Of a DNA stretch of 64,000 nucleotides, positions 1 through 64,000 are shown in pieces. A program made the position numbers and the translations under genes. Position 1 is the stretch's first letter. Each line of letters starts with the position of its first letter. This stretch comes from Algoriphagus sp. Y33 (lineage in GTDB: Bacteria; Bacteroidota; Bacteroidia; Cytophagales; Cyclobacteriaceae), in assembly GCF_014838715.1 (NCBI RefSeq), contig NZ_CP061947.1, positions 1,116,001 to 1,180,000 of the forward strand. Reading direction: 5' to 3'. The notes below the pieces were generated by a model that was not told the origin of the DNA, searched no databases, and saw nothing but the letters and a program-made list of their open reading frames with translations.

Positions 1-2
1 AC

Positions 3-1178
3 AAGGTTTTGGCTGATGAAACAAAGCTTTCTGTCCCGGCTTCGGATAATTTTATCCGAAAAAATCCGAAGGTTTTATTGATTCATCATGTAAAAGACCT
101 TGAAAGCTGGTGGGCTGGGTTATCGGACGCTTGGAAGGCTACTTTGAAAAAGGCCAATCCGGGAATCACTAACGACCATCCCAGTGTAGAAACATTGACA
201 AGTACTATAGGACTGGAAGAACTTGATTTGAGTGGAGCGGGAGTGGAAAGTCTAAATCCGATTACCAGATTTGTGAAACTTACTAAAGTTGATTTTTCTG
301 ATAATCCTGTGACTGAGGTAATTTCCCTGAGCGAAGTTAAGACACTGGTAGAAATTATAGGTAAAGATACCGAGGTTAAGGATATTTCCCCTCTCAAATC
401 AAACGATGAATTGGTAAGAATAGATCTGGAAGGAAGCCCGGTATCAAGTATTCTAAGTGTCTCGGATCTTTCCAAATTGGAATATCTAAACGTTAACGGT
501 TCTGAAATATTTGCCGAAGAAGTACCGGAGTTGGTAATCAATAAACCTAGCTTAACGATTATATACCGTACGGAGGAGCTGAAATCATGGTGGGAATCAT
601 TGGATGATGCCTGGAAAGAGATTCTCAGTGAGCAGTTTTCATTTTCTGAGGAACCTAACACCGAGGAGCTTCATTCAATGACCGAAAAGTCATCATTGAC
701 CTTCGAACGTGTCCCTGTAGGAGATATTCAAGCCCTAGTTGCTTTTGTGAATTTACGTTCTCTGGTCATCTTCGATGCACCGATCGGTAATATCACTCCA
801 ATCAAAGAACTTAAGCTATTGGAGAAACTCAGAATTTCCCAGGTGCCTGTAATTGACTTCTCACCTCTGATAAGCCTGTCCAAATTAAAGGAACTGGACA
901 TCAGTAATTCAGGAATCGAGGGTTTGGATCCTTTGTCAGGACTTTTGAATCTGGAGATTCTGAATATTTCCGGCACCAACTTGAAGACCCTGAAAGGCCT
1001 TGAGGGTAATATAAACTTAAAGGAACTCGATGTAGCGAGTACAAACCTTCGTTCTCTCAAACCTATAGAAGGATTGCCGAATCTCAGAAAACTCTCTTGC
1101 TTTAATACCCGACTAAATAGCAGAGCTGTAGATCGCTTTAAATCTTCAAACCCTGATTGTGAAGTAAGGTATTACTAA
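3..1178 (+). CDS. Leucine-rich-repeat protein, 5' end outside the window
   Basis: The reading frame is open to the left edge, so the gene probably starts upstream; a TTG at 9 is possible but unsupported. About 390 residues are visible. They hold irregular leucine-rich repeats with the L..L.L..T.L pattern of SDS22/internalin-like proteins, for example LKELDISNSGIEGLDPL near residue 295. A helical segment recurs twice, with WWAGLSDAWKATL near residue 34 and WWESLDDAWKEIL near residue 194, so the protein is an internal duplication of a helix plus LRR block. LRR proteins usually bind other proteins. No signal peptide or sorting domain is visible in this part. Specific function unknown. Confidence 0.7.
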   Translation, partial: KVLADETKLSVPASDNFIRKNPKVLLIHHVKDLESWWAGLSDAWKATLKKANPGITNDHPSVETLTSTIGLEELDLSGAGVESLNPITRFVKLTKVDFSDNPVTEVISLSEVKTLVEIIGKDTEVKDISPLKSNDELVRIDLEGSPVSSILSVSDLSKLEYLNVNGSEIFAEEVPELVINKPSLTIIYRTEELKSWWESLDDAWKEILSEQFSFSEEPNTEELHSMTEKSSLTFERVPVGDIQALVAFVNLRSLVIFDAPIGNITPIKELKLLEKLRISQVPVIDFSPLISLSKLKELDISNSGIEGLDPLSGLLNLEILNISGTNLKTLKGLEGNINLKELDVASTNLRSLKPIEGLPNLRKLSCFNTRLNSRAVDRFKSSNPDCEVRYY

Positions 1179-1864
1179 GGGATGGTCAAGAATAAAGGAT
1201 TTAAGGGGGCGCTATCATGATTTGAATAGACCGATTGCCCTACTTCCACTATTCTGAATTTGTAAGTCCATAATCATAGATTTATGAGTGTGCATATTTG
1301 ATCCAAGTCTCCTGGCTTGGATCCTTTTCACTTCAATTTCTTGGCTGTTGATATTCGAGGTTTCTTGAACCTCGATTTTTTTTCCCTACTTCTGCAACCC
1401 CCTCAAAAGAATTTTTTTATTTTCCTAATTTGGGTGTTGCATTCCAGGAGTAGTACCAACTAGTCGGTTCTCTCAACTGTCTTATGGTAATGCAGAATAA
1501 GTTGTCTTTAGGGATAGGGGATGGCAAATTGACTGCTTACAATTGGTATAAATCAAAGTAAAGATTAGTTTCAATGATCTTGAATTTGACAGGTGGGAAG
1601 AAGGAATAAAAGGGATTAAAAAATTTGATAAAAAATCCCTTTAGTAATTTTCTTATTAAAAAATCCATGTTGGAAAAGTTGCTTAATCACCCTGACATAA
1701 AGGTAGGGAGTCTCATATCGAAAAAAAATACCCTGTACAGGGTATTTTTTTGTTTAAAGGGGGTAAAGTTTTCCACAAAATAGTACTTTTGAAAGAGTCG
1801 ATTTACTTATTCTCCTTTTAATCTTGAATGTATAGTTTATGAAAAATATTATTTCGCCCTTATT
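1179..1864. other. Intergenic region with a perfect palindromic terminator
   Basis: About 690 bases without a convincing gene. A hairpin with 9-bp arms lies at 1609-1642 and a perfect 30-bp palindrome at 1722-1751. A 25-codon open frame starting at about 1483 has no recognisable product and is not called. Confidence 0.5.
1722..1751. terminator. Perfect palindromic bidirectional terminator
   Basis: Arms AAAAAAATACCCTGT and ACAGGGTATTTTTTT are exact reverse complements with no spacer, with A-runs on one side and T-runs on the other. It would work in both directions and separates the LRR gene from the polysaccharide cluster. Some terminal loop must form from the central bases. Confidence 0.6.
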
Positions 1865-3400
1865 TTGAACAAATTTCTTACAGCATCACTACTTCTGGCT
1901 CTTATTCTGATTTTTTTGGGAATAAATAGGGGCTTTGATATTTCTGATGAAGGGGTGTATGCTTTGTTGGCTGTTCCCAATCAGGAAAACATCGCCGGTG
2001 TTTTCAACTACGATTTATTCTTCAAACTTTTTTATAAAGCGACCGGGTTTGAGTTTGGGATAGTGGGGCTTAGGGTTCTCAGGTTACTTACCTGTTTAAT
2101 AGCTGCTACTTCCTTAGCGACCTTTTGGGCAAATTTAAATCAAGATAAGAATGAGAAATCCTCTGTTTTTCTAATTGCCTTATTGGGAATATTGGCTAGC
2201 TATGGATTTTTACCCCAAACCTTATCTTACAATTCTATTAATCTGATGTGTGGATGTGCGTGGCTCGCATTGATATCAGGTAAGCTTACCGCTTCAAGAT
2301 TAATCCTGCTTGGAACCTCCCTTTCTTTGCTTTTTTATAGCAAAGTGACCGTGTGCATAATTCTCAGTTTGCTTGCTGTTGCTTTTATTTTATTTGTAGC
2401 GCACCGCAAGACAGTGGGTAGCATGCTATTGTTTCTGCTATTGCCATTTTTACTATTGGAATTGGTTTTCATGTTAGTGTTGGGTGAATCTGGTGTCACA
2501 CGGGCTATTGCCGCTCAAGAAATGCTCAAATACAGGCCTGACTACCATTTTCCAACTATTGTTAAATATACTGCTGTGGGCATTTTCTGGTCTGTTCTTG
2601 TTTTTACTCCTTTTGTATTCGCAGGGTATTTGAGGCGGAAAGGAAAGTTTTATCATCGAATTGTAGTAGGTATTGGATTTGTCATATTCCTTGTTATTTC
2701 CTATTTCACTACTATTACTGCTGAGGTTAATCATTATTTACTGTTGGGGACCCTTGCAGTATTGGGATTTCTTATGGGGTCTTCACCTTTTCCTAAAATG
2801 AGTAGGCGACAAACCGGATTTCTTTTGCTTCTAATTGGATTTCCATTTATCCTTCATTTCGGAAGTAATGTCTACTTTCTGAGGTTGGGGATTCATTATT
2901 GGGTTTTTTGGATGCTGGCGATTTTATTCTCATTAAGAGAAGAGCATGTCAAAGGAAGGATTATACTTCATATTCTCTTTCCCTTGTTTTCGCTGATTCT
3001 GGTATTTAATGGTATTTCCATTTACGCTTTTAATTCGTATTCTTATACAGATGAATCCGTACTTTGGGAATATCAAAAAGGTAAGTTTATCAGACTGCCG
3101 ATTTCTGAGAGGAATTTGTACGATGATTTGTCGAACTTAGTTTCTGAAACTGGGGAGCAATATGTTTTGCCTATTTATAGAAACCCTGGTCTGGTTTATA
3201 TGTTGGGCAAGAGACACCCTAAAACTCCCGGATTATGGTCAAGCTACCAATTAAGATACTTCTTTCCCAGTGCAGAGGCTATTGCTGTCATTTTTTACAA
3301 CGATACTTTTGAATTCCCATTTGATAGGGATGAATGGATAAAGCAAGGAGAATTCGTTATAAAAGAGGACCAAATAATTCAGGTATTTTGGAAAAAGTAA
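1865..3400 (+). CDS. Polytopic membrane protein, probable GT-C type glycosyltransferase
   Basis: A 511-residue protein with roughly ten hydrophobic segments. Near residue 25 it has GFDISDEGVYALL, an acidic motif in the first periplasmic loop position typical of GT-C (PMT/ArnT-like) lipid-linked sugar transferases. The C-terminal 110 residues form a soluble domain. The start is a TTG at 1865; a nine-codon frame beginning ATG at about 1838 ends in TGA overlapping that TTG. The gene is followed with overlap by a second membrane protein of similar layout, so the two were probably made together. Transfer or modification of an undecaprenyl-linked sugar is inferred from fold and context only; the family is not recognised with certainty. 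Confidence 0.6.
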   Translation: MNKFLTASLLLALILIFLGINRGFDISDEGVYALLAVPNQENIAGVFNYDLFFKLFYKATGFEFGIVGLRVLRLLTCLIAATSLATFWANLNQDKNEKSSVFLIALLGILASYGFLPQTLSYNSINLMCGCAWLALISGKLTASRLILLGTSLSLLFYSKVTVCIILSLLAVAFILFVAHRKTVGSMLLFLLLPFLLLELVFMLVLGESGVTRAIAAQEMLKYRPDYHFPTIVKYTAVGIFWSVLVFTPFVFAGYLRRKGKFYHRIVVGIGFVIFLVISYFTTITAEVNHYLLLGTLAVLGFLMGSSPFPKMSRRQTGFLLLLIGFPFILHFGSNVYFLRLGIHYWVFWMLAILFSLREEHVKGRIILHILFPLFSLILVFNGISIYAFNSYSYTDESVLWEYQKGKFIRLPISERNLYDDLSNLVSETGEQYVLPIYRNPGLVYMLGKRHPKTPGLWSSYQLRYFFPSAEAIAVIFYNDTFEFPFDRDEWIKQGEFVIKEDQIIQVFWKK

Positions 3401-4962
3401 AGTCAAAAAATCTTATTGGTTACTGGGGAGTAATTGGTTTATTGGTGTTTTTGATTCTCTGGATTCTTCCTTGGCGTTTCGAAGCGAACGATGATGTGAT
3501 CATGATGTGGTTAGTCTCTGGAGCATATACCGGTACCCCAGAACCCTACGCTGTCTTTATTCATCCACTCTTAAGTTGGAGTTTATCAAAACTCTACACC
3601 TTTATGCCATTTATACAATGGTACGCTTTTGTCTGGTTCTTGGTTCTTTATGCTTCATTTATGGGGATAGTGATTTCTGTGCTAGATAGTTGCTTGTCTA
3701 TTCGCTGGAAAAACCTGCTCTTGTTTTCATTTTTGGTGCTGTATATTCATTTTTCATTAATTCTACAGTTCACAATTGTTGCCGGAGTAGCTGGTTTTTC
3801 AGGCTTTTTACTAGCCAATACATCCTTTGGGAACAGTTCAAAATTAGGACGTTGCGCGGTTCTGTTTTTATTGATTATATCTATTTTAATCCGGTGGGAG
3901 TCATTTGCCCTTGCTGCACTTGGGTATGCGTTCTACCAGTTTATTGCTGTAGACAGAATTTCGGGGGCTTCAAAGTTTAGGACAAAAACCTTTCTAATAA
4001 TAGGATTGGTTTTTATTCTATTACAATTTTTTGATTTTTTATACCTTAAAAATTCCGGATATGCTGAATTCAAGCATTATACAAAGGCTAGGGCTAACGT
4101 ATTCGATCATCCGGTTTTTTATACATTGGAAAAAGATCACCGACTGGATCAAACCAGCGAATGGTATTTCTTTTCACTTTTTATGATGGATGGTAATCAA
4201 ATTGATGTAGAAAAACTCAGTGAATTAAAACATGAATTGGATAAGAAGCTGTATTCGTTCGATCAGATTGGAAAATCTCTTGTAAGGCTAAGAGAGGTTA
4301 TGGGATTTCAGAATTTCAAATTAGCATTTAGCTTGCTTATTCTTTGCCTTTGCCTTTGGTCATGTTGGAAATGGCCCAAATACATGTTGTTTTTGTGTAC
4401 ATGGCTGATTTTTATGCTTGTTTTTAACCATTTTTTTATAGTAAAAGCAAGAGTTTATATTTTGTTTTTTCTTCCTTTGCTTTATTTCATCAATGGGAAA
4501 ACCCTCATTTCAGAAGTAGATACAGGTATATTTTTGATTTTTTATTTGATTGTAGGAGGTATACTGATAGTCCATTTGGTGGGATTTTTTGAGGGAGCCA
4601 AAAGAAGGGAGAGTATAGCACATGATATGAAAGTGCTGACGGATGGCCAGCTGAATTATAACCAGTTAATAATTTATGAAGGTTATCAGCAAAACTTCTT
4701 GCCAACACAGTACAATATGATAAATCCGGTTCCATTTGTCAGTATGGGTTGGATTTCAAAAAGTCCTTTTCAGGCTAAAGCCTTGGACAGGTTTGGTATT
4801 AAAAAAATAAGTGATGCCTCTGAATTTTATCTGATGGGAATATATGATGATCAAGATTTCAAATTCCCTAGCTACATGGAATTCTTGGGGTATCATTATG
4901 ACTTGGAGGATAGTTGGACGGGAAGCTATCTTTCAATTTTTCGTTACTCAAGTCAGAAATAA
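3388..4962 (+). CDS. Polytopic membrane protein, GT-C-like
   Basis: A 525-residue protein with about ten membrane segments. Just after the first segment it carries FEANDDVIMMWLVSGAYTG, an acidic pair in the same position as in the upstream protein, again suggesting a GT-C-like transferase of lipid-linked sugars. I place the start at TTG 3388, overlapping the end of the preceding gene by 13 bases. An ATG at 3334 would add 18 very basic residues lying wholly inside the upstream gene. A soluble tail of about 120 residues follows the last membrane segment. Co-translation with the upstream gene is likely. Exact function unknown. Confidence 0.6.
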   Translation: MEKVKSKNLIGYWGVIGLLVFLILWILPWRFEANDDVIMMWLVSGAYTGTPEPYAVFIHPLLSWSLSKLYTFMPFIQWYAFVWFLVLYASFMGIVISVLDSCLSIRWKNLLLFSFLVLYIHFSLILQFTIVAGVAGFSGFLLANTSFGNSSKLGRCAVLFLLIISILIRWESFALAALGYAFYQFIAVDRISGASKFRTKTFLIIGLVFILLQFFDFLYLKNSGYAEFKHYTKARANVFDHPVFYTLEKDHRLDQTSEWYFFSLFMMDGNQIDVEKLSELKHELDKKLYSFDQIGKSLVRLREVMGFQNFKLAFSLLILCLCLWSCWKWPKYMLFLCTWLIFMLVFNHFFIVKARVYILFFLPLLYFINGKTLISEVDTGIFLIFYLIVGGILIVHLVGFFEGAKRRESIAHDMKVLTDGQLNYNQLIIYEGYQQNFLPTQYNMINPVPFVSMGWISKSPFQAKALDRFGIKKISDASEFYLMGIYDDQDFKFPSYMEFLGYHYDLEDSWTGSYLSIFRYSSQK

Positions 4963-5020
4963 GAGTTTCAATGGACTATTTGTCAGTATAGATTTTCCTG
5001 AATTTGCAAAAACCGGTTAC

Positions 5021-5061
5021 ACGAGTAAATTTGTTACTCGTCGAGTAAGTTTATTACTCGA
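5021..5061. promoter_or_regulatory. Two adjacent hairpin/operator repeats upstream of the winged-helix gene
   Basis: Two adjoining inverted repeats lie here. One is ACGAGTAA (5021-5028) with TTACTCGT (5034-5041). The other is TCGAGTAA (5041-5048) with TTACTCGA (5054-5061). They share base 5041 and each has a 5-base spacer, so CGAGTAA/TTACTCG occurs four times in 41 bases with a 20-base period. A further partial site, TTACTCA, sits at 4944. This geometry is usual for a dimeric winged-helix repressor, and the next gene encodes such a protein. Operator function is inferred. Confidence 0.55.
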
Positions 5062-5137
5062 TGACGCTAATTTCTGAGATGGGACTGAAAGAGCGAAGCT
5101 TTTTGAATTTTAATATGACTACAATCTAAATTAATTA

Positions 5138-5644
5138 GTGCTCGAATCTCTAGTCACTTCCAAAACCAGAATCAAACTTCTTCTGAAGTTCTTTTCGCAT
5201 ACCAACTCAGGCTATCTGAGAGCTCTTGCCAAGGAGTTTGGCGAATCTACCAATTCCGTCAGAGTAGAATTAAACCGTCTGACCGAAGCAGGATTACTTG
5301 TGTCTGAAGAAGAGGGGAAAACTAAGCTTTATAAGGCCAATGAGGCACACCCGTTTTTTACGGAAATCAAAAATATGGTATCTAAATTCCTTGGTCTGGA
5401 TGATTTAATCGAACGAATCGTCAAAAGAATGGGAGATGTGGAAAGGGCCTATATCGTGGGAGACTATGCGAAGGGTATAGATTCCGGTACTATCCAAATG
5501 ATTCTCATAGGGAAAGAGTTGGACAAAAAATATTTGGACTTTATTAGAGAAAAAACCTACGAAAAAGTCCAAAGAAAAGTCGAAGTGTCTATTATGGAAT
5601 ACGATCCCGGCGACATCCAAGGTATTTTGGTTTACGGAAAGTAA
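5138..5644 (+). CDS. Winged helix-turn-helix regulator of the polysaccharide cluster
   Basis: A 168-residue protein starting with GTG. Residues 1-70 form an ArsR/MarR-like winged helix, with YLRALAKEFGESTNSVRVEL as the recognition region followed by a LVSEEEGKTKLYKANE wing. The remainder, including a VERAYIVGDYAKGIDSG segment, resembles a minimal nucleotidyltransferase-type domain, a combination seen in small regulators that precede surface-polysaccharide gene sets in Bacteroidota. The paired inverted repeats at 5021-5061 lie about 75 bases upstream and are the obvious autoregulatory target. It probably controls the export and sugar genes downstream. The ligand is unknown. Confidence 0.7.
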   Translation: MLESLVTSKTRIKLLLKFFSHTNSGYLRALAKEFGESTNSVRVELNRLTEAGLLVSEEEGKTKLYKANEAHPFFTEIKNMVSKFLGLDDLIERIVKRMGDVERAYIVGDYAKGIDSGTIQMILIGKELDKKYLDFIREKTYEKVQRKVEVSIMEYDPGDIQGILVYGK

Positions 5645-5747
5645 AGTAACCGGCAATCCCAATTATCCGGCAAACCAGTATTTATCCGTCTTCTCAGAAC
5701 CATCAGCTTATACTAAATCCCATCATTTTAAATTCTCAATTCAAAAC

Positions 5748-6575
5748 TTGACTCCCAAAGAACACATCAAAATCATCCAGCCTTCTTCGGGTTGGCAGCT
5801 TATAGACTTCAGGGAACTCTGGAGATACAAGGATCTTCTGTATTTCTTAACATTAAGAGGAATCAAGGCACGCTATGCACAGTCTGTACTGGGAGTGGCT
5901 TGGGCTATTATCCAACCTTTGTTTACTACCCTGGTGTTTACTGTTGTATTTGGCAATCTGGCCAAAGTGGACTCAGATGGGATTCCATACACGCTCTTTT
6001 CATACCTGGCACTTTGGCCTTGGAATTACTTTTCGGGCACACTCACTGAATCAGCTAATTCCCTGATCCAAAATGCCAATATGATCACCAAAGTCTATTT
6101 CCCCAGAATGGTATTGCCACTTTCCTCATTACTTTCGAAGCTTCTGGATTTTTTGATCGCATTTGTTGTGGTGGTGGGCATGATGATCTATTACCAGGTT
6201 ACCCCTGGCTGGGGATTACTGGTATTGCCAGTACTTATCATCCAACTCCTGATGTGCAGTCTGGGAATGGGGATGATGCTGTCTGCTATGGCGGTAAAAT
6301 ACAGGGACGTCAAGCATGCATTGACATTTGTGATCCAACTCTTACTCTATGCCGCTCCTGTGGTTTACAGTACCACAGCAGTTCCTGAGCCATACCGGGG
6401 ATTATATACGTTAAATCCCATGGTTGGGGTTATCGAAGGGTTTAGAGCAGCATTTCTAGACCGCCCTATGCCTTGGGAATGGATCTGGCCCGGCTCCATC
6501 GTAGCGGTTATTCTCTTTATTTTCGGTATGCTATACTTTCGGAGGATGGAACGGATATTTGCGGATGTTGCATAA
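5748..6575 (+). CDS. ABC-2 type polysaccharide export permease (Wzm-like)
   Basis: A 275-residue inner-membrane protein with six membrane spans. It shows the Wzm/KpsM signature: an N-terminal cytoplasmic segment (LRGIKARYAQSVLGVAWAII, about residues 40-59), then LVFTVVFGNLAKV, AVKYRDVKHALTFV and LLYAAPVVYSTTAVPEPY. The start is TTG 5748. Such permeases export lipid-linked O-antigen or capsule across the inner membrane with a Wzt/KpsT ATPase. That ATPase is normally the next gene, but here the next gene, after 135 bases, is a glycosyltransferase and no ATPase occurs anywhere in the window. Confidence 0.88.
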   Translation: MTPKEHIKIIQPSSGWQLIDFRELWRYKDLLYFLTLRGIKARYAQSVLGVAWAIIQPLFTTLVFTVVFGNLAKVDSDGIPYTLFSYLALWPWNYFSGTLTESANSLIQNANMITKVYFPRMVLPLSSLLSKLLDFLIAFVVVVGMMIYYQVTPGWGLLVLPVLIIQLLMCSLGMGMMLSAMAVKYRDVKHALTFVIQLLLYAAPVVYSTTAVPEPYRGLYTLNPMVGVIEGFRAAFLDRPMPWEWIWPGSIVAVILFIFGMLYFRRMERIFADVA

Positions 6576-6710
6576 AGTAAGGTTGTCTGCTTCGCGTTGT
6601 CCCGTTGTAGGATTTGCTATACCCTGACAACAGCGACAACCATAAGCCAACAATGTCAACTCAATTACTTTCCACCCTCTTAGCAGAACATTTTAAATTT
6701 TAACTTCCCT

Positions 6711-7619
6711 TTGCTCTCAATAGTCTCCCCGGTTTATCGTGCAGAAAATGTCTTAGCTGAACTCATCACAAGAATCAAGTTTGCTATGCCTGATCCGGAA
6801 TTCGAAATTATTCTGGTAGATGATTATAGCCCCGATAATTCATGGACAGAAATAGAAAGACTTTCCGGTATCCATCCGGAGGTTAAGGGAATTAAACTTT
6901 CCAGGAATTTTGGCCAGCATTATGCCATTACAGCAGGGCTGGATACGGCAAAGGGAGACTGGATAATAGTGATGGATTGTGATTTGCAGGATAGGCCTGA
7001 AGAAATTCCCAATCTATTGAGAAAAGCGGAGGAAGGATACGATGTAGTGCTCGCAAGAAGAGCCAATAGACAAGACGGCTTTTTCAAAAGACTGGCTTCA
7101 AAAATATTCTACAGAACGCTGGCTTGGCTGACAGGCTCCACCCAGGACGAAAGCATAGCCAACTTCGGTATATACCACCGTAAGGTCATCAGGGAGATAG
7201 TAGGAATGCGCGAAAGTATCCGCTATTTCCCTACCATGGTCAAGTGGGTTGGTTTCCGTCAAACGACCCTTGATGTGTTCCATGCCGAAAGGGGAGAGGG
7301 AAGCAGCAATTATGGTTTCAAGCGTTTATTCAATCTTGCACTGGATATTATGCTAGCTTACAGCGACAAGCCCATTAGGCTGACTGTTAAGCTGGGCCTT
7401 TTAATAGCACTGACAGGATTTTTGTTTGCGCTATATACATTGTACAAGTACTTGCACGGAGATATTGTTGTAGCAGGTTATGCCAGTTTGATTATCTCAC
7501 TATGGATGCTTGCCGGTTTCCTGCTGATTACGCTTGGGGTGGTGGGACTCTACATCGGAAAAACCTTTGAAGGAGTTAAGAATAGGCCTATTTACATCGT
7601 TGAGAAAAGAATAGGGTAG
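6711..7619 (+). CDS. GT2 family glycosyltransferase, DPM1/GtrB-like
   Basis: A 302-residue protein starting at TTG 6711, immediately at the first beta-strand (LSIVSPVYRAENVL). The nucleotide-binding VDDYSPDNS, the NFGQHYAITAGLDTAKGDW segment and the metal-binding DCDLQDRPEEIP (about residues 88-99) identify a GT-A fold transferase of the polyprenyl-phosphate sugar type. Two C-terminal membrane helices (about 222-245 and 255-280) match GtrB/DPM1-like proteins that load a sugar onto undecaprenyl phosphate for GT-C transferases. The two polytopic proteins at 1865-4962 could use such a donor. The sugar is unknown. Confidence 0.85.
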   Translation: MLSIVSPVYRAENVLAELITRIKFAMPDPEFEIILVDDYSPDNSWTEIERLSGIHPEVKGIKLSRNFGQHYAITAGLDTAKGDWIIVMDCDLQDRPEEIPNLLRKAEEGYDVVLARRANRQDGFFKRLASKIFYRTLAWLTGSTQDESIANFGIYHRKVIREIVGMRESIRYFPTMVKWVGFRQTTLDVFHAERGEGSSNYGFKRLFNLALDIMLAYSDKPIRLTVKLGLLIALTGFLFALYTLYKYLHGDIVVAGYASLIISLWMLAGFLLITLGVVGLYIGKTFEGVKNRPIYIVEKRIG

Positions 7620-7642
7620 ATTTGGGGAATATAATTGAGAGA

Positions 7643-7860
7643 AGCATGTACCAAGATCTTAGATCCAAGAGCTAGGACATAAGATCCAAACCGCTATTTA
7701 AACTCTTAACCCTTAATCTTTGAACCTTAATCCCTACTAGTAGTATGAATGCGAACCTATTAAAACCTTAGGTCAAAGAACCGGAACATAAGAGCCAAAA
7801 CTGTCACTTAAACTTTTAACCCCTAACCTTTAAACCTTTAACCAACTTAATCCTCTATCC
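7643..7860. repeat. Intergenic repeat element, two tandem units
   Basis: Two diverged copies, offset by about 109 bases, of a unit that begins purine-rich (ACATAAGATCCAAA near 7677, ACATAAGAGCCAAA near 7786) and ends pyrimidine-rich (TTAACCCTTAATC, TTAACCCCTAACC). They are joined by CTAGTAGTATGAA at about 7737-7749. The same arrangement, including the junction, recurs at 17973-18180 and partly elsewhere. Non-coding. Confidence 0.6.
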
Positions 7861-7865
7861 AAACT

Positions 7866-8534
7866 TTGAAACAAGAAATCAACCATCTTTCCTTCGACTC
7901 AAGTCTTTTTAATTACCCCGTGGGTAAAATTTACATTTCTGGCGATTGGGATGAGCAGGAGTTTCTGAAGAACTCGGCTAAGTACCAACTGGTGTATGTT
8001 CTTTCCGAATTGCCTCTGCTGATTTCCGATGCATCGATTCAGCTGGTCGATACTAAAACCACCTATCAGAAAGCAATTGCTAAACCTGCCGAAGTCCCCT
8101 CGGATATAGTTTCTTACACTGGAGAAATGAATCAGAATTTACTGTCATTGGCATTAGAGAGTGGGATTTATTCCAGATTTAAGCAGGATTGCCGGCTAAC
8201 TCAACATGAGTTTGAAAAACTCTATGGACTTTGGATCAAAAAAGCACTGGATTCCGGGTACTTATTGACGGCATATGAACTTCAAGGGATGGTGTCTTAT
8301 GATCTGGAGGGGGAAACAGCCAGTATAGGATTGATTGCAGTTTCTGATAATAGCCGCGGACATGGGTGGGCGAAGAAGCTGATGAAAGCAGCCGAGGAAA
8401 AAGCTTTTTCTTATGGAGCTAAGACCATTGTCGTGAGCACCCAAGAATCCAATGTCCCTGCCTGTAAGCTATACGAATCCCTTGGGTATAGATTAAAGGA
8501 AAGGATCTATATATATCATTACTGGAGGGAGTGA
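7866..8534 (+). CDS. GNAT acetyltransferase, WecD-like (dTDP-4-amino-4,6-dideoxy-sugar)
   Basis: A 222-residue protein whose C-terminal half is a GNAT domain. ASIGLIAVSDNSRGHGWAKK (about 157-176) contains the acetyl-CoA-binding loop, and NVPACKLYESLGYRLKER is the family's terminal motif. The N-terminal half with LSFDSSLFNYPVGKI and SRFKQD resembles WecD/FdtC-type sugar N-acetyltransferases. Together with the WecE-like aminotransferase next door it would convert dTDP-4-keto-6-deoxyglucose to an N-acetylated 4-amino-sugar. The start is TTG 7866, following AAAC, the same context as other TTG starts in this window. Substrate is inferred from homology and neighbourhood. Confidence 0.75.
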   Translation: MKQEINHLSFDSSLFNYPVGKIYISGDWDEQEFLKNSAKYQLVYVLSELPLLISDASIQLVDTKTTYQKAIAKPAEVPSDIVSYTGEMNQNLLSLALESGIYSRFKQDCRLTQHEFEKLYGLWIKKALDSGYLLTAYELQGMVSYDLEGETASIGLIAVSDNSRGHGWAKKLMKAAEEKAFSYGAKTIVVSTQESNVPACKLYESLGYRLKERIYIYHYWRE

Positions 8535-8549
8535 AGGTCAACCGTTAAA

Positions 8550-8620
8550 GTATCAAGACACAAGTATTAAGATTCTAGAGCCAAGATCGCCGATCTAACC
8601 CTTAACTTCCATAACTGCGG
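8550..8620. repeat. Partial copy of the intergenic repeat element
   Basis: Contains AGTATCAAGACACAAGTATT, then TAGAGCCAAGATC, then CTAACCCTTAACTT, the same order of blocks as at 7643-7860 and 17973-18180. Non-coding. Confidence 0.45.
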
Positions 8621-8733
8621 TAGCTCGGACGACTTTAATAAAAAAGACCTTTTTTCACCCACAGAACCCACGATAACACCTTTCACGGCCAACTGTAGCA
8701 GCTCCAAACTCTAAAATCAACCCGCCTGCCCCT

Positions 8734-9945
8734 TTGAAAATTCCTTTCAACAAACCTTACCTTTCAGGAAATGAACTCAGATACATAGAGGAGGCAATTG
8801 CGCTGGGTAAAATCTCCGGCAACGGGGAATTCACCCGTCGTTGTCAGGAGTTTTTCCAAATACGTTACGGATTTCGGAAATGCCTACTGACTACAAGTTG
8901 TACTGATGCACTGGAAATGGCCGCAATACTTCTGGATATAAGGCCGGGAGATGAGGTAATCATGCCAAGCTACACTTTTGTCTCAACCGCCAACGCCTTT
9001 GTCCTGCGGGGGGCAAGAATTGTATTCGTGGACAGCTGTTCGGACCGTCCAAATTTGGATGAAGCACGTATAGAGGAATTTATTACTCCAAGGACCAAGG
9101 CAATTGTGGCGGTACACTATGCCGGTGTTGCCTGTGAAATGGATGTGATTATGGATATTGCCGGAAGACATAATTTGTTTGTAGTGGAGGATGCTGCCCA
9201 AGCTATAGACAGCTACTTCAAAGGAAAGGCGCTGGGGAGTATAGGACATTTGGGGACGATGAGTTTTCACGAAACCAAAAACATCCAATGCGGAGAAGGA
9301 GGGATGCTTATGATCAATGACCCTGGGATGATTAAAAGAGCGGAGAGGATCTGGGAAAAAGGCACCGATAGGGTAGCTTTTTTTAGAGGAGAGGTTGACA
9401 AATACGGTTGGGTGGATATTGGGAGTTCATTTATGCCCTCCGAGCTTAATGCTGCTTATCTTTGGGCACAATTGGAAAATTTGGATAAAATCCAGGAAAG
9501 AAGAAAGGCTATTTGGAATGATTACGCTAGGGTATTTAGCGGAGATATTGATGTTCCCAATGTCTTGAATTCTGATTATATTGAGGTTTTCAAGAGTTTA
9601 AAATTGAAAATTGAAAATTTGGATTCGTCATTGCGAGGAGGCTTTTTGGCTGACGAAGCAATCACTAATAATGAACCACTATCAATTTTACATTCTACAT
9701 TCCCTGCTAACCACCACCTTTTTTATCTCCTTTTCCCTTCCTTAGCAAGTAGAACTGCTTACACTGCTGCCTTAAATGAAAAGGGGATTCTAGCAGTTTT
9801 CCACTACCAAAGCCTTCATAGATCGGCATACGCTAAAAAATACTTTCCAAATCAATGCCAACGTGAATTGCTTAATTCCGACCGCTATTCCGACTGCTTA
9901 CTTCGCTTACCCTTGTTCTATGAATTGCCGGAGTTGAGTAAGTAA
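8734..9945 (+). CDS. dTDP-4-keto-6-deoxyhexose aminotransferase, WecE-like, with an in-frame repeat insertion
   Basis: A 403-residue PLP-dependent DegT/DnrJ/EryC1/StrS sugar aminotransferase. Visible motifs are IPFNKPYLSGNELRYIEEA at the N-terminus, TTSCTDALEMAA, PGDEVIMPSYTFVSTANAF, VVEDAAQAID (PLP ring contact), and SFHETKNIQCGEGGM with the Schiff-base lysine at about residue 188. ELNAAYLWAQLE is also typical. The start is TTG 8734. It should aminate a dTDP-4-keto-6-deoxy sugar, whose product the WecD-like neighbour could acetylate. About 40 residues near 285-325 look foreign: they are encoded by a palindromic genomic repeat inserted without breaking the frame. Whether activity survives is unknown. 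Confidence 0.82.
   Translation: MKIPFNKPYLSGNELRYIEEAIALGKISGNGEFTRRCQEFFQIRYGFRKCLLTTSCTDALEMAAILLDIRPGDEVIMPSYTFVSTANAFVLRGARIVFVDSCSDRPNLDEARIEEFITPRTKAIVAVHYAGVACEMDVIMDIAGRHNLFVVEDAAQAIDSYFKGKALGSIGHLGTMSFHETKNIQCGEGGMLMINDPGMIKRAERIWEKGTDRVAFFRGEVDKYGWVDIGSSFMPSELNAAYLWAQLENLDKIQERRKAIWNDYARVFSGDIDVPNVLNSDYIEVFKSLKLKIENLDSSLRGGFLADEAITNNEPLSILHSTFPANHHLFYLLFPSLASRTAYTAALNEKGILAVFHYQSLHRSAYAKKYFPNQCQRELLNSDRYSDCLLRLPLFYELPELSK
9592..9705. repeat. REP-like palindromic element inserted in frame in the WecE-like gene
   Basis: The core contains CGTCATTGCGAGGAGG (9626-9641) and GACGAAGCAATC (9652-9663), resembling the CGTCATTGCGAG...CGAAGCAATC extragenic repeats known from many bacteria. It is flanked by A/T runs (AAATTGAAAATTGAAAA before, ATCAATTTTACATTCTACAT after) that look like intergenic sequence. 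It interrupts the conserved aminotransferase C-terminal domain between the SGDIDVPNV and PANHHLFYLLF segments, yet the frame stays open. Confidence 0.65.
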
Positions 9946-10379
9946 ACAAATTTTGCATATTTCAATATTCTCTATGGCTCACGACTATTATAAGGGAGAT
10001 CGAGCTTCGAGTTGGGGCTTGTAATGATTTTGAGATTCCTCCAGTAAATAAATACTGAAATCAATATCATAAATACTCATAGTACTTCCATAATAATGTA
10101 ATCATAATTTAGAGCTAGCTTTTCAGTAGCATCAAGATTACTTTTTATAATATTTCTCCAGCCTTTCTAGGCAGCCTAGGCAGAGAATAAATAATTGCTA
10201 TCAGTTGGGATAAAGTTTGCATACCTGATGGATCTATTTTAAGACTGGTTTCCGATCGTATGTCAGATGAAATCTATTGCGCTAATAACCAATAATTTAG
10301 TGTAAATAAAATAACAAGGTATTGTAGTTTGCTTTTTAAGTATTTAATTCAAAAAATAATTAACTATAAAAGTAACATT
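9946..10379. other. Intergenic region, nothing recognised
   Basis: About 430 AT-rich bases between the sugar cluster and a lipoprotein gene. No open frame, hairpin or repeat that I can support. It must contain the promoter for the gene at 10380. Confidence 0.4.
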
Positions 10380-10895
10380 ATGAAAAACACCTTTACCCAT
10401 TTCTTTTTTTTAATCCTCTGCTCAGGATTTTTATTTTCTTGCGGAGATGATGACAATGATCCAAAAAATACAACTTCTTTAGAAGGTGAATGGAAACTCC
10501 AGTCCATGAAATATGACGGGGAATATTCTGCCTATCAACAAGGGGAATTAATTGATGATGGTACGCTTTCTGGTGAAGCTTCTGATATAGATATGATATT
10601 TGAATTCACTGGAAACAAAGTGAATGTATCAGGAAGTTTTATGATGAGTATGGAATACGACCTTTTTCCGGGTACAGATTTCAAAATACCTGTAAATGGC
10701 TCAGCTTACACGGGAACATTCGAATTAAATGGAGATAAAATTTATTTCCAAAATGCATCTGGTACAGAAGAGGCTGAAATAGTATCGCAAACAGATTCCG
10801 AGCTGGTTCTTCAAATGACATCTTCATCTTCCATGGCAGCCTTAGGAGGAGAGAATATCTTTGAATACGACGGGTTATATGTTTTAACCAAATAA
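10380..10895 (+). CDS. Small lipocalin-like lipoprotein
   Basis: A 171-residue lipoprotein. The signal peptide MKNTFTHFFFLILCSGFLFS ends in a lipobox LFSC, followed by acidic GDDDNDP. The mature part begins with LEGEWKLQSM and continues with alternating beta-strand-like segments (FEFTGNKVNVSGSF, YTGTFELNGDKIYF, AEIVSQTDSELVLQM). This matches small lipocalin-like or META-like lipoproteins common in Bacteroidota. I use ATG 10380 because an upstream TTG at 10329 would put 17 charged residues before the signal peptide. A terminator follows directly, so it is probably monocistronic. Function unknown. Confidence 0.75.
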   Translation: MKNTFTHFFFLILCSGFLFSCGDDDNDPKNTTSLEGEWKLQSMKYDGEYSAYQQGELIDDGTLSGEASDIDMIFEFTGNKVNVSGSFMMSMEYDLFPGTDFKIPVNGSAYTGTFELNGDKIYFQNASGTEEAEIVSQTDSELVLQMTSSSSMAALGGENIFEYDGLYVLTK

Positions 10896-10913
10896 CTAAC
10901 CCCTTTTATTAAT

Positions 10914-10949
10914 CAGAGCCTTTCTATTAGGAAGGCTCTGGTATTTTTT
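10914..10949 (+). terminator. Rho-independent terminator
   Basis: CAGAGCCTT and AAGGCTCTG form a stem around a short loop, followed by a T-run. It lies 19 bases after the lipoprotein stop codon. Confidence 0.75.
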
Positions 10950-10990
10950 GATTGAAAATTTGCATCTCTTGGCTACATGAAAATCCTTTT

Positions 10991-11086
10991 ATGAATACAA
11001 TTAAATCATGGTTATTTGGGTTTTTAATCATGTGCTTAATCCTGTCCTCCTGCAAAAAAGAAAAGGAGGAAGAACCTCTTATCTAA
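10991..11086 (+). CDS. 31-codon lipoprotein signal peptide, tiny protein or gene remnant
   Basis: ATG 10991 opens a 31-codon frame that begins MNTIKSWLFGFLIMCLILSS, followed directly by CKKEKEEEPLI and a stop. It has a basic start, a hydrophobic core and a good lipobox LSSC, but only eleven residues from the lipobox cysteine on, mostly charged. It follows another small lipoprotein gene and its terminator. It could be a truncated lipoprotein gene or a genuine micro-lipoprotein; the sequence alone does not decide. Confidence 0.45.
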   Translation: MNTIKSWLFGFLIMCLILSSCKKEKEEEPLI

Positions 11087-11102
11087 AACTCTGATTATAT
11101 AG

Positions 11103-11205
11103 AAGATAGATGCTTAGTATTGACTCAAGTATCAAGATTTTAGAATCAGTAATCAGTGTTCAGTCCCGGTCGACCATAGACAATCCATAACTACCAGCCC
11201 AATTT
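11103..11205. repeat. Degenerate copy of the intergenic repeat
   Basis: Contains CAAGTATCAAGATT and then TAATCAGTGTTCAGTCCC. The first block matches repeats at 8550 and 18007. It lacks the clear pyrimidine half. Non-coding. Confidence 0.3.
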
Positions 11206-11211
11206 TCTTGC

Positions 11212-11739
11212 TTACGTCAAATAATTTCTCAAGCTTAATCTTGCTTTGATCAAATGGTTTTTAACAGTATTTTTTGAAATAAGCATTTGATCTGCGATCT
11301 CCTGATAGGAAAGATTTTCGAAGTAGGAAAGCTTAACGACCTGCTTCCTTTGATCTGTAAGCTTTTCTATCGCCTCTTCCAATCGGACCATAAGAGCTTC
11401 CTCTTCCATCTTCAGATCCACCGAACTTTCGATCCTGTTTTTATAAAAATCCTCCGCTTTTTTTCTATCGCTGCTTAAATGGTTAAAGTAATCTAACACC
11501 TCGTTTTTTGAGATAGTAAAGATGTAAGATTGGATTCCCTTTTTAGTATCCAACTCTTTTCTCTTTCTTAGAATTTTAAGAAATACATTATGAAAAAGCG
11601 CTTCAGCTTCTTCAGCATCTTTGATTAGGGATAGAATAAACCTGACGACGGTAGGTTTATAGGAATAATAAACTGACTCAATCGCCTCCTGTTTCCCCAT
11701 TTTGAAATCTTCAATAGTTTCTATAGTAGGTGCTGTCAT
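11212..11739 (-). CDS. ECF-type RNA polymerase sigma factor
   Basis: A 175-residue sigma-70 family protein with only regions 2 and 4. Region 2 includes YYSYKPTVVRFILSLIKDAE, ALFHNVFLKILRKR and IQSYIFTISKNEVLDYF. Region 4 has LTDQRKQVVKLSYFENLSYQ followed by EIADQMLISKNTVKNHLIKA (helix-turn-helix). This is the SigE/ECF form that in Bacteroidota often pairs with a FecR-type anti-sigma factor and a SusC-like receptor. No FecR gene is adjacent, so its trigger and targets cannot be read from the window. It lies just before the 3' end of the carbohydrate operon on the same strand, but a terminator separates them. Confidence 0.88.
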   Translation of the reverse strand: MTAPTIETIEDFKMGKQEAIESVYYSYKPTVVRFILSLIKDAEEAEALFHNVFLKILRKRKELDTKKGIQSYIFTISKNEVLDYFNHLSSDRKKAEDFYKNRIESSVDLKMEEEALMVRLEEAIEKLTDQRKQVVKLSYFENLSYQEIADQMLISKNTVKNHLIKARLSLRNYLT

Positions 11740-11894
11740 AGGGCTTGCTTCATTTGCTCACTCAATTTTGAAAAAATAAACCCAATCAGATACGTAAATC
11801 ACGCATTTAAATCCTCAATTTGCGAAAATTTAGAATGAGTTACCGCTTAATAATCAGATTGTTAAATTATTGTTAAAAAATTCATGTATAAAAG

Positions 11895-11932
11895 AAGGCC
11901 TAAACTACATCGATGAGTTTAGGCCTTTTTTA
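11895..11932. terminator. Bidirectional terminator
   Basis: AAGGCCTAAACT (11895-11906) and AGTTTAGGCCTT (11916-11927) form a perfect 12-bp stem with a 9-base loop and a T-run. On the minus strand it ends the sialidase-like operon. Confidence 0.8.
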
Positions 11933-11954
11933 TACGGGGTTTAGTTATCAGGAA

Positions 11955-14165
11955 TTATTCGATTACACCTAAGTAGCGTCCCATCCAATAAGGCAGTAAC
12001 CAAATATCTCCCGGACTGTAAATAGATCTTCCGTTACCGGTTCCATCCAAATTAAACCGGTTGGCATTGTGTCTTGCTATTCTGGTCTCAGAAGGAGGTA
12101 ATACTTCGGGGGTGGTTTGTCTTCTGAAATTGACTTCAAGGTTGCGGATGTCCTTTCGATGACTGTTTTGTACATTCCAGTTGATCAGATCTATAGGATG
12201 CTTCTGCAAGAACCAAATTGATTCTTCCAAGTCAAATTTTTCCGGTTGAACTATTGCGGTAACGATATTCCACAAAGCATCTTTTTCCGGTCTTTCTGCC
12301 TCCCAGTGGTCTACGATTGCTTTCTTGAATTTTGCTTTCAGTTCAGCATCAAAAGCATACCTATAGAGTCCCCAATATCCTAAAAAGTACATCTCGTCAT
12401 CCGAATGGTTCCATGCCTCAGAGAGCATTTGGCTGTAAGAATCACTTCCGTCTCCTGCTTCTCCTATTATTTTCATGGGTCTCATCAGGTTTTCCAAATA
12501 CCCATAATCCTCCATCAGCTCAAATGCCTTTTCCTTATACTTATCCTTGCCTGTAAAGTGGTAGGCTGTCTGAAGCATACTGATGATATTGGAGGAGTTG
12601 AGCTTTCTGTCTCCCACCTGAATAGGAAAGTTGTTGACATAATCCGGATTCCATTTGCCCCAAAGTGTAGGTTTTCCGTCAAAATCATACAAATACATGT
12701 CATGCGCCACGATGTGTGACATCAAAGTGTCCATCAGTTCAATGGATTTGTTTTTTACCCATTCATCTTCCACAAGTTCGGCAAGCACTCCATAGACAAA
12801 CATATGTCCGATTGCTTCGTCGCTACTGGTAGTGGATTTCCAGTCCCATTCCGGATCTGTGGAATGTTGCCATCTTTCCGGATCTGCCAGTTTTTCTATG
12901 TAGCCGGATCTTTCAAAAGAACGGGAAGGGAACCCGTCCACCGGATTAATGGTGAATAGACGCTCCATAGCCAATAGGGACTGTCTGATCTGAATAAGAG
13001 CTTCCGGTTCCTTGGTCACAGCATACCTAAAACCCTGTGATGCTAAATACATGGAAGTCCAAAGTCCGTCGTTGTCCGAGTCATCCAGTTTTCCTGTGGC
13101 TATTTTTCCGCTTTCTGCCAGCTCAAGGGAGGCATTAAACCCGTTTCTCAGATGGTTTTTACGGGTGTATTTATCGAAATACCCTGCTTTTTCTGCTAAG
13201 GTCATCTCCTTTCGGAGTAGTGTTGCCAGACCCTGATTGGTGAGGAGGTAGATTTCGTCCTTACCAAAGGCAATGTCGTAAACTTCCTCTCCCGGAAGCC
13301 ATCTCTCTAAATAGTAATAGTTGATTTCCCCATCAGGAAGCAATACGAAAGCACCTTTGGTAGTTCCAAACCAGATTTCATCCTCCTTTGTCTCTACTAC
13401 AAGAATGTCTGTCCAAGGAATTTTTGTCAGTAGTGGAGATTTGGTTTTGGATCGGATGTCATAGGTGAAATATCCTGCGTCACTTCCAAGTACCAACTGG
13501 TTTTTGGGAGAGAAATATGCCAGGGATTTCAATCCCTTACCCGACAATTCTTCATGCAGTTTGTGGGATTTGGGATCAAACTGATAGACTTTATTCGGGC
13601 TCATTACCCAGAATTTTTCCCCGATGGGATCATATTGAATATCCACCACCTCTTGAGGGGCGGACAGAATAATTGGTTCATCTATGCCTGATCCTACATA
13701 GTGTAATTGCTTTCCGTCACTGATCAAAAAATCAAATTGCCCTCCTCCTTCGAAGCGATGCGCCGAAGGCAACTGATGCTTCAAAAATAAGCTGCCTGCC
13801 CAGGCATTGCTGAATACGGCTTGGTCATCCAGATAAATAAGCTCGCCTTGATAGCTGTCGATTGCCCGAATTTTTTTGTCAGTCATAGGCAGGTAGGACT
13901 GGTCGTTAGCCAAAGTTCCCCAAACCTGAAACTGACCTGCTTCCGGCCGCAGTAGTTGCATGTTTTCCAGAATTTGGACATTCCCGGTTTGGCTACTTGC
14001 CAGACTTTGCGTAGATAGATTTTGGAGTGGCCTGGAATTGATGATGGCATATTCCTGCACAAAAGAAGTGTCCCGGTAAGTCCCGCCGGTTCCTGATTGC
14101 CCGAATGCCATAGTCTGAATCAAGCAGACAAAGAGCAGTGTCAATCCATTAAAAGTTGTTTGCAT
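11955..14165 (-). CDS. Secreted protein: beta-propeller-like N-terminus plus six-hairpin-like C-terminus
   Basis: A 736-residue protein with signal peptide MQTTFNGLTLLFVCLIQTMA. Residues about 90-330 show short propeller-like repeats (EIWFGTTKGAFVLLPDGEIN, DEIYLLTNQGLATL) like those of ligand-sensing propellers. Residues about 345-736 are alpha-helical with LDDSDNDGLWTSMYLASQGF, WDWKSTTSSDEAIGHMFVYG and WNHSDDEMYFLGYWGLYRYA, suggesting an alpha/alpha toroid of the six-hairpin glycosidase type. It starts two bases after the sialidase-like gene, so the two are co-transcribed. A role in cleaving or sensing a glycan is likely; the substrate is unknown and no exact family is claimed. Confidence 0.6.
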   Translation of the reverse strand: MQTTFNGLTLLFVCLIQTMAFGQSGTGGTYRDTSFVQEYAIINSRPLQNLSTQSLASSQTGNVQILENMQLLRPEAGQFQVWGTLANDQSYLPMTDKKIRAIDSYQGELIYLDDQAVFSNAWAGSLFLKHQLPSAHRFEGGGQFDFLISDGKQLHYVGSGIDEPIILSAPQEVVDIQYDPIGEKFWVMSPNKVYQFDPKSHKLHEELSGKGLKSLAYFSPKNQLVLGSDAGYFTYDIRSKTKSPLLTKIPWTDILVVETKEDEIWFGTTKGAFVLLPDGEINYYYLERWLPGEEVYDIAFGKDEIYLLTNQGLATLLRKEMTLAEKAGYFDKYTRKNHLRNGFNASLELAESGKIATGKLDDSDNDGLWTSMYLASQGFRYAVTKEPEALIQIRQSLLAMERLFTINPVDGFPSRSFERSGYIEKLADPERWQHSTDPEWDWKSTTSSDEAIGHMFVYGVLAELVEDEWVKNKSIELMDTLMSHIVAHDMYLYDFDGKPTLWGKWNPDYVNNFPIQVGDRKLNSSNIISMLQTAYHFTGKDKYKEKAFELMEDYGYLENLMRPMKIIGEAGDGSDSYSQMLSEAWNHSDDEMYFLGYWGLYRYAFDAELKAKFKKAIVDHWEAERPEKDALWNIVTAIVQPEKFDLEESIWFLQKHPIDLINWNVQNSHRKDIRNLEVNFRRQTTPEVLPPSETRIARHNANRFNLDGTGNGRSIYSPGDIWLLPYWMGRYLGVIE

Positions 14166-14167
14166 AA

Positions 14168-15355
14168 TTAGTGAATTTGGTTGGGATCCAATAAGCGATA
14201 TTGGATGGTTTTACCTGCGTCGAGGTGTTTGGAATAGGTGAGATGGACAAGGCCTTCCTGGTCCTGAATCAGGGCCGGATAAGAGAAGTTACCCTGATGG
14301 GTGGAGTCTAGTTCAAGGTATTGTGGATTGCTCCATGCATTTCCCTCGTCAGATGAAATCCAAAGTGCCAATTGATACCTGCCATCCTGGACATCGTTGC
14401 CTACCATCCACCATCGTCCATCTTTAAGCTTTAGCAGTTCCACACTGGCTGTATTTGGGAATTCTGTTTTTTTTGCGACCGTCCAGGTTTCACCTTGATC
14501 TTTTGAAATACTTTGTTGGATCATCGAAGGAGCGTCCCCTGCATCCCGAAGCATGGCTACGATATCTCCATTTTCTTTTTGAATCAATGCGGGTTGGATA
14601 GGTCCCTTACCCACCAGAGGCAAGCTTGGTCTCCAGCTTTCTCCCATATCATCCGAAATAGCCATCAGGGAAAAGTTGAAACCATCCGAATAAAGCGGTA
14701 GAAGTATTCTGTTGGCGGTGACGAGAGGCTTGATCCGCGTCATCCATCCCATACTTGTTTTTTTGGAGTCCCGGGACGCTTCAATAATCATCTTCTCGTA
14801 TTCTGGTGCATAGGAAGACCATCCTACATGGGCAGGAGGAAGATCCTTGAATTTCCGGGCAACTTCCTCCGCAAATTCATCTCCGGGTTTAAGAAAAATA
14901 TTGTCTTGCCAGTTCCAGATCGGTGTCCCCTCGGTATCATAAGAGGTACTTCTTCTCAAGCGGAGAATGGAGTTTTCCCATTCGTTGGCATTTACGGCGA
15001 TCCATACCAGGAACAGCTCTGCTTTTTGATTGAGAAAAAGTACAGGATTACAATCCGGTATCCCGGGAGTGTCGGCCATCTCAAAAGGTTTGGACCAATT
15101 AGTTTCTCCCTGCTTCTTCCTCGAACCCATCAGCAGGACATCATCAGCTTTCCGTTCACCCGAACCTTCAAACCAAACTGTAAGCAGATCCCCGCCGGGA
15201 AGTGCCACTATACTACCGGCATGGGTGTGTTTTTCCTGCAAGGGGAATATAGACTCATTGACCAATGAAGGTACAAGCTGGGATTGGGCAAATGAAAAAG
15301 TGGTAGCGAGAGTCCAGAGAATCAGTAAAAAGGGTTGTTTGTAGTTGAAATCCAT
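14168..15355 (-). CDS. Secreted sialidase-family (BNR propeller) protein
   Basis: A 395-residue protein with signal peptide MDFNYKQPFLLILWTLATTF ending near AQS. It matches the BNR_2/sialidase-like propeller: HTHAGSIVALPGGDLLTVWF near residue 44, Asp-box-like SDDMGESWRPSLP, SKDQGETWTVAK and SSDEGNAWSNP, plus ILPLYSDGFNFS and ALIQDQEGLVHLTYSKHLD. The family includes exo-sialidases and other glycan-cleaving propellers, so specificity cannot be assigned by eye. It is the first gene of a two-gene operon divergent from the sugar permease, sharing a 161-base control region with operator-like repeats. Confidence 0.75.
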   Translation of the reverse strand: MDFNYKQPFLLILWTLATTFSFAQSQLVPSLVNESIFPLQEKHTHAGSIVALPGGDLLTVWFEGSGERKADDVLLMGSRKKQGETNWSKPFEMADTPGIPDCNPVLFLNQKAELFLVWIAVNANEWENSILRLRRSTSYDTEGTPIWNWQDNIFLKPGDEFAEEVARKFKDLPPAHVGWSSYAPEYEKMIIEASRDSKKTSMGWMTRIKPLVTANRILLPLYSDGFNFSLMAISDDMGESWRPSLPLVGKGPIQPALIQKENGDIVAMLRDAGDAPSMIQQSISKDQGETWTVAKKTEFPNTASVELLKLKDGRWWMVGNDVQDGRYQLALWISSDEGNAWSNPQYLELDSTHQGNFSYPALIQDQEGLVHLTYSKHLDAGKTIQYRLLDPNQIH

Positions 15356-15414
15356 CTTAATTTATCAGTGATCTTCAGACTTGTTTGATATACTGGTGTT
15401 ACCTTGTTATTTTA

Positions 15415-15476
15415 GAAACGGACTAACTGTCTGGTTTTATTTTTTATTTTAAGAAACTGTTAACAGGTTAGTTTCT
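15415..15476. promoter_or_regulatory. Operator-like repeats between the divergent sialidase and permease genes
   Basis: AGAAACT (15452-15458) and AGTTTCT (15470-15476) form an inverted repeat around GTTAACAGGTT, which contains a CTGTTAACAG palindrome. On the opposite orientation this reads GAAACTAACCTGTTAACAG; a similar string, GAAACGGACTAACTGTCTGG, occurs at 15415-15434. Two related sites in a divergent promoter suggest binding by a regulator, most simply the XylR-like protein encoded downstream. Inferred. Confidence 0.45.
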
Positions 15477-15516
15477 ATTGTTTTTCTCTTTAGAATTGAA
15501 TTAAAATCTAAAACAA

Positions 15517-16794
15517 ATGCATGGACACGAAGTAGCTACCCAAAAGAATAAACAAAAGAAAATCCTCTTACTTATTTTTTTGATATTTTTTGTTATATCT
15601 CTGATGTCCAATATTCTCGGCCCCATCATTCCGGGAATCATCGAAAGTTTTTCTCTGAGCTATGGTTTAGCCGGGTTTTTGCCTTTTGCTTTTTTTGTGG
15701 CTTATGGGGTCATGTCTCTCCCTTCAGGATTATTGGTGGAGCGCTGGCGGGAAAAGCCCGTGCTCTTGCTGGCGTTTAGCCTGGCTACCCTAGGTGCTTT
15801 ATTGTTTGGTTTCAATCCCCGCTTTAGCTCTGCTTTGGGTTCCTTGTTTATTATTGGGATGGGGATGGCGATGCTACAGGTGGTTATTAATCCCCTCTTA
15901 AGGGTTACGGGAGGAGAAGAGCACTTTGCATTCAATTCTGTGTTGGGGCAATTGGCCTTCGGGGCAGCATCATTCCTTAGCCCCATGTTGTACAGTTACA
16001 TGGACCAGTCCCTATTCACTTCTGGAGCACCTGCTTGGATCAGCCTATTGGAAGAGTGGGTTCCTGTGGAAATGAAATGGGTTTCAGTCTATTTTGTATT
16101 TGCCGTGCTTGCCGGGATCATGTTACTATTGATTGGTTTTACGAATTTTCCGAAAGTGGACTTGAAAGAGGGTGAGAAAGTGGAACTGGGAAAAACTCTG
16201 AAAAACCTCCTAAGTAAACGGATGGTTTGGTTGTATTTTCTTGGAATATTTTCCTACGTAGGGACAGAGCAAGGTATTGCCAACTGGGTGAGCCAGTTCT
16301 TACAGGATTACCACGGCGTGGATCCCGGTATAGGAGGAGCCAAAGTGATTTCCTATTTCTGGGGTTTATTGACGCTTGGTTGTCTATTGGGTTTGATTCT
16401 CCTGAAATTTATGGATAGCAAAGTGGTTCTGGTTTTATTCACCTGCGGAGCTATCCTTTCCTTATTGGCCGGTCTGTTGGCAGAGGGGAATTTGGTCTTG
16501 ATAGCATTTGCTTTTTCGGGGTTTTGCCTTTCCGTAATGTGGTCTATCTTGATTTCCCTGGCATTGAATTCAGTGGATTTTGCGCATGGCACTTTTGCGG
16601 GATTACTATGCTCGGGTATTGTGGGTGGAGCCGTTGTCCCTTTGGTAATTGGTGGAATGGCAGACTTTATTGGATTGCAGGCTGCCATGTTCTTCCTGTT
16701 CATCCCATTGAGTTACATTTTGTTTATTGGGATTTGGGCAAAGCCTCTGGTCAGCAACTCCCGTATCCAATCACTAAAAGAATTATTTAGCTAA
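15517..16794 (+). CDS. MFS sugar permease, FucP-like
   Basis: A 425-residue inner-membrane transporter with about 12 membrane spans. It carries FucP-family (sugar:H+ symporter) signatures: LPFAFFVAYGVMSLPSGLL near residue 50, IGMGMAMLQVVINPLLRVTG and FNSVLGQLAFGAASFLSP. Family members import fucose, glucose, galactose or related monosaccharides after outer-membrane uptake and hydrolysis. It faces the sialidase-like operon and stops four bases before the XylR-like gene, so it is probably co-transcribed with that regulator. Substrate unknown. Confidence 0.82.
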   Translation: MHGHEVATQKNKQKKILLLIFLIFFVISLMSNILGPIIPGIIESFSLSYGLAGFLPFAFFVAYGVMSLPSGLLVERWREKPVLLLAFSLATLGALLFGFNPRFSSALGSLFIIGMGMAMLQVVINPLLRVTGGEEHFAFNSVLGQLAFGAASFLSPMLYSYMDQSLFTSGAPAWISLLEEWVPVEMKWVSVYFVFAVLAGIMLLLIGFTNFPKVDLKEGEKVELGKTLKNLLSKRMVWLYFLGIFSYVGTEQGIANWVSQFLQDYHGVDPGIGGAKVISYFWGLLTLGCLLGLILLKFMDSKVVLVLFTCGAILSLLAGLLAEGNLVLIAFAFSGFCLSVMWSILISLALNSVDFAHGTFAGLLCSGIVGGAVVPLVIGGMADFIGLQAAMFFLFIPLSYILFIGIWAKPLVSNSRIQSLKELFS

Positions 16795-16798
16795 TCAG

Positions 16799-18007
16799 AT
16801 GCACCGTATAATATTATTGCTGGATTTTGCTGAAGAATATAGCAAATCATTGCTAAAAGGAATCAGTACCTATTCCGGTAAAAACGGACAATGGACATTT
16901 TGCCGTATGCCTTTATACTATCGGGAAATGATGGGAGTAAAAGGCATCCTCAAATGGGCAAAGGAATGGAGGGCAGATGGAATCATCGGTCAGCTGTATA
17001 ATGAAATGGAGGAGGAGTTTATTGATGGTGGGATTCCTGTCATAGCTCAGGATTTTAAAGAACGGTTTTCCAAAATCCCCAATATCACAGGTTCTTACAG
17101 GGAAACTGGAGTGATGGGAGCCGAATACTTTCTGAGGAAGGGGTATTACAATTTTGGGTTTTATGGGTTCAACACAATTGTTTGGTCGCGGGAGCGTGCG
17201 GAAGGATTCGAATCCGCTGTCAAAAAAGCAGGATATCAGGTCAATTATTTTGAGCATAAAAAAGCCCGATCCACGGATATTTGGTATTACAAAAGCAAAT
17301 CTCTTAGTAAATGGCTGAAGAACTTACCCAAACCTGTTGCCTTAATGGCATGTGATGATAATCAGGGCGTGCATATTTTGGAAGCATGCAATCACAATAA
17401 GATTAGGGTGCCTCAGGAAGTGGCGGTATTGGGAGTGGACAATGATGTGACATTCTGCGAACTTGCCGATCCGCCATTGTCGAGTATAGTTCTGGATATA
17501 GAGAGGGGAGGCTTTGAGGCTGCGCAGGTTCTTCATGAAATGATCAGAACCGGCGAGAGTAACTACCGAGATGTGATTGTTCCCCCCCTCAAGGTAATTA
17601 CCCGATCCTCTACTGATATGTTTGCTTCCTCTGATGCTTACGTTGCGGAAGCCCTCACTTTTATTCACAGGAATATCGATAGAAATATTTTGGTGGATCA
17701 GGTAGTCAAGGAAGTGCCTCTTTCCCGAAGAGCCTTGGAGAAGCGTTTTTTGCAGATTACAGGACTTCCTATATATAAGTATATCACCAAGGTCAGAATG
17801 GAGAAATTGGCACAGAAACTTTTGAGTTCAGATCAGAGTATCTTTGAAATAGCCGTGGATTTGGGGTTCCAAGACAGCAATAATATCGCCAGACAATTCA
17901 AACAATTGATGGGCTATGCCCCCGCTGAGTATAGAAAGCGATACGGTCTGAATTCGTTGTGGGAAGTGGGAGGTAGCAAGAGGCAAGAAACAAGTAGCAA
18001 GACATAA
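16799..18007 (+). CDS. XylR-like AraC family regulator with a LacI-type sensor domain
   Basis: A 402-residue cytoplasmic regulator. The N-terminal 270 residues are a periplasmic-binding-protein-like sugar sensor (IILLLDFAEEYSKSLLKGIS, VAVLGVDNDVTFCELADPPL, SSIVLDIERGGFEAA). The C-terminal 100 residues are an AraC double helix-turn-helix (NILVDQVVKEVPLSRRALEK, IFEIAVDLGFQDSNNIARQF, GYAPAEYRKRYG). This is the XylR layout, in which a sugar in the sensor domain switches DNA binding. It follows the permease by four bases and precedes the SusC/SusD pair. The final ten or so residues (SKRQETSSKT) are encoded by an intergenic repeat element running into the gene. Confidence 0.85.
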   Translation: MHRIILLLDFAEEYSKSLLKGISTYSGKNGQWTFCRMPLYYREMMGVKGILKWAKEWRADGIIGQLYNEMEEEFIDGGIPVIAQDFKERFSKIPNITGSYRETGVMGAEYFLRKGYYNFGFYGFNTIVWSRERAEGFESAVKKAGYQVNYFEHKKARSTDIWYYKSKSLSKWLKNLPKPVALMACDDNQGVHILEACNHNKIRVPQEVAVLGVDNDVTFCELADPPLSSIVLDIERGGFEAAQVLHEMIRTGESNYRDVIVPPLKVITRSSTDMFASSDAYVAEALTFIHRNIDRNILVDQVVKEVPLSRRALEKRFLQITGLPIYKYITKVRMEKLAQKLLSSDQSIFEIAVDLGFQDSNNIARQFKQLMGYAPAEYRKRYGLNSLWEVGGSKRQETSSKT

Positions 18008-18180
18008 GTATCAAGATCCAAGAGTTAAGATCCAATTTTCAATTTAACTTTTTAACCAGTAACCTTTTAACCTTGAGAAACCTGACAACCTTCTAATAGT
18101 ATGAAGAGTCAGGAAACAAGAGTCAAGATCCACCTCCCAATTTAGCCCTTAACCTTTTTTTAACCTTTAATCCCTTAACC
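17973..18180. repeat. Intergenic repeat element, two tandem units, overlapping the 3' end of the regulator gene
   Basis: Purine-rich blocks (GTAGCAAGACATAAGTATCA, GATCCAAGAGTTAAGATCC, and CAGGAAACAAGAGTCAAGAT in the second unit) are followed by pyrimidine-rich ones (TTTTTAACCAGTAACC, CCCTTAACC). The units are joined by CTAATAGTATGAAG at about 18092, equivalent to CTAGTAGTATGAAT in the copy at 7643-7860. The first bases are translated as the end of the regulator. Confidence 0.6.
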
Positions 18181-18340
18181 GTGACCACTCGGACACCCGT
18201 CATCCGACAGACCATGCCCCCATATTTTCTAATTGTTATGGAATTTAAATTTTTTCAGCTATCAAATTAACACACTGGTAATCAGTGGTTGGGTAGTCCA
18301 TTTTTTAAAGTGCAAGGTATTAAAGGCGAAGGTACAGCCT

Positions 18341-18538
18341 ATGAAAAATCCAACTATCAAGGAATTACTGGAAAAATTGTCAACCGGTGAGATATCCAAG
18401 GATGAATTTGATCTTTTTCTCCAAAAATTAAAAATGGAAAAAGAATCAAGTGAATGGAATCAAGCCTTTCTCGAATTTTTTGATGGATTGGCTGTGCGGG
18501 GAAAAAATGAATGCTCAGATCAAAGACCAAAAAAATAA
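18341..18538 (+). CDS. Small acidic/basic helical protein before SusC
   Basis: A 65-residue protein, MKNPTIKELLEKLSTGEISK then DEFDLFLQKLKMEKESS, predicted helical, with no membrane segment. The ELLEKLSTGEISKDEFD pattern resembles the helical start of FecR-type anti-sigma factors or short C-terminal oligomerisation (SHOCT-like) motifs, but the length is too short to assign. It ends 18 bases before the SusC start, so it is probably in the same transcript. I use ATG 18341; upstream codons in frame look non-coding. It might be a regulatory stub of the SusC/SusD operon. Confidence 0.45.
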   Translation: MKNPTIKELLEKLSTGEISKDEFDLFLQKLKMEKESSEWNQAFLEFFDGLAVRGKNECSDQRPKK

Positions 18539-18556
18539 TTAAGACTAACCCAATAA

Positions 18557-21500
18557 ATGATTATGCGTATGAAACAATTTTCCAAAAACAAAAAGCCAAA
18601 AATCGGCTGGGGACTCCCCATGATTTTTGGATTGGTGCTGTTCCCGCTACTTGGGGTTTCAGCCATGACTCCGCCACCCTCCAACCTGATTGAAGAGGCC
18701 TTTCAGGCTCAGCAGGTACAGGGTAAAATCGTCTCCAGTGAGGACGGGACTCCGATTCCCGGGGTCACTGTGCTTGAAAAAGGAACCGGTAACGGAACGG
18801 TCTCTGAGATAGATGGAACCTATTCTCTAAATGTAGCAGGCCCTAATTCTTTACTCGTTTTCTCTTTTGTAGGATTTGATCCTCAGGAAATCACAGTAGG
18901 GAACCAATCTATCATTGATATTACCATGAGTGAAACTGCCACGGATATGTCTGAGGTGGTGGTGACAGCTCTGGGAATTAAGCGGGATCAACGCTCCTTG
19001 GGGTATGACGTTTCCAGTGTACAAGGAGAAGAGTTGACCCAGGTGTCCCAGGAAAATGTGTTGAGCTCCCTTTCAGGTAGAATGCCCGGGGTTACTATCA
19101 ACCAAACCAGCGGTCCAGGATCCTCTATGAGCATGGTTATTCGAGGAGCTACCTCTTTGACTACGGACAACCAACCTTTGTTTGTGGTGGATGGAGTACC
19201 TATGTCCAACTCCTTGAACAATGTGAGACAAAACGGTGACGGAAACCAGGTGGATTACGGAAATGCAATTTCGGATATCAATCCGGATGATATTGAAAGC
19301 ATTTCGGTACTGAAAGGTCCCAGTGCAGCTGCATTGTATGGGACTAGAGCAGGAAATGGGGTAGTGATCATTACTACCAAGTCCGGCAAAGCAGGTAAGA
19401 CTATGGGAATTTCTTTTTCCTCAAGTAATGTTTTTGAAAGACCGACCCGAACGTTGGATTTTCATTACAAATACGCAAATGGCAATCGCATAGGAGTATT
19501 TAATGAGGGCTCTGCCTATTGGGGTGGTCCTGAACTGAATGCCGGCAATACGGCTGTTCAATGGAATAGCCCGTTGGATGCCAATGGAGATCCTATCCCA
19601 ACAGAATTAATTGCTTATCCGAATGCAATGAAAGATTTTATGCAGACAGGAATCACTTCTACCAACAATATTGCTGTGGACGGGGGCAGTGAGCAGACTA
19701 CTTATAGGATTTCCTATTCCAATATGCTGCATAGGGGCATGATCCCCAACTCTGACCTGTTTAGACATAGCTACTCTACTTCTCTAAGCCATAAGATTAC
19801 AGAGAAGCTGATGTTTACTTCCAATTTCAACTATACAAATAGCCAATCCAACGACCGTCCTAGTACTGGGGATAGAAGAGCTAACCCTTTGGAAGCAGTT
19901 TATTCTTCCCCTTATGTAGATTATAATTTGATGAGGGATATCTGGGTGCCGGGACAGGAAGGTATTCAGCAAGTCAGAACCGCTGCAGGTGATAATCCTT
20001 ATTTTATTGCTTATGGAATGCAGAATTCATTTGTACGGGACAGAATTTATGGAAATGTGTCGCTGGACTATAAATTTTCTGAATCCTTCAATATACGCGT
20101 AAGGTATTCCCTTGATAGATCCGATGAGAATCAGGAAACCAAAATACCTTACAGCTACAGCAGAATGGCCCGTGGAGGATACTACACGTCAGATATTTTG
20201 AGTCAGGAATCCAACATAGATTTTTTGGCCTCATGGAATGATGATTTTGGGAAATTGGATATCAACGCTTCCGTTGGAGGGAATATCATGAATCGTTTCG
20301 GTAGAAGCACGGATGTGGGTGTAGGAGGAGATCGAAACAACGGATTGGTTATTCCTGGAATCTACAATGTTCAGAATATTCCTGCTGATAACAGATCCAT
20401 GACAAATGGATTCTCTGAAAGAGGGATTTATTCTATCTACGGATTGGCTTCCTTTGGCTATGCAGATCAGCTTTATCTGGATTTGACCGCCAGAAATGAT
20501 TGGTCTTCTACTTTGCCACGTGAAAACAGATCCTATTTCTACCCATCAGCTTCCCTGAGCTGGTTGGCAAACTATACCCTGGACATGTCCGATAAGATTG
20601 ACTTGTTAAAACTGAGGTTTGGATGGGCACAGGTAGGAAATGATACAGGGCCATACAATCTCCTCCCAAACCTGTCTACTGGACTCTACAATTCCATCAA
20701 TACTGCCAGTATGCCTTCCGGTTTGTTAAATCCGGATCTAAAACCTGAGCAAGCCACTTCGTATGAAGGCGGGATAGACCTGAACATGTTCAGCAACAGG
20801 CTTCGATTTGGAGGGACAATTTATCAAATCGATAATAGAAATCAGATTTTCTCAGTAAATCTCCCCTCTTCTTCAGGCTACTCGGGACGTCTGATCAATG
20901 CCGGTCTGATCCAAAGCCGGGGCGTGGAACTTTCCCTTGGCGGAACAGTCTTGAGAAAGAAGGATATTTCTTGGGATGTAGACTTGAACTGGAGTAGAAA
21001 CCGGACCACGGTGGTAGAGCTTACAGAAGGCTTGGATAGAATCACCCTTTGGTCTGAGAATGGTGGAGGGGCAATCACCTTTGTGGGAGAGCAGATTGGA
21101 AACATGTACAGCAGTAGCTATGCTGAGGTAAAAGATCCTAATTCACCGTATTACAAGTGGCCGGTTCTTTCCGGTGCGGGAGAATGGCAGGAACTATCCG
21201 GTACCGAAAATCTTAAGAAAGTGGGCAATTTCAATCCTGATTTTCAAATGGGATTACAGACCACTTTGAATATCAAGAGGTTTGTGGTCGGGGCCAGTTT
21301 TGACTGGAGACAAGGGGGAGAGTTTATGTCCTTTACCTACAGATATGGTGAGTCGGACTGGAAGTCTCAAAGACAATTGGATAATTTAATCCCGGGCAGC
21401 CTATATGCAACCGATGAGTTGATCGCGATGATGAAAGCTAATCCGGAGCAATACATTATTCCGGGCCTGGGCAACTACCCTCGGGTAGGGGGGCATACAG

Positions 21501-21964
21501 CGGCAACAGGAGGTTATTATGTGGATGAAAATGGAAGCGACGGAGCCTTTGTGCCGGGAGTAATCCAAACAGCTGGTGCAGATACTCCGGATGATTTTAG
21601 TGATGATGTGTACGTAGAGCACCTAGGCGGAGAGGGTACCAATATTTACCCAATTACCAATACCTACCCTTGGGATTACAATGAGCAGGTGACCTTTGAT
21701 GCCTCTTTTATCAAATTGAGAGAATTGAGCATAGGTTATAGAGTTCCCTCTTTTGGCAGATTCAGAAATGCAACCTTTTCTATCTATACTAGAAACCTGA
21801 TGATCTGGACCAAAGCAGATATAGGAATCGATCCGGAACGCGCTTTCTGGGCAAACAGCGGAACACAAGGGAATACCTCCTCACAGTTTCGCCAGGGAAT
21901 CGAGCGTCAGAATGTGATGCCGTGGAGTTTTCCTGTAGGTTTCAAATTGAACTTTAATCTTTAA
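18557..21964 (+). CDS. SusC/RagA-family TonB-linked outer membrane receptor
   Basis: A 1135-residue outer-membrane protein. After a signal segment (about 1-38) comes a carboxypeptidase-D-like domain (VQGKIVSSEDGTPIPGVTVL to about residue 125). The TonB box and plug follow (MSEVVVTALGIKRDQRSLGY, LFVVDGVPM, ISVLKGPSAAALYGTRAGNG), then a large beta-barrel ending in PWSFPVGFKLNFNL. SusC proteins import oligosaccharides using TonB energy, with SusD as lid; the SusD gene follows by 17 bases. Size and domain order are normal. Upstream lie the XylR-like regulator and the small 65-residue protein. Glycan substrate unknown, perhaps that of the divergent sialidase-like enzyme. Confidence 0.93.
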   Translation: MIMRMKQFSKNKKPKIGWGLPMIFGLVLFPLLGVSAMTPPPSNLIEEAFQAQQVQGKIVSSEDGTPIPGVTVLEKGTGNGTVSEIDGTYSLNVAGPNSLLVFSFVGFDPQEITVGNQSIIDITMSETATDMSEVVVTALGIKRDQRSLGYDVSSVQGEELTQVSQENVLSSLSGRMPGVTINQTSGPGSSMSMVIRGATSLTTDNQPLFVVDGVPMSNSLNNVRQNGDGNQVDYGNAISDINPDDIESISVLKGPSAAALYGTRAGNGVVIITTKSGKAGKTMGISFSSSNVFERPTRTLDFHYKYANGNRIGVFNEGSAYWGGPELNAGNTAVQWNSPLDANGDPIPTELIAYPNAMKDFMQTGITSTNNIAVDGGSEQTTYRISYSNMLHRGMIPNSDLFRHSYSTSLSHKITEKLMFTSNFNYTNSQSNDRPSTGDRRANPLEAVYSSPYVDYNLMRDIWVPGQEGIQQVRTAAGDNPYFIAYGMQNSFVRDRIYGNVSLDYKFSESFNIRVRYSLDRSDENQETKIPYSYSRMARGGYYTSDILSQESNIDFLASWNDDFGKLDINASVGGNIMNRFGRSTDVGVGGDRNNGLVIPGIYNVQNIPADNRSMTNGFSERGIYSIYGLASFGYADQLYLDLTARNDWSSTLPRENRSYFYPSASLSWLANYTLDMSDKIDLLKLRFGWAQVGNDTGPYNLLPNLSTGLYNSINTASMPSGLLNPDLKPEQATSYEGGIDLNMFSNRLRFGGTIYQIDNRNQIFSVNLPSSSGYSGRLINAGLIQSRGVELSLGGTVLRKKDISWDVDLNWSRNRTTVVELTEGLDRITLWSENGGGAITFVGEQIGNMYSSSYAEVKDPNSPYYKWPVLSGAGEWQELSGTENLKKVGNFNPDFQMGLQTTLNIKRFVVGASFDWRQGGEFMSFTYRYGESDWKSQRQLDNLIPGSLYATDELIAMMKANPEQYIIPGLGNYPRVGGHTAATGGYYVDENGSDGAFVPGVIQTAGADTPDDFSDDVYVEHLGGEGTNIYPITNTYPWDYNEQVTFDASFIKLRELSIGYRVPSFGRFRNATFSIYTRNLMIWTKADIGIDPERAFWANSGTQGNTSSQFRQGIERQNVMPWSFPVGFKLNFNL

Positions 21965-21981
21965 TCTCAAATCAACGAATC

Positions 21982-23670
21982 ATGAATATCACAAAATTAT
22001 ATCGGGGATTTTTGATGGCTTTAATTTGCTGCGTGGGATTCACAGGCTGTGATGATAAGCTTGATGATATGAACATCAATCCGTACGGAATTGACCCTGC
22101 GGAAGTAAATCCCAACTTATTGATGCCTACAATTTTGGCATCAGCTGCACAAAGCTATACGGATTTGGGCGTCAACAATATGGCAGGAGCAGTGCAGCAT
22201 ACACAGAAAAATGGCTGGTATGGCCCTCATAACAATTATAGCTGGGAAAGTGAGAGTTGGGCAGGATGGTATGCTATACTAAGAAATAATGATCTACTGC
22301 ATAATAGAGCTGTGGAGATGGAAAATGACTTTTTTCAAGCGGTGTCTTTGACTATGAAGTCTTTTGTTTTTGGGAATATTACAGACCTTTGGGGCGATGC
22401 GCCTTATACTGATGCTCTAAAAGGGAACGAGTTGGCCACAGAGTTTCAATTTCCGAAATTCGACAGTCAGGAGGTAATCTATGACGGAATCATTGCAGAT
22501 CTTCAAACTGCCGCCACACTGTTTAATTCGGCGAATACCGGCGGAGTGACTGCTGCCAATGACCTGTATTTTGGAGGAGATGCAGCTGCTTGGAAGAGAT
22601 TTGCAAATTCCCTTTTGCTTCGCTACTATCTGAGAATATCTTCCCAAAAGCCCGATGTGGCTAAAGCAGGGATTGAAGCGATTTATGCTTCCGGGGATTA
22701 CATTCAAAGCACCTCCCAAGATGCTGTATTAGATTACACCGGCGGAGCCAGTGACATCTGGATCACCCGCCATATTGCCTTGAATCCGGATGATTTCCAG
22801 AGATATCAGGCCTGTCAGACATTCATCAGCCAATTGATGGGGACGAATGATCCCAGGCTTCCGGTCTGGTTTGCGCCCGTGAGAGTGCAGTGGGTGGCTG
22901 ATGAATCTCTGGATGTTGCTGCTGAAGGCTTTATCAGGAAGGAGGGAGAGCCTTTGGGAGTAGTTACTTATCCATTTGATGATTTTGTAAACAACTATGC
23001 AGGAGAGAACTTTACCAGAAGATATAATCCTGATATGGTGAGCTATAATGATGCTGAATATGTAGGATTACCTCCCTCACTGATGGTTCCTGAATCCTAT
23101 AATGGAAACCCATCGCCGGGGCAAGGTACCCAAAATCAACATGTTTCACAGTTGGCGGACATCTACCAGTCGGCAGGAGCTGCGGGGGATATCCTTAAGG
23201 CCAGGTTGATCTCTTCCTCAGAAGTGAGCTTTATTCTGGCTGAAGCTGCGTTGAAAGGTTGGAACACAGGATCCGCAGAGGAGCATTATTATAACGGTAT
23301 AGAGAAGTCACTGATAGTATGGGGCAAAGCTGACGATTATGAGCGCTTTATAGCTGAAGAGGGAATCGCTTTTGACAATACCATGGAGCAGGTGATGGAG
23401 CAAAAATGGGTGGCAAGCTGGACTGCGGCTGCAGAGGCTTTTGCAGACTACAGACGTACCGGATTTCCTAGGTTGGAAACAGGTCCCCAGTCTCCGCAGC
23501 CAAGAGTTGCTTTGAGGTTCCAGTATGGTGATGACGAGTACAACAATAATGCGGAAAACATTACCGGTGCATTGGACAGATTGGAATTGACAGATTACTC
23601 CGGTGGATTTGGAAAGGACAGCCAATGGTCCAGATCCTGGTTGTATCAGGGAACTACCATTCCCTGGTAA
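21982..23670 (+). CDS. SusD/RagB-family lipoprotein
   Basis: A 562-residue surface lipoprotein. The signal peptide ends in lipobox FTGC near residue 24. The mature start DDKLDDMNINPYGIDPAEVN and FVFGNITDLWGDAPYTDAL near residue 125 are typical of the SusD_RagB-like branch that begins with an N.NP motif. Helical repeats and SFILAEAALKGWNTGSAEEH (TPR-like) follow. SusD binds the glycan and closes over the SusC barrel. It is co-transcribed with SusC and followed by a strong terminator, so this pair ends the operon. No SusE/F or further hydrolase gene follows. Confidence 0.92.
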   Translation: MNITKLYRGFLMALICCVGFTGCDDKLDDMNINPYGIDPAEVNPNLLMPTILASAAQSYTDLGVNNMAGAVQHTQKNGWYGPHNNYSWESESWAGWYAILRNNDLLHNRAVEMENDFFQAVSLTMKSFVFGNITDLWGDAPYTDALKGNELATEFQFPKFDSQEVIYDGIIADLQTAATLFNSANTGGVTAANDLYFGGDAAAWKRFANSLLLRYYLRISSQKPDVAKAGIEAIYASGDYIQSTSQDAVLDYTGGASDIWITRHIALNPDDFQRYQACQTFISQLMGTNDPRLPVWFAPVRVQWVADESLDVAAEGFIRKEGEPLGVVTYPFDDFVNNYAGENFTRRYNPDMVSYNDAEYVGLPPSLMVPESYNGNPSPGQGTQNQHVSQLADIYQSAGAAGDILKARLISSSEVSFILAEAALKGWNTGSAEEHYYNGIEKSLIVWGKADDYERFIAEEGIAFDNTMEQVMEQKWVASWTAAAEAFADYRRTGFPRLETGPQSPQPRVALRFQYGDDEYNNNAENITGALDRLELTDYSGGFGKDSQWSRSWLYQGTTIPW

Positions 23671-23699
23671 AATTCTGAATTCTCTTTTTTGATCACATT

Positions 23700-23738
23700 A
23701 ACCTCCATGTCAATTGATAGGCATGGAGGTTTTTTTTA
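23700..23738 (+). terminator. Rho-independent terminator after SusD
   Basis: AACCTCCATG (23700-23709) pairs with CATGGAGGTT (23722-23731), followed by a T-run. It ends the SusC/SusD transcript. Confidence 0.8.
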
Positions 23739-24367
23739 CCATTTAAATTCTCATCATAAACTTACAGGTGAATGTTTAACCTATTAACCTTTACCTCCAT
23801 CTCTCAAAGCAACCCTGACAGCCTTCAAGTAGCAGCAAGATTCTAGATCCAAGAAGATAAGCCGCAAGCCGATTATGATTTGTAATCAGGTGCATACTCA
23901 GGAGCTAATATCAGACACCTGTTCTAACCCTTAACCTTCGACCTTTAATAGCTCTTTTCAGAGGTCTGTTCAAACTTTCCTGCCAGTGTTGAAGAGCTGA
24001 TGATTGGATATATAGCTTGTGTTCTTATTGAAAATGACAATTATGTAATTAAGAACAATGATTATGTTATGGTAATTGTTTTTTATGTTATTCAATTATT
24101 TTAATCTGCTTGATTGTGTCAATACAAATATAGTATTATGGTTTTTGAATACATGATTTTGATTTATATATTGCATGTTTGAGTGTGTGACAGAGCCTCG
24201 AAATAATGTCTTATTGGATAGCTACAATTGTGTAATATTCCTATGCTTACTTGATCAAAATGATCCAATAAATCCTGATCGAAACAAAAGAACGGGCCAC
24301 TATGCTGAACAGAGGGAGGAAATATGGAGCCAAACCATGCCTTGGTTATCTTGATGGATTCCTGTTT
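23739..24367. other. Intergenic region with repeat remnants
   Basis: From 23770 to 23955 there are degenerate copies of the intergenic repeat (TTTAACCTATTAACC, AAGATTCTAGATCCAAGAAG, CTAACCCTTAACC). From 24000 to 24300 the sequence is very AT-rich, with an inverted repeat GTTCTTA (from about 24021) and TAAGAAC (to about 24057). No gene is supported. Confidence 0.45.
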
Positions 24368-26722
24368 ATGTTTTTTTGTAAGGCCAAGGGCAAATCTTCT
24401 TCGGTGAGAATCTTTTTGCTGTGCCTATTATTGTTTATAGATACTTTTGGTCAGGTCTTGGGGCAGACAACAAGGATGCTGGCAGATGCGGTCACCTTTA
24501 TTAGTCCGGCTGACAAGATGGTTTCTTTGTTGGGGTGTGGAGGATTAGGTTTAAATCCTTGCTATAATCCCACAGTTGAAAATCCCGGCAATGCGTTGAT
24601 CGATGACGGGGAATATGCCCGACTTTTGGCAAGCCCGGGTTTGCTTGCCACACTGGGTTCTTATGATGGAGAATTGGAACTTCAGTTTCCGTCCACTGTC
24701 CCGCCTGAAACTTGGTCCTATGTAAGAATAGGTGCTGATGAAAGCCTCCTACAGGCTTTGCTGGGAGGGAGCTTGGGGGAATTGCTTGGTGATGTACTTG
24801 GATCCGTTTTATTAGGTAATCAGGAAATAGAAATCCAGGCTAGAAATTCTTCCAATGTTATTGTGGAATCCAGGACAAGTACTCAGGGGTTTGATACAGA
24901 TGGGGTTAAGTTAGTGCAAGATGGATCCGGGAATTATTTTTTAGCAATCAAACCTTCAGTAAGTTATGATCGGGTAAGACTGATCAATAGATCAATTACT
25001 TTAGTTGGATTAGGAACTGAATATACACTGGATGTTTACAATGCTTTTTACTATTCTGGTGTCGATCCATGTGGACTTATGCCAACTTTTACCAGTTATG
25101 ATGGGGCTGGAGTATCTTTGGACTTACTGAATCTCAATGACCTCGTTCTTAACCCTTTTCATGCTATTGACAATGATCCTGCCACTTATTCGCAAATTTC
25201 ATTAGGTGTACTGGGAGTGGCAGCGACTACTGAGCAGTTTATTTATTTCACTTCCCCGGTTCAGCCGGGAAATGATATTTTGGTTAGTTTGGCCACATCC
25301 GCATCACTAGTGGATTTGGGTTTGTTGAATAACGTTTATTTAGTAGCGTACTCAAACGGCGCAGAAGTAGAAAGTGTGGCTGCTTCTTCATTAGTGGAGC
25401 TTGACTTGCTTGGTCTTTTAGATACCGATAGCTTTCTTCAGTTTCCACTCAACCACGAAAGTGCGGAAATTGACCAAATCGGGATTAGGGTATCCTCTTT
25501 AGCGGATGCGGGATTGCTTGCGGGCGGACTTCAGATTGGGGCTGTTACTGTAGTGCCATCACCGCCCGAATTTGAGCCTGAACATGAAACCGGTTTATAT
25601 ACCATCTGTCAGGGAGATGAACAGGTTATTGTGCCTTTGAATGAGTCAGGAAGAGTGCTGAATTGGTATAGTGACTATGAAGGCGAGGATTTCATTGGCC
25701 AAGCTGATCAATATGCCTTGCAAGACCTTCCTCCGGGAGATTATGATTTTTATGTTCGATCAGAATACCAAAGCTGTAGTGGAGAAGGTTTACCGGCTAT
25801 ATTTAGCGTAACAGTTAACCCCCACCCTTATGAAGAAGATATTATTATTGATTCTCAGGGGGGCGTTTTGGAATTGGGTAATAAGATTATTTATCCTGTA
25901 GGAGTGAATGTTGTCCTGACTCCTGATAATTCTCTACTTCCGTCAGGATCATTTGAATGGTATAGTAATGAAGAAGGGGATGATTTAGACGGGTTGGAGA
26001 TTGCGGGTGCCACCTTTACTGTGGAAAATGAAGAGCTGACTATTAGCAATACTAATGAGCCCGCCTTGGAGCAGGAAATATTTCTCGGCTATGAAACATC
26101 TTCCGGCTGTAAAACAATAAAGCAATTTTCTCTGGAAAGTTTTATCATCCTGCCTTCTGTAGTTTATACGTTCAACGCCCGTTCAAGAGAAAGTGGACAG
26201 GTGGATTTGGATTGGGAGCTGAGTAATGAACAGCAGCAGGGGACTGTCACAATCCAACGGGCTTCGGCCAGTCTTGAGTTTGCAGTACTGGCCAGCTTGC
26301 CTATCGTTCCCGGCAGGGAGCGAATCCGTATGAAGTTTACGGATTATAATCCTTTATCGGGACGTAATTACTATAGACTTAGTATTGTTAAAGAGTCGGG
26401 GAGTTCCACTTTTTACAGCGAGGTGAGAATGGCTGAAATCAATGAACTGCAGATGCCTGCAGTTGAAGTATTTCCAAATCCCTTTACTGAGAATTTTGCT
26501 GTCAAATCTACCATAGAACTGCAAGGTAGTCTATCAGTATCCTTACTTAGCACTCAGGGGACTGCAATCCTGTCGCAAACTATGGATAGTCTGTCTAGAG
26601 GTGAACTAATTGAGTTTCGGGATCTGGGGGATTTGCCGGCAGGTGTTTATGTCCTCAGATTGAAAACGCTTAATGGGAATAAGTCCTTCAGGGTCATTAA
26701 GCAAAACGGTTCGTTAAAGTAG
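24368..26722 (+). CDS. T9SS type A secreted protein sharing N-terminal modules with the giant adhesin
   Basis: A 784-residue secreted protein. ATG 24368 puts a normal signal peptide at the start (VRIFLLCLLLFIDTFGQ); ATG 24302 would add 22 residues. Two modules follow that match the beginning of the giant protein: EYARLLASPGLLATLGSYDG, LLQALLGGSLGELLGDVLGS, then FTSYDGAGVSLDLL and HAIDNDPATYSQISLGVLGV. They resemble discoidin-like, glycan-binding folds (inference). Ig-like stretches follow. The last 85 residues (VEVFPNPFTENFAVKS to GVYVLRLKTLNGNKSFRVIK) are a type A type-9 secretion sorting domain. It is probably exported across the outer membrane and anchored or released. Binding partner unknown. 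Confidence 0.75.
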   Translation: MFFCKAKGKSSSVRIFLLCLLLFIDTFGQVLGQTTRMLADAVTFISPADKMVSLLGCGGLGLNPCYNPTVENPGNALIDDGEYARLLASPGLLATLGSYDGELELQFPSTVPPETWSYVRIGADESLLQALLGGSLGELLGDVLGSVLLGNQEIEIQARNSSNVIVESRTSTQGFDTDGVKLVQDGSGNYFLAIKPSVSYDRVRLINRSITLVGLGTEYTLDVYNAFYYSGVDPCGLMPTFTSYDGAGVSLDLLNLNDLVLNPFHAIDNDPATYSQISLGVLGVAATTEQFIYFTSPVQPGNDILVSLATSASLVDLGLLNNVYLVAYSNGAEVESVAASSLVELDLLGLLDTDSFLQFPLNHESAEIDQIGIRVSSLADAGLLAGGLQIGAVTVVPSPPEFEPEHETGLYTICQGDEQVIVPLNESGRVLNWYSDYEGEDFIGQADQYALQDLPPGDYDFYVRSEYQSCSGEGLPAIFSVTVNPHPYEEDIIIDSQGGVLELGNKIIYPVGVNVVLTPDNSLLPSGSFEWYSNEEGDDLDGLEIAGATFTVENEELTISNTNEPALEQEIFLGYETSSGCKTIKQFSLESFIILPSVVYTFNARSRESGQVDLDWELSNEQQQGTVTIQRASASLEFAVLASLPIVPGRERIRMKFTDYNPLSGRNYYRLSIVKESGSSTFYSEVRMAEINELQMPAVEVFPNPFTENFAVKSTIELQGSLSVSLLSTQGTAILSQTMDSLSRGELIEFRDLGDLPAGVYVLRLKTLNGNKSFRVIKQNGSLK

Positions 26723-27495
26723 AAGCGTTGTTTGCTTCAGGACAACTACTGTTTTCTCAAAAAACTGAGTCTGATAGATGGAAGTTTAATTGAGCACCTC
26801 AAGAAAGCATACTGAAAATGAAGTCTTAAAGTCGAATTTGATTATTTGAGTCTATTTTGTTGTTAAAATAATAAAATACGTATTTCAATTTGTAATTAGT
26901 GTTGTTTGTATACATGTGTATAAGTGCAAATGTTTAATTGAAGTACATTTTATTAGTTATGAAATTAATTAAATTGGGTATAAAATAAATTTTATTGATT
27001 TTCAGTTTCTTGACAGTTCTTCTTGCAGGTGTTCTTTTAGGAATGAAATAAAAGGATTGGGAGGGCTTGATAGATATTTTTCTTTTAGGCTTTGCATCTT
27101 CTTCAGCTATGGATTTGAAATTCCGGAGAAAGTGCCGATATCCATGCTTTTTTAAGACTATTCTTAATTGTCTTTCAGGATAATTTTATGTTTTTTGAAT
27201 CTATTAATTAAAAATTTAAATTAACTTGAGTGTTGTGTTGTAGAGTTTGTTTTGAATGATTATTTGATTTTATATAACTATTCAGGTAGGCTAACATGGA
27301 GGATGTCAAAGGTTAGATGGGAGGAGACTTCTGTCAACCAATCCGATAGGCTAATAAATTAGGAGTAAGGGAATTATTACGGCTGATCAGACTCTTTTTC
27401 AATCAATTCTACCATTAAAAAAAGCATATTGAAATATAGGTATTGAAACATTGAAAAATTAATTGGGGTTGTGTTTTTCTAATAGATTAACTGTA
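26723..27495. other. AT-rich intergenic region
   Basis: About 770 bases between convergently transcribed genes. A palindrome TATACATGTGTATA lies at 26909-26922. No open frame of interest and no clear terminator hairpin seen. Confidence 0.4.
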
Positions 27496-28230
27496 TTAGT
27501 TTGAGGTTTTATTGATATTTTTAAGGAAATCATGGTAATATTTTTTACCTACAGGGATTTCTTTGTCGTTTATTTTTAATGCAGTAGCGTTGATTGCGTC
27601 CACATTGTTTAAGTTTACAATGTAAGATTTGTGTACACGGGCAAATTGCCCCTCAGGCAAGTTTTTGATTAATTCCTTGACGGTGTTTCTCAAGGTGTAT
27701 TGTTTACCATCTACATAGAGATGGGTATACGTTCCTTCTGCTTTAATCCAATCTATTTCGTCAATTACGATTTTCCTCAAACAGCCACTTTCCCTAATAT
27801 ATAATATCGGCTTTAGGAGGGCCGGTTTACCTATTTTATTTAGTTGGGTTTTTGCGTTGTTTTTGGAATTTGAAAGAGCCAGTTCTATACTTGTAATTAA
27901 CCCTTCCATTGTAAATGGTTTTGTTATAAATCCCTCAGGATTAATATGTTCTACTTTGTTTATTATATCTTTTCCAGCTGAAGAAGTCAGAAATACTATG
28001 GGTATAGAGGTGGATTTTCTGATATCTTCAGATAGTTCAATCCCATCTTTTTCTCCTTTTAGCTTTATATCAACAAGGATCAAATCCGGTCTACTTTCTT
28101 TAATTACCTGCATTGCTGATTCTGCTTCAGTTAAGATTGCGATTAATTCATATCCGTGCATTTCCAGTACTTCTTCCACATTTTCTGACAGGTTATGATT
28201 GTCTTCAATCAGTAGTATTTTTGTTTTCAT
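27496..28230 (-). CDS. LytTR-type response regulator
   Basis: A 244-residue two-domain regulator. Residues 1-125 are a receiver domain: KILLIEDNHNLSENVEEVLE, phospho-acceptor DLILVDIKLKGEKDG, IVFLTSSAGKD and the conserved lysine in EGFITKPF. Residues about 145-244 are a LytTR DNA-binding domain: WIKAEGTYTHLYVDGKQYTL, FARVHKSYIVNLNNVDAI, IPVGKKYYHDF. I prefer ATG 28230; a GTG at 28248 would add six residues. No histidine kinase lies beside it. It sits between the type A protein and the giant adhesin, divergent from the latter, and may control these surface proteins. Confidence 0.85.
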   Translation of the reverse strand: MKTKILLIEDNHNLSENVEEVLEMHGYELIAILTEAESAMQVIKESRPDLILVDIKLKGEKDGIELSEDIRKSTSIPIVFLTSSAGKDIINKVEHINPEGFITKPFTMEGLITSIELALSNSKNNAKTQLNKIGKPALLKPILYIRESGCLRKIVIDEIDWIKAEGTYTHLYVDGKQYTLRNTVKELIKNLPEGQFARVHKSYIVNLNNVDAINATALKINDKEIPVGKKYYHDFLKNINKTSN

Positions 28231-28875
28231 TTTTGAGTGTTTGGTCACAGATATTTTCTCACGCTAAGATAGCAAATACTTAATTTTATTTACATTAAAC
28301 AATTTTCTTTATTCTAACAGATCGATTTTGGCAAGTACTCTAATTGATTTGGTATGGAATTTTCACGCTGCCCAGAACTTGGCTATGAGTTTTTTTCTCT
28401 CCTTTTCTTGTATTCCTCGAAATTAGGATTTTTCAATAGAGATCTTAACAGCTTTGTTGTTTTTAATATTGAGTTTCTAGTTTATTTTGGATAACACCTA
28501 AGCTTCATTCGATAACACCACTTTGCTATTCAATTACAGACGTATGCTATTCATATTTTATGCTGGCATAATGCGTTATTTTTGTTTTCGGGACATTTTT
28601 AAGCAGCTCTAACGGGCATTTTAAAGAAGGAATAAAAGGGGCTTTGAACTTTGATTTTTGAGGGTTGGGGAGGGGCCTTTTTATTTGTTGACTTAATCTG
28701 ACATAGGAGTGTATTGTCCATTTTGCAGTAATGATCAAAAGGGTATTACTGGGTTTTAGGTATTTTATTTTATGTCTTTTTAAATTCTAAGATTGATTGG
28801 GTATGAATTCCCTTTCTGTTAGTCTTTGGGTTTTTAAAGCAGTATTCGTGATTATCAATTTTGCCTCATAATTAT
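28231..28875. other. Divergent control region upstream of the giant adhesin
   Basis: About 645 AT-rich bases between the LytTR regulator and the adhesin. No real gene is supported. A possible promoter element near 28825, TTAGTCTTTGGG, is one base longer in the spacer than the Bacteroidota TAnnTTTG box, so it is not called. Confidence 0.4.
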
Positions 28876-31800
28876 ATGATGATGAAAAGTTTACTTACTT
28901 CGAAAAGCCGGTTTTTTAAAAGGCTTTTTCTATTACTGTTGGTGGCCGGCATAGGAATGGAATCCTATGGGCAGACGAAAATCCTTGCCAATGAGATTAC
29001 CTTCACCAGCGGGAATAAAACAACTCTTTGTGGAGGGATATTGGGACCATGTCAGCCCACGGTAGTTAACCCAAATAACGCCTTAACAGATGATGAAAAC
29101 TTTGCCCGACTATTGGCAAGCCCTGGGACAGCGGCTACAATTGGTGATTACGATGGTGTGATTGAATTGAAGTTTCCTTCCGCACTTCCGGCTGACACTT
29201 GGTCTTATGTAAGGTTGGACGGTGATGCAGGACTTTTGGACGCATTGTTGGGAGGTAGTTTAGGTGAGTTGCTTATCAATGTGCTAGGAACGGTGGTTGG
29301 TGGCCATCAGGTGATCGGAATTGAAGCTAAAAACGGTGCGACTTCGGTATTGTCACGAACCAGCAGCCAAGGGTTTGACACGGACCGGGTAAGATTGAAG
29401 GTGGACGGCAGCGGGAATTATTATCTGGCGATCAGACCTAATGCAGAGTATGATCGTCTTCGGATCACCAATACGTCTATCTTCTCCCTCTTAGGAGCAG
29501 GAGTAGAATTTAATTTGGATGTGTATAATGCTTTTTATCTGGATGGAGATGATCCTTGCGGTGAGTATAGGTTTGCTTCTTTTGACGGAGAGGGGATTTC
29601 TCTTGATTTAGCGGGTTCTGGTGTCAGTGATGCTGAAAACGCAATCGATGCGGATCTGGACTCTTACTCCGAAATCAGCATAGGCACATTGGGAATAGGG
29701 ACTTCCATGTACCAATCCATTTATTTTAAATCGCCTTCAGCTCCTCAGGATTACTTTAAAGTAAAATTGTCTGTGGCCAATGGGGGCGCTTTAACTGCCG
29801 ATCTAATTGGCGGAATTGAAGTGAGAGCTTATAATGGTGCCGATTTGGTATATATCAACAAGTTGGATGGAGGGTTAATAACAGGACTTGATCTGTTGGG
29901 ATTACTACAAAGTGGGCAAGCGGTCACTATACCATTTGGTCCCGGTGTTTCCTTTGATAGAATTACTGTTGGATACAATTCATTGATTTCGCTTAGTGCA
30001 TTATCCAACTCACCGATTAGGTTGTATGACGTTCAGCGCTATGGAGAAAATTGCCCTGATCCTGATCCTCTGCCGACACCGGATCCAACCGATCCAATGC
30101 TCAGCAATAGGGATTGTGATGCAACTCTAATCGACTTTGAAAATGCAAATTTCCCATTCAATACAGTGGATGGAAATAACGATACTTTCACAACTCTTAG
30201 CGCCAGCTCTGGAACTGCTTTAGGGATAGGGGATTATGATGGTTTTGTGGAATTGGGATTTGATGCTAGAAGTGCAGGTACCACATCGTATGTGAGGATT
30301 GATTTTGACGAGGAAGTATTGTTGGGGTTAATTGATGGCACAGTCGGAGAATTGTTAGGAGGAGTGGTTAATAATGTTCTTTTTGGTAGTCATTATTTTA
30401 CTGTTGAGGTAAAAAACAATGGGGCACAGGTATTTGAAAGTTCCAGCAACAATGGCTTTTTCAACCAGCCTGTTAAAATTGTACAGGATAAGAACAACCA
30501 TTACTATGTAGCAATAACTCCTGAAAGTCCTTATACCAGTATCCGTATTACAGAATCACTCAATGGATTACTTGGATTAGGGGAAGTTCGTAGCATGAAT
30601 GTCTATCATGTGTGTAGTTCGACAGGTTTTGAGGAATGCGAACAGGCATTTTTAACTTATTCTGAGTCTGAAGGCATTAGCCTCGATATTCTAGAACTTG
30701 GAGAAGCAGGAGTAAAAGATGCAGGATTTGCGATTGACGGCAACCCTGCCACTGCATCCCAAATTAGTATTGGTGCAGCAGGACTGGGATCCAGCATCTA
30801 TCAATTTGTGGATTTCCATTCGCTTTCAGCACCAGCAGATCACTTCCGGGTGAAACTGGCAATGGAAGCAGATAATACGCTGACTGCCGAAGTGCTTGGC
30901 AGTATAGTGATCAAAGCATTTAATGGAGATACGGAAGTCTTCTCCCAAGAACTCAGGGATGGATTGATCTCCGGTCTGGACTTACTGGGCTTGCTTCAAA
31001 GCGGTGGCACATTGAATCTACCATTTGGGACCGGACTTGCTTTTGATAGAGTTGCGGTTGGAATTGAATCACTTGTGAGTGTGAATGTCTTTGATGATAA
31101 TCCTGTAAGTGTATTTAGTATAGAGCGCTTCAGTGCAGCTTGCCCTGATCCGGAATTGGATACTCCAGCGGAAACGGATCCTCCGTTTAATGTTTCCGAT
31201 TGTGCCGGGGAAGTAGTAAGCTGGGAAAATACCAATTTCCCATTGAATGTTATTGACGGACATAACGATACGTATGCCACTTTATATGCAAGTACAGGCC
31301 TTATAGCAGGGACGGGATACAACAGCCATATAGAATTGAAATATGCAGATCCAGTGGCTGCCGGTGAAACTTCCTATGTACGTATAGAATTCGAAGATGA
31401 TCAACTAAATGCCTTGCTTGGCGGAAGCTTGGGATCTGATTTGGCAGATCTATTGGGGACAGTGGCATTGGGAGACCATTATTTCACTGTCACGCCAAAG
31501 ACAGCGGGTGGAACTGACCTTTACGAAGCCAGTAGTCAAAATGGTTTTGCAGGCCAGGATGTACGTGTAGTACAGGATGCTGCCGGTAGATTCTATATTG
31601 CTTTCACTGCTGATCAGCCTTACCAGTCTGTAAGGATTGACCATTACTTGTCAGCATTGCTTGGATTAGGAAATACGGCTACCATGCAGGTGTACAGCAT
31701 GTGTAGAGAAACAGATTTTGACCTTTGCGAGCAGGCTACTTTTACTGATTTTGATGGCTCCGGTATAGCTCTTGATCTTGTGGATATCACCCAAGGCGGA

Positions 31801-34800
31801 GTATTTAACCCACAGAATGCAATAGACGAAAACTCTTCAAACTATTCTACCATCAACCTAGGAGTAGCAGGAGTGGGAGCTTCTGTCTATCAGAATATTT
31901 ATTTCAAAACCAAATCGCTGACTTCTGATGCCCTTCGTATCCGCGTGCAACTGGACCAGCCGGGTATATTGAATCTGGATCTGGTCGGTTCCTACCGTGT
32001 GATTCTTTACAACGGAAATCAGGAAGTGTATAATGAAACGCTACAGAACGCGCTGATCAATAATATTGATTTGCTCGGTCTGCTTAATTTAGGAGAGATT
32101 CTAGAATTGACTATTGAGCCGGGAGTGGTATATGACCGGGTTAGCTTTGGGCTTCAGTCCCTAGTTTCGATTAATACCAGTGCTCCGATCAGGCTATACG
32201 GTATCAGCAGAATATCTGAAGATTGTCCGGATCCAGATTTTGCCGAACCTCCTTATTTGGCCCCTGTATGTGCTGAGGAATTGATCAGTGTCCAGAATGT
32301 TGATAATCTTCAAAATCTTTTTGACGGTAACTTTAACAGCTTTGCGACCATCAATTCAAGTGGTGGGGCACTTGGAACTGGAATAGGTGCTTTCTCAGGT
32401 CATGTTAATCTTGGTTACGGTGATGGGGTAATAGTGCCGGCCGGGACTACTTCCTACATGAGAATAGACGCTGAAGATGGCTTGTTAAATGCGCTCTTGG
32501 GCGGTAGTATAGGAGGAGTTTTAAGTGACCTGCTAAATACGGTTGTTCTTGGAAATCACTACTTTGATGTCAAAGCAATTGATGCAGGTGGCAACGAACT
32601 TTTCACCGCTAGTAGCTCCAATTCTTTCAATGGACTTAATGATCAGGTGAAAATTGTTCAGGATGCGCAAGGCCGATATTACTTAGCCATCACTCCAAAT
32701 GCTGATTACAATAGTATAAGAGTTGAAGACCATACCGCAGGAGGCTTATTTGGTCAAAATAATAGCATCAACATCTATGGCTTGTGCTACGATACTGGAG
32801 CAGAGGCCTGTGCTACAGGATTTACCACTTCTTTTGACGGATCGGGATTGACTGTTGGTCTTGGTTCAATAGGGAACTATGGTGTAACAAACCCTGAAAG
32901 AGTCCTTGATGATAATAACAATGATGATTATTCGGAAATAAGTCTTGGAGCGCTAAGCGTTGTGGGTTCTATCCAGCAAAACGTTCAGTTCAGACAGACA
33001 ATTCCTGCAGATGGATCATTCAAAATCAAACTTGGCATTGGTTCAGGTGTGTTGGATGTAGGTGTCTTTGGTAGAATAGATGTAGTTGGGTACTTGGATG
33101 GAGAGGAAGTCTATGATGAGACATTGGAAAATGCAGTTGCCGGAAATATCAATTTGTTTGATCTATTTAACAACGGTGCCGATAATGAAATCAGAGTTTC
33201 ATTTGGTGTAGCGGTAGATGAAGTAGCTATTCGCTATAGGTCATTGGCAGGTGTTTCAGTGAATCCTTCTATTAGATTGTTTTATATCCTGCAGGATTGC
33301 GAAACACCTACTTTCCAAAGCTGGAAAAGCTACGTCATCGATGGGGATCCTGTGTTGACTTCGGTATCAGGTGGCGAGACTGTTCAGTACACTATCCATG
33401 TGAGAAATACCGGAACTGTTCCGATGACCGATTACCTAATCACGGATGCCATTCCTGCACATACTGCGTATGTAGATGGAAGTGGAGGGGTGTTCGATGC
33501 CGGTGTAGTTACTTTTGACAACCTTGACATCGCTCCGGGAGCCACCGAGACGGTCAGCTTCAGTGTGTTGGTTGACGGAAACCTAACAGATGTAGAATTT
33601 ATTTCCAATGTAGCCTTAGTTAAATCTCTTCCTGAAGATCCGGGAACAGAGACTTACCCCCCATTGGATAATGAAAACCCTACAGATCCTGACGAAAGTG
33701 GTGATACGGGAACTGATATTCCGGTAGATCCTATTTTCTCAGCAGAGATATGGAAATCAGTTACAGTTGACGGAGATGCATCATTGACTACTGTAAGTGG
33801 TGGAGAGACTTTAGTCTATACTATTTTTGTAAGAAATACAGGAAATCAAGATCTGACTGATCTCACAATAAGTGATGAGCTTCCACTGGGTGTAAGCTAC
33901 GTTTCAGGCGGAACTTTGGCCGGTAATACGGTAACCTTCTCCGTAGCCGCTGTGGCTGCTGGAGAGACTTTGTCTGCAGGTACTTTTACAGCTACCGTAG
34001 ACTCTGATCTGACAGGAATAGATGAGATCAGAAATATTGCGATCCTTACTTCCTCTGATTTGCCTACAGGAATTGAATCTTATCCTCCTGTGGATAATAC
34101 CAATCCAACTGAACCTGATACATCCGCTGAGCCTGGAACGGTAGTAGATGTGACTCCTGTCCATGCAATTGATTTTGCCAAAATTGGATTGAGCAATAAT
34201 GCAGAGAGTGATGGAAAAGCCATAGTTGGAGATATTATCACCTATACATTGACAGTTACCAATACCGGGAACAAAGCACTTACTGATATCTCAGTGGTAG
34301 ATCAGATTCCGGCAAATACCACAGTAGTGGATAATGGTGGTGGAACTGCCGGGGTAGGTACATTGACTTTTGATATCTCATCACTGGCAGTCGGTGCCGA
34401 AGAAGAATTTACATTCACTGTTGAAGTGGATGCTGTGACAGGTTCGGATCCGATTATAAACAATGCCGAGGCATTCTATACGGATGAGGCAGGAGACAGT
34501 GCGTCTGAAACAGCGCAGCATACCATGCTTACGGATTGTACAGTACTTGATGCCGGCAACATTGAGCTGGATGCAGACCAAGATGCTATTTGTGAAGGAG
34601 AAAGTGCAGTGCTTACTGCTTCATTGACGGGTGTTTCGATTGCTGATCCGATATTTAGATGGTACACCAATGAGGACTTGACCGGATCCTTCGAAGAAGG
34701 TTCGGAAATTACGGTATCGCCTACTGCGACTACCATTTACTATGTGACTGTGTCAGCTGAAGGATATTGCTTCAGTACTCCTGCGGCTACTACTTCCATT

Positions 34801-37800
34801 ACAGTAAACGAACTTCCGGCAGTACCATCTACCAGTTCTGATGTTACCATTTCTGAAGGCTTCGGTACGGTGTTGACGGCCACGGTAGATCCACAGCCGG
34901 CTGACGTTGAGATCGTATGGTACAATGAAGGCATGGTCGAGGTCGGAACGGGAGACTCCTATAACACGGGGGTACTTTCCGCGGGAGTATATACTTATTA
35001 TGCGGGTACAAGAAACATGGATACTGGCTGTCTTTCCATAGGAACGACGGCGGTAACGGTAACGGTAGTTCCCTTAACTGATGATTCGGACTGTACGGTG
35101 GCGAATGCGCAGACGGTTGAGTCCGGTCTTCTTTGTGTGGCTTGCTCTGCTACATCCCCAGAGCTGGCAGTTGACGGTAACCCGAACACATTTGGAAGGT
35201 TGACAGTGCCATTGGGCATTGTGTCATCAATCTCCCAGACCCTTTATTTCCCGACCATGGGGGCAGCAGGAGACTCGGTGAAGGTTGATCTGGGAATCCC
35301 TGGCGGTCTGGCAGATGTAGGTTTGCTTTCAAGAATAGAAATAACACTGTTTAACGGCGCTTCTCAGGTTGCGCAGTTCAATCTGAACGAGAATCTGGTC
35401 AACCTGACCGTATTGGGAGGAGGCAGCGTGCAACAGGCCGGAGTACCGGCGACCGGATCATTTGACAGGGTGAGAGTGAGATTGACAGGATTGTTGACCT
35501 TGGTGACCAGCCTTGACATCTATGAGGCCAGTATCAACTTCGCGGCCCCTACAGCCATCACTGAAGATGAGGTGGTATGCCAGGGAACAGCGGCGACACT
35601 TGAGACCACCCCCGCTGCGGGCACCAGCCTGAGATGGTACGATGCCCCTACTGGAGGCATCCTGCTGATGGAAGGAAACAGTTACACGACCCCTGCGCTC
35701 AATGTGCCTGGCACGGTGACTTATTACATAGCGGTATTGAGGGACGGCTGCGAGGATCCGGTAAGGATTCCTGTTGATGTGACGGTGAATCCGGGCGCGA
35801 CTGCGGCGGACATCCAGGCGGACGGCGGAACCATCTGTGCCGGGGATACTTTTGAACTGAGCGCGACAAGCGGCACGGTGAGCAACCCTGAATTCAGATT
35901 CTTTGAGGACGAGGATCTGACGGTGGAGATTTTTGACCTGACTGTAAACCCGGGATCCACCACGATCTATTACGTGACGGTGAGCGGTGACAACGTCTGC
36001 GAGAACGCTGCGGGTCAAGCTGCGGAAGTACTGGTGACTGTAATCCCAAGAGCAACGGCTGCGGATATAGCTACAACAGATGTGAGCATCTGCGAAGGCG
36101 AGAGCACGATACTTGTGGCCACCTCTGCGGGCATTGCGAACCCTGTGTTCAGATTCTACAGCGATGCAGCACTGGACAACGAGATCACGGATCTTACCGT
36201 AAGTCCTACAGTAACGACTACTTACTACGTGACCGTAACAAGTGACGGTGTATGTGTGAATGCTGCCGGAGACGAGGCAACGATCACGGTGACGGTGGAT
36301 CAAAATGCGGATGATGCCGATATCAACATCAACAATACGGTGACCCAGTGTGAAGGTGAGGACGTGGTTCTTGCACCTACCACCACCATTACCAACCCGA
36401 TATTCACCTGGTACCTCGATGCCGCCAAGGCTTCACCGATAGCTGAAGGGACGGTATCCGGGGTGACTTATACGTTGGGAACCGACGGTTCGCTGACTAT
36501 CAGTGGTCTGGCGGCCAGTTCCACGACAGAATATTTTGTGACTGTATCCGGGGATGGATTCTGTGAGAACGAAACAGGTAAATCTGTCAGCGTATCGATC
36601 ACCAACAGCCTGGATGCGCCTGAGTTTGTAGCCGATGAGATCGGGGTATGCGGAACAGGCAGCGATGTGACCTTTGAGATCTCGAATGCCGCTGGCGGAC
36701 TGACCTACACGGTTTATGATGCTGCAACAGGAGGAAATATAGTGACTGACGGCATCCAGATTACAGGCAACCAGATTGTTCTTGCATCTGTGGATGCTGA
36801 CGTGGAATACTTTGTAGGCGTGATGGGCGGCACGGGCTGCGAGAGCGCGAGCCGTATGCGTATTGCGGTGACGGTATTGCCACCTGCGACGGCAGCCGAT
36901 ATCACGACTGTGGATGTTGAGATATGTGTGGGAGAGAGCACTGTGCTTACTGCAAGCAGCAGCACAATAACGAATCCTGTATTTAGATTCTATGCAGATG
37001 CTGATCTGGATACGGAGATCACGGATCTTGAGGTTAGTCCAACGGCAACGACTACCTATTATGTAACGGTGAGCGGTGACGATGTGTGTGCAAATGAGCC
37101 TGGCAATGCAGCCGAACTCACTGTTACTGTGAGTCCACTTCCTTCAGCTCCTGCGGTGGGCAGCAGTTCGGTGACGATTACCGAAGGCTTTGCTACGCAG
37201 TTGACGGCTTCGGCTCCTGCAGGTTCCACCGTAGTGTGGTACAGCGAATCAGGAGCGGAACTTGTGACAGGGCCGACTTACACGACACCTGTGCTTGCCC
37301 AGGGTACTTACATCTATTTTGCAGCATCAAGGGATGATGTAACGGGCTGTGAGAGTGCTGACCGTACGATGATCACCGTGGTAGTTATCCCTGCCGGTCC
37401 GGTTGAGGACTGTACGGTATCCAACGGGCAGACGGTAAGTATAGACGGTCCGTGTGTACTGTGCGCTGTGACTTCCCCTCAGCTTGCTGTGGACGGAAAT
37501 CCAAGTACTTATTCAAGACTGACCGTTCCATTGGGCATTGTGTCATCAATCTCCCAGACTCTTTCTTTTCCAACCATGGGAGCGGCAGGAGATTCGGTGA
37601 AGGTTGATCTGGGAATCCCTGGCGGTCTTGCAGATGTAGGCCTGCTTTCAAGAATAGAAATAACGCTGTTTAACGGTGCTTCGCAGGTTGATCAGTTCAA
37701 TCTGAACGAATCCCTGGTCAACCTGACTGTATTGGGCGGAGGAACCAGACAACAGGCCGGAGTCCTGGCCACAGGATCCTTTGACAGGGTCAGAGTAAGA

Positions 37801-40800
37801 TTGACAGGATTGCTGACTGCATTGACCAGCCTTGACATTTATCAGGCCAACATCCGGTTTGCGGCCCCTACTACGATTACGGAAGATGCCGTGGTTTGCC
37901 AGGGGGATATGGCAGATCTTGAGGCGACCCCATCTGCGGGCACGAGCCTGAGATGGTACGATGCGCCTACGGGAGGCACCCTACTTGCGAGCGGCAACAG
38001 CTACACGACTCCGGCACTCAACGTGCCAGGCATAGTGACTTATTATATAGCGGTATTGAGAGACGGCTGCGAGGATCCTGTGAGAATTCCTGTTGACGTG
38101 ACGGTTAATCCTGGCGCAACTGCGGCGGATATCCAGGCGGACGGCGGAACGATCTGCGAAGGCGATAGCTTCACGCTTACCGCCAGCAGCAGCACGGTGA
38201 CCAATCCTGAGTTTAGATTCTATGCGGACGAAGCGCTGACCACTTTGATCACAGATCTGACAGTGAGCCCGGGTTCTACCACGGTTTATTACGTGACAGT
38301 GGAAGGAGACAATGTCTGTGAGAATGCGGCAGGCGAAGCGGCGGAAGTTTTGGTGACGGTAACCCCAAGAGCAACGGCTTCCGATATAGACGCGGTGGGC
38401 GGCACGATCTGCGAAGGCGAGAGCTTTATGCTGACTGCCACGAGCAGTACGGTAACGAACCCGATGTTCAAGTTCTACAGCGATGCGGCATTGAGCAACG
38501 AGATCACGGATCTCAATGTAAGCCCTGCGGTGACGACTACTTACTACGTGAGCGTAACAGGTGGCGGGGTTTGTGAGAACGCTTCGGGTGACGGGGCAGA
38601 ACTGGTTGTGACAGTAGCGCCAAGTGCAACGGCTTCCGATATAGACGCGGTGGGCGGCACAATTTGTGAAGGCGACAGCTTTATGCTGACTGCCACGAGC
38701 AGTACGGTAACGAACCCGATGTTCAAGTTCTACAGCGATGCTGCACTGAACAACGAGATCACCGATCTTAATGTAAGCCCTGCGGTGACGACCACTTACT
38801 ACGTGACGGTAACAGGTGACGGGGTTTGTGAGAACGCTTCGGGTGACGGGGCAGAACTGGTTGTGACTGTGGCACCAAGTGCAACGGCTTCCGATATAGA
38901 TGCGGTGGGCGGCACGATCTGCGAAGGCGAGAGCTTTATGCTGACTGCCACGAGCAGTACGGTAACCAACCCGATGTTCAAGTTCTACAGCGATGCTGCA
39001 CTGAACAACGAGATCACCGATCTTAATGTAAGCCCTGCGGTGACGACCACTTACTACGTGAGCGTAACAGGTGATGGAGTTTGTGAGAACGCACCGAATA
39101 CCGGTGCAGAACTGACAGTGACTGTGGCTCCAAGTGCAACAGCTTCCGATATAGACGCGGTGGGCGGCACAATCTGCGAAGGCGAGAGCTTTATGCTGAC
39201 TGCCACGAGCAGTACGGTAACCAACCCGATGTTCAAGTTCTACAGCGATGCTGCACTGAGCAACGAGATCACGGATCTTAATGTAAGCCCTGCGGTGACG
39301 ACCACTTACTACGTGACCGTAACAGGTGACAATGTATGTGAGAATGCATCCGGAGACGGGGCAGAACTGGTAGTGACTGTGGCACCAAGTGCAACGGCAT
39401 CCGATATAGACGCGGTGGGCGGCACAATCTGCGAAGGCGACAGCTTTATGCTGACTGCCACGAGCAGTACGGTAACCAACCCGATGTTCAAGTTCTACAG
39501 CGATGCGGCGCTGAGCAACGAGCTCACGGATCTCAATGTAAGCCCTGCGGTGACGACCACTTACTACGTGACGGTAACAGGTGACGGGGTTTGTGAGAAC
39601 GCATCGGGTGACGGGGCAGAACTGGTTGTGACTGTGGCACCAAGTGCAACGGCTTCCGATATAGATGCGGTGGGCGGCACGATCTGCAAAGGCGAGAGCT
39701 TTATGCTGACTGCCACGAGCAGTACGGTAACCAACCCGATGTTCAAGTTCTACAGCGATGCGGCGCTGAGCAACGAGCTCACTGATCTCAATGTAAGCCC
39801 AGCGGTGACGACAACTTACTACGTGACCGTAACAGGTGATGGAGTTTGTGAGAACGCTTCGGGTGACGGGGCAGAACTGGTTGTGACTGTGGCACCAAGT
39901 GCAATGGCATCCGATATAGACGCGGTGAGCGGCACGATCTGCGAAGGCGAGAGCTTTATGCTAACTGCAACAGCTGCGGGAATCACGAACCCAGAGTTCA
40001 AGTTCTACAGCGATGCGGCACTGAACAATGAGATCACTGATCTCAATGTAAGCCCTGCGGTGACGACAACTTACTACGTGAGCGTAACAGGTGATGGAGT
40101 TTGTGAGAATGTTTCCGGAGACGGAGCAGAACTGGTAGTGACAGTAGCGCCAAGTGCAACGGCTTCCGATATAGATGCGGTGGGCGGCACAATCTGTGAA
40201 GGAGACAGCTTTATGCTGACTGCCACGAGCAGTACGGTAACCAACCCGATGTTCAAGTTCTACAGCGATGCGGCGCTGAGCAATGAGCTCACGGATCTTG
40301 AAGTGAGCCCTATGGTTACGACCACTTACTATGTGAGCGTAACAGGTGAGGGAGTATGTGAGAACGCGGCAAATGACGGTGCCGAACTGGTAGTGACAGT
40401 AGCTCCAAATGCAACGGCATCCGATATAGACGCGGTGGGCGGCACAATCTGTGAAGGCGACAGCTTTATGCTGACTGCCACGAGCAGTACGGTAACCAAC
40501 CCGATGTTCAAGTTCTACAGCGATGCGGCGCTGAGCAACGAGATCACTGATCTCAATGTAAGCCCTGCGGTGACGACAACTTACTACGTGACCGTAACAG
40601 GTGAGGGAGTATGTGAGAATGTATCCGGAGACGGGGCAGAACTGGTTGTAACGGTTAGTCCTGCAGCAACAGCTTCCGATATAGATGCGGTGGGCGGCAC
40701 GATCTGCGAAGGCGAGAGCTTTATGCTGACTGCCACTGCAGCAGGTGTTACCAACCCGATGTTCAGATTCTACAGCGATGCTGCACTGAGCAACGAGATC

Positions 40801-43155
40801 ACGGATCTTAATGTGAGCCCTGCGGTGACGACAACTTACTACGTGACCGTAACAGGTGACAATGTATGTGAGAATGCATCTGATGATGCTGCACAGCTTG
40901 TTGTGACCGTAGGAAGGGAAGCGCTATCTTCTGATATACAGGTAATGAATGTTGTAATTTGCGAGGGTGAAAGCACTTTGCTTACAGCAACTAGCAACTC
41001 TGTTACCAACCCGGTATTCAGGTTCTATACTGATGAGGCTCTTACTGAGGAAGTGATTGATCTGAATGTCAGTCCGACTGTTACCACTAGGTACTATGTC
41101 ACCGTAACGGGAGATGAAGTTTGTGAAACTAAGCCGGAGGAAGCAGCACACTTGACAGTAACGGTTCGTTCGGTTTCGGCTCCTGTTGTTACAAACCCTA
41201 CGCAAACATTCTGTGAAGACACTGAAAATCCTATTGTCGGATCACTTGATGTGACGGGTAGCAATATTCGCTGGTATGAGTCTGAGGTGGGTGGTCTGCC
41301 ACTTAATCCAGCTACACCACTAGTGGATGGAGCAACTTATTATGCATCACAGACAGATCAAATGACGTCATGTGAAAGTGTTGAAAGAGTTAGCGTGACA
41401 GTTGCACTTACGTTATGTGATCTAGGAGATGGACTTCAGATTTCCAAGGCAGCAGCGAGCCCAACGGTATTCCCCGGAGGTGAAATAACCTACACTATTA
41501 GTGTTGTCAACACAGCTTCTGTACCAATGGATGATATAGTTGTAAGTGATGTGTTGGCTAGCCAGTTGACATTTGTGTCAGCAAGTGATGGAGGTTTATT
41601 TGATAACGGAACCGTTACTTGGTCCATACCTTCTATCCCGGCCAATACTTCGATGGATCTGGTGCTCACAGTAAGTGTACCGGCGGATATCACAGCCGGT
41701 ACTATGATCAGCAACGTTGCAGTGGTGACCAGTCCTGATGATCCTGATACTCCAAAAGAATCTGATCCTGAAGTTGTAGAGGTAGTTGATCCTTTATCCT
41801 TCACTATTGAGAAAGTATCAAATGTCTCAGAAGCTAAAATTGGGGATGTTATAACTTACACGATTAAGGTCAGCAATGTTTCCAGTCTTGTAAAAGAAGA
41901 TATACTGGTGACAGATACTCTTCCGGTAGGACTGATGTATGTGGAATCTGACCAAGGAGGATTGCTTGCTAATGGAGTGGTGTCATGGATTATCCCTTCA
42001 CTTGCACCGGGTCAAAATATTGAGCTAACTCTTCTTGCGCAGGTTACTGACGATGTAGAAGTAGGTGATATTATTTATAACACTGCGGTAGTAGATCTTC
42101 CTGATGATGGTGAGGATCCTACAGAGTCTGATCCGGGAGATGGAGTGGAAGTAATCGATAGTCCTACGGATATCAACATCACCAAAACTCAAGATGTTAG
42201 TTCAGTTGTTCCCGGTGACATGATTACTTACACAATCTTGCTTGAGAATCTGGGAGATAACATCGCTACGGGAATAGTAGTAACAGATACTTTGCCGCAG
42301 GGAACCATGTTGGTTGAGACTAATCCTGAAGCTACAGTAAGCGATGGAGTTATTACTTGGACTATAGAGAGCTTGGGTGTAGATGAATCTATTTCACTTG
42401 AACTTACAGTGATGGTAATGGCCGAAGAAGGTTCTATAACTAATATGGTAACTGTGGAAGGGGATAATTTCCCTGACGATAGCGATCAGACAGATCCGGT
42501 TACCATTGAAGATCCGGTCAATGAAGTCGATCTGGTACTGGACAAGGAAGTGTCCTCAAGTCTGGTTCAGGTGAATTCGATTTTTGAGTACAAAATCACA
42601 CTGACCAACAATTCGGAAAACACAAGCAATGAGGTTGTGGTAACAGACATACTTTCATCTGCGGTGGAATATATTGGTGCTGATGTTTCCTCAGGTTCAG
42701 TTTCCTACAGTTTGGAGACAAGAACGCTGATCTGGAATATTGCCACCATTGATCCAATGGCAGTAGAGACGATGACTATAAGGGTGAGAGCTGTCTCTGA
42801 AGGAACTGTTTCCAACACGGCCTCCGCAGTATCAGATGATGAAGAGCTGCAGCCTTCCGACAATACAGATACTGCGAGTCATGAGCAGTTGGTATTCGAA
42901 ATACCAAATGTCTTTACACCGAACGGCGATGGAATCAATGATACGTGGGTGATTAGAGGCCTTCAGGAATTCTTCCCACAAAATGAGCTGGTAGTGGTGA
43001 ACCGTTGGGGTGTGGAAGTTTACAGATCAACAAACTATCAAAATGACTGGAATGGTGAGAACCTGAACGGTGGTACTTATTTCTACCAATTCCAGCTGAT
43101 AGATAATCAGGGTGTAAGTCATACTATGACAGGTTACGTAACTATAATTAAGTAA
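28876..43155 (+). CDS. Giant modular surface adhesin with T9SS type B sorting domain
   Basis: A 4759-residue protein. Signal peptide: FKRLFLLLLVAGIGMESYG. Then: four modules of about 350 residues (39-1475), each with two discoidin-like halves (VDGNNDTFTTL-type and AIDADLDSYSEISIG-type motifs). Three DUF11-like domains (about 1481-1882). Ig-like and cysteine-containing modules, including a 2319-bp duplicated block from residue 2072. Ten near-identical 85-residue Ig-like repeats (3166-4015) with paired cysteines. Further Ig and four DUF11-like domains. A gliding-motility-associated C-terminal domain (IPNVFTPNGDGINDTWVIRG near 4675). Type B domains are exported by T9SS and held at the surface with a PorP/SprF partner, whose gene follows by five bases. 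This is the SprB-like plan. I start at ATG 28876, directly before the signal peptide. Confidence 0.88.
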   Translation: MMMKSLLTSKSRFFKRLFLLLLVAGIGMESYGQTKILANEITFTSGNKTTLCGGILGPCQPTVVNPNNALTDDENFARLLASPGTAATIGDYDGVIELKFPSALPADTWSYVRLDGDAGLLDALLGGSLGELLINVLGTVVGGHQVIGIEAKNGATSVLSRTSSQGFDTDRVRLKVDGSGNYYLAIRPNAEYDRLRITNTSIFSLLGAGVEFNLDVYNAFYLDGDDPCGEYRFASFDGEGISLDLAGSGVSDAENAIDADLDSYSEISIGTLGIGTSMYQSIYFKSPSAPQDYFKVKLSVANGGALTADLIGGIEVRAYNGADLVYINKLDGGLITGLDLLGLLQSGQAVTIPFGPGVSFDRITVGYNSLISLSALSNSPIRLYDVQRYGENCPDPDPLPTPDPTDPMLSNRDCDATLIDFENANFPFNTVDGNNDTFTTLSASSGTALGIGDYDGFVELGFDARSAGTTSYVRIDFDEEVLLGLIDGTVGELLGGVVNNVLFGSHYFTVEVKNNGAQVFESSSNNGFFNQPVKIVQDKNNHYYVAITPESPYTSIRITESLNGLLGLGEVRSMNVYHVCSSTGFEECEQAFLTYSESEGISLDILELGEAGVKDAGFAIDGNPATASQISIGAAGLGSSIYQFVDFHSLSAPADHFRVKLAMEADNTLTAEVLGSIVIKAFNGDTEVFSQELRDGLISGLDLLGLLQSGGTLNLPFGTGLAFDRVAVGIESLVSVNVFDDNPVSVFSIERFSAACPDPELDTPAETDPPFNVSDCAGEVVSWENTNFPLNVIDGHNDTYATLYASTGLIAGTGYNSHIELKYADPVAAGETSYVRIEFEDDQLNALLGGSLGSDLADLLGTVALGDHYFTVTPKTAGGTDLYEASSQNGFAGQDVRVVQDAAGRFYIAFTADQPYQSVRIDHYLSALLGLGNTATMQVYSMCRETDFDLCEQATFTDFDGSGIALDLVDITQGGVFNPQNAIDENSSNYSTINLGVAGVGASVYQNIYFKTKSLTSDALRIRVQLDQPGILNLDLVGSYRVILYNGNQEVYNETLQNALINNIDLLGLLNLGEILELTIEPGVVYDRVSFGLQSLVSINTSAPIRLYGISRISEDCPDPDFAEPPYLAPVCAEELISVQNVDNLQNLFDGNFNSFATINSSGGALGTGIGAFSGHVNLGYGDGVIVPAGTTSYMRIDAEDGLLNALLGGSIGGVLSDLLNTVVLGNHYFDVKAIDAGGNELFTASSSNSFNGLNDQVKIVQDAQGRYYLAITPNADYNSIRVEDHTAGGLFGQNNSINIYGLCYDTGAEACATGFTTSFDGSGLTVGLGSIGNYGVTNPERVLDDNNNDDYSEISLGALSVVGSIQQNVQFRQTIPADGSFKIKLGIGSGVLDVGVFGRIDVVGYLDGEEVYDETLENAVAGNINLFDLFNNGADNEIRVSFGVAVDEVAIRYRSLAGVSVNPSIRLFYILQDCETPTFQSWKSYVIDGDPVLTSVSGGETVQYTIHVRNTGTVPMTDYLITDAIPAHTAYVDGSGGVFDAGVVTFDNLDIAPGATETVSFSVLVDGNLTDVEFISNVALVKSLPEDPGTETYPPLDNENPTDPDESGDTGTDIPVDPIFSAEIWKSVTVDGDASLTTVSGGETLVYTIFVRNTGNQDLTDLTISDELPLGVSYVSGGTLAGNTVTFSVAAVAAGETLSAGTFTATVDSDLTGIDEIRNIAILTSSDLPTGIESYPPVDNTNPTEPDTSAEPGTVVDVTPVHAIDFAKIGLSNNAESDGKAIVGDIITYTLTVTNTGNKALTDISVVDQIPANTTVVDNGGGTAGVGTLTFDISSLAVGAEEEFTFTVEVDAVTGSDPIINNAEAFYTDEAGDSASETAQHTMLTDCTVLDAGNIELDADQDAICEGESAVLTASLTGVSIADPIFRWYTNEDLTGSFEEGSEITVSPTATTIYYVTVSAEGYCFSTPAATTSITVNELPAVPSTSSDVTISEGFGTVLTATVDPQPADVEIVWYNEGMVEVGTGDSYNTGVLSAGVYTYYAGTRNMDTGCLSIGTTAVTVTVVPLTDDSDCTVANAQTVESGLLCVACSATSPELAVDGNPNTFGRLTVPLGIVSSISQTLYFPTMGAAGDSVKVDLGIPGGLADVGLLSRIEITLFNGASQVAQFNLNENLVNLTVLGGGSVQQAGVPATGSFDRVRVRLTGLLTLVTSLDIYEASINFAAPTAITEDEVVCQGTAATLETTPAAGTSLRWYDAPTGGILLMEGNSYTTPALNVPGTVTYYIAVLRDGCEDPVRIPVDVTVNPGATAADIQADGGTICAGDTFELSATSGTVSNPEFRFFEDEDLTVEIFDLTVNPGSTTIYYVTVSGDNVCENAAGQAAEVLVTVIPRATAADIATTDVSICEGESTILVATSAGIANPVFRFYSDAALDNEITDLTVSPTVTTTYYVTVTSDGVCVNAAGDEATITVTVDQNADDADININNTVTQCEGEDVVLAPTTTITNPIFTWYLDAAKASPIAEGTVSGVTYTLGTDGSLTISGLAASSTTEYFVTVSGDGFCENETGKSVSVSITNSLDAPEFVADEIGVCGTGSDVTFEISNAAGGLTYTVYDAATGGNIVTDGIQITGNQIVLASVDADVEYFVGVMGGTGCESASRMRIAVTVLPPATAADITTVDVEICVGESTVLTASSSTITNPVFRFYADADLDTEITDLEVSPTATTTYYVTVSGDDVCANEPGNAAELTVTVSPLPSAPAVGSSSVTITEGFATQLTASAPAGSTVVWYSESGAELVTGPTYTTPVLAQGTYIYFAASRDDVTGCESADRTMITVVVIPAGPVEDCTVSNGQTVSIDGPCVLCAVTSPQLAVDGNPSTYSRLTVPLGIVSSISQTLSFPTMGAAGDSVKVDLGIPGGLADVGLLSRIEITLFNGASQVDQFNLNESLVNLTVLGGGTRQQAGVLATGSFDRVRVRLTGLLTALTSLDIYQANIRFAAPTTITEDAVVCQGDMADLEATPSAGTSLRWYDAPTGGTLLASGNSYTTPALNVPGIVTYYIAVLRDGCEDPVRIPVDVTVNPGATAADIQADGGTICEGDSFTLTASSSTVTNPEFRFYADEALTTLITDLTVSPGSTTVYYVTVEGDNVCENAAGEAAEVLVTVTPRATASDIDAVGGTICEGESFMLTATSSTVTNPMFKFYSDAALSNEITDLNVSPAVTTTYYVSVTGGGVCENASGDGAELVVTVAPSATASDIDAVGGTICEGDSFMLTATSSTVTNPMFKFYSDAALNNEITDLNVSPAVTTTYYVTVTGDGVCENASGDGAELVVTVAPSATASDIDAVGGTICEGESFMLTATSSTVTNPMFKFYSDAALNNEITDLNVSPAVTTTYYVSVTGDGVCENAPNTGAELTVTVAPSATASDIDAVGGTICEGESFMLTATSSTVTNPMFKFYSDAALSNEITDLNVSPAVTTTYYVTVTGDNVCENASGDGAELVVTVAPSATASDIDAVGGTICEGDSFMLTATSSTVTNPMFKFYSDAALSNELTDLNVSPAVTTTYYVTVTGDGVCENASGDGAELVVTVAPSATASDIDAVGGTICKGESFMLTATSSTVTNPMFKFYSDAALSNELTDLNVSPAVTTTYYVTVTGDGVCENASGDGAELVVTVAPSAMASDIDAVSGTICEGESFMLTATAAGITNPEFKFYSDAALNNEITDLNVSPAVTTTYYVSVTGDGVCENVSGDGAELVVTVAPSATASDIDAVGGTICEGDSFMLTATSSTVTNPMFKFYSDAALSNELTDLEVSPMVTTTYYVSVTGEGVCENAANDGAELVVTVAPNATASDIDAVGGTICEGDSFMLTATSSTVTNPMFKFYSDAALSNEITDLNVSPAVTTTYYVTVTGEGVCENVSGDGAELVVTVSPAATASDIDAVGGTICEGESFMLTATAAGVTNPMFRFYSDAALSNEITDLNVSPAVTTTYYVTVTGDNVCENASDDAAQLVVTVGREALSSDIQVMNVVICEGESTLLTATSNSVTNPVFRFYTDEALTEEVIDLNVSPTVTTRYYVTVTGDEVCETKPEEAAHLTVTVRSVSAPVVTNPTQTFCEDTENPIVGSLDVTGSNIRWYESEVGGLPLNPATPLVDGATYYASQTDQMTSCESVERVSVTVALTLCDLGDGLQISKAAASPTVFPGGEITYTISVVNTASVPMDDIVVSDVLASQLTFVSASDGGLFDNGTVTWSIPSIPANTSMDLVLTVSVPADITAGTMISNVAVVTSPDDPDTPKESDPEVVEVVDPLSFTIEKVSNVSEAKIGDVITYTIKVSNVSSLVKEDILVTDTLPVGLMYVESDQGGLLANGVVSWIIPSLAPGQNIELTLLAQVTDDVEVGDIIYNTAVVDLPDDGEDPTESDPGDGVEVIDSPTDINITKTQDVSSVVPGDMITYTILLENLGDNIATGIVVTDTLPQGTMLVETNPEATVSDGVITWTIESLGVDESISLELTVMVMAEEGSITNMVTVEGDNFPDDSDQTDPVTIEDPVNEVDLVLDKEVSSSLVQVNSIFEYKITLTNNSENTSNEVVVTDILSSAVEYIGADVSSGSVSYSLETRTLIWNIATIDPMAVETMTIRVRAVSEGTVSNTASAVSDDEELQPSDNTDTASHEQLVFEIPNVFTPNGDGINDTWVIRGLQEFFPQNELVVVNRWGVEVYRSTNYQNDWNGENLNGGTYFYQFQLIDNQGVSHTMTGYVTIIK
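28990..33300 (+). repeat. Four tandem modules of about 350 residues in the adhesin
   Basis: Module starts are near 28990, 30109, 31192 and 32258, so spacing is 1042-1119 bases. Each has SYVRI/LD, LLGGSLGELL-like, VQDxxGxYY and a second half with AID and LLGLLQSG. The copies are clearly diverged, so this is an old duplication. The type A protein at 24368 carries one such module. Confidence 0.75.
35089..38370 (+). repeat. 2319-bp tandem duplication inside the adhesin
   Basis: The segment beginning DCTVANAQTV at 35089 is repeated from DCTVSNGQTV at 37408. Landmarks keep an exact 2319-base offset: GTGTCATCAATC at 35221 and 37540, the GATAADIQADGGTIC codons at 35794 and 38113, and the next Ig start at 36052 and 38371. 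No insertion or deletion is needed over at least 960 bases, and parts are nearly identical in DNA, so this is recent or homogenised. Confidence 0.8.
38371..40920 (+). repeat. Ten near-identical 255-bp repeats encoding Ig-like domains
   Basis: Starts fall at 38371, 38626, 38881, 39136, 39391, 39646, 39901, 40156, 40411 and 40666, each exactly 255 bases apart. Each encodes A.ASDIDAV.GTIC.G, TNP.FKFYSDAAL, DLNVSPAVTTTYYV and VCEN. Copies differ at few positions (E/D after CEG, S/N after AAL, T/S before VTG), except the seventh, which has TAAGITNPEF. A diverged eleventh copy follows at 40921. Confidence 0.92.
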
Positions 43156-43160
43156 GCAAG

Positions 43161-44132
43161 ATGAAACTATTTAAGATCATTACTTTGCTAACTGGATTCC
43201 TGCTTCTTGCCCTTAGCGATAGCTATGGGCAGCAGGTACCCCAGTACAGCCAATACATTTTTAATCCTGTGTTTATAAATCCTGCTTATGCAGGTTATAA
43301 ACAGCAGCTTTATCTGCAATCTTATTATAGAAAGCAGTGGACTGGTGTGACAGGGAGCCCTGAAACCTTTGCGGTGGCAGGAGATACCTATCTTGAAGAA
43401 TCCCAACTTGGTATTGGAGGTCAATTTCTCACAGATAAACTAGGCGCACAGAGGACGGTAGCTGCTTATGGAAATCTTGCCTATCACCTAAGACTTAGTG
43501 ATACTAAATTCCTAAGTTTTGGAGTAGGAGCGGGGGTAGTGAATTCACAACTGGATGGATCTATGCTGAACCCTGATATGGGAGATGACCCATCTATCCC
43601 ATTGAGTAAGGAGAGAATAACCTACCCGGACTTAAAATTGGGTTTGTTTCTTTATGATGATAATTATTACATAGGTGTAGCTGCTGATCAGATGCTTTCT
43701 TCTGTAATTGATTTTGACAGGGGAGACGTGATGGTTCTTCCGGATCCGCACTTATACGTGACGGGCGGATATCATTTGGATCTTAATTACAATTTCTCAC
43801 TGGTGCCCTCTATTATGTATATGGATGATTTCAAAGCACCGGCAAGAATGGATTTGAATGCAGCTTTGATCCTGAATGATATGATCTGGTTAGGTGCTGG
43901 GTACAGATTTGGTATTGATATGCCTGGGAGGGATATACAACCGGGACTAAAAAAATCAACCGGTCTACTTGGAATGGTGCAGGTTCAGCTACGTGAGAGT
44001 TTACGGTTGGGATATGCCTATGACCATACGCTTTCTGGGTTTTCGGTTAATACATTTACCACTCATGATATTTCCATTGCTTTCTTATTCCCTCCTAAGC
44101 GAGTACGATTGGTTTCTCCACGATTCTTTTAA
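43161..44132 (+). CDS. PorP/SprF family type 9 secretion partner
   Basis: A 323-residue outer-membrane beta-barrel protein. The signal peptide ends SYGQ, followed directly by QVPQYSQYIFNPVFINPAYA, the PorP/SprF hallmark. Then come LYLQSYYRKQWTGVTGSPET, GIGGQFLTDKLGAQRTVAAY and LRLGYAYDHTLSGF. Family members couple type B cargo to the T9SS and hold it on the cell surface. The gene starts five bases after the giant adhesin and is followed by an OmpA-family gene at 14 bases, the usual order for type B modules. It is probably dedicated to this adhesin. Confidence 0.92.
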   Translation: MKLFKIITLLTGFLLLALSDSYGQQVPQYSQYIFNPVFINPAYAGYKQQLYLQSYYRKQWTGVTGSPETFAVAGDTYLEESQLGIGGQFLTDKLGAQRTVAAYGNLAYHLRLSDTKFLSFGVGAGVVNSQLDGSMLNPDMGDDPSIPLSKERITYPDLKLGLFLYDDNYYIGVAADQMLSSVIDFDRGDVMVLPDPHLYVTGGYHLDLNYNFSLVPSIMYMDDFKAPARMDLNAALILNDMIWLGAGYRFGIDMPGRDIQPGLKKSTGLLGMVQVQLRESLRLGYAYDHTLSGFSVNTFTTHDISIAFLFPPKRVRLVSPRFF

Positions 44133-44146
44133 GCAAAAAACTTGAC

Positions 44147-46102
44147 ATGAAAAGATTATTATATATAGCGTGCTTCCTGATTGTTTGCTTTGTTTCGTGT
44201 AAACCTTTATCCTATAAGAAATACGTAGAAGGTAAAAAACAGACGGAGAATCTTAATTATTCTGTCGGAATAGAGAAGTTCTTGGAAAGTTGGAATGAGT
44301 CACCCCAGCCTGAGGCAGCCCGAGGGTTGGCTCAGGCATATTCAAAAGTGAGGAATTTTGAACAGGCGGAGGAATGGTATACCAGACTGGAAAGAGATGG
44401 GGACTTGGAGGAAGGTGATCTCAAGCCTCTTGCCGAAGCTTTAATAGCCAATTCCAAATATTCGGAGGCAACTGCTATTCTTGGAAGGTTGGATTCTGCC
44501 CGCACCAATCCGGATTTGGAGTTAATCTGGAAAACAGCCTTGGGAGGAAAGTCATTCTTGAATAGGTCTTCTGAATCTGCAATTGTACCGGTCCCTGAAG
44601 CCAATTCAGCCTTTTCTGAGTTTGGACCGATGATTTCCGATGATACCGTTCTTCACTTTACTTCTGATAGATTGCTTCCTAAAAATGTTCGGGTAGATCC
44701 GAATAATGCACTCAAAAGCGATGTGTACGGTTGGACAGGAAATGGTTTTTTGAAAATGCATGAAGCTGCCTGGGATAACAAAGAAAATACTGTGAAGCAA
44801 GCTCCGAGGCAGACAGATAGGTTAAATGGTGATTTGCATGTCGGTCCTTTATATAAGAAGGGAAATAATTTGTTCTTAACAATCACACAGGTGCAGAAAC
44901 ACAAAAAGTCCGATTCCGGTTCCTCTAGGGATTATACCTTGTTTCCCGAATTGTTTTTTGCTTTGGATACAGGCAATATTAACATGGACTCATTTACGCC
45001 ATTGCCTTTTAATGCTCCTTTTTCCTATTCTGTGTCTGACCCATTCTATGATCCATCCACTTCCAAGCTCTATTTCTCCTCTGATATGCCAGGAGGCAAT
45101 GGGCAAGCAGATTTATACTATTCTGAATGGAAGGATGAAACTTGGTCAACTCCTGTGAATCTTGGTGAGGTGATCAATACCAATGGAGATGAAAGAACCC
45201 CATACATTGATAAAAATGGAATCCTCTACTTTTCAAGCACAGGACATGCCGGCTTAGGCGGATTGGATATCTTCAGAGTGCATCTAGAAAATGGAGAATA
45301 CACTGAACCTGAGAATTTAGGCAGTCCGATTAATTCAAACCGCGATGATTTCGGGCTTTCATTGCTGCCTGGAAGTGATACCGAGGCCGTGTTTTCTTCC
45401 GATAGAAAAGGCGGTAAGGGGCTGGATGATATTTATTTCGCAGATCTTTTTGTACAGAAGGATTTGGTGATCAAAGGCGATCTAATTGATAAAGAAACGG
45501 GTGAAAAGCTCGAAGATGGTGTGGTAACACTCTATAATGATCAAAGCCAATTAGTGAATACTTATGTCTCTGAAGCCGATGGATCCTTCAGGTTTAAGGT
45601 GAAGTTTGATCAGATAGTTAATTTGGAAGGCAAGAAAACGGGATACCTAACAGGTAATAGCGGTGATATTTTGATCCCAACCGCAGCTCAAATTCAAGAC
45701 TCTGTGATTGTCAGGAATATCTACCTAGATAAAATTGCTGTAGGGAAAACGTATACCCTCAAAAATATTTACTATGATTTTGATAAGTGGGACATCAGAG
45801 AAGATGCTAAACCGGAACTTAATAATTTGATTAAGATTCTGAAAGACAATCCTACGATTAAAATCGAATTGTATTCACATACAGACTCTAGAGGTACCAA
45901 CGCTTATAACCTTAAACTTTCAGATAAACGTGCTAAAGCCGTAATTGCCTATTTGATAGAATCAGGGATTGATCAGAATAGGCTTAAAGCAATAGGATAT
46001 GGTGAAGAAAAACTTCTTAATTCTTGTGCAGATAATGTCTCATGTACCGAAGAGCAGCATCAGGAGAACAGAAGAACTGAATTTAAAATTACAGAATATT
46101 GA
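44147..46102 (+). CDS. OmpA-family lipoprotein with PD40-type propeller
   Basis: A 651-residue lipoprotein with lipobox FVSC near residue 19. TPR-like helices (about 25-115) are followed by a PD40/WD40-like propeller (FSSDMPGGNGQADLYYSEWK, YFSSTGHAGLGGLDIFRV, FSSDRKGGKGLDDIYFA). A carboxypeptidase regulatory-like domain (KGDLIDKETGEKLEDGVVTL) follows. The OmpA peptidoglycan-binding domain is about 535-651 (IYYDFDKWDIREDAKPELNN, HTDSRGTNAYNLKLSDKRAK). This layout is found in PorE-like proteins that tie T9SS or its cargo to the cell wall. It ends the adhesin-PorP operon, before a bidirectional terminator. Confidence 0.9.
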   Translation: MKRLLYIACFLIVCFVSCKPLSYKKYVEGKKQTENLNYSVGIEKFLESWNESPQPEAARGLAQAYSKVRNFEQAEEWYTRLERDGDLEEGDLKPLAEALIANSKYSEATAILGRLDSARTNPDLELIWKTALGGKSFLNRSSESAIVPVPEANSAFSEFGPMISDDTVLHFTSDRLLPKNVRVDPNNALKSDVYGWTGNGFLKMHEAAWDNKENTVKQAPRQTDRLNGDLHVGPLYKKGNNLFLTITQVQKHKKSDSGSSRDYTLFPELFFALDTGNINMDSFTPLPFNAPFSYSVSDPFYDPSTSKLYFSSDMPGGNGQADLYYSEWKDETWSTPVNLGEVINTNGDERTPYIDKNGILYFSSTGHAGLGGLDIFRVHLENGEYTEPENLGSPINSNRDDFGLSLLPGSDTEAVFSSDRKGGKGLDDIYFADLFVQKDLVIKGDLIDKETGEKLEDGVVTLYNDQSQLVNTYVSEADGSFRFKVKFDQIVNLEGKKTGYLTGNSGDILIPTAAQIQDSVIVRNIYLDKIAVGKTYTLKNIYYDFDKWDIREDAKPELNNLIKILKDNPTIKIELYSHTDSRGTNAYNLKLSDKRAKAVIAYLIESGIDQNRLKAIGYGEEKLLNSCADNVSCTEEQHQENRRTEFKITEY

Positions 46103-46176
46103 TTTGGGTGGTTCTTCAGCTGTCTCTTTGGATTCGCCACTTTTATAGATCTTGAATTAGTGACCTAGTAATTGAA

Positions 46177-46213
46177 AAAGACCACCTAGTGTTAGGAGGT
46201 CTTTTTTTTTTTC
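46177..46213. terminator. Bidirectional terminator between convergent genes
   Basis: AAAGACCACCTA (46177-46188) pairs with TAGGAGGTCTTT (46193-46204) with one mismatch and a 4-base loop, followed by a long T-run and preceded by an A-run. Confidence 0.75.
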
Positions 46214-46214
46214 T

Positions 46215-46628
46215 TTAATTGAGAAATGGGCTTTTCACTATATGCTCGTCTTGGTTTAATACTTTTCGACAGATTGCAAAATTGAGATCTGTGATCGTTT
46301 CGACCAAATTAGTGACATTTTTTTCATCCTCGGGAAGTACCGAACCCTGAATAAAGAATGCTAGGAAGGATGATTCCAGATCTTTTCTATAAACTATGTG
46401 CAAAGTGCCTTTTAGATCCTTAAATTCACTTACAGCGTTCAATACAAAACCCTTAAAAGCTTCCTCAAGCAATTCACAATCCCCATTAACTATTGGAAGA
46501 GAATTGTCTAGACGAAACTGTATGTTATAGTTTTCTATTATGCCTGATAGTAGTGCATAACTATCAATGCAATACCCTCTTTGCTCCATCTTGGCGCAGG
46601 TAAGGTTAAAATCGTTGGGGTATGTCAT
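46215..46628 (-). CDS. Small protein with histidine-kinase ATPase-like segment, possibly a remnant
   Basis: A 137-residue protein. IQFRLDNSLPIVNGDCELLE followed by EAFKGFVLNAVSEF resembles the start of a histidine-kinase ATPase domain up to the N-box, but the asparagine and acidic ligands are not well conserved and the G-boxes are missing. There is no dimerisation, sensor or receiver domain. It lies next to decayed coding sequence, which suggests a broken kinase gene, but a small independent regulator is possible. It shares the terminator at 46177-46213 with the OmpA-family gene. Confidence 0.4.
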   Translation of the reverse strand: MTYPNDFNLTCAKMEQRGYCIDSYALLSGIIENYNIQFRLDNSLPIVNGDCELLEEAFKGFVLNAVSEFKDLKGTLHIVYRKDLESSFLAFFIQGSVLPEDEKNVTNLVETITDLNFAICRKVLNQDEHIVKSPFLN

Positions 46629-47110
46629 TTTTATTAATTTGCGAATAGGGACAAGATTTGGGTGACCAAGTACTTATTCTTCATTCAAGTCAATGAGTTT
46701 TGAATCATTAACAGCTTTTGGTAAGGGGAAAGTAAAGACTGGAGAAATATGATATTTCATGGTATAACCAAACTTGATTTCTTTTGTTTTATAATTACGC
46801 CATACATACATCCGCTTTTTTGCCAGCAAAGCAATAAAAGCATCATAGGATTAGGAGAACACTAGCATCATGCATCATGGCAATTAGGCTGACCTCGCCG
46901 TGGGGAGTCATCCCTATGTCTGGAAGTGCAGATGTCATAGGGCTTCCTGCTATTAAGCCAAGGAAAACATAGTTACTGCCATCATTGCGGATAATCATAC
47001 TAACTCAATTTCTAAACCAGAAAGCTAATTCGTTGATTGGTAAAGTTTCTGATAAACCGGCAAGTTTTGTTCCGAAAAATTCATTGCTGCTGTTTTGTCA
47101 TTTTTGGAAA
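46607..47110 (-). pseudogene. Decayed coding sequence, minus strand
   Basis: Reading the minus strand, several protein-like fragments lie in changing frames. One is MNFSEQNLPVYQKLYNQRIS, one ends ELAFWFRN then a stop, one begins VSMIIRNDGSNYVFLGLIAG and continues to MMHDASVLLIL, and another begins DAFIALLAKKRMYVWRNYKT and stays open to about 46607. They adjoin each other but are split by stops and frame changes. I do not recognise the parent protein. This is a low-confidence reading. Confidence 0.3.
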
Positions 47111-47240
47111 CAGGAATTGTTTTTTTTCATATATATCCGACTTTCCGTCGGGAAGTGGGCGAAAGCGACATAGGGCTTGGTAGACTTTCGTGTATAGATT
47201 CAATAATTCGGTATCCCTCTAGGCTGCATTTGTCTGTCTC

Positions 47241-47277
47241 GTTGCGACGGGTCTTCGGACCATATAAGCGAAGCAAC
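47241..47277. repeat. Imperfect palindrome with a GGTC-TTCG-GACC hairpin
   Basis: GTTGC (47241) pairs with GCAAC (to 47277). Inside it GGTC (47250-47253), loop TTCG and GACC (47258-47261) make a second stem. The outer TTGCGA...GCGAAGCAA resembles the TTGCGAG...GACGAAGCAA core of the repeat inside the WecE-like gene, so it may be a diverged relative. Confidence 0.3.
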
Positions 47278-47616
47278 TGAGGTAACCTGCATCCTCACGT
47301 ATAATCAGATAATTTTTGAGATAAATTGTTGATCACCTTTGTATACTGGCATGAAATTTACCATCTTCTTACCTTTTTTGTGCAAAATAATGTATTTGTT
47401 GTATTATTCTATTGTATCTATTGACAATTTGCATACAATATCCTCAAAATCAGTTTTTTTTACCCAGTATGGGGATTTATGTGCCCGATATTTTAACCGA
47501 TCTTTAGTGAATGCAGTCGCAGTTTGTTAGCTGTATGGCTTAAATATGGTTTCGCTCCATAGCATTATTCATTCAGGTCATATGGAGGAAAGGAGGTAGG
47601 CATAAAAACACTCTAG

Positions 47617-48004
47617 ATGACGCAAACAAAAGGAACATTTGTAACCCTTTTACTTGGCTACTCAGCGTGCTACTGCCTTGGTTGTGGAGCATACAGACAA
47701 TATGGGAGACTTTAATCGGAATATGGACTTATCCCTGAAAGGTGCCGAATCGGTGACTGCTGTTGTGGTAAATGGCTATAGAGTTAATGCCAAACAAATG
47801 ACACCTGTAAGAGTAGTCATATAGCGTTACCGGTATCGACGAACTCTTATGAAGAGGGCAGGGATACCAACCGCTTTGTAGAACTGGAGCTTGCCAGGAA
47901 TTATGTATTAGCTAATCTGCCGTAGGCTGAGGTTGTTTTAAAATCTGGGTTATAAGTTGGCTAATTCGGTACATGGAAAAACTGCTTTTGGAACAGGATA
48001 CCGG
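47617..48004 (+). pseudogene. Frameshifted gene remnant, plus strand
   Basis: Protein-like fragments follow one another in alternating frames. MTQTKGTFVTLLL is at 47617. From 47645 a frame without a start codon reads PFYLATQRATALVVEHTDNM and on to TPVRVVI, with a stop at 47822. From 47824 comes ALPVSTNSYEEGRDTNRFVE through ARNYVLANLP, stop at 47923. From 47948 it reads GYKLANSVHGKTAFGTGYR, running into the tdh 3' end. At least two frameshifts and two stops would be needed for one gene. The parent family is not recognised. Confidence 0.4.
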
Positions 48005-48952
48005 TTAGAATTTGAAATTTGGAAGGTTCTCCAAAATATCCCCGGTCATGGCATCAAGATCATAATCATGTTTCCACCCCCAGTCTTGTCTTGCACATGA
48101 GTCGTCAATACTATCTGGCCAGCTATCCGCAATTGCCTGGCGGAAATCGGGATTGTATTGGATTTTGAAATCAGGAATATGATTCAGTATGCTTTGGTAG
48201 ATTTCTTTTGGAGTGAAGTGCATCGCAGCCAGGTTATAGCTAGAGCGGATTTTTATAGACTCACCCGGAGCATTCATAAGATCCAAGGTGGCTTTGATTG
48301 CATCAGGCATATACATCATAGGCAGTGAACTGTCTTCGCGAAGGAAGCAATCAAATTTTTCCCCTGCCAATGCTTTGTGATAGATATCCACCGCATAATC
48401 TGTGGTGCCTCCACCGGGGAGAGACTTGTATCCGATCAAGCCTGGGTACCGAAGGCTGCGAACGTCCACATTGTATTTCTGAAAATAGTATTCGCACCAC
48501 CTTTCTCCGGCCTGCTTCGAGATGCCGTACACCGTATTGGGTTCTTTGACGCAATACTGAGGCGTATTGATTTTTGGTGTATTGGGTCCAAAGACAGCAA
48601 TAGAGGATGGCCAATAGATTTTGTTAAGATTAAATTCTCTGGCCAGCTCCAGAACATGAAGTAAACTTTCCATGTTCAGCTCCCATGCAAAGAGTGGTTT
48701 TTTCTCACCCACTGCGGAAAGCACTGCCGCCAAATGATAGATTTGGGTGATTTTTTCGTTTTTGACAAGGTTTCTCAGACCTTCTTTATCCATCACATCC
48801 AAAACTTGAAAGCGGCAAAAGTCAAACTTGGATTGTGCGGATTGGTTGAGGTCTGTGGCGATTACTTGCTCTGCACCAAACTGATCTGCCAAGGACTTAG
48901 TGAGTTCCGAACCCAATTGGCCTGCAGCGCCTATTACTAGGATTTTTTCCAT
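48005..48952 (-). CDS. tdh: L-threonine 3-dehydrogenase, short-chain (SDR/epimerase) type
   Basis: A 315-residue NAD-dependent enzyme of the extended SDR fold. NAD-binding is ILVIGAAGQLGSELTKSLAD; ATDLN follows; catalytic YGISKQAGE with the preceding WPSSIAVFGP matches this bacterial TDH family, which is distinct from zinc-type Tdh. SLRYPGLIGYKSLPGGGTTD and WPDSIDDSCARQDWGWKHDY are also family-typical. It oxidises threonine to 2-amino-3-ketobutyrate, which the divergently encoded Kbl would cleave to glycine and acetyl-CoA. I choose ATG 48952; TTG 48967 would add five residues. Confidence 0.9.
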   Translation of the reverse strand: MEKILVIGAAGQLGSELTKSLADQFGAEQVIATDLNQSAQSKFDFCRFQVLDVMDKEGLRNLVKNEKITQIYHLAAVLSAVGEKKPLFAWELNMESLLHVLELAREFNLNKIYWPSSIAVFGPNTPKINTPQYCVKEPNTVYGISKQAGERWCEYYFQKYNVDVRSLRYPGLIGYKSLPGGGTTDYAVDIYHKALAGEKFDCFLREDSSLPMMYMPDAIKATLDLMNAPGESIKIRSSYNLAAMHFTPKEIYQSILNHIPDFKIQYNPDFRQAIADSWPDSIDDSCARQDWGWKHDYDLDAMTGDILENLPNFKF

Positions 48953-49001
48953 TGATATTTCTTTCAAAATCTACCCTAAAGCCGGGCTCTGGGTTTTTGT
49001 T

Positions 49002-49009
49002 TATATTTG
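49002..49009 (+). promoter_or_regulatory. Possible Bacteroidota -7 promoter element for kbl
   Basis: TATATTTG fits the TAnnTTTG box of Bacteroidota sigma-ABfr promoters and lies 100 bases before the kbl ATG. No good TTTG -33 box was found at the expected spacing, so this is tentative. Confidence 0.3.
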
Positions 49010-49108
49010 GGTTTGCGATTGCAAAAGTAAGAAAAAACTGCTTCCAGATCAGGATATTTGACCAAAGGAAGCAGACGTTTTTGAATAACATAAAATCAAC
49101 TAGCTATC

Positions 49109-50305
49109 ATGTACGATCAGTTCAAACCCAAATTGCAAGAAGAACTTAAGGGAATAGAGGACGCAGGCCTTTTCAAGAAAGAGCGTGTGATTACATCTCC
49201 ACAATCGGCAGAAATCACCATTGCAGGCGGGCAAAAAGTTTTGAATTTTTGTGCCAATAATTACTTGGGGCTTTCTTCCCATCCAAAAGTAATCGAAGCA
49301 GCCAAGGCAGCAATTGATTCCCATGGATTTGGAATGTCTTCCGTGCGCTTTATTTGCGGCACTCAGGACATTCATAAGGAATTGGAAAAGAAAATTTCTG
49401 AGTTCCTAGGCACAGAAGACACCATTTTGTACGCGGCGGCTTTCGATGCCAATGGGGGAGTGTTTGAGCCTATTTTAGGCCCTGAAGATGCGATTATCTC
49501 AGATGCATTGAATCATGCTTCTATTATCGATGGTGTCCGTCTATGTAAAGCAATGCGTTTCCGATATGAGCACAATAATATGGAAGATCTGGAATCCCAG
49601 CTGAAGGAGGCCATTGCCAAAGGAGCTAAGCAAAAAATCATTGTGACTGACGGGGTTTTCTCTATGGACGGGACAATTGCACAGTTGGACAAGATCGTGG
49701 AATTGGCTGAAAAGTACGAAGCTTTAGTCATGACAGATGAGTGCCACTCAACTGGATTTATGGGCAAAACAGGAAGAGGAGTTCATGAGCATTGCGGCGT
49801 AATGGGAAAAATAGATGTTATCACCGGGACGCTTGGAAAGGCACTTGGAGGAGCTTCGGGGGGATTTACCTCAGGAAGAAAGGAAATTATCGAATTGCTT
49901 CGCCAGCGTTCTAGGCCATATTTGTTTTCCAACACCTTGGCGCCATCGATCACAGGAGCTTCGATAGCAGTGTTTGATTTATTGTCTGAAACTACTGAGT
50001 TGAGAGATAAGCTGGAAGAGAATACAACCTATTTCCGTGAGAAAATGACCGCTGCCGGCTTTGATATCAAACCAGGCGAGCATGCAATTGTACCGATTAT
50101 GCTGTATGATGCAGTTCTTTCACAGCAAATGGCCGAGAAGGTTCTAGAGAAAGGAATTTACGTGATAGGATTCTACTATCCAGTGGTACCAAAAGGTCAA
50201 GCTAGAATCCGTGTGCAGATTTCTGCGGGGCATGAACGGGTACATTTGGATCAGGCGATTGCGGCTTTCACGGAAGTAGGGAAGGAATTAGGAGTGATTG
50301 AGTAG
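49109..50305 (+). CDS. kbl: Glycine C-acetyltransferase (2-amino-3-ketobutyrate CoA ligase)
   Basis: A 398-residue PLP enzyme of the alpha-oxoamine synthase family. [75 protein letters not shown] and [19 protein letters not shown] (containing the PLP lysine) are all present, and the length is standard. It converts 2-amino-3-ketobutyrate and CoA to glycine and acetyl-CoA. It is divergent from tdh across 156 bases, so the two-step threonine degradation pathway is complete. A terminator follows at 50381. Confidence 0.95.
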
Positions 50306-50380
50306 CAGCTCCAAAGGGCAGGTTAGTTAGCTCAGATGTTATGGCTGGATGTAGGGTGCCTGTTTTCCGATGTTCTAAAA

Positions 50381-50413
50381 CCGGGATTCTAAGTTAGATT
50401 CCCGGCTTTTTTT
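50381..50413 (+). terminator. Terminator after kbl
   Basis: CCGGGATTCT pairs with AGATTCCCGG (one mismatch) around AAGTT, followed by CTTTTTTT. Confidence 0.75.
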
Positions 50414-50500
50414 CTGAAAGTCTTAAACGTATGTACTTTGAATTAATGCTAGAAGTTCAAATTTGACAACTCCCTCTTTTCCAAAAGGGCTTAAGAGCCT

Positions 50501-50530
50501 ATCCCGACGACTGTCGTGGAGGGATTTTTT
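50501..50530. terminator. Second hairpin with a T-run
   Basis: ATCCC with GGGAT, and inside them ACGAC with GTCGT around a single base, form an interrupted stem; a T-run follows. Terminator or small repeat. Confidence 0.4.
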
Positions 50531-50698
50531 CAGGTTAGCACCAGTATAATTCCAGTCTGCGCATTCATTCGGATATAGATAATGTTTTTTGTCACAATGT
50601 TCAGGTAGAAACCATGAAGACTACAGTTAACTTCTATCGGAAATTGGGTTTGATAATTGATCATTGAGGCTGTAAACACTTTTTCGCCTCTAAACTAA

Positions 50699-51421
50699 CT
50701 ATCTAACGGTCACGTGATAGCAACTCTGTTTTCTTTCTTTGATGAAGAAGATTTTATTGGCTTCTTGAAATTTATTTAGAACTTCTTCAAGTTTTTTTTG
50801 CTTGGTTCTGTTGAAGTTTTTTTTACCATTAAACCTTATGTAAGAAATATCAAATGAAGCTCCATAAGAGTGTGAACTGACACCCTCCGTTGCATTTTTG
50901 TTTCTTTTCCTTAATTTTTTTTGCTGCTCAGGAGTACGGGTTACTGAGGTTAATGTAAAGGAGCTCTCAGTATCGGTGAGGGTTTGGAAAGCTACACCTA
51001 GTTCTTCAAGGATAATTTTTGAGTACGGTGTAACATAAGGGTGACTATGGGTTAAGGGTGTCACTTCATATCCGTTTCCCTTGCTCACAGGCACCAACTG
51101 CTTGCCTTCAACTAGTTTGTTGAAATGATTTTCATCCTCTATTAGACCAAATCCATTATATTCTGATGCGAACAGATGTTTATCATATTCTTTTGTAATC
51201 AGCTCATCAGGAATAGGAGGGACGACTCTGGGCGCAGGTAAATCCAACTCTAAAGGCTCGATTTTTTCAGGCTTTAAGTTTGGTTTCGGATCACCGGTTA
51301 GGGTGGAATAGGTATCTTTTATCTGGTTTTTTAATTCAGGCAAATAGACCTGAGTAGCTAGAGCACCTGCCGAAAAAAGTATAAAAAAAAAGGCAAAGTG
51401 GATTAATGGGGGCTTTTTCAT
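50699..51421 (-). CDS. M15-like peptidase, DUF5715 type, membrane-anchored
   Basis: A 240-residue protein with one N-terminal membrane segment (IHFAFFFILFSAGALATQVY). The C-terminal domain has LTSVTRTPEQQKKLRKRN, SSHSYGASFDISYI (the S.H..G...D zinc-ligand pattern of M15 D,D-peptidases such as VanY) and a terminal CYHVTV histidine. This fits a zinc cell-wall carboxypeptidase or a relative, in the periplasm. It lies 19 bases after cdaA on the same strand, so it is in the folP-cdaA operon. The link to c-di-AMP, which is tied to cell-wall state in other bacteria, is suggestive only. Confidence 0.7.
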   Translation of the reverse strand: MKKPPLIHFAFFFILFSAGALATQVYLPELKNQIKDTYSTLTGDPKPNLKPEKIEPLELDLPAPRVVPPIPDELITKEYDKHLFASEYNGFGLIEDENHFNKLVEGKQLVPVSKGNGYEVTPLTHSHPYVTPYSKIILEELGVAFQTLTDTESSFTLTSVTRTPEQQKKLRKRNKNATEGVSSHSYGASFDISYIRFNGKKNFNRTKQKKLEEVLNKFQEANKIFFIKERKQSCYHVTVR

Positions 51422-51440
51422 AGAAGAATGGATACTTTTA

Positions 51441-52322
51441 TTACGATGCTGACTTGCTTGTCATCGCGAGTTTTCTCCGCTTTTTCAACTCATATTCTTC
51501 CAGATCTTCAAAGCGCGTATCCACATCAAGATTATTTAAATAGTCATTGATGGTTTCTCTGATTTCCTGAAAAGACATATTATGGAGAATCTTACCATTT
51601 TTGGACATGGATAACTGACCTGTTTCCTCTGATACTATCAATACAATTGCATCGGTGGTCTCTGACATGCCTATTGCTGCCCTGTGACGAAGCCCAAATT
51701 GGGCGGGAACTTCACGCTCAGTGACAGGCAGAATACAGCGGGCCGCTTTTATTTTACCGTTGTGAATGATCACGGCACCATCGTGTAGGGGACTGTATTT
51801 GTTGAAAATAGAGATAAGCAGTCTTTTCGATAATTCTGCATCTAGAATATCACCGCTTTCGGCATAGAATTTTAATTCGGTACTTTTTGAAATCACCATC
51901 AACGCTCCTGTATTGCTACCGGCAAGGGTCTTGGAAGCATCTATAATAGGGCTGATGTTGAAAATAGCATCGTCCTTTTTTCTCCAAAAGAAAAGCATGT
52001 CTTTCCATACATTATCATCTGAGAGGAGTGACGACCGTCCTATCAAAAGAAGAAATTTTCTGATTTCAGGGGCGAAAATTATAATAGCAGCAATCACACC
52101 CACTCCCATGAATTGTCCTAAAATAGAGGACAAAAGTTCCATTCGAAGCGCACGGACTAGGAGATAAATTAAGTAGATAGACAGAAAACCAAGAAAAATC
52201 TTGATTGCAACACTTCCCTTTAGAAGTTTATAAACTTGGTACAATAAGGCAGCTACCAACGCAATATCAAAGATATTGATGATGGAGATGTCTAAAAATC
52301 CTATTTTGAAAAGTAATGTCAA
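51441..52322 (-). CDS. cdaA: Diadenylate cyclase CdaA
   Basis: A 293-residue membrane-anchored enzyme. Three N-terminal membrane helices (about residues 10-30, 38-58 and 70-90) are followed by a DAC domain with SPLHDGAVIIHNGKI (DGA motif), ALMVISK and FGLRHRAAIGMSE (RHR motif), the catalytic motifs that make c-di-AMP from two ATP. The start is TTG 52322, whose bases overlap the folP stop (TTGA). The folP-cdaA neighbourhood is common in Bacteroidota. No CdaR gene is adjacent. Confidence 0.93.
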   Translation of the reverse strand: MTLLFKIGFLDISIINIFDIALVAALLYQVYKLLKGSVAIKIFLGFLSIYLIYLLVRALRMELLSSILGQFMGVGVIAAIIIFAPEIRKFLLLIGRSSLLSDDNVWKDMLFFWRKKDDAIFNISPIIDASKTLAGSNTGALMVISKSTELKFYAESGDILDAELSKRLLISIFNKYSPLHDGAVIIHNGKIKAARCILPVTEREVPAQFGLRHRAAIGMSETTDAIVLIVSEETGQLSMSKNGKILHNMSFQEIRETINDYLNNLDVDTRFEDLEEYELKKRRKLAMTSKSAS

Positions 52323-53203
52323 GGGTATAAAGTGTTGTATAATTTTAATGTTTCGTTAGCTTCTTTAACGTCGTGAACTCGTAGGATGTTTGCCCCTTGG
52401 CATAAAGCAAACATATTTAATGCGGTGGTGCCATTCAACGCCTCATTAGCATTGACTTTCAGCACTTTTGATATCATAGATTTTCTGGAAATACCCACAA
52501 GTAACGGTAATGAAAGTGTCTCAAAGCGCTGAAGGTTCCTTAGCAAGAAATAATTTTGCTCAAGAGTTTTAGCAAATCCAAAACCCGGATCAATTATTAC
52601 ATCTTTGATGCCAAACTTTCTCAATTGTTCTAGTTTTTCAGCGAAATAATATAATATTTCTCCTAAAATATCTGAATATTTTGTTTTTTCCTGCATGTTT
52701 TGGGGATTCCCTCTCATATGCATGGCTATATACGGTACCTGAAGCTTGGCCACCGTCGGGATCATTTCTTCATCCAGATCTCCGGCGGATATATCATTGA
52801 TCATATGAGCCCCCGCAAGTATTGCTTCCTCAGCAACTTTTGACCTAAAAGTATCAACAGAAATTAAACTCCCGGAAAAGTTGGAAGCGATCCATTTCAC
52901 CGCTGGAATAACCCTATCAATTTCTTCTTGCAAGCCAACCTCGGCCGAGCCAGGTCTCGAACTATATCCGCCAAGATCCAGAATGCTAGCTCCATTCGAA
53001 ATATGTGAGGCAACTAATTCGGTGACTCTATCTAGCGACTTCCCGGCTCTGCTTCCTTCGAAAAAAGAATCAGGTGTTAGATTTACTATTCCCATCAACT
53101 GAGGTTTGTCCCAACAGATTAGCCGTCCATCGATTTGAAGGGTGTTTTTTTGGGGAAATGATTTATCTTCGGTTTTAGAAGACTTGCCCGGAAGAGGAAA
53201 CAT
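52319..53203 (-). CDS. folP: Dihydropteroate synthase
   Basis: A 294-residue TIM-barrel enzyme. LMGIVNLTPDSFFEGSRAG near residue 38, SILDLGGYSSRPGSAEV, LISVDTFRS, HMINDISAGDLDEEM, IAMHMRGNPQNMQ, DVIIDPGFGFAKTLEQNY, LVGISRKSMI and GANILRVHDVKE cover the known pterin and pABA sites. It makes dihydropteroate for folate. The N-terminal 25 residues are a family-variable extension. ATG 53203 lies only 14 bases from the divergent DUF1599 start, and the 3' end overlaps cdaA. Confidence 0.95.
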   Translation of the reverse strand: MFPLPGKSSKTEDKSFPQKNTLQIDGRLICWDKPQLMGIVNLTPDSFFEGSRAGKSLDRVTELVASHISNGASILDLGGYSSRPGSAEVGLQEEIDRVIPAVKWIASNFSGSLISVDTFRSKVAEEAILAGAHMINDISAGDLDEEMIPTVAKLQVPYIAMHMRGNPQNMQEKTKYSDILGEILYYFAEKLEQLRKFGIKDVIIDPGFGFAKTLEQNYFLLRNLQRFETLSLPLLVGISRKSMISKVLKVNANEALNGTTALNMFALCQGANILRVHDVKEANETLKLYNTLYP

Positions 53204-53217
53204 TAAATTAAGAAACT

Positions 53218-53763
53218 TTGGATACGCAAACGAGTAACGAATATAAGGAAGTTATCAGCCGTTGTAAAGAACTATTTCGTAAGAAGACTATAGATTATGG
53301 TACAGCTTGGAGAATTTTTCGCTTACCATCGATTACGGATCAAATTTTCATCAAAGCACAACGTATTCGATCGATTCAGGAAAAGGGGAATCAAAAAGTC
53401 AGTGATCCCATCGAAGATGATTTTGTGGGGATTATTAATTATTGTCTGATCGCTCTGCTTCAAATCAGTTATTTGAAAGATGATAGAATGGAAATCCCAT
53501 TCGAAGAACTTGAGCCTGCATATGATCACTGGGTAAACGAAACCCGTGGGCTTTTGGAAAATAAAAACCATGATTATGGTGAAGCTTGGCGGGATATGCG
53601 TATAAGTTCTATTACAGATATTATTTTGATGAAATTACTCCGAACCAAGCAAATAGAAGATAATCAAGGCCAGACTCTAGTGTCCGAGGGTATTGAGGCT
53701 AACTATCAGGACATGATCAATTATGCTGTATTTTGTTTAATTAAATTACATTATCATGTTTAA
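53218..53763 (+). CDS. Protein with two DUF1599 repeats
   Basis: A 181-residue protein with two copies of one domain: FRKKTIDYGTAWRIFRLPSI then TDQIFIKAQRIRSIQ, and LENKNHDYGEAWRDMRISSI then TDIILMKLLRTKQIE. This is DUF1599 (nucleotide-modification-associated type), common in Bacteroidota near folP/aroK-like housekeeping genes; its biochemical role is unknown. The start is TTG 53218, preceded by AAAC as at 7866. The stop overlaps the next gene by eight bases, so translation is probably coupled. Confidence 0.85.
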   Translation: MDTQTSNEYKEVISRCKELFRKKTIDYGTAWRIFRLPSITDQIFIKAQRIRSIQEKGNQKVSDPIEDDFVGIINYCLIALLQISYLKDDRMEIPFEELEPAYDHWVNETRGLLENKNHDYGEAWRDMRISSITDIILMKLLRTKQIEDNQGQTLVSEGIEANYQDMINYAVFCLIKLHYHV

Positions 53764-54856
53764 GCAGGGCTTTTTGTGGGTGATCCGATTTATAGTCGGA
53801 GGCCTTTTTGTTTTTTCGGGTATGATCAAAGTCAATGATCCCGTGGGGACATCGATTAAGCTGGAAGAGTATTTTGATGTGTTTTCTACAGATATAGCCG
53901 GCTTCTTTATCCATTTCAAACCTATTGCTTTAGAACTTAGTGTTTTCCTTGTAGTAGTGGAGGTAGTACTGGGGGTCATGTTGATATTGGGAGTACAGAG
54001 TAGATTTACAGTTTGGGCTCTTGCATTGATGATCTTATTCTTCACATTTCTTACTTTTTACTCAGCATATTTCAACAAGGTGACGGATTGCGGTTGCTTT
54101 GGAGATGCTATCAAGCTAACACCATGGGAGTCATTTTACAAGGATTTGATTCTTTTGGTCCTGATCGCTATCCTGTTCTTGTTTCAAATGGATTTACCCA
54201 AAACATCTCCTACTTGGGCAAAAGGAGTGACTGTATTAGTCATGGCCATGTCTTTTGTACTGGCTATTTTGGCGGTTCGAAATCTTCCATTTGTTGACTT
54301 TAGAGCATATAAAGTGGGGGTGAACATCCCTCAAAATATGCAGCCATCAGCTCCACTTCAATATTCTTATGTGATGAAAAAAGATGGTAAACTAGTGACT
54401 TTTGATCAATATCCATCCGATGAAAGCCTGGAGTTTGTAGAAATGAATTTGAAAAATCCGGATGCCTTGCCCAAGATTTCTGATTTTGCTGTTTGGAATG
54501 AGGATGGAGATTATTCTGAAGAAGTTTTCACAGGCAATAAGATGCTAATTTTAGTAAGCAGCATGGCCAAAATGAGTGATTCAAACCTTATCCAACTTGA
54601 CAGCCTTGTTAAATCTCTTTCCGGATCTCCTATTCAACCTGTTTTTGTTGCTGCCGCATCGCAGGATGAAATTCAGAATTTCACCGAATCAAGAGGTTGG
54701 GATATGCTTTCTCTTCAAGCAGATGCTACGGTAGTAAAAACCATGATCCGTGCTAATCCGGGGATAATGGTTTTGCAAAATGGCAAGGTGCTGGGTAAGT
54801 ACCATCACAATAATACTCCGGATATAAATGAAGTCTTAGACCTATACATGAATTAG
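53756..54856 (+). CDS. BT_3928-type DoxX membrane protein
   Basis: A 366-residue protein with a four-helix DoxX/MauE-like membrane domain (IRFIVGGLFVFSGMIKVNDP, VVVEVVLGVMLILG, FFTFLTFYSAYFNKVTDCGC followed by FGDAIKLTPWESFYKD). The paired cysteines in DCGCFGD suggest redox activity. A further helix and a soluble domain of about 150 residues with a thioredoxin-like pattern but no CxxC follow. It overlaps the DUF1599 gene and is three bases from aroK. Role unknown, perhaps periplasmic redox. Confidence 0.8.
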   Translation: MFKQGFLWVIRFIVGGLFVFSGMIKVNDPVGTSIKLEEYFDVFSTDIAGFFIHFKPIALELSVFLVVVEVVLGVMLILGVQSRFTVWALALMILFFTFLTFYSAYFNKVTDCGCFGDAIKLTPWESFYKDLILLVLIAILFLFQMDLPKTSPTWAKGVTVLVMAMSFVLAILAVRNLPFVDFRAYKVGVNIPQNMQPSAPLQYSYVMKKDGKLVTFDQYPSDESLEFVEMNLKNPDALPKISDFAVWNEDGDYSEEVFTGNKMLILVSSMAKMSDSNLIQLDSLVKSLSGSPIQPVFVAAASQDEIQNFTESRGWDMLSLQADATVVKTMIRANPGIMVLQNGKVLGKYHHNNTPDINEVLDLYMN

Positions 54857-54859
54857 GGG

Positions 54860-55390
54860 ATGGGCAAGGACTTGAAAATCGTTTTGGTAGGACTCCCGGG
54901 ATCCGGCAAAAGTACATTTGGAAAACAACTGGCTACAGTTCTGAAATTCCCCTACTATGATCTTGATCACCTGATAGAGGATCGTTTTCAGATGAAAATA
55001 CCGGATATTTTCTCGCGATATGGTGAAGGTCAATTCCGTGCATGGGAGACAGAGGTACTTCAAGAATTCCTGGGGCGGGATGATTCCTACGTGCTTGCCT
55101 CTGGAGGCGGTTGTCCATGCTTCAACGAAAACATGGATTTGATCAATCAGAAAGCCGTGTCTGTGTATCTGGATGTGCCGCTAGAGGAAATTTCTTTCAG
55201 GCTGGGATTGGCTAAGGCTCAGACTAGACCCATGTTTATGGGTCTTGATCAGGGTGAAATCACCGTGAAACTAAAAAGTTTACTTGTGGAGCGGGATTAT
55301 TTTTACCGAAAGGCAAAAATAAAACTCAGCGGGGAGGATTTTTCCGCTGAGTTGTTAGTGTCGGAATTGATCCGTTTGCTTAGAAACTAA
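54860..55390 (+). CDS. aroK: Shikimate kinase
   Basis: A 176-residue kinase. Walker A GLPGSGKSTFGKQLA, shikimate-binding DLDHLIEDRF, the RAWETEVLQE segment, the LASGGGCPCF glycine-rich motif and RPMF/ERDYFYRKA lid residues are all present. It phosphorylates shikimate with ATP in aromatic amino acid biosynthesis. It is the last gene of DUF1599-DoxX-aroK; its 3' end overlaps the convergent outer-membrane gene by 11 bases, with no terminator hairpin visible there. Confidence 0.92.
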   Translation: MGKDLKIVLVGLPGSGKSTFGKQLATVLKFPYYDLDHLIEDRFQMKIPDIFSRYGEGQFRAWETEVLQEFLGRDDSYVLASGGGCPCFNENMDLINQKAVSVYLDVPLEEISFRLGLAKAQTRPMFMGLDQGEITVKLKSLLVERDYFYRKAKIKLSGEDFSAELLVSELIRLLRN

Positions 55391-56879
55391 GCCCCACTGT
55401 AAGTACCCCGTTGAGCTGGTTGTTTTTGATTTCGGTCAAAGGACCGATATTGTTTCCCTGAGTGTCCAATACTTGATAGCTACTGTATAGTGTATTGAAC
55501 TTTTGATTTACCAGAGCAAAGTCCACAGAGAATTTATTGATTTTCACGCCAAGACCACCACTTATCTGCTGCGTACTTCTGTCGAAGTCAGAATTTGCAA
55601 TTGGGTCACCATAATAGCCATAACCTCCTCTAAGTCTGAAATTGCTCAGTCTATATTCTGCACCGAACCTGAAGTTGATTGTGCTGGTGTATAGATTTTG
55701 AATTTGTTGATTATCAGGCCCTTCATCAAAATCACTGGAATTGATTCTGGCAGCACTGTAATCCACCCAATCTACATCCGCTGAAATAAACCCGTTTTTA
55801 CCCAAGAATACAGTAGCACCGCCGCCTATTTTCAGAGGTGTATTTAAGCTGAATGAGCTGACAAAAATATCTGTTTCCTCATATATCTCTTGTAGCACCT
55901 CTCCCTCAAATTCATAATTATCATAATTGGTATACATATTTGCATTGTATTCGTCATTTAAGGCATACCAAGTAGGGGTTTGGAAGGTGAAGCCAAGATT
56001 TAAGTAATCTATCGGCTTGTATATCAATCCCAAGTTAAGATTTACTCCGCCACCGTTTATAAACAGATTCTCCTGAAGACTAGAGTTGATCAATGGGCCT
56101 TCCAGAAACTCTTCATTATAGATCTTCCTAGAAGTGAAATTGAGTGTTCGGATACCAACGGATCCTCCTACAAATAATTTATGGTTGAAATTAGCACCAT
56201 AAGCAAAAGTTATCTGGCTAGAACTTCCCTCTTGGGTAACATTTTCATCCTGAAAAGGGGCAATCAACCCGTTGACAGATTCATATTCACCTGGAATAAC
56301 ATTGCCGTTATTGTCCAGTCTTGGATTGATTTGATACGTTTTGTAGGCCATTCCTGTTAACCCGAAGTTTGCGACTTGATTTTCAGGAAACCCCTGGGCA
56401 TCCTGTAAATAAAAATCGATAATGGATGTTTCTCCCGGCTGGTCGGAATAATATCCATATTCAGTATTAAAATTGGCAATCCGCTGAATACTTATTCCAA
56501 AGGTCCCACCTTTGAATGCTCCTCTTTCGAAGTCACTTTTTGGATTTGCCATCACGAAACTCACATTTGGCAGCGAGAAATTAGTGGTATTATAACTTCT
56601 ATTTTGCCCCATATAATTTGTTTCCGCTCCCCAGTCGCTGAACCCAACAGTAGCACTTGCCTCTGAGGCCCTGAAGAAACCTAGTCCTGCAGGATTTCCT
56701 GCGATATTGGACACATCGCCACCAAGTGACCATTGTGTTCCGCCAATTCCCATAATGCGGGCTGAGCCGGCGGGCTGTACTTGACTGAAGCGATATGCGT
56801 CCTCAAAATATCCACTTTGTGCCAGTGTATAAGAGGTGGAAATTAAACATAGGGATAAAACCAGAATGGATATTCTCAT
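55380..56879 (-). CDS. OmpP1/FadL-like outer membrane protein
   Basis: A 499-residue beta-barrel. The signal peptide ends TLAQ. SARIMGIGGTQWSLGGDVSN and IAGNPAGLGFF near the N-terminus are the FadL/TodX-type start, in which the N-terminal plug contains a conserved NPAG. Long aromatic strands follow and the protein ends in NGVLTVGLSF, a barrel-terminal phenylalanine. Members of this family bring hydrophobic compounds across the outer membrane; the substrate here is unknown. Tail-to-tail overlap with aroK. Confidence 0.8.
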   Translation of the reverse strand: MRISILVLSLCLISTSYTLAQSGYFEDAYRFSQVQPAGSARIMGIGGTQWSLGGDVSNIAGNPAGLGFFRASEASATVGFSDWGAETNYMGQNRSYNTTNFSLPNVSFVMANPKSDFERGAFKGGTFGISIQRIANFNTEYGYYSDQPGETSIIDFYLQDAQGFPENQVANFGLTGMAYKTYQINPRLDNNGNVIPGEYESVNGLIAPFQDENVTQEGSSSQITFAYGANFNHKLFVGGSVGIRTLNFTSRKIYNEEFLEGPLINSSLQENLFINGGGVNLNLGLIYKPIDYLNLGFTFQTPTWYALNDEYNANMYTNYDNYEFEGEVLQEIYEETDIFVSSFSLNTPLKIGGGATVFLGKNGFISADVDWVDYSAARINSSDFDEGPDNQQIQNLYTSTINFRFGAEYRLSNFRLRGGYGYYGDPIANSDFDRSTQQISGGLGVKINKFSVDFALVNQKFNTLYSSYQVLDTQGNNIGPLTEIKNNQLNGVLTVGLSF

Positions 56880-57008
56880 TTAGATTTGATTTGGATGTAA
56901 TAAATAAACGTGTTGGGTTGAAGAAAATGTTGCTTTTTCTCCATATTCTTTTTCCAAAAACACACAAATAGGCTTAGAAATGGATTTTCCTGCTACCTAG
57001 GCAGCAAT

Positions 57009-57038
57009 AAATAAGGCAGTGATCCCACTGCCTTATTT
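57009..57038. terminator. Bidirectional terminator
   Basis: A perfect 13-bp stem: AAATAAGGCAGTG (57009-57021) with CACTGCCTTATTT (57026-57038), loop ATCC. It ends the lipoprotein gene read from the minus strand. Confidence 0.75.
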
Positions 57039-57068
57039 AAATTTATCCACTAATCAGTATTGGATGAA

Positions 57069-58403
57069 TCAATTTCCTCTACCACCTCTAGAAGAACCTG
57101 AACTGCTTCTTGTAGCTCCTCCTGAGGAACCACTGCTTCTAGACGGAGCACTGTAGCTCGGCGTACTTCTTACAGGAGTGCTCCTTGTGGGAGTTACGGT
57201 TCTTGTATTAGTTCCGCCTCTGTTGTAGGCAGGTGATGATGATCTACTTGGAACATTACTTCTATTATAAGAAGGACTGGAAGTTCTAGTGTTTGTGGCA
57301 GGGTATGAAGATCTAACGGCTCCGCCTCGGCCTGAATTGATAGTTCTGGAGTTTGTAGTTCCTACACTTGGTCTAGCAGATGGCATCGCACTTCTTGTCC
57401 TCGAAACAGGTCTATCCATAGCTGCCGAACTTACATTTCTACTACTGCCTTCTCTGGCACGGGAGTTATAATAGTCATTTTGAGATGAACTGAAATCTCT
57501 GGCTGAAACTCTTGAATTATCAGAATTGGAAATAACTCTTCTCGTTGATGTATTTGACCTATTGTTAAGGACATCTCTTCGAGCCTGTGCTCTGGCAGTA
57601 CTCGGCTGAAGTGCAGCGTTGGATACATTTCCTCCTCTGGCTCCGGCAAGTGAAGAACCTCTAGTGGGCCTAGCACCGGTTACAACTCTTCTATTTCCGT
57701 ATTCTCCTCCGGGAAGGACATATATCGGTCTGCCATAGCCATAACCCGGATATCCGCCCCATCCATACATTGGCATCCCCCATGGATCATAAAATCCTCC
57801 ATATCCGAATCCCGGTCTCATGTACATTGGTCTGTAAAAACCATTTCCAAACCCAAACCCAAAACCAATATTCAAATTAAATCCAGGTCTATACCCAAAA
57901 CTTGGCCCCCAGAAAGGATCGTAAAACCCTCCCATTCCCCAAGGATTCATTCCGTACATCATTCCGGCATTCATTCCATACATCATTCCCATATTAAAAG
58001 CCATGGAGTTGTTGAAGATGGAATTGTTTCCTGAGCCGTTTACCCTATAATTGTCATAAGCATTGATATCGGGATTGCTTTCTTGTTCGGCTCCTTCGTC
58101 AAAGTACACGATATCATCCTGAATTGTGTCTTCAGCAGCCTGATACCTTGCGATATAGTCAGGATTTACATTTCGAGAGCTAAAGCTTTCTTGAGGGATA
58201 GGATCTGAACTTGTAGATGAAAGCGGTTGAAATTGCTCGCGGGTATTGTTCTGCACAGCAAATTCGGTAGCGACTTTTGCGTCCGAAGCCATGAAATACA
58301 AGTTGTCACTAGTATCTGTGGTGGCTAATTTGTTAGTGCTACACGAAACTAAAACCAGCGATCCTAGAATAAATGATGATGTTATGATTGCGGAATTCTT
58401 CAT
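57069..58403 (-). CDS. Low-complexity lipoprotein with Gly/Tyr/Met-rich and Ser/Arg-rich regions
   Basis: A 444-residue lipoprotein with lipobox VLVSC near residue 21. Residues about 40-125 are acidic. Residues about 130-230 are very rich in Gly, Met, Tyr, Phe and Pro (MNMGMMYGMN twice, NIGFGFGFGNGFYR, GYPGYGYGRP). The last 200 residues are Ser/Arg/Thr/Pro-rich with repeated short units (SSPSYNRS, SSPAYNRG, TPTRSTPVRSTPS), strongly basic. No enzyme domain is recognised. It may be a disordered, sticky envelope protein. It lies divergent from proS. Confidence 0.7.
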   Translation of the reverse strand: MKNSAIITSSFILGSLVLVSCSTNKLATTDTSDNLYFMASDAKVATEFAVQNNTREQFQPLSSTSSDPIPQESFSSRNVNPDYIARYQAAEDTIQDDIVYFDEGAEQESNPDINAYDNYRVNGSGNNSIFNNSMAFNMGMMYGMNAGMMYGMNPWGMGGFYDPFWGPSFGYRPGFNLNIGFGFGFGNGFYRPMYMRPGFGYGGFYDPWGMPMYGWGGYPGYGYGRPIYVLPGGEYGNRRVVTGARPTRGSSLAGARGGNVSNAALQPSTARAQARRDVLNNRSNTSTRRVISNSDNSRVSARDFSSSQNDYYNSRAREGSSRNVSSAAMDRPVSRTRSAMPSARPSVGTTNSRTINSGRGGAVRSSYPATNTRTSSPSYNRSNVPSRSSSPAYNRGGTNTRTVTPTRSTPVRSTPSYSAPSRSSGSSGGATRSSSGSSRGGRGN

Positions 58404-58466
58404 AGTAGAAGTTTAATTGTTACTTTCTTATACGAGTCCATGGGTGAAGGGTTCTACTTTTTGGTT

Positions 58467-58474
58467 TATATTTG
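58467..58474 (+). promoter_or_regulatory. Possible Bacteroidota -7 promoter element for proS
   Basis: TATATTTG, in a GGTTTATATTTG context, fits TAnnTTTG and lies 52 bases before the proS start. No good -33 box seen. Confidence 0.35.
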
Positions 58475-58525
58475 TCACGCATAAGTTAGCAAAAATAACT
58501 ATAATCTGTATCTCAACCAACCACA

Positions 58526-60007
58526 ATGAGTAAAGGACTACCTAAGAGAAGCGAAGATTATTCGCTATGGTACAATGAATTAGTGAAAAAAGCCGATTTG
58601 GCAGAGAATTCGGCCGTCAGAGGATGTATGGTCATCAAGCCCTATGGCTATTCTATTTGGGAGAAAATGCAGGCTGAGCTTGACCGTATGTTTAAGGAAA
58701 CTGGCCATTCCAATGCTTATTTCCCGCTTTTTATTCCAAAATCATACTTAAGCAAGGAAGCTAGCCACGTAGAGGGATTTGCTAAGGAGTGTGCTGTAGT
58801 CACTCATTACAGATTGAAAAATGCTGAGGATGGAAGTGGTGTGATTGTAGATCCTGAAGCTAAACTCGATGAAGAGCTAATCGTACGTCCTACTTCGGAA
58901 ACGGTTATATGGAGCACGTATAAAAATTGGGTGCAGTCCTATAGGGATCTTCCACTGCTGGTTAACCAGTGGGCAAACGTAGTTCGTTGGGAAATGAGAA
59001 CTAGGCTTTTCCTTCGAACCACAGAATTCTTATGGCAGGAAGGGCATACAGCCCATGCCACCAAAAAAGAAGCTGAAGCTGAGACTATGCAAATGATGAA
59101 TGTCTATGCACAGTTTGCTGAAGATTTTATGGCTTTGCCTGTAGTGAAGGGAAGAAAAACAGAAAGTGAGCGTTTTGCAGGAGCCGATGACACCTTGTGT
59201 ATCGAGGCCATGATGCAGGATGGGAAAGCACTACAGGCTGGAACTTCCCATTTTTTGGGACAGAATTTTGCCAAGGCTTTCGATGTGAAATTTGCAACTA
59301 AAGAAGGAGGATTAGAATATGTTTGGGGGACTTCGTGGGGTGTAAGTACACGTTTGATGGGGGCCTTGATTATGGCTCACTCGGATGACAATGGGTTGGT
59401 TCTACCTCCGAAATTGGCTCCAATACAAGTGGTGATTATCCCGATTTATAGAAAGGAGGAAGAATTGGATGCCATTACCGAAAAAGCAAGTGAGATTATT
59501 TCCGAGCTTCGCAAAGCCGGAGTTTCAGTGAAATATGATAACCGCGATACACATAAGCCTGGATGGAAATTTGCAGAGCATGAATTGAAAGGCGTGCCGC
59601 TTAGAATTGCAATCGGACCAAGAGATTTGGAAAATGGTACAATTGAAATAGCCAGAAGAGATACCTTGACTAAAGAGCAATTTGAATTGGATTCCCTACC
59701 GATTTCAGAAAAGATAACGGCTATGCTTGATGAAATTCAGAAAAGTATTTATTCCAAAGCATTAGCCTTTAAAGGGGAAATGACCACGGAAGTAAATTCT
59801 TGGGATGAATTTAAAGAAGTATTGGAAGATAGAGGTGGGTTTTTGTCCGCCCATTGGGACGGCACTTCAGAGACAGAAGAAAAAATCAAGGATCTCACCA
59901 AAGCAACGATACGGTGTATTCCTTTAGATAGGGAAGAAGAAAGTGGCGCTTGTGTCTATTCAGGCAAACCTTCCGCAGGCAGAGTTCTTTTTGCAAAAGC
60001 CTATTAA
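58526..60007 (+). CDS. proS: Prolyl-tRNA synthetase
   Basis: A 493-residue class II synthetase of the short, archaeal/eukaryote-like type (ProS type 3) without the bacterial editing insertion. Motif 1/2 features include [57 protein letters not shown] and [40 protein letters not shown] is motif 3. The anticodon-binding domain follows ([31 protein letters not shown]), then a C-terminal zinc-type region ending in the characteristic AKAY. It charges tRNA-Pro. Single gene with its own terminator. Confidence 0.96.
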
Positions 60008-60012
60008 TCATC

Positions 60013-60040
60013 AAGCCCGGATATTTCCGGGCTTTTTTGT
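60013..60040 (+). terminator. Terminator after proS
   Basis: AAGCCCGGA pairs with TCCGGGCTT around TATT, followed by T-rich sequence. Confidence 0.85.
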
Positions 60041-60104
60041 TCTTAATTGACAAGGGATAACGCGGAAACTTGTATTTTAGACATCTATTCTCTCTAAGCA
60101 GTCA

Positions 60105-60563
60105 ATGACAATTCTAGTACTCTCCAGCCTCCTACTTATAGGTCTCATCCTCTTACTTGCCGAGGTTCTGTTTGTTCCGGGAACTACGGTGGTCGGAATC
60201 TTTGGGCTTGCTGTGAGTTTGGCAGGGGTGGTCTATGCTTTTCTTAGTTTTGATGCTGAGATAGCCTGGTGGATCACTTCAGTGGCAGTTATTTTGAATC
60301 TTGCTGCTATTGTTTATGGGTTTAGCTCCGGAGTTTGGAATCGTTTTTCCCTTAAATCTGCCATGCAGGGAGGAGCTTTTGATGGACGGACTGAGGCTTT
60401 ACGGATAGGGATGCAAGGTATCACAGTATCTGATCTCAAACCTATAGGAAAAGCTAGTTTTGAAGACGTAGTGTATGAGGTGAAATCTGAAAATGGTTTT
60501 GTTTCTGTGGGAACAGAAGTAATTATTATCAAAATCGAAAACAATAAAATTTTAGTAAAATAA
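60105..60563 (+). CDS. NfeD-like membrane protein
   Basis: A 152-residue protein with two to three N-terminal membrane helices ([20 protein letters not shown] then [20 protein letters not shown]) and a C-terminal OB-fold-like NfeD domain ([37 protein letters not shown]). NfeD proteins are short partners of flotillin-like proteins in membrane microdomains. It is one base from the flotillin-like gene, so the two are an operon. There is no protease domain, so this is the short (NfeD1b-like) form. Confidence 0.85.
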
Positions 60564-60564
60564 T

Positions 60565-61584
60565 ATGGAGAATCTAGATCCGAGCAGTTCAATGTTCATC
60601 CTAGTGGCTGCGGTCGCGGGAATAGTCCTACTTTTCATCTTTTTGTACTTTGTTCCTGTTAATCTATGGATCACTGCCCAATTTTCGAATGTGAGGGTTG
60701 GGATAGGAGAACTCATTGGGATGAGAATCAGAAAGGTGCCACCGAGTATTATTGTTAATTCTTTGATTACAGCTACAAAAGCAGGTCTTGAATTGACAAC
60801 AAATGACTTGGAGACGCATTATATGGCGGGAGGAAATATACCCAATGTGATCAGGGCTCTGATATCTGCAGATAAAGCGAACATCAACCTGACATTCAAA
60901 CAGGCTACTGCAATTGACTTGGCGGGAAGAGACGTATTTGAAGCAGTGCAGATTTCTGTAAATCCAAAAGTGATCAATACGCCGAATGTAGCTGCTGTAG
61001 CTGCTGATGGTATACAGCTGATCGCAAAAGCGAGAGTAACTGTTCGTGCCAACATCGCCCAACTTGTAGGTGGAGCAGGTGAAGAAACCATTCTGGCCAG
61101 AGTAGGAGAGGGTATTGTAACTTCTATTGGCTCGGCAGCGACGCACAAGAGTGTGTTGGAAAATCCGGATAAAATCTCAAAATTGGTTCTACAGAGAGGA
61201 TTGGATGCGGGAACTGCTTTTGAAATTCTTTCTATAGATATCGCGGATATTGATGTGGGAACAAACATCGGTGCGAAATTGCAAATCGATCAGGCTTCTG
61301 CCGATCTGAAAGTAGCGGAAGCCAGAGCAGAAGAGAGACGTGCGATGGCCGTGGCTCTAGAGCAAGAGATGAAAGCCAGAAATGTGGAGATGAGAGCTAA
61401 GGTGATTGAAGCCGAAGCAGAGGTTCCACGGGCTCTGGCAGAAGCTTTCCGAAGTGGCAGACTGGGCGTGATGGATTACTACAAAATGGAGAATATCCAA
61501 TCAGATACCTCCATGAGGGAATCTATAGCCAATTCAGAAACAGACTCAAAAGATTCCTCTAAAGGGAAAAATGAGAAAAAATAA
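60565..61584 (+). CDS. floA: Flotillin-like protein FloA
   Basis: A 339-residue protein with one N-terminal membrane segment ([20 protein letters not shown]), then [40 protein letters not shown] and [20 protein letters not shown] of the FloA/YqfA family (former UPF0365). A coiled region rich in Ala/Glu ([20 protein letters not shown]) follows. It scaffolds membrane microdomains and is paired with NfeD here. Length is standard. A terminator hairpin begins directly at its stop codon. Confidence 0.93.
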
Positions 61585-61585
61585 G

Positions 61586-61609
61586 AAAAGGGGCTCAGGC
61601 CCCTTTTTT
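61586..61609. terminator. Bidirectional terminator containing a stop codon
   Basis: AAAAGGGGC (61586-61594) and GCCCCTTTT (61599-61607) form a stem. It ends floA on the plus strand. On the minus strand the stop codon of the WG-repeat gene (61595-61597) lies in the loop. Confidence 0.8.
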
Positions 61610-63160
61610 GTTTTTCTTGCCAGGTTCTTCTATAATTTGGATCACAGTTGGGACATAGTTGTTTTTTGTGAAAATCTGTTCGTTTGCCCAATCGACCACG
61701 ATTTTCTCGTAGGCTAAAGGAAGAATGATTTCACCTGTTTCGTTGATTACTCCGGTAAGCCCATTTTTCCTGACAATAACAAAATTCTTTCTTTCTCTTC
61801 TTAGCCCTTCGAATTCAGTAGGAATGACTTCGTTTCCGTTACTGTCAAGAAGACCGGTTTTCCCTGATCTTTCTACCAAGAAATACCCATCCCCGGTTCG
61901 ATAAATGGAATCAAATCCATCCTGATTTACGCTTTGGCCGGTAGTGTTCAATAGATAGAATTTATTGGCGCTTTTTGCAATTGCCAGTCCTTTTTGGAAG
62001 GCCTTGATTTCATCGTAATGGGCTGTGCTGATCAGATCTCCGGTAGCGCCTATTAGTCCCCAGCTTTGGGATGTTCTATAGGCAGCTATTTTTTCTGAAA
62101 AAACGGTGGTCTCTGCGTACTGAGGTTGGATCACCCAAGTCCCGGATGAATCTACAAAGCCAAAGGCACCGTTTGATTTAGCCGGAAAAAGGCCTTCACT
62201 GCCAAACCTGATCTCATCTACCTCAAGCATAGGCTGTACTAGCCAACCTTTCTTTCCCAGAAGCCCTATTTTTGAATCCCGAAAATGGACATTGTATAAG
62301 TCTTTGCCAACTTTATCGACCGCCGTAATTCCCACATCATCTAAAAGAATGCCGTCGTCTTCCATTACACGACGGAGTTTTCCGTGAATATATTCCAGCA
62401 TAATGTCGTTTTCAAAAGTGATTTTGTGAAATGAATTATAACGGATATTTGATTTGATATCATTTCCTTCAATCAGCAAATACTGCCCTTGGTTATAGCC
62501 ATAATAGAAATTGCCGTGTGTATGCTGCAGAGTCTCGATAATAGGCTCAAGCACATAGTCACCTTCACGATTGATCAGCCCATAGCCTGTTGCGTCTTTG
62601 GCCAACACAAATTCCCCATCGTTATCGGCAAGCAGTTCAAATGTTTTGTCGGGATTGGAAGATAAAGGCAAAGAATATTCACCCTGTTTTCGTACGATTA
62701 GTAGCCCTGTATTGGTGATCTTGGTTTCATCAAGTTCGCCAAGGTAGATTGTTTTGTTTTTTCCACGCTGGTAAAGCCAGTATTCATTTCCCTTGCTTGC
62801 CAAAAGCATGTTGAAATAGGTCTGTATCTTTTCATACTCCAGCGGCAATACCTGTTGTCCATATTCATGGAATGCACCTATGCCATCAGGGCCTTTGACA
62901 AGAATCCAAGGATCTGTGTATTGGTAGATCTCCGTTCCGACCAGTGAAACTGCCGGTTTAAGATCACTGGACAACAGCGAGAGCTCGTTTCCTTTTTTTC
63001 CTATTCTGACAGTTTCGCTGAGGAGGTCGATTTCATCATAAATCAACCTTGACTGAAGCTGCATTTTGGTGTCATATACTTCCCATGATTGACTATGGGC
63101 AGTCTCAGAAATTGAAAAAGTGAGTATGAGACTTACGAGTAGCGTAAAATTTTTATTCAT
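61595..63160 (-). CDS. Secreted WG-repeat protein
   Basis: A 521-residue protein with signal peptide MNKNFTLLVSLILTFSISET. It has repeated WG/KWG-type units, each about 30-50 residues with a G.I...G..V.P..Y pattern: GYGLINREGDYVLEPIIETL, GAFGFVDSSGTWVIQPQYAE, SWGLIGATGDLISTAHYDEI, GLTGVINETGEIILPLAYEK. WG repeats form beta-propeller-like stacks of unknown function. The C-terminus is basic (GKKNKKGA) and overlaps the floA terminator. Confidence 0.85.
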   Translation of the reverse strand: MNKNFTLLVSLILTFSISETAHSQSWEVYDTKMQLQSRLIYDEIDLLSETVRIGKKGNELSLLSSDLKPAVSLVGTEIYQYTDPWILVKGPDGIGAFHEYGQQVLPLEYEKIQTYFNMLLASKGNEYWLYQRGKNKTIYLGELDETKITNTGLLIVRKQGEYSLPLSSNPDKTFELLADNDGEFVLAKDATGYGLINREGDYVLEPIIETLQHTHGNFYYGYNQGQYLLIEGNDIKSNIRYNSFHKITFENDIMLEYIHGKLRRVMEDDGILLDDVGITAVDKVGKDLYNVHFRDSKIGLLGKKGWLVQPMLEVDEIRFGSEGLFPAKSNGAFGFVDSSGTWVIQPQYAETTVFSEKIAAYRTSQSWGLIGATGDLISTAHYDEIKAFQKGLAIAKSANKFYLLNTTGQSVNQDGFDSIYRTGDGYFLVERSGKTGLLDSNGNEVIPTEFEGLRRERKNFVIVRKNGLTGVINETGEIILPLAYEKIVVDWANEQIFTKNNYVPTVIQIIEEPGKKNKKGA

Positions 63161-63194
63161 ATAACTATTGGTTATTCAGAAAGGTGATAAAGAT

Positions 63195-63234
63195 AAAATG
63201 ACCAAAGGTTTGATTCAATCCTTTGGTCATTTTT
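63195..63234. terminator. Terminator after hemA
   Basis: AAAATGACCAAAGG (63195-63208) and CCTTTGGTCATTTT (63220-63233) form a perfect 14-bp stem. Ends hemA on the minus strand. Confidence 0.8.
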
Positions 63235-63254
63235 ATTAGAGCTTGTAGCACTAG

Positions 63255-64000
63255 CTACTCTGTTGTTTTTATTTTCTCCAGATCAAATAAGTCTGAAATA
63301 ATTTGGATCATTTCTTCCGCTTGATCCCGCTGACAAGCTGCGCGAAGTTGCACTACAGGAACTTTGAGGATTTTCTGCATCATACTCTTGGTGATCTTAT
63401 CGATCACTGCATATTCCTTCTTGTCGGTGTTTTTTGTAAATCTCGCCATCTCTTCCTGACGGATTTGCTCCAAGGATTGCTTGAGTTTATTGATGGTGGG
63501 AGAGGCAATCATTTCCTTTTTCCAGTCGAAAAACTCTTTAATACTCTCCTCTATTATTTCTCCCACCTTCGGTACTGAAGCCAGTCGTTTTTCCAATGTT
63601 TCAGAAGCTTTGCTGCGAATGTTGTCCACATTATAAAGCACGACTCCCGGCACATCCTCTACTGTAGTTTCTATGCTTCGGGGAACGGAGAGATCCACAA
63701 GCAATTTGTAACTGTTGATCCGGAATTTTTTAACCAATTCCTTCGTGATAAATGGTTCAGGACGCTGAATAGAGCATACAATTACATCTGCTTCCTCCAT
63801 AGCTTTTAAGCAATTCTCAAAAGGGATTACATCAAAGCCCATTTCCACCGCTATAGATTCTGCTTTGCTAAGGGTTCTATTGGTTATTTTGACCTTCGCA
63901 CTAGGGAGGTGAACCATATTCTTGGCAACATCTTCACCTATCTCTCCAACTCCGATCAATAATATTCTGGGCTCGAAAGTATTTGAAGTCAAGCTTTCAA
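63255..64000 (-). CDS. hemA: Glutamyl-tRNA reductase, 5' end outside the window
   Basis: The C-terminal about 248 residues of HemA; the frame continues past the right edge (ESLTSNTFEPRILLIGVGEI). Visible are the NADPH-binding ILLIGVGEIGEDVAKNM, ITNRTLSKAESIAVEM, VIVCSIQRPEPFI, LLVDLSVPRSIETTV followed by GVVLYNVDNI, and the C-terminal dimerisation helices (EFFDWKKEMIASPTINKLKQ). It reduces glutamyl-tRNA to glutamate-1-semialdehyde, the first step of C5-type heme synthesis. The catalytic cysteine domain is outside the window. Confidence 0.93.
   Translation of the reverse strand, partial: ESLTSNTFEPRILLIGVGEIGEDVAKNMVHLPSAKVKITNRTLSKAESIAVEMGFDVIPFENCLKAMEEADVIVCSIQRPEPFITKELVKKFRINSYKLLVDLSVPRSIETTVEDVPGVVLYNVDNIRSKASETLEKRLASVPKVGEIIEESIKEFFDWKKEMIASPTINKLKQSLEQIRQEEMARFTKNTDKKEYAVIDKITKSMMQKILKVPVVQLRAACQRDQAEEMIQIISDLFDLEKIKTTE

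Follow-up and report, generated by a model that had tools for sequence, protein, structure and literature searches.

The window, a stretch of 64,000 nucleotides from a genome assembled as a single contig of 6,378,979 bp, contains a wecE-like gene whose product scored above the curated cut-off of WecE family models (WecE/RffA aminotransferase), and the predicted structural model has the WecE fold. Inside this gene, positions 9592-9705 (codons 287-324) are a composite of non-coding repeats, with heptameric inverted arms enclosing a CGTC-type REP. The features of the locus are as follows.

8734..9945, plus strand: wecE-like gene (dTDP-4-amino-4,6-dideoxygalactose transaminase), 403 aa, with TTG as the listed start
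9526..9708, plus strand: hypervariable interval, codons 265-325, 61 aa in the window allele
9594..9614, plus strand: 5′ AT-rich heptameric arm (period 7), read as SLKLKI, forming an inverted pair with 9682-9702
9626..9663, plus strand: CGTC-type REP monomer of 38 bp between the arms, read as SSLRGGFLADEAI
9682..9702, plus strand: 3′ AT-rich arm, read as SILHSTF, forming an inverted pair with 9594-9614

A preliminary description, made from the window alone, had proposed a palindromic extragenic-type repeat lying in frame in a WecE-like aminotransferase and flanked by A/T-rich DNA. Both elements were borne out: the REP lies within the open frame 8734-9945, and the two 21-nt arms are inverted and 76% complementary. 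The monomer carries the CGTC tag at its start, and its 38 bp place it within the 20-40 bp palindromic class; CGTCATTGCGAGGAGG at 9626-9641 and GACGAAGCAATC at 9652-9663, the 3′ end of the monomer, are both in frame in wecE. The hypervariable interval showed a period-7 signal (z 3.1 relative to dinucleotide shuffles). The fold of the 114-nt segment had only a slight advantage over shuffled sequences (z −1.74; matched by 10 of 200 shuffles), and the fold-energy z of the whole interval was −0.5. A strict period-7 scan of the window detected no stretch; a looser scan returned two, at 17935-18078 and 11096-11166, neither within wecE, and period 7 stood out in the window among periods 4-11.

The wecE frame stays open through the repeat segment, and the window protein retains the positions that are invariant among 54 aligned homologues, including K182 of SFHETKN. 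In comparisons of the N-terminal part with 13 other alleles of the genus, pN was 0.08-0.15, whereas pS was saturated at 0.75-0.85. In the predicted model, pLDDT falls below 50 at residues 296-317, within the insert, which is thus predicted to be a disordered stretch on a conserved enzyme core. The genome contains six WecE matches, and a close second copy was not seen among those listed, because the next one is only 35% identical. In our reading, wecE is under purifying selection and the repeats are translated as one of its loops.

To place the insert among relatives, we determined the length of the interval bounded by two conserved motifs, ...W.DY and N.HLFY. In a broad collection, represented by the best 80 of 580 loci, the interval was 22-25 aa in 75 loci; the other five comprised one of 20 aa, one of 8 aa, two without a motif match and one of 117 aa that is a pattern artefact. 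The added residues are thus not conserved across genera, as the preliminary description required. Locus L124, among these 80, bears the title Algoriphagus aquimarinus; a homologue with a short interval is thus present within Algoriphagus as well. For the genus we searched 72 genomes, of which 65 had a match, and read the 30 best loci, the alleles for which DNA was available (seven on the minus strand). Here the interval was about 39-96 aa, with an uninterrupted in-frame reading in each allele read, and it was already about 39-46 aa in alleles that carry no repeat cassette. The earlier estimate of about 40 added residues therefore holds against the broad collection (61 versus 22-25 aa) but not within the genus, where the net gain is only about 15-22 aa. 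A Belliella baltica protein (P0097) has a cassette-free interval of 44 aa, so the expanded interval extends beyond Algoriphagus.

Repeat cassettes were present in 14 of the 30 genus loci, all in frame and of at least six kinds, and absent from the other 16:

REP with AT arms: L029
GAGCGGAGTCGAGG-type repeat: L035, L048, L051
CCAACTTCC heptamers: L031
GACAACCG heptamers with CGATAGCTATCGG palindromes: L038
AATGAAGAATTAAT-type: L036
TTTAAAGTT-type: L030, L037, L042
Tandem AT arms: L044
Less clear cassettes: L032, L033, L034

A period-7 z of at least 2 was seen in 12 of 14 cassette loci versus 2 of 16 cassette-free loci; cassette fold energies were mixed, with z from +0.6 to −3.9 (12 measured). 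AT-rich heptamer arms also occurred in alleles without the REP. The protein homologues comprised the 120 listed of 8,000 scored proteins, and all 120 were used. The close ones that bear a name are mostly from Algoriphagus, on which basis we place the window's organism in that genus or an allied one. Among them P0002, from a named Algoriphagus genome and 81% identical overall, has a REP cassette homologous to that of the window but with six additional residues, and P0003 has a related cassette that has diverged, so the window REP is no fresh insertion. P0082 and P0100 have 40-aa intervals, and P0099 has the same interval as L051. L051 is the first of two wecE matches lying about 12 kb apart in one genome (G070:C13:35174-36469 and 48711-49565); the second alignment ends before the interval. 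A second hypervariable loop lies between SLHKS and LPNSDR in P0017, P0033, P0036 and the wecE of G052 (L153), measuring 33-37 aa in the three proteins and more in G052, compared with the usual ~14 aa.

We examined cassette turnover on a tree of 110 WecE proteins built without the interval, after dropping 10 of the 120 (four without a readable interval and six near-duplicates); cassette kinds for its rows were assigned by eye from the peptides. The 10 cassette states required 35 changes, against a minimum of 9 and a shuffle average of 66, so the labels are clustered yet change often. Close relatives illustrate this: P0023 and P0040 are 97.7% identical outside the interval and carry unrelated cassettes, as do P0032/P0054 (92%), P0050/P0110 (92%) and P0006/P0039 (90%), and P0013, P0020 and P0035, at 92-94% identity, carry three kinds. 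At the DNA level, L030 and L048 share 86% of the N-part and 88% of the C-part, and their cassettes differ. The loop site is a hot spot, occupied in many genus alleles by one repeat family or another, a picture at odds with the single unusual invasion that the preliminary description had envisaged.

One way to account for such a site is adaptive diversification, in which the loop would be a variable module of a glycan enzyme, its turnover selected and the repeats its raw material. Quick turnover at a single site beside a conserved core, the cassettes in 14 of 30 genus loci and the second hypervariable loop of some alleles would all fit. This explanation sits poorly, however, with the 16 genus alleles that lack a cassette, with the predicted disorder of the insert and with cassette sequences that are nothing but repeat DNA. 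As an enzyme expected in the cytoplasm, WecE would not expose the loop directly to phages. We regard adaptive diversification as unlikely.

We next considered where the repeats lie outside wecE. The 16-mer REP core occurs once in the window, exactly (0.26 matches expected at up to three mismatches). The genome search proposed in the preliminary description placed it at 28 sites in the 6.38-Mb genome, the gene included (17 exact, 11 at one mismatch); its reversed control matched nowhere. Within 3-kb loci, 25 of the 28 copies lay in no open frame longer than 140 aa, and another (L016) lay 5 residues into a long frame, probably ahead of the gene start. With the 16-mer core as the only sequence searched, two of the 28 were in frame inside genes, namely wecE and a DsbD-like gene. 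Several other REP copies were followed by an inverted copy. Across the genus, the core was found in 45 of 72 genomes, with one reversed-control match in total.

The other repeat classes were distributed differently. An 18-mer from the AT arm (up to one mismatch) occurred at four places in the window's genome, two of them overlapping in wecE, and the class-A arm 24-mer at one. With up to two mismatches, the class-A 24-mer occurred at 35 places in 13 of 72 genus genomes (reversed control 2); of the 30 with loci, nine fell within six wecE genes, and the remaining 21 lay outside any open frame longer than 88 aa. The GAGCGGAGTCGAGG pattern (class F; up to two mismatches, reversed control 1 match) had 19 places in G016, one of them within wecE, and in G026 its sole place was wecE. 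For class C and class D heptamers we read 30 loci each (reversed controls 0 and 6, respectively). One lay in wecE (L205) and one, L212 (G052:C5:249930), in frame within an ABC-transporter-ATPase-like gene, named by eye; in the other frames of at least 180 aa the repeat was at most 71 residues from the upstream stop, ahead of the apparent gene start. G040 had one further class-D match in wecE. In G014, a single contig of 4.8 Mb, 22 of 28 class-D matches fell within 111 kb containing wecE, as did 9 of 12 arrays (hand count, with matches up to 50 bp apart merged). The window's own genome gave zero matches to class C and D heptamers, so the clustering of these arrays near wecE applies to relatives. 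With the AT arm rare and classes C and D absent, the spacers of the window's genome are unsupported as the source of the repeats.

These distributions bear on a simpler account resembling the Rickettsia case, in which REPs insert approximately at random and the window allele is one survivor. The REP is dispersed in the genome, has a second in-frame copy in DsbD and is the only cassette part that is common there; intragenic CGTC-REPs have also been published for other bacteria (PMC3733652). Random insertion nevertheless leaves unexplained why unrelated families converge on one position, and why class-A arms occur in long open frames solely at wecE (9 of 30 loci). We consider it improbable as a full explanation of the site. 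A decaying gene, which the preliminary description had also raised, or an assembly artefact would match the repeat-rich, intergenic look of the insert but is effectively ruled out by the open frame in a single-contig genome, the retained invariant residues, the low pN with saturated pS, the lack of a close second wecE copy among the matches listed, and the homologous and related inserts of P0002 and P0003. Removal of the segment before the mature product by RNA or protein splicing, for which the inverted arms at both ends are the sole argument, is extremely improbable, given that the alleles read keep the segment in an uninterrupted frame and that an Rfam search of the window at gathering thresholds gave zero matches, on which ground the reading as an RNA family was dropped.

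Exchange between alleles was examined by comparing the parts of the gene on either side of the interval. L035, which carries a cassette, and the cassette-free L043 are sisters in the N-part (support 100/95 for protein and 100/96 for DNA), and their windowed DNA identity drops from 0.76-0.96 in the N-part to 0.52-0.61 in the C-part. In trees of the C-part, L043 is placed with L046 (99/97 and 100/99), and L035 joins L031 and L051, though weakly supported (81/16 and 74/71); the L051 cassette is of the same kind as that of L035. Approximately unbiased (AU) tests rejected L035 and L043 as C-part sisters (p 0.0078 for protein and 0.0017 for DNA). Among 10,962 triplets of 29 loci, 33 switches at the interval passed a Bonferroni threshold of 0.01, L035 being the query in 22, and none was significant when the break was placed inside the N-part; the triplets are non-independent and the C-part evolves faster. 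The pair was picked after pair scans and before the triplet and AU tests, and L044 was omitted from the triplet test and from the DNA and protein AU tests because its second insert misaligns the C-part. One exchange at the interval joint, that of L035/L043, is thus well supported.

Other arrangements gave less. L043 with L046 in the N-part was rejected by protein (p 0.031) and not by DNA (0.106). AU tests did not reject L035, L043 and L046 together in the C-part (0.053 and 0.13), L042 with L047 in the C-part (0.18 and 0.13) or, by protein, L030 with L048 in the N-part (0.47). We also tried wide chimerism across WecE proteins, using protein trees of 84 of the 110 homologues. Of the 14 cases that arose from placing seven groups on each of two trees, nine were already clades, and the remaining five AU tests gave p 0.07-0.74, none significant, so this candidate was rejected; they included P0113, with its N-sisters in the C-part (0.07) and with its C-sisters in the N-part (0.195). 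The recombination claim is therefore limited to L035/L043, because the other candidates were not significant, and a wider rule of exchange at the interval is inferred.

The explanation that we favour, and think reasonably likely, is that a tolerant loop acquires dispersed repeats, which are then exchanged through recombination, while selection keeps the frame. An older expansion would have rendered the wecE loop tolerant, and repeats of the kinds present in the spacers of these genomes would then have entered it. Recombination would have swapped cassettes in their entirety, in one or more cases along with the 3′ part of wecE, and selection at the level of the enzyme would have retained stop-free, in-frame versions; a benefit of the cassettes themselves would be unnecessary. 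Our confidence is lowered by how scarce the AT arm is in the window's genome and by the lack of class C and D heptamer matches there. More tentatively, the loop might be an exchange joint at which spacer-type cassettes swap the loop and C-terminal part between lineages. If so, a protein-coding site would behave as an intergenic spacer, giving modular variants of a glycan enzyme.

The wecE loop is best read as a variation on the known in-frame REP/RPE phenomenon. CGTC-tagged REPs are described as intragenic in several species (Di Nocera et al. 2013, PMC3733652). They share with the window REP the CGTC at one end, a length of 20-40 bp, many mostly intergenic copies, frequent dimers and some intragenic copies, and Bacteroidetes are among the phyla listed; the main text does not contain the name Algoriphagus. 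The same-site case described there is recB, in which two Xanthomonas species have different REPs at about the same site, whereas the wecE site is shared by at least six kinds of repeat in one genus. The background of that article also cites the RPEs of Rickettsia, palindromic repeats translated in frame in proteins that are probably functional. The preliminary description had likened the insert to these elements, and the effect is indeed similar, the insert being translated in frame as part of a gene that is conserved outside it. The likeness is one of description; the phylum is another, and RPEs are reported in many genes (PMC3733652), whereas in wecE several families hit one gene.

Heptamer direct repeats such as TAACTGA are described mostly from spacers, with a suggested role in gene rearrangement (MacGregor 2015, PMC4679880). 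They too form period-7 arrays, some in Bacteroidetes and one set near the end of purC, but wecE has other heptamers, a recurrent internal coding site and paired inverted arms. For short repeats that switch class again and again at one site in a gene, the closest parallel is the P6b stem of the Nostoc tRNA-Leu intron, a fixed in-gene site whose repeat motifs fall into two classes (those of class II being 7-nt) and have shifted class repeatedly (PMC4476775). It differs in being an untranslated RNA intron, and its authors report finding no recombination in the stem-loop. Searches of the open-licence PMC literature turned up no paper on repeats in Algoriphagus wecE, and no protein-coding position that a series of unrelated repeats occupies throughout a genus. 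Isolated examples of in-frame repeat insertion are already known, those of Rickettsia being the best; here a single enzyme position took up several unrelated families within one genus, with close relatives as natural controls. The loop thus lets one test how non-coding repeats turn into protein and how fast they turn over, and whether repeats serve as recombination joints in and around glycan genes.

Two further REP loci deserve mention. At L016 (G000:C1:4199390-4200191) roughly 400 bp separate a Y1-transposase-like ORF of 184 aa from a REP dimer, and GCAGTCTGAAGACTGC palindromes occupy the gap. A search of the window's genome for Y1 transposases gave six matches, five above the cut-off; with one near a REP dimer and other palindromes intervening, we claim no link between these enzymes and REP movement. 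The second in-frame REP (L027, G000:C1:4760777-4760792) lies in the variable linker of the DsbD-like protein, which is 102 aa long here and 72-112 aa in the 19 relatives read.
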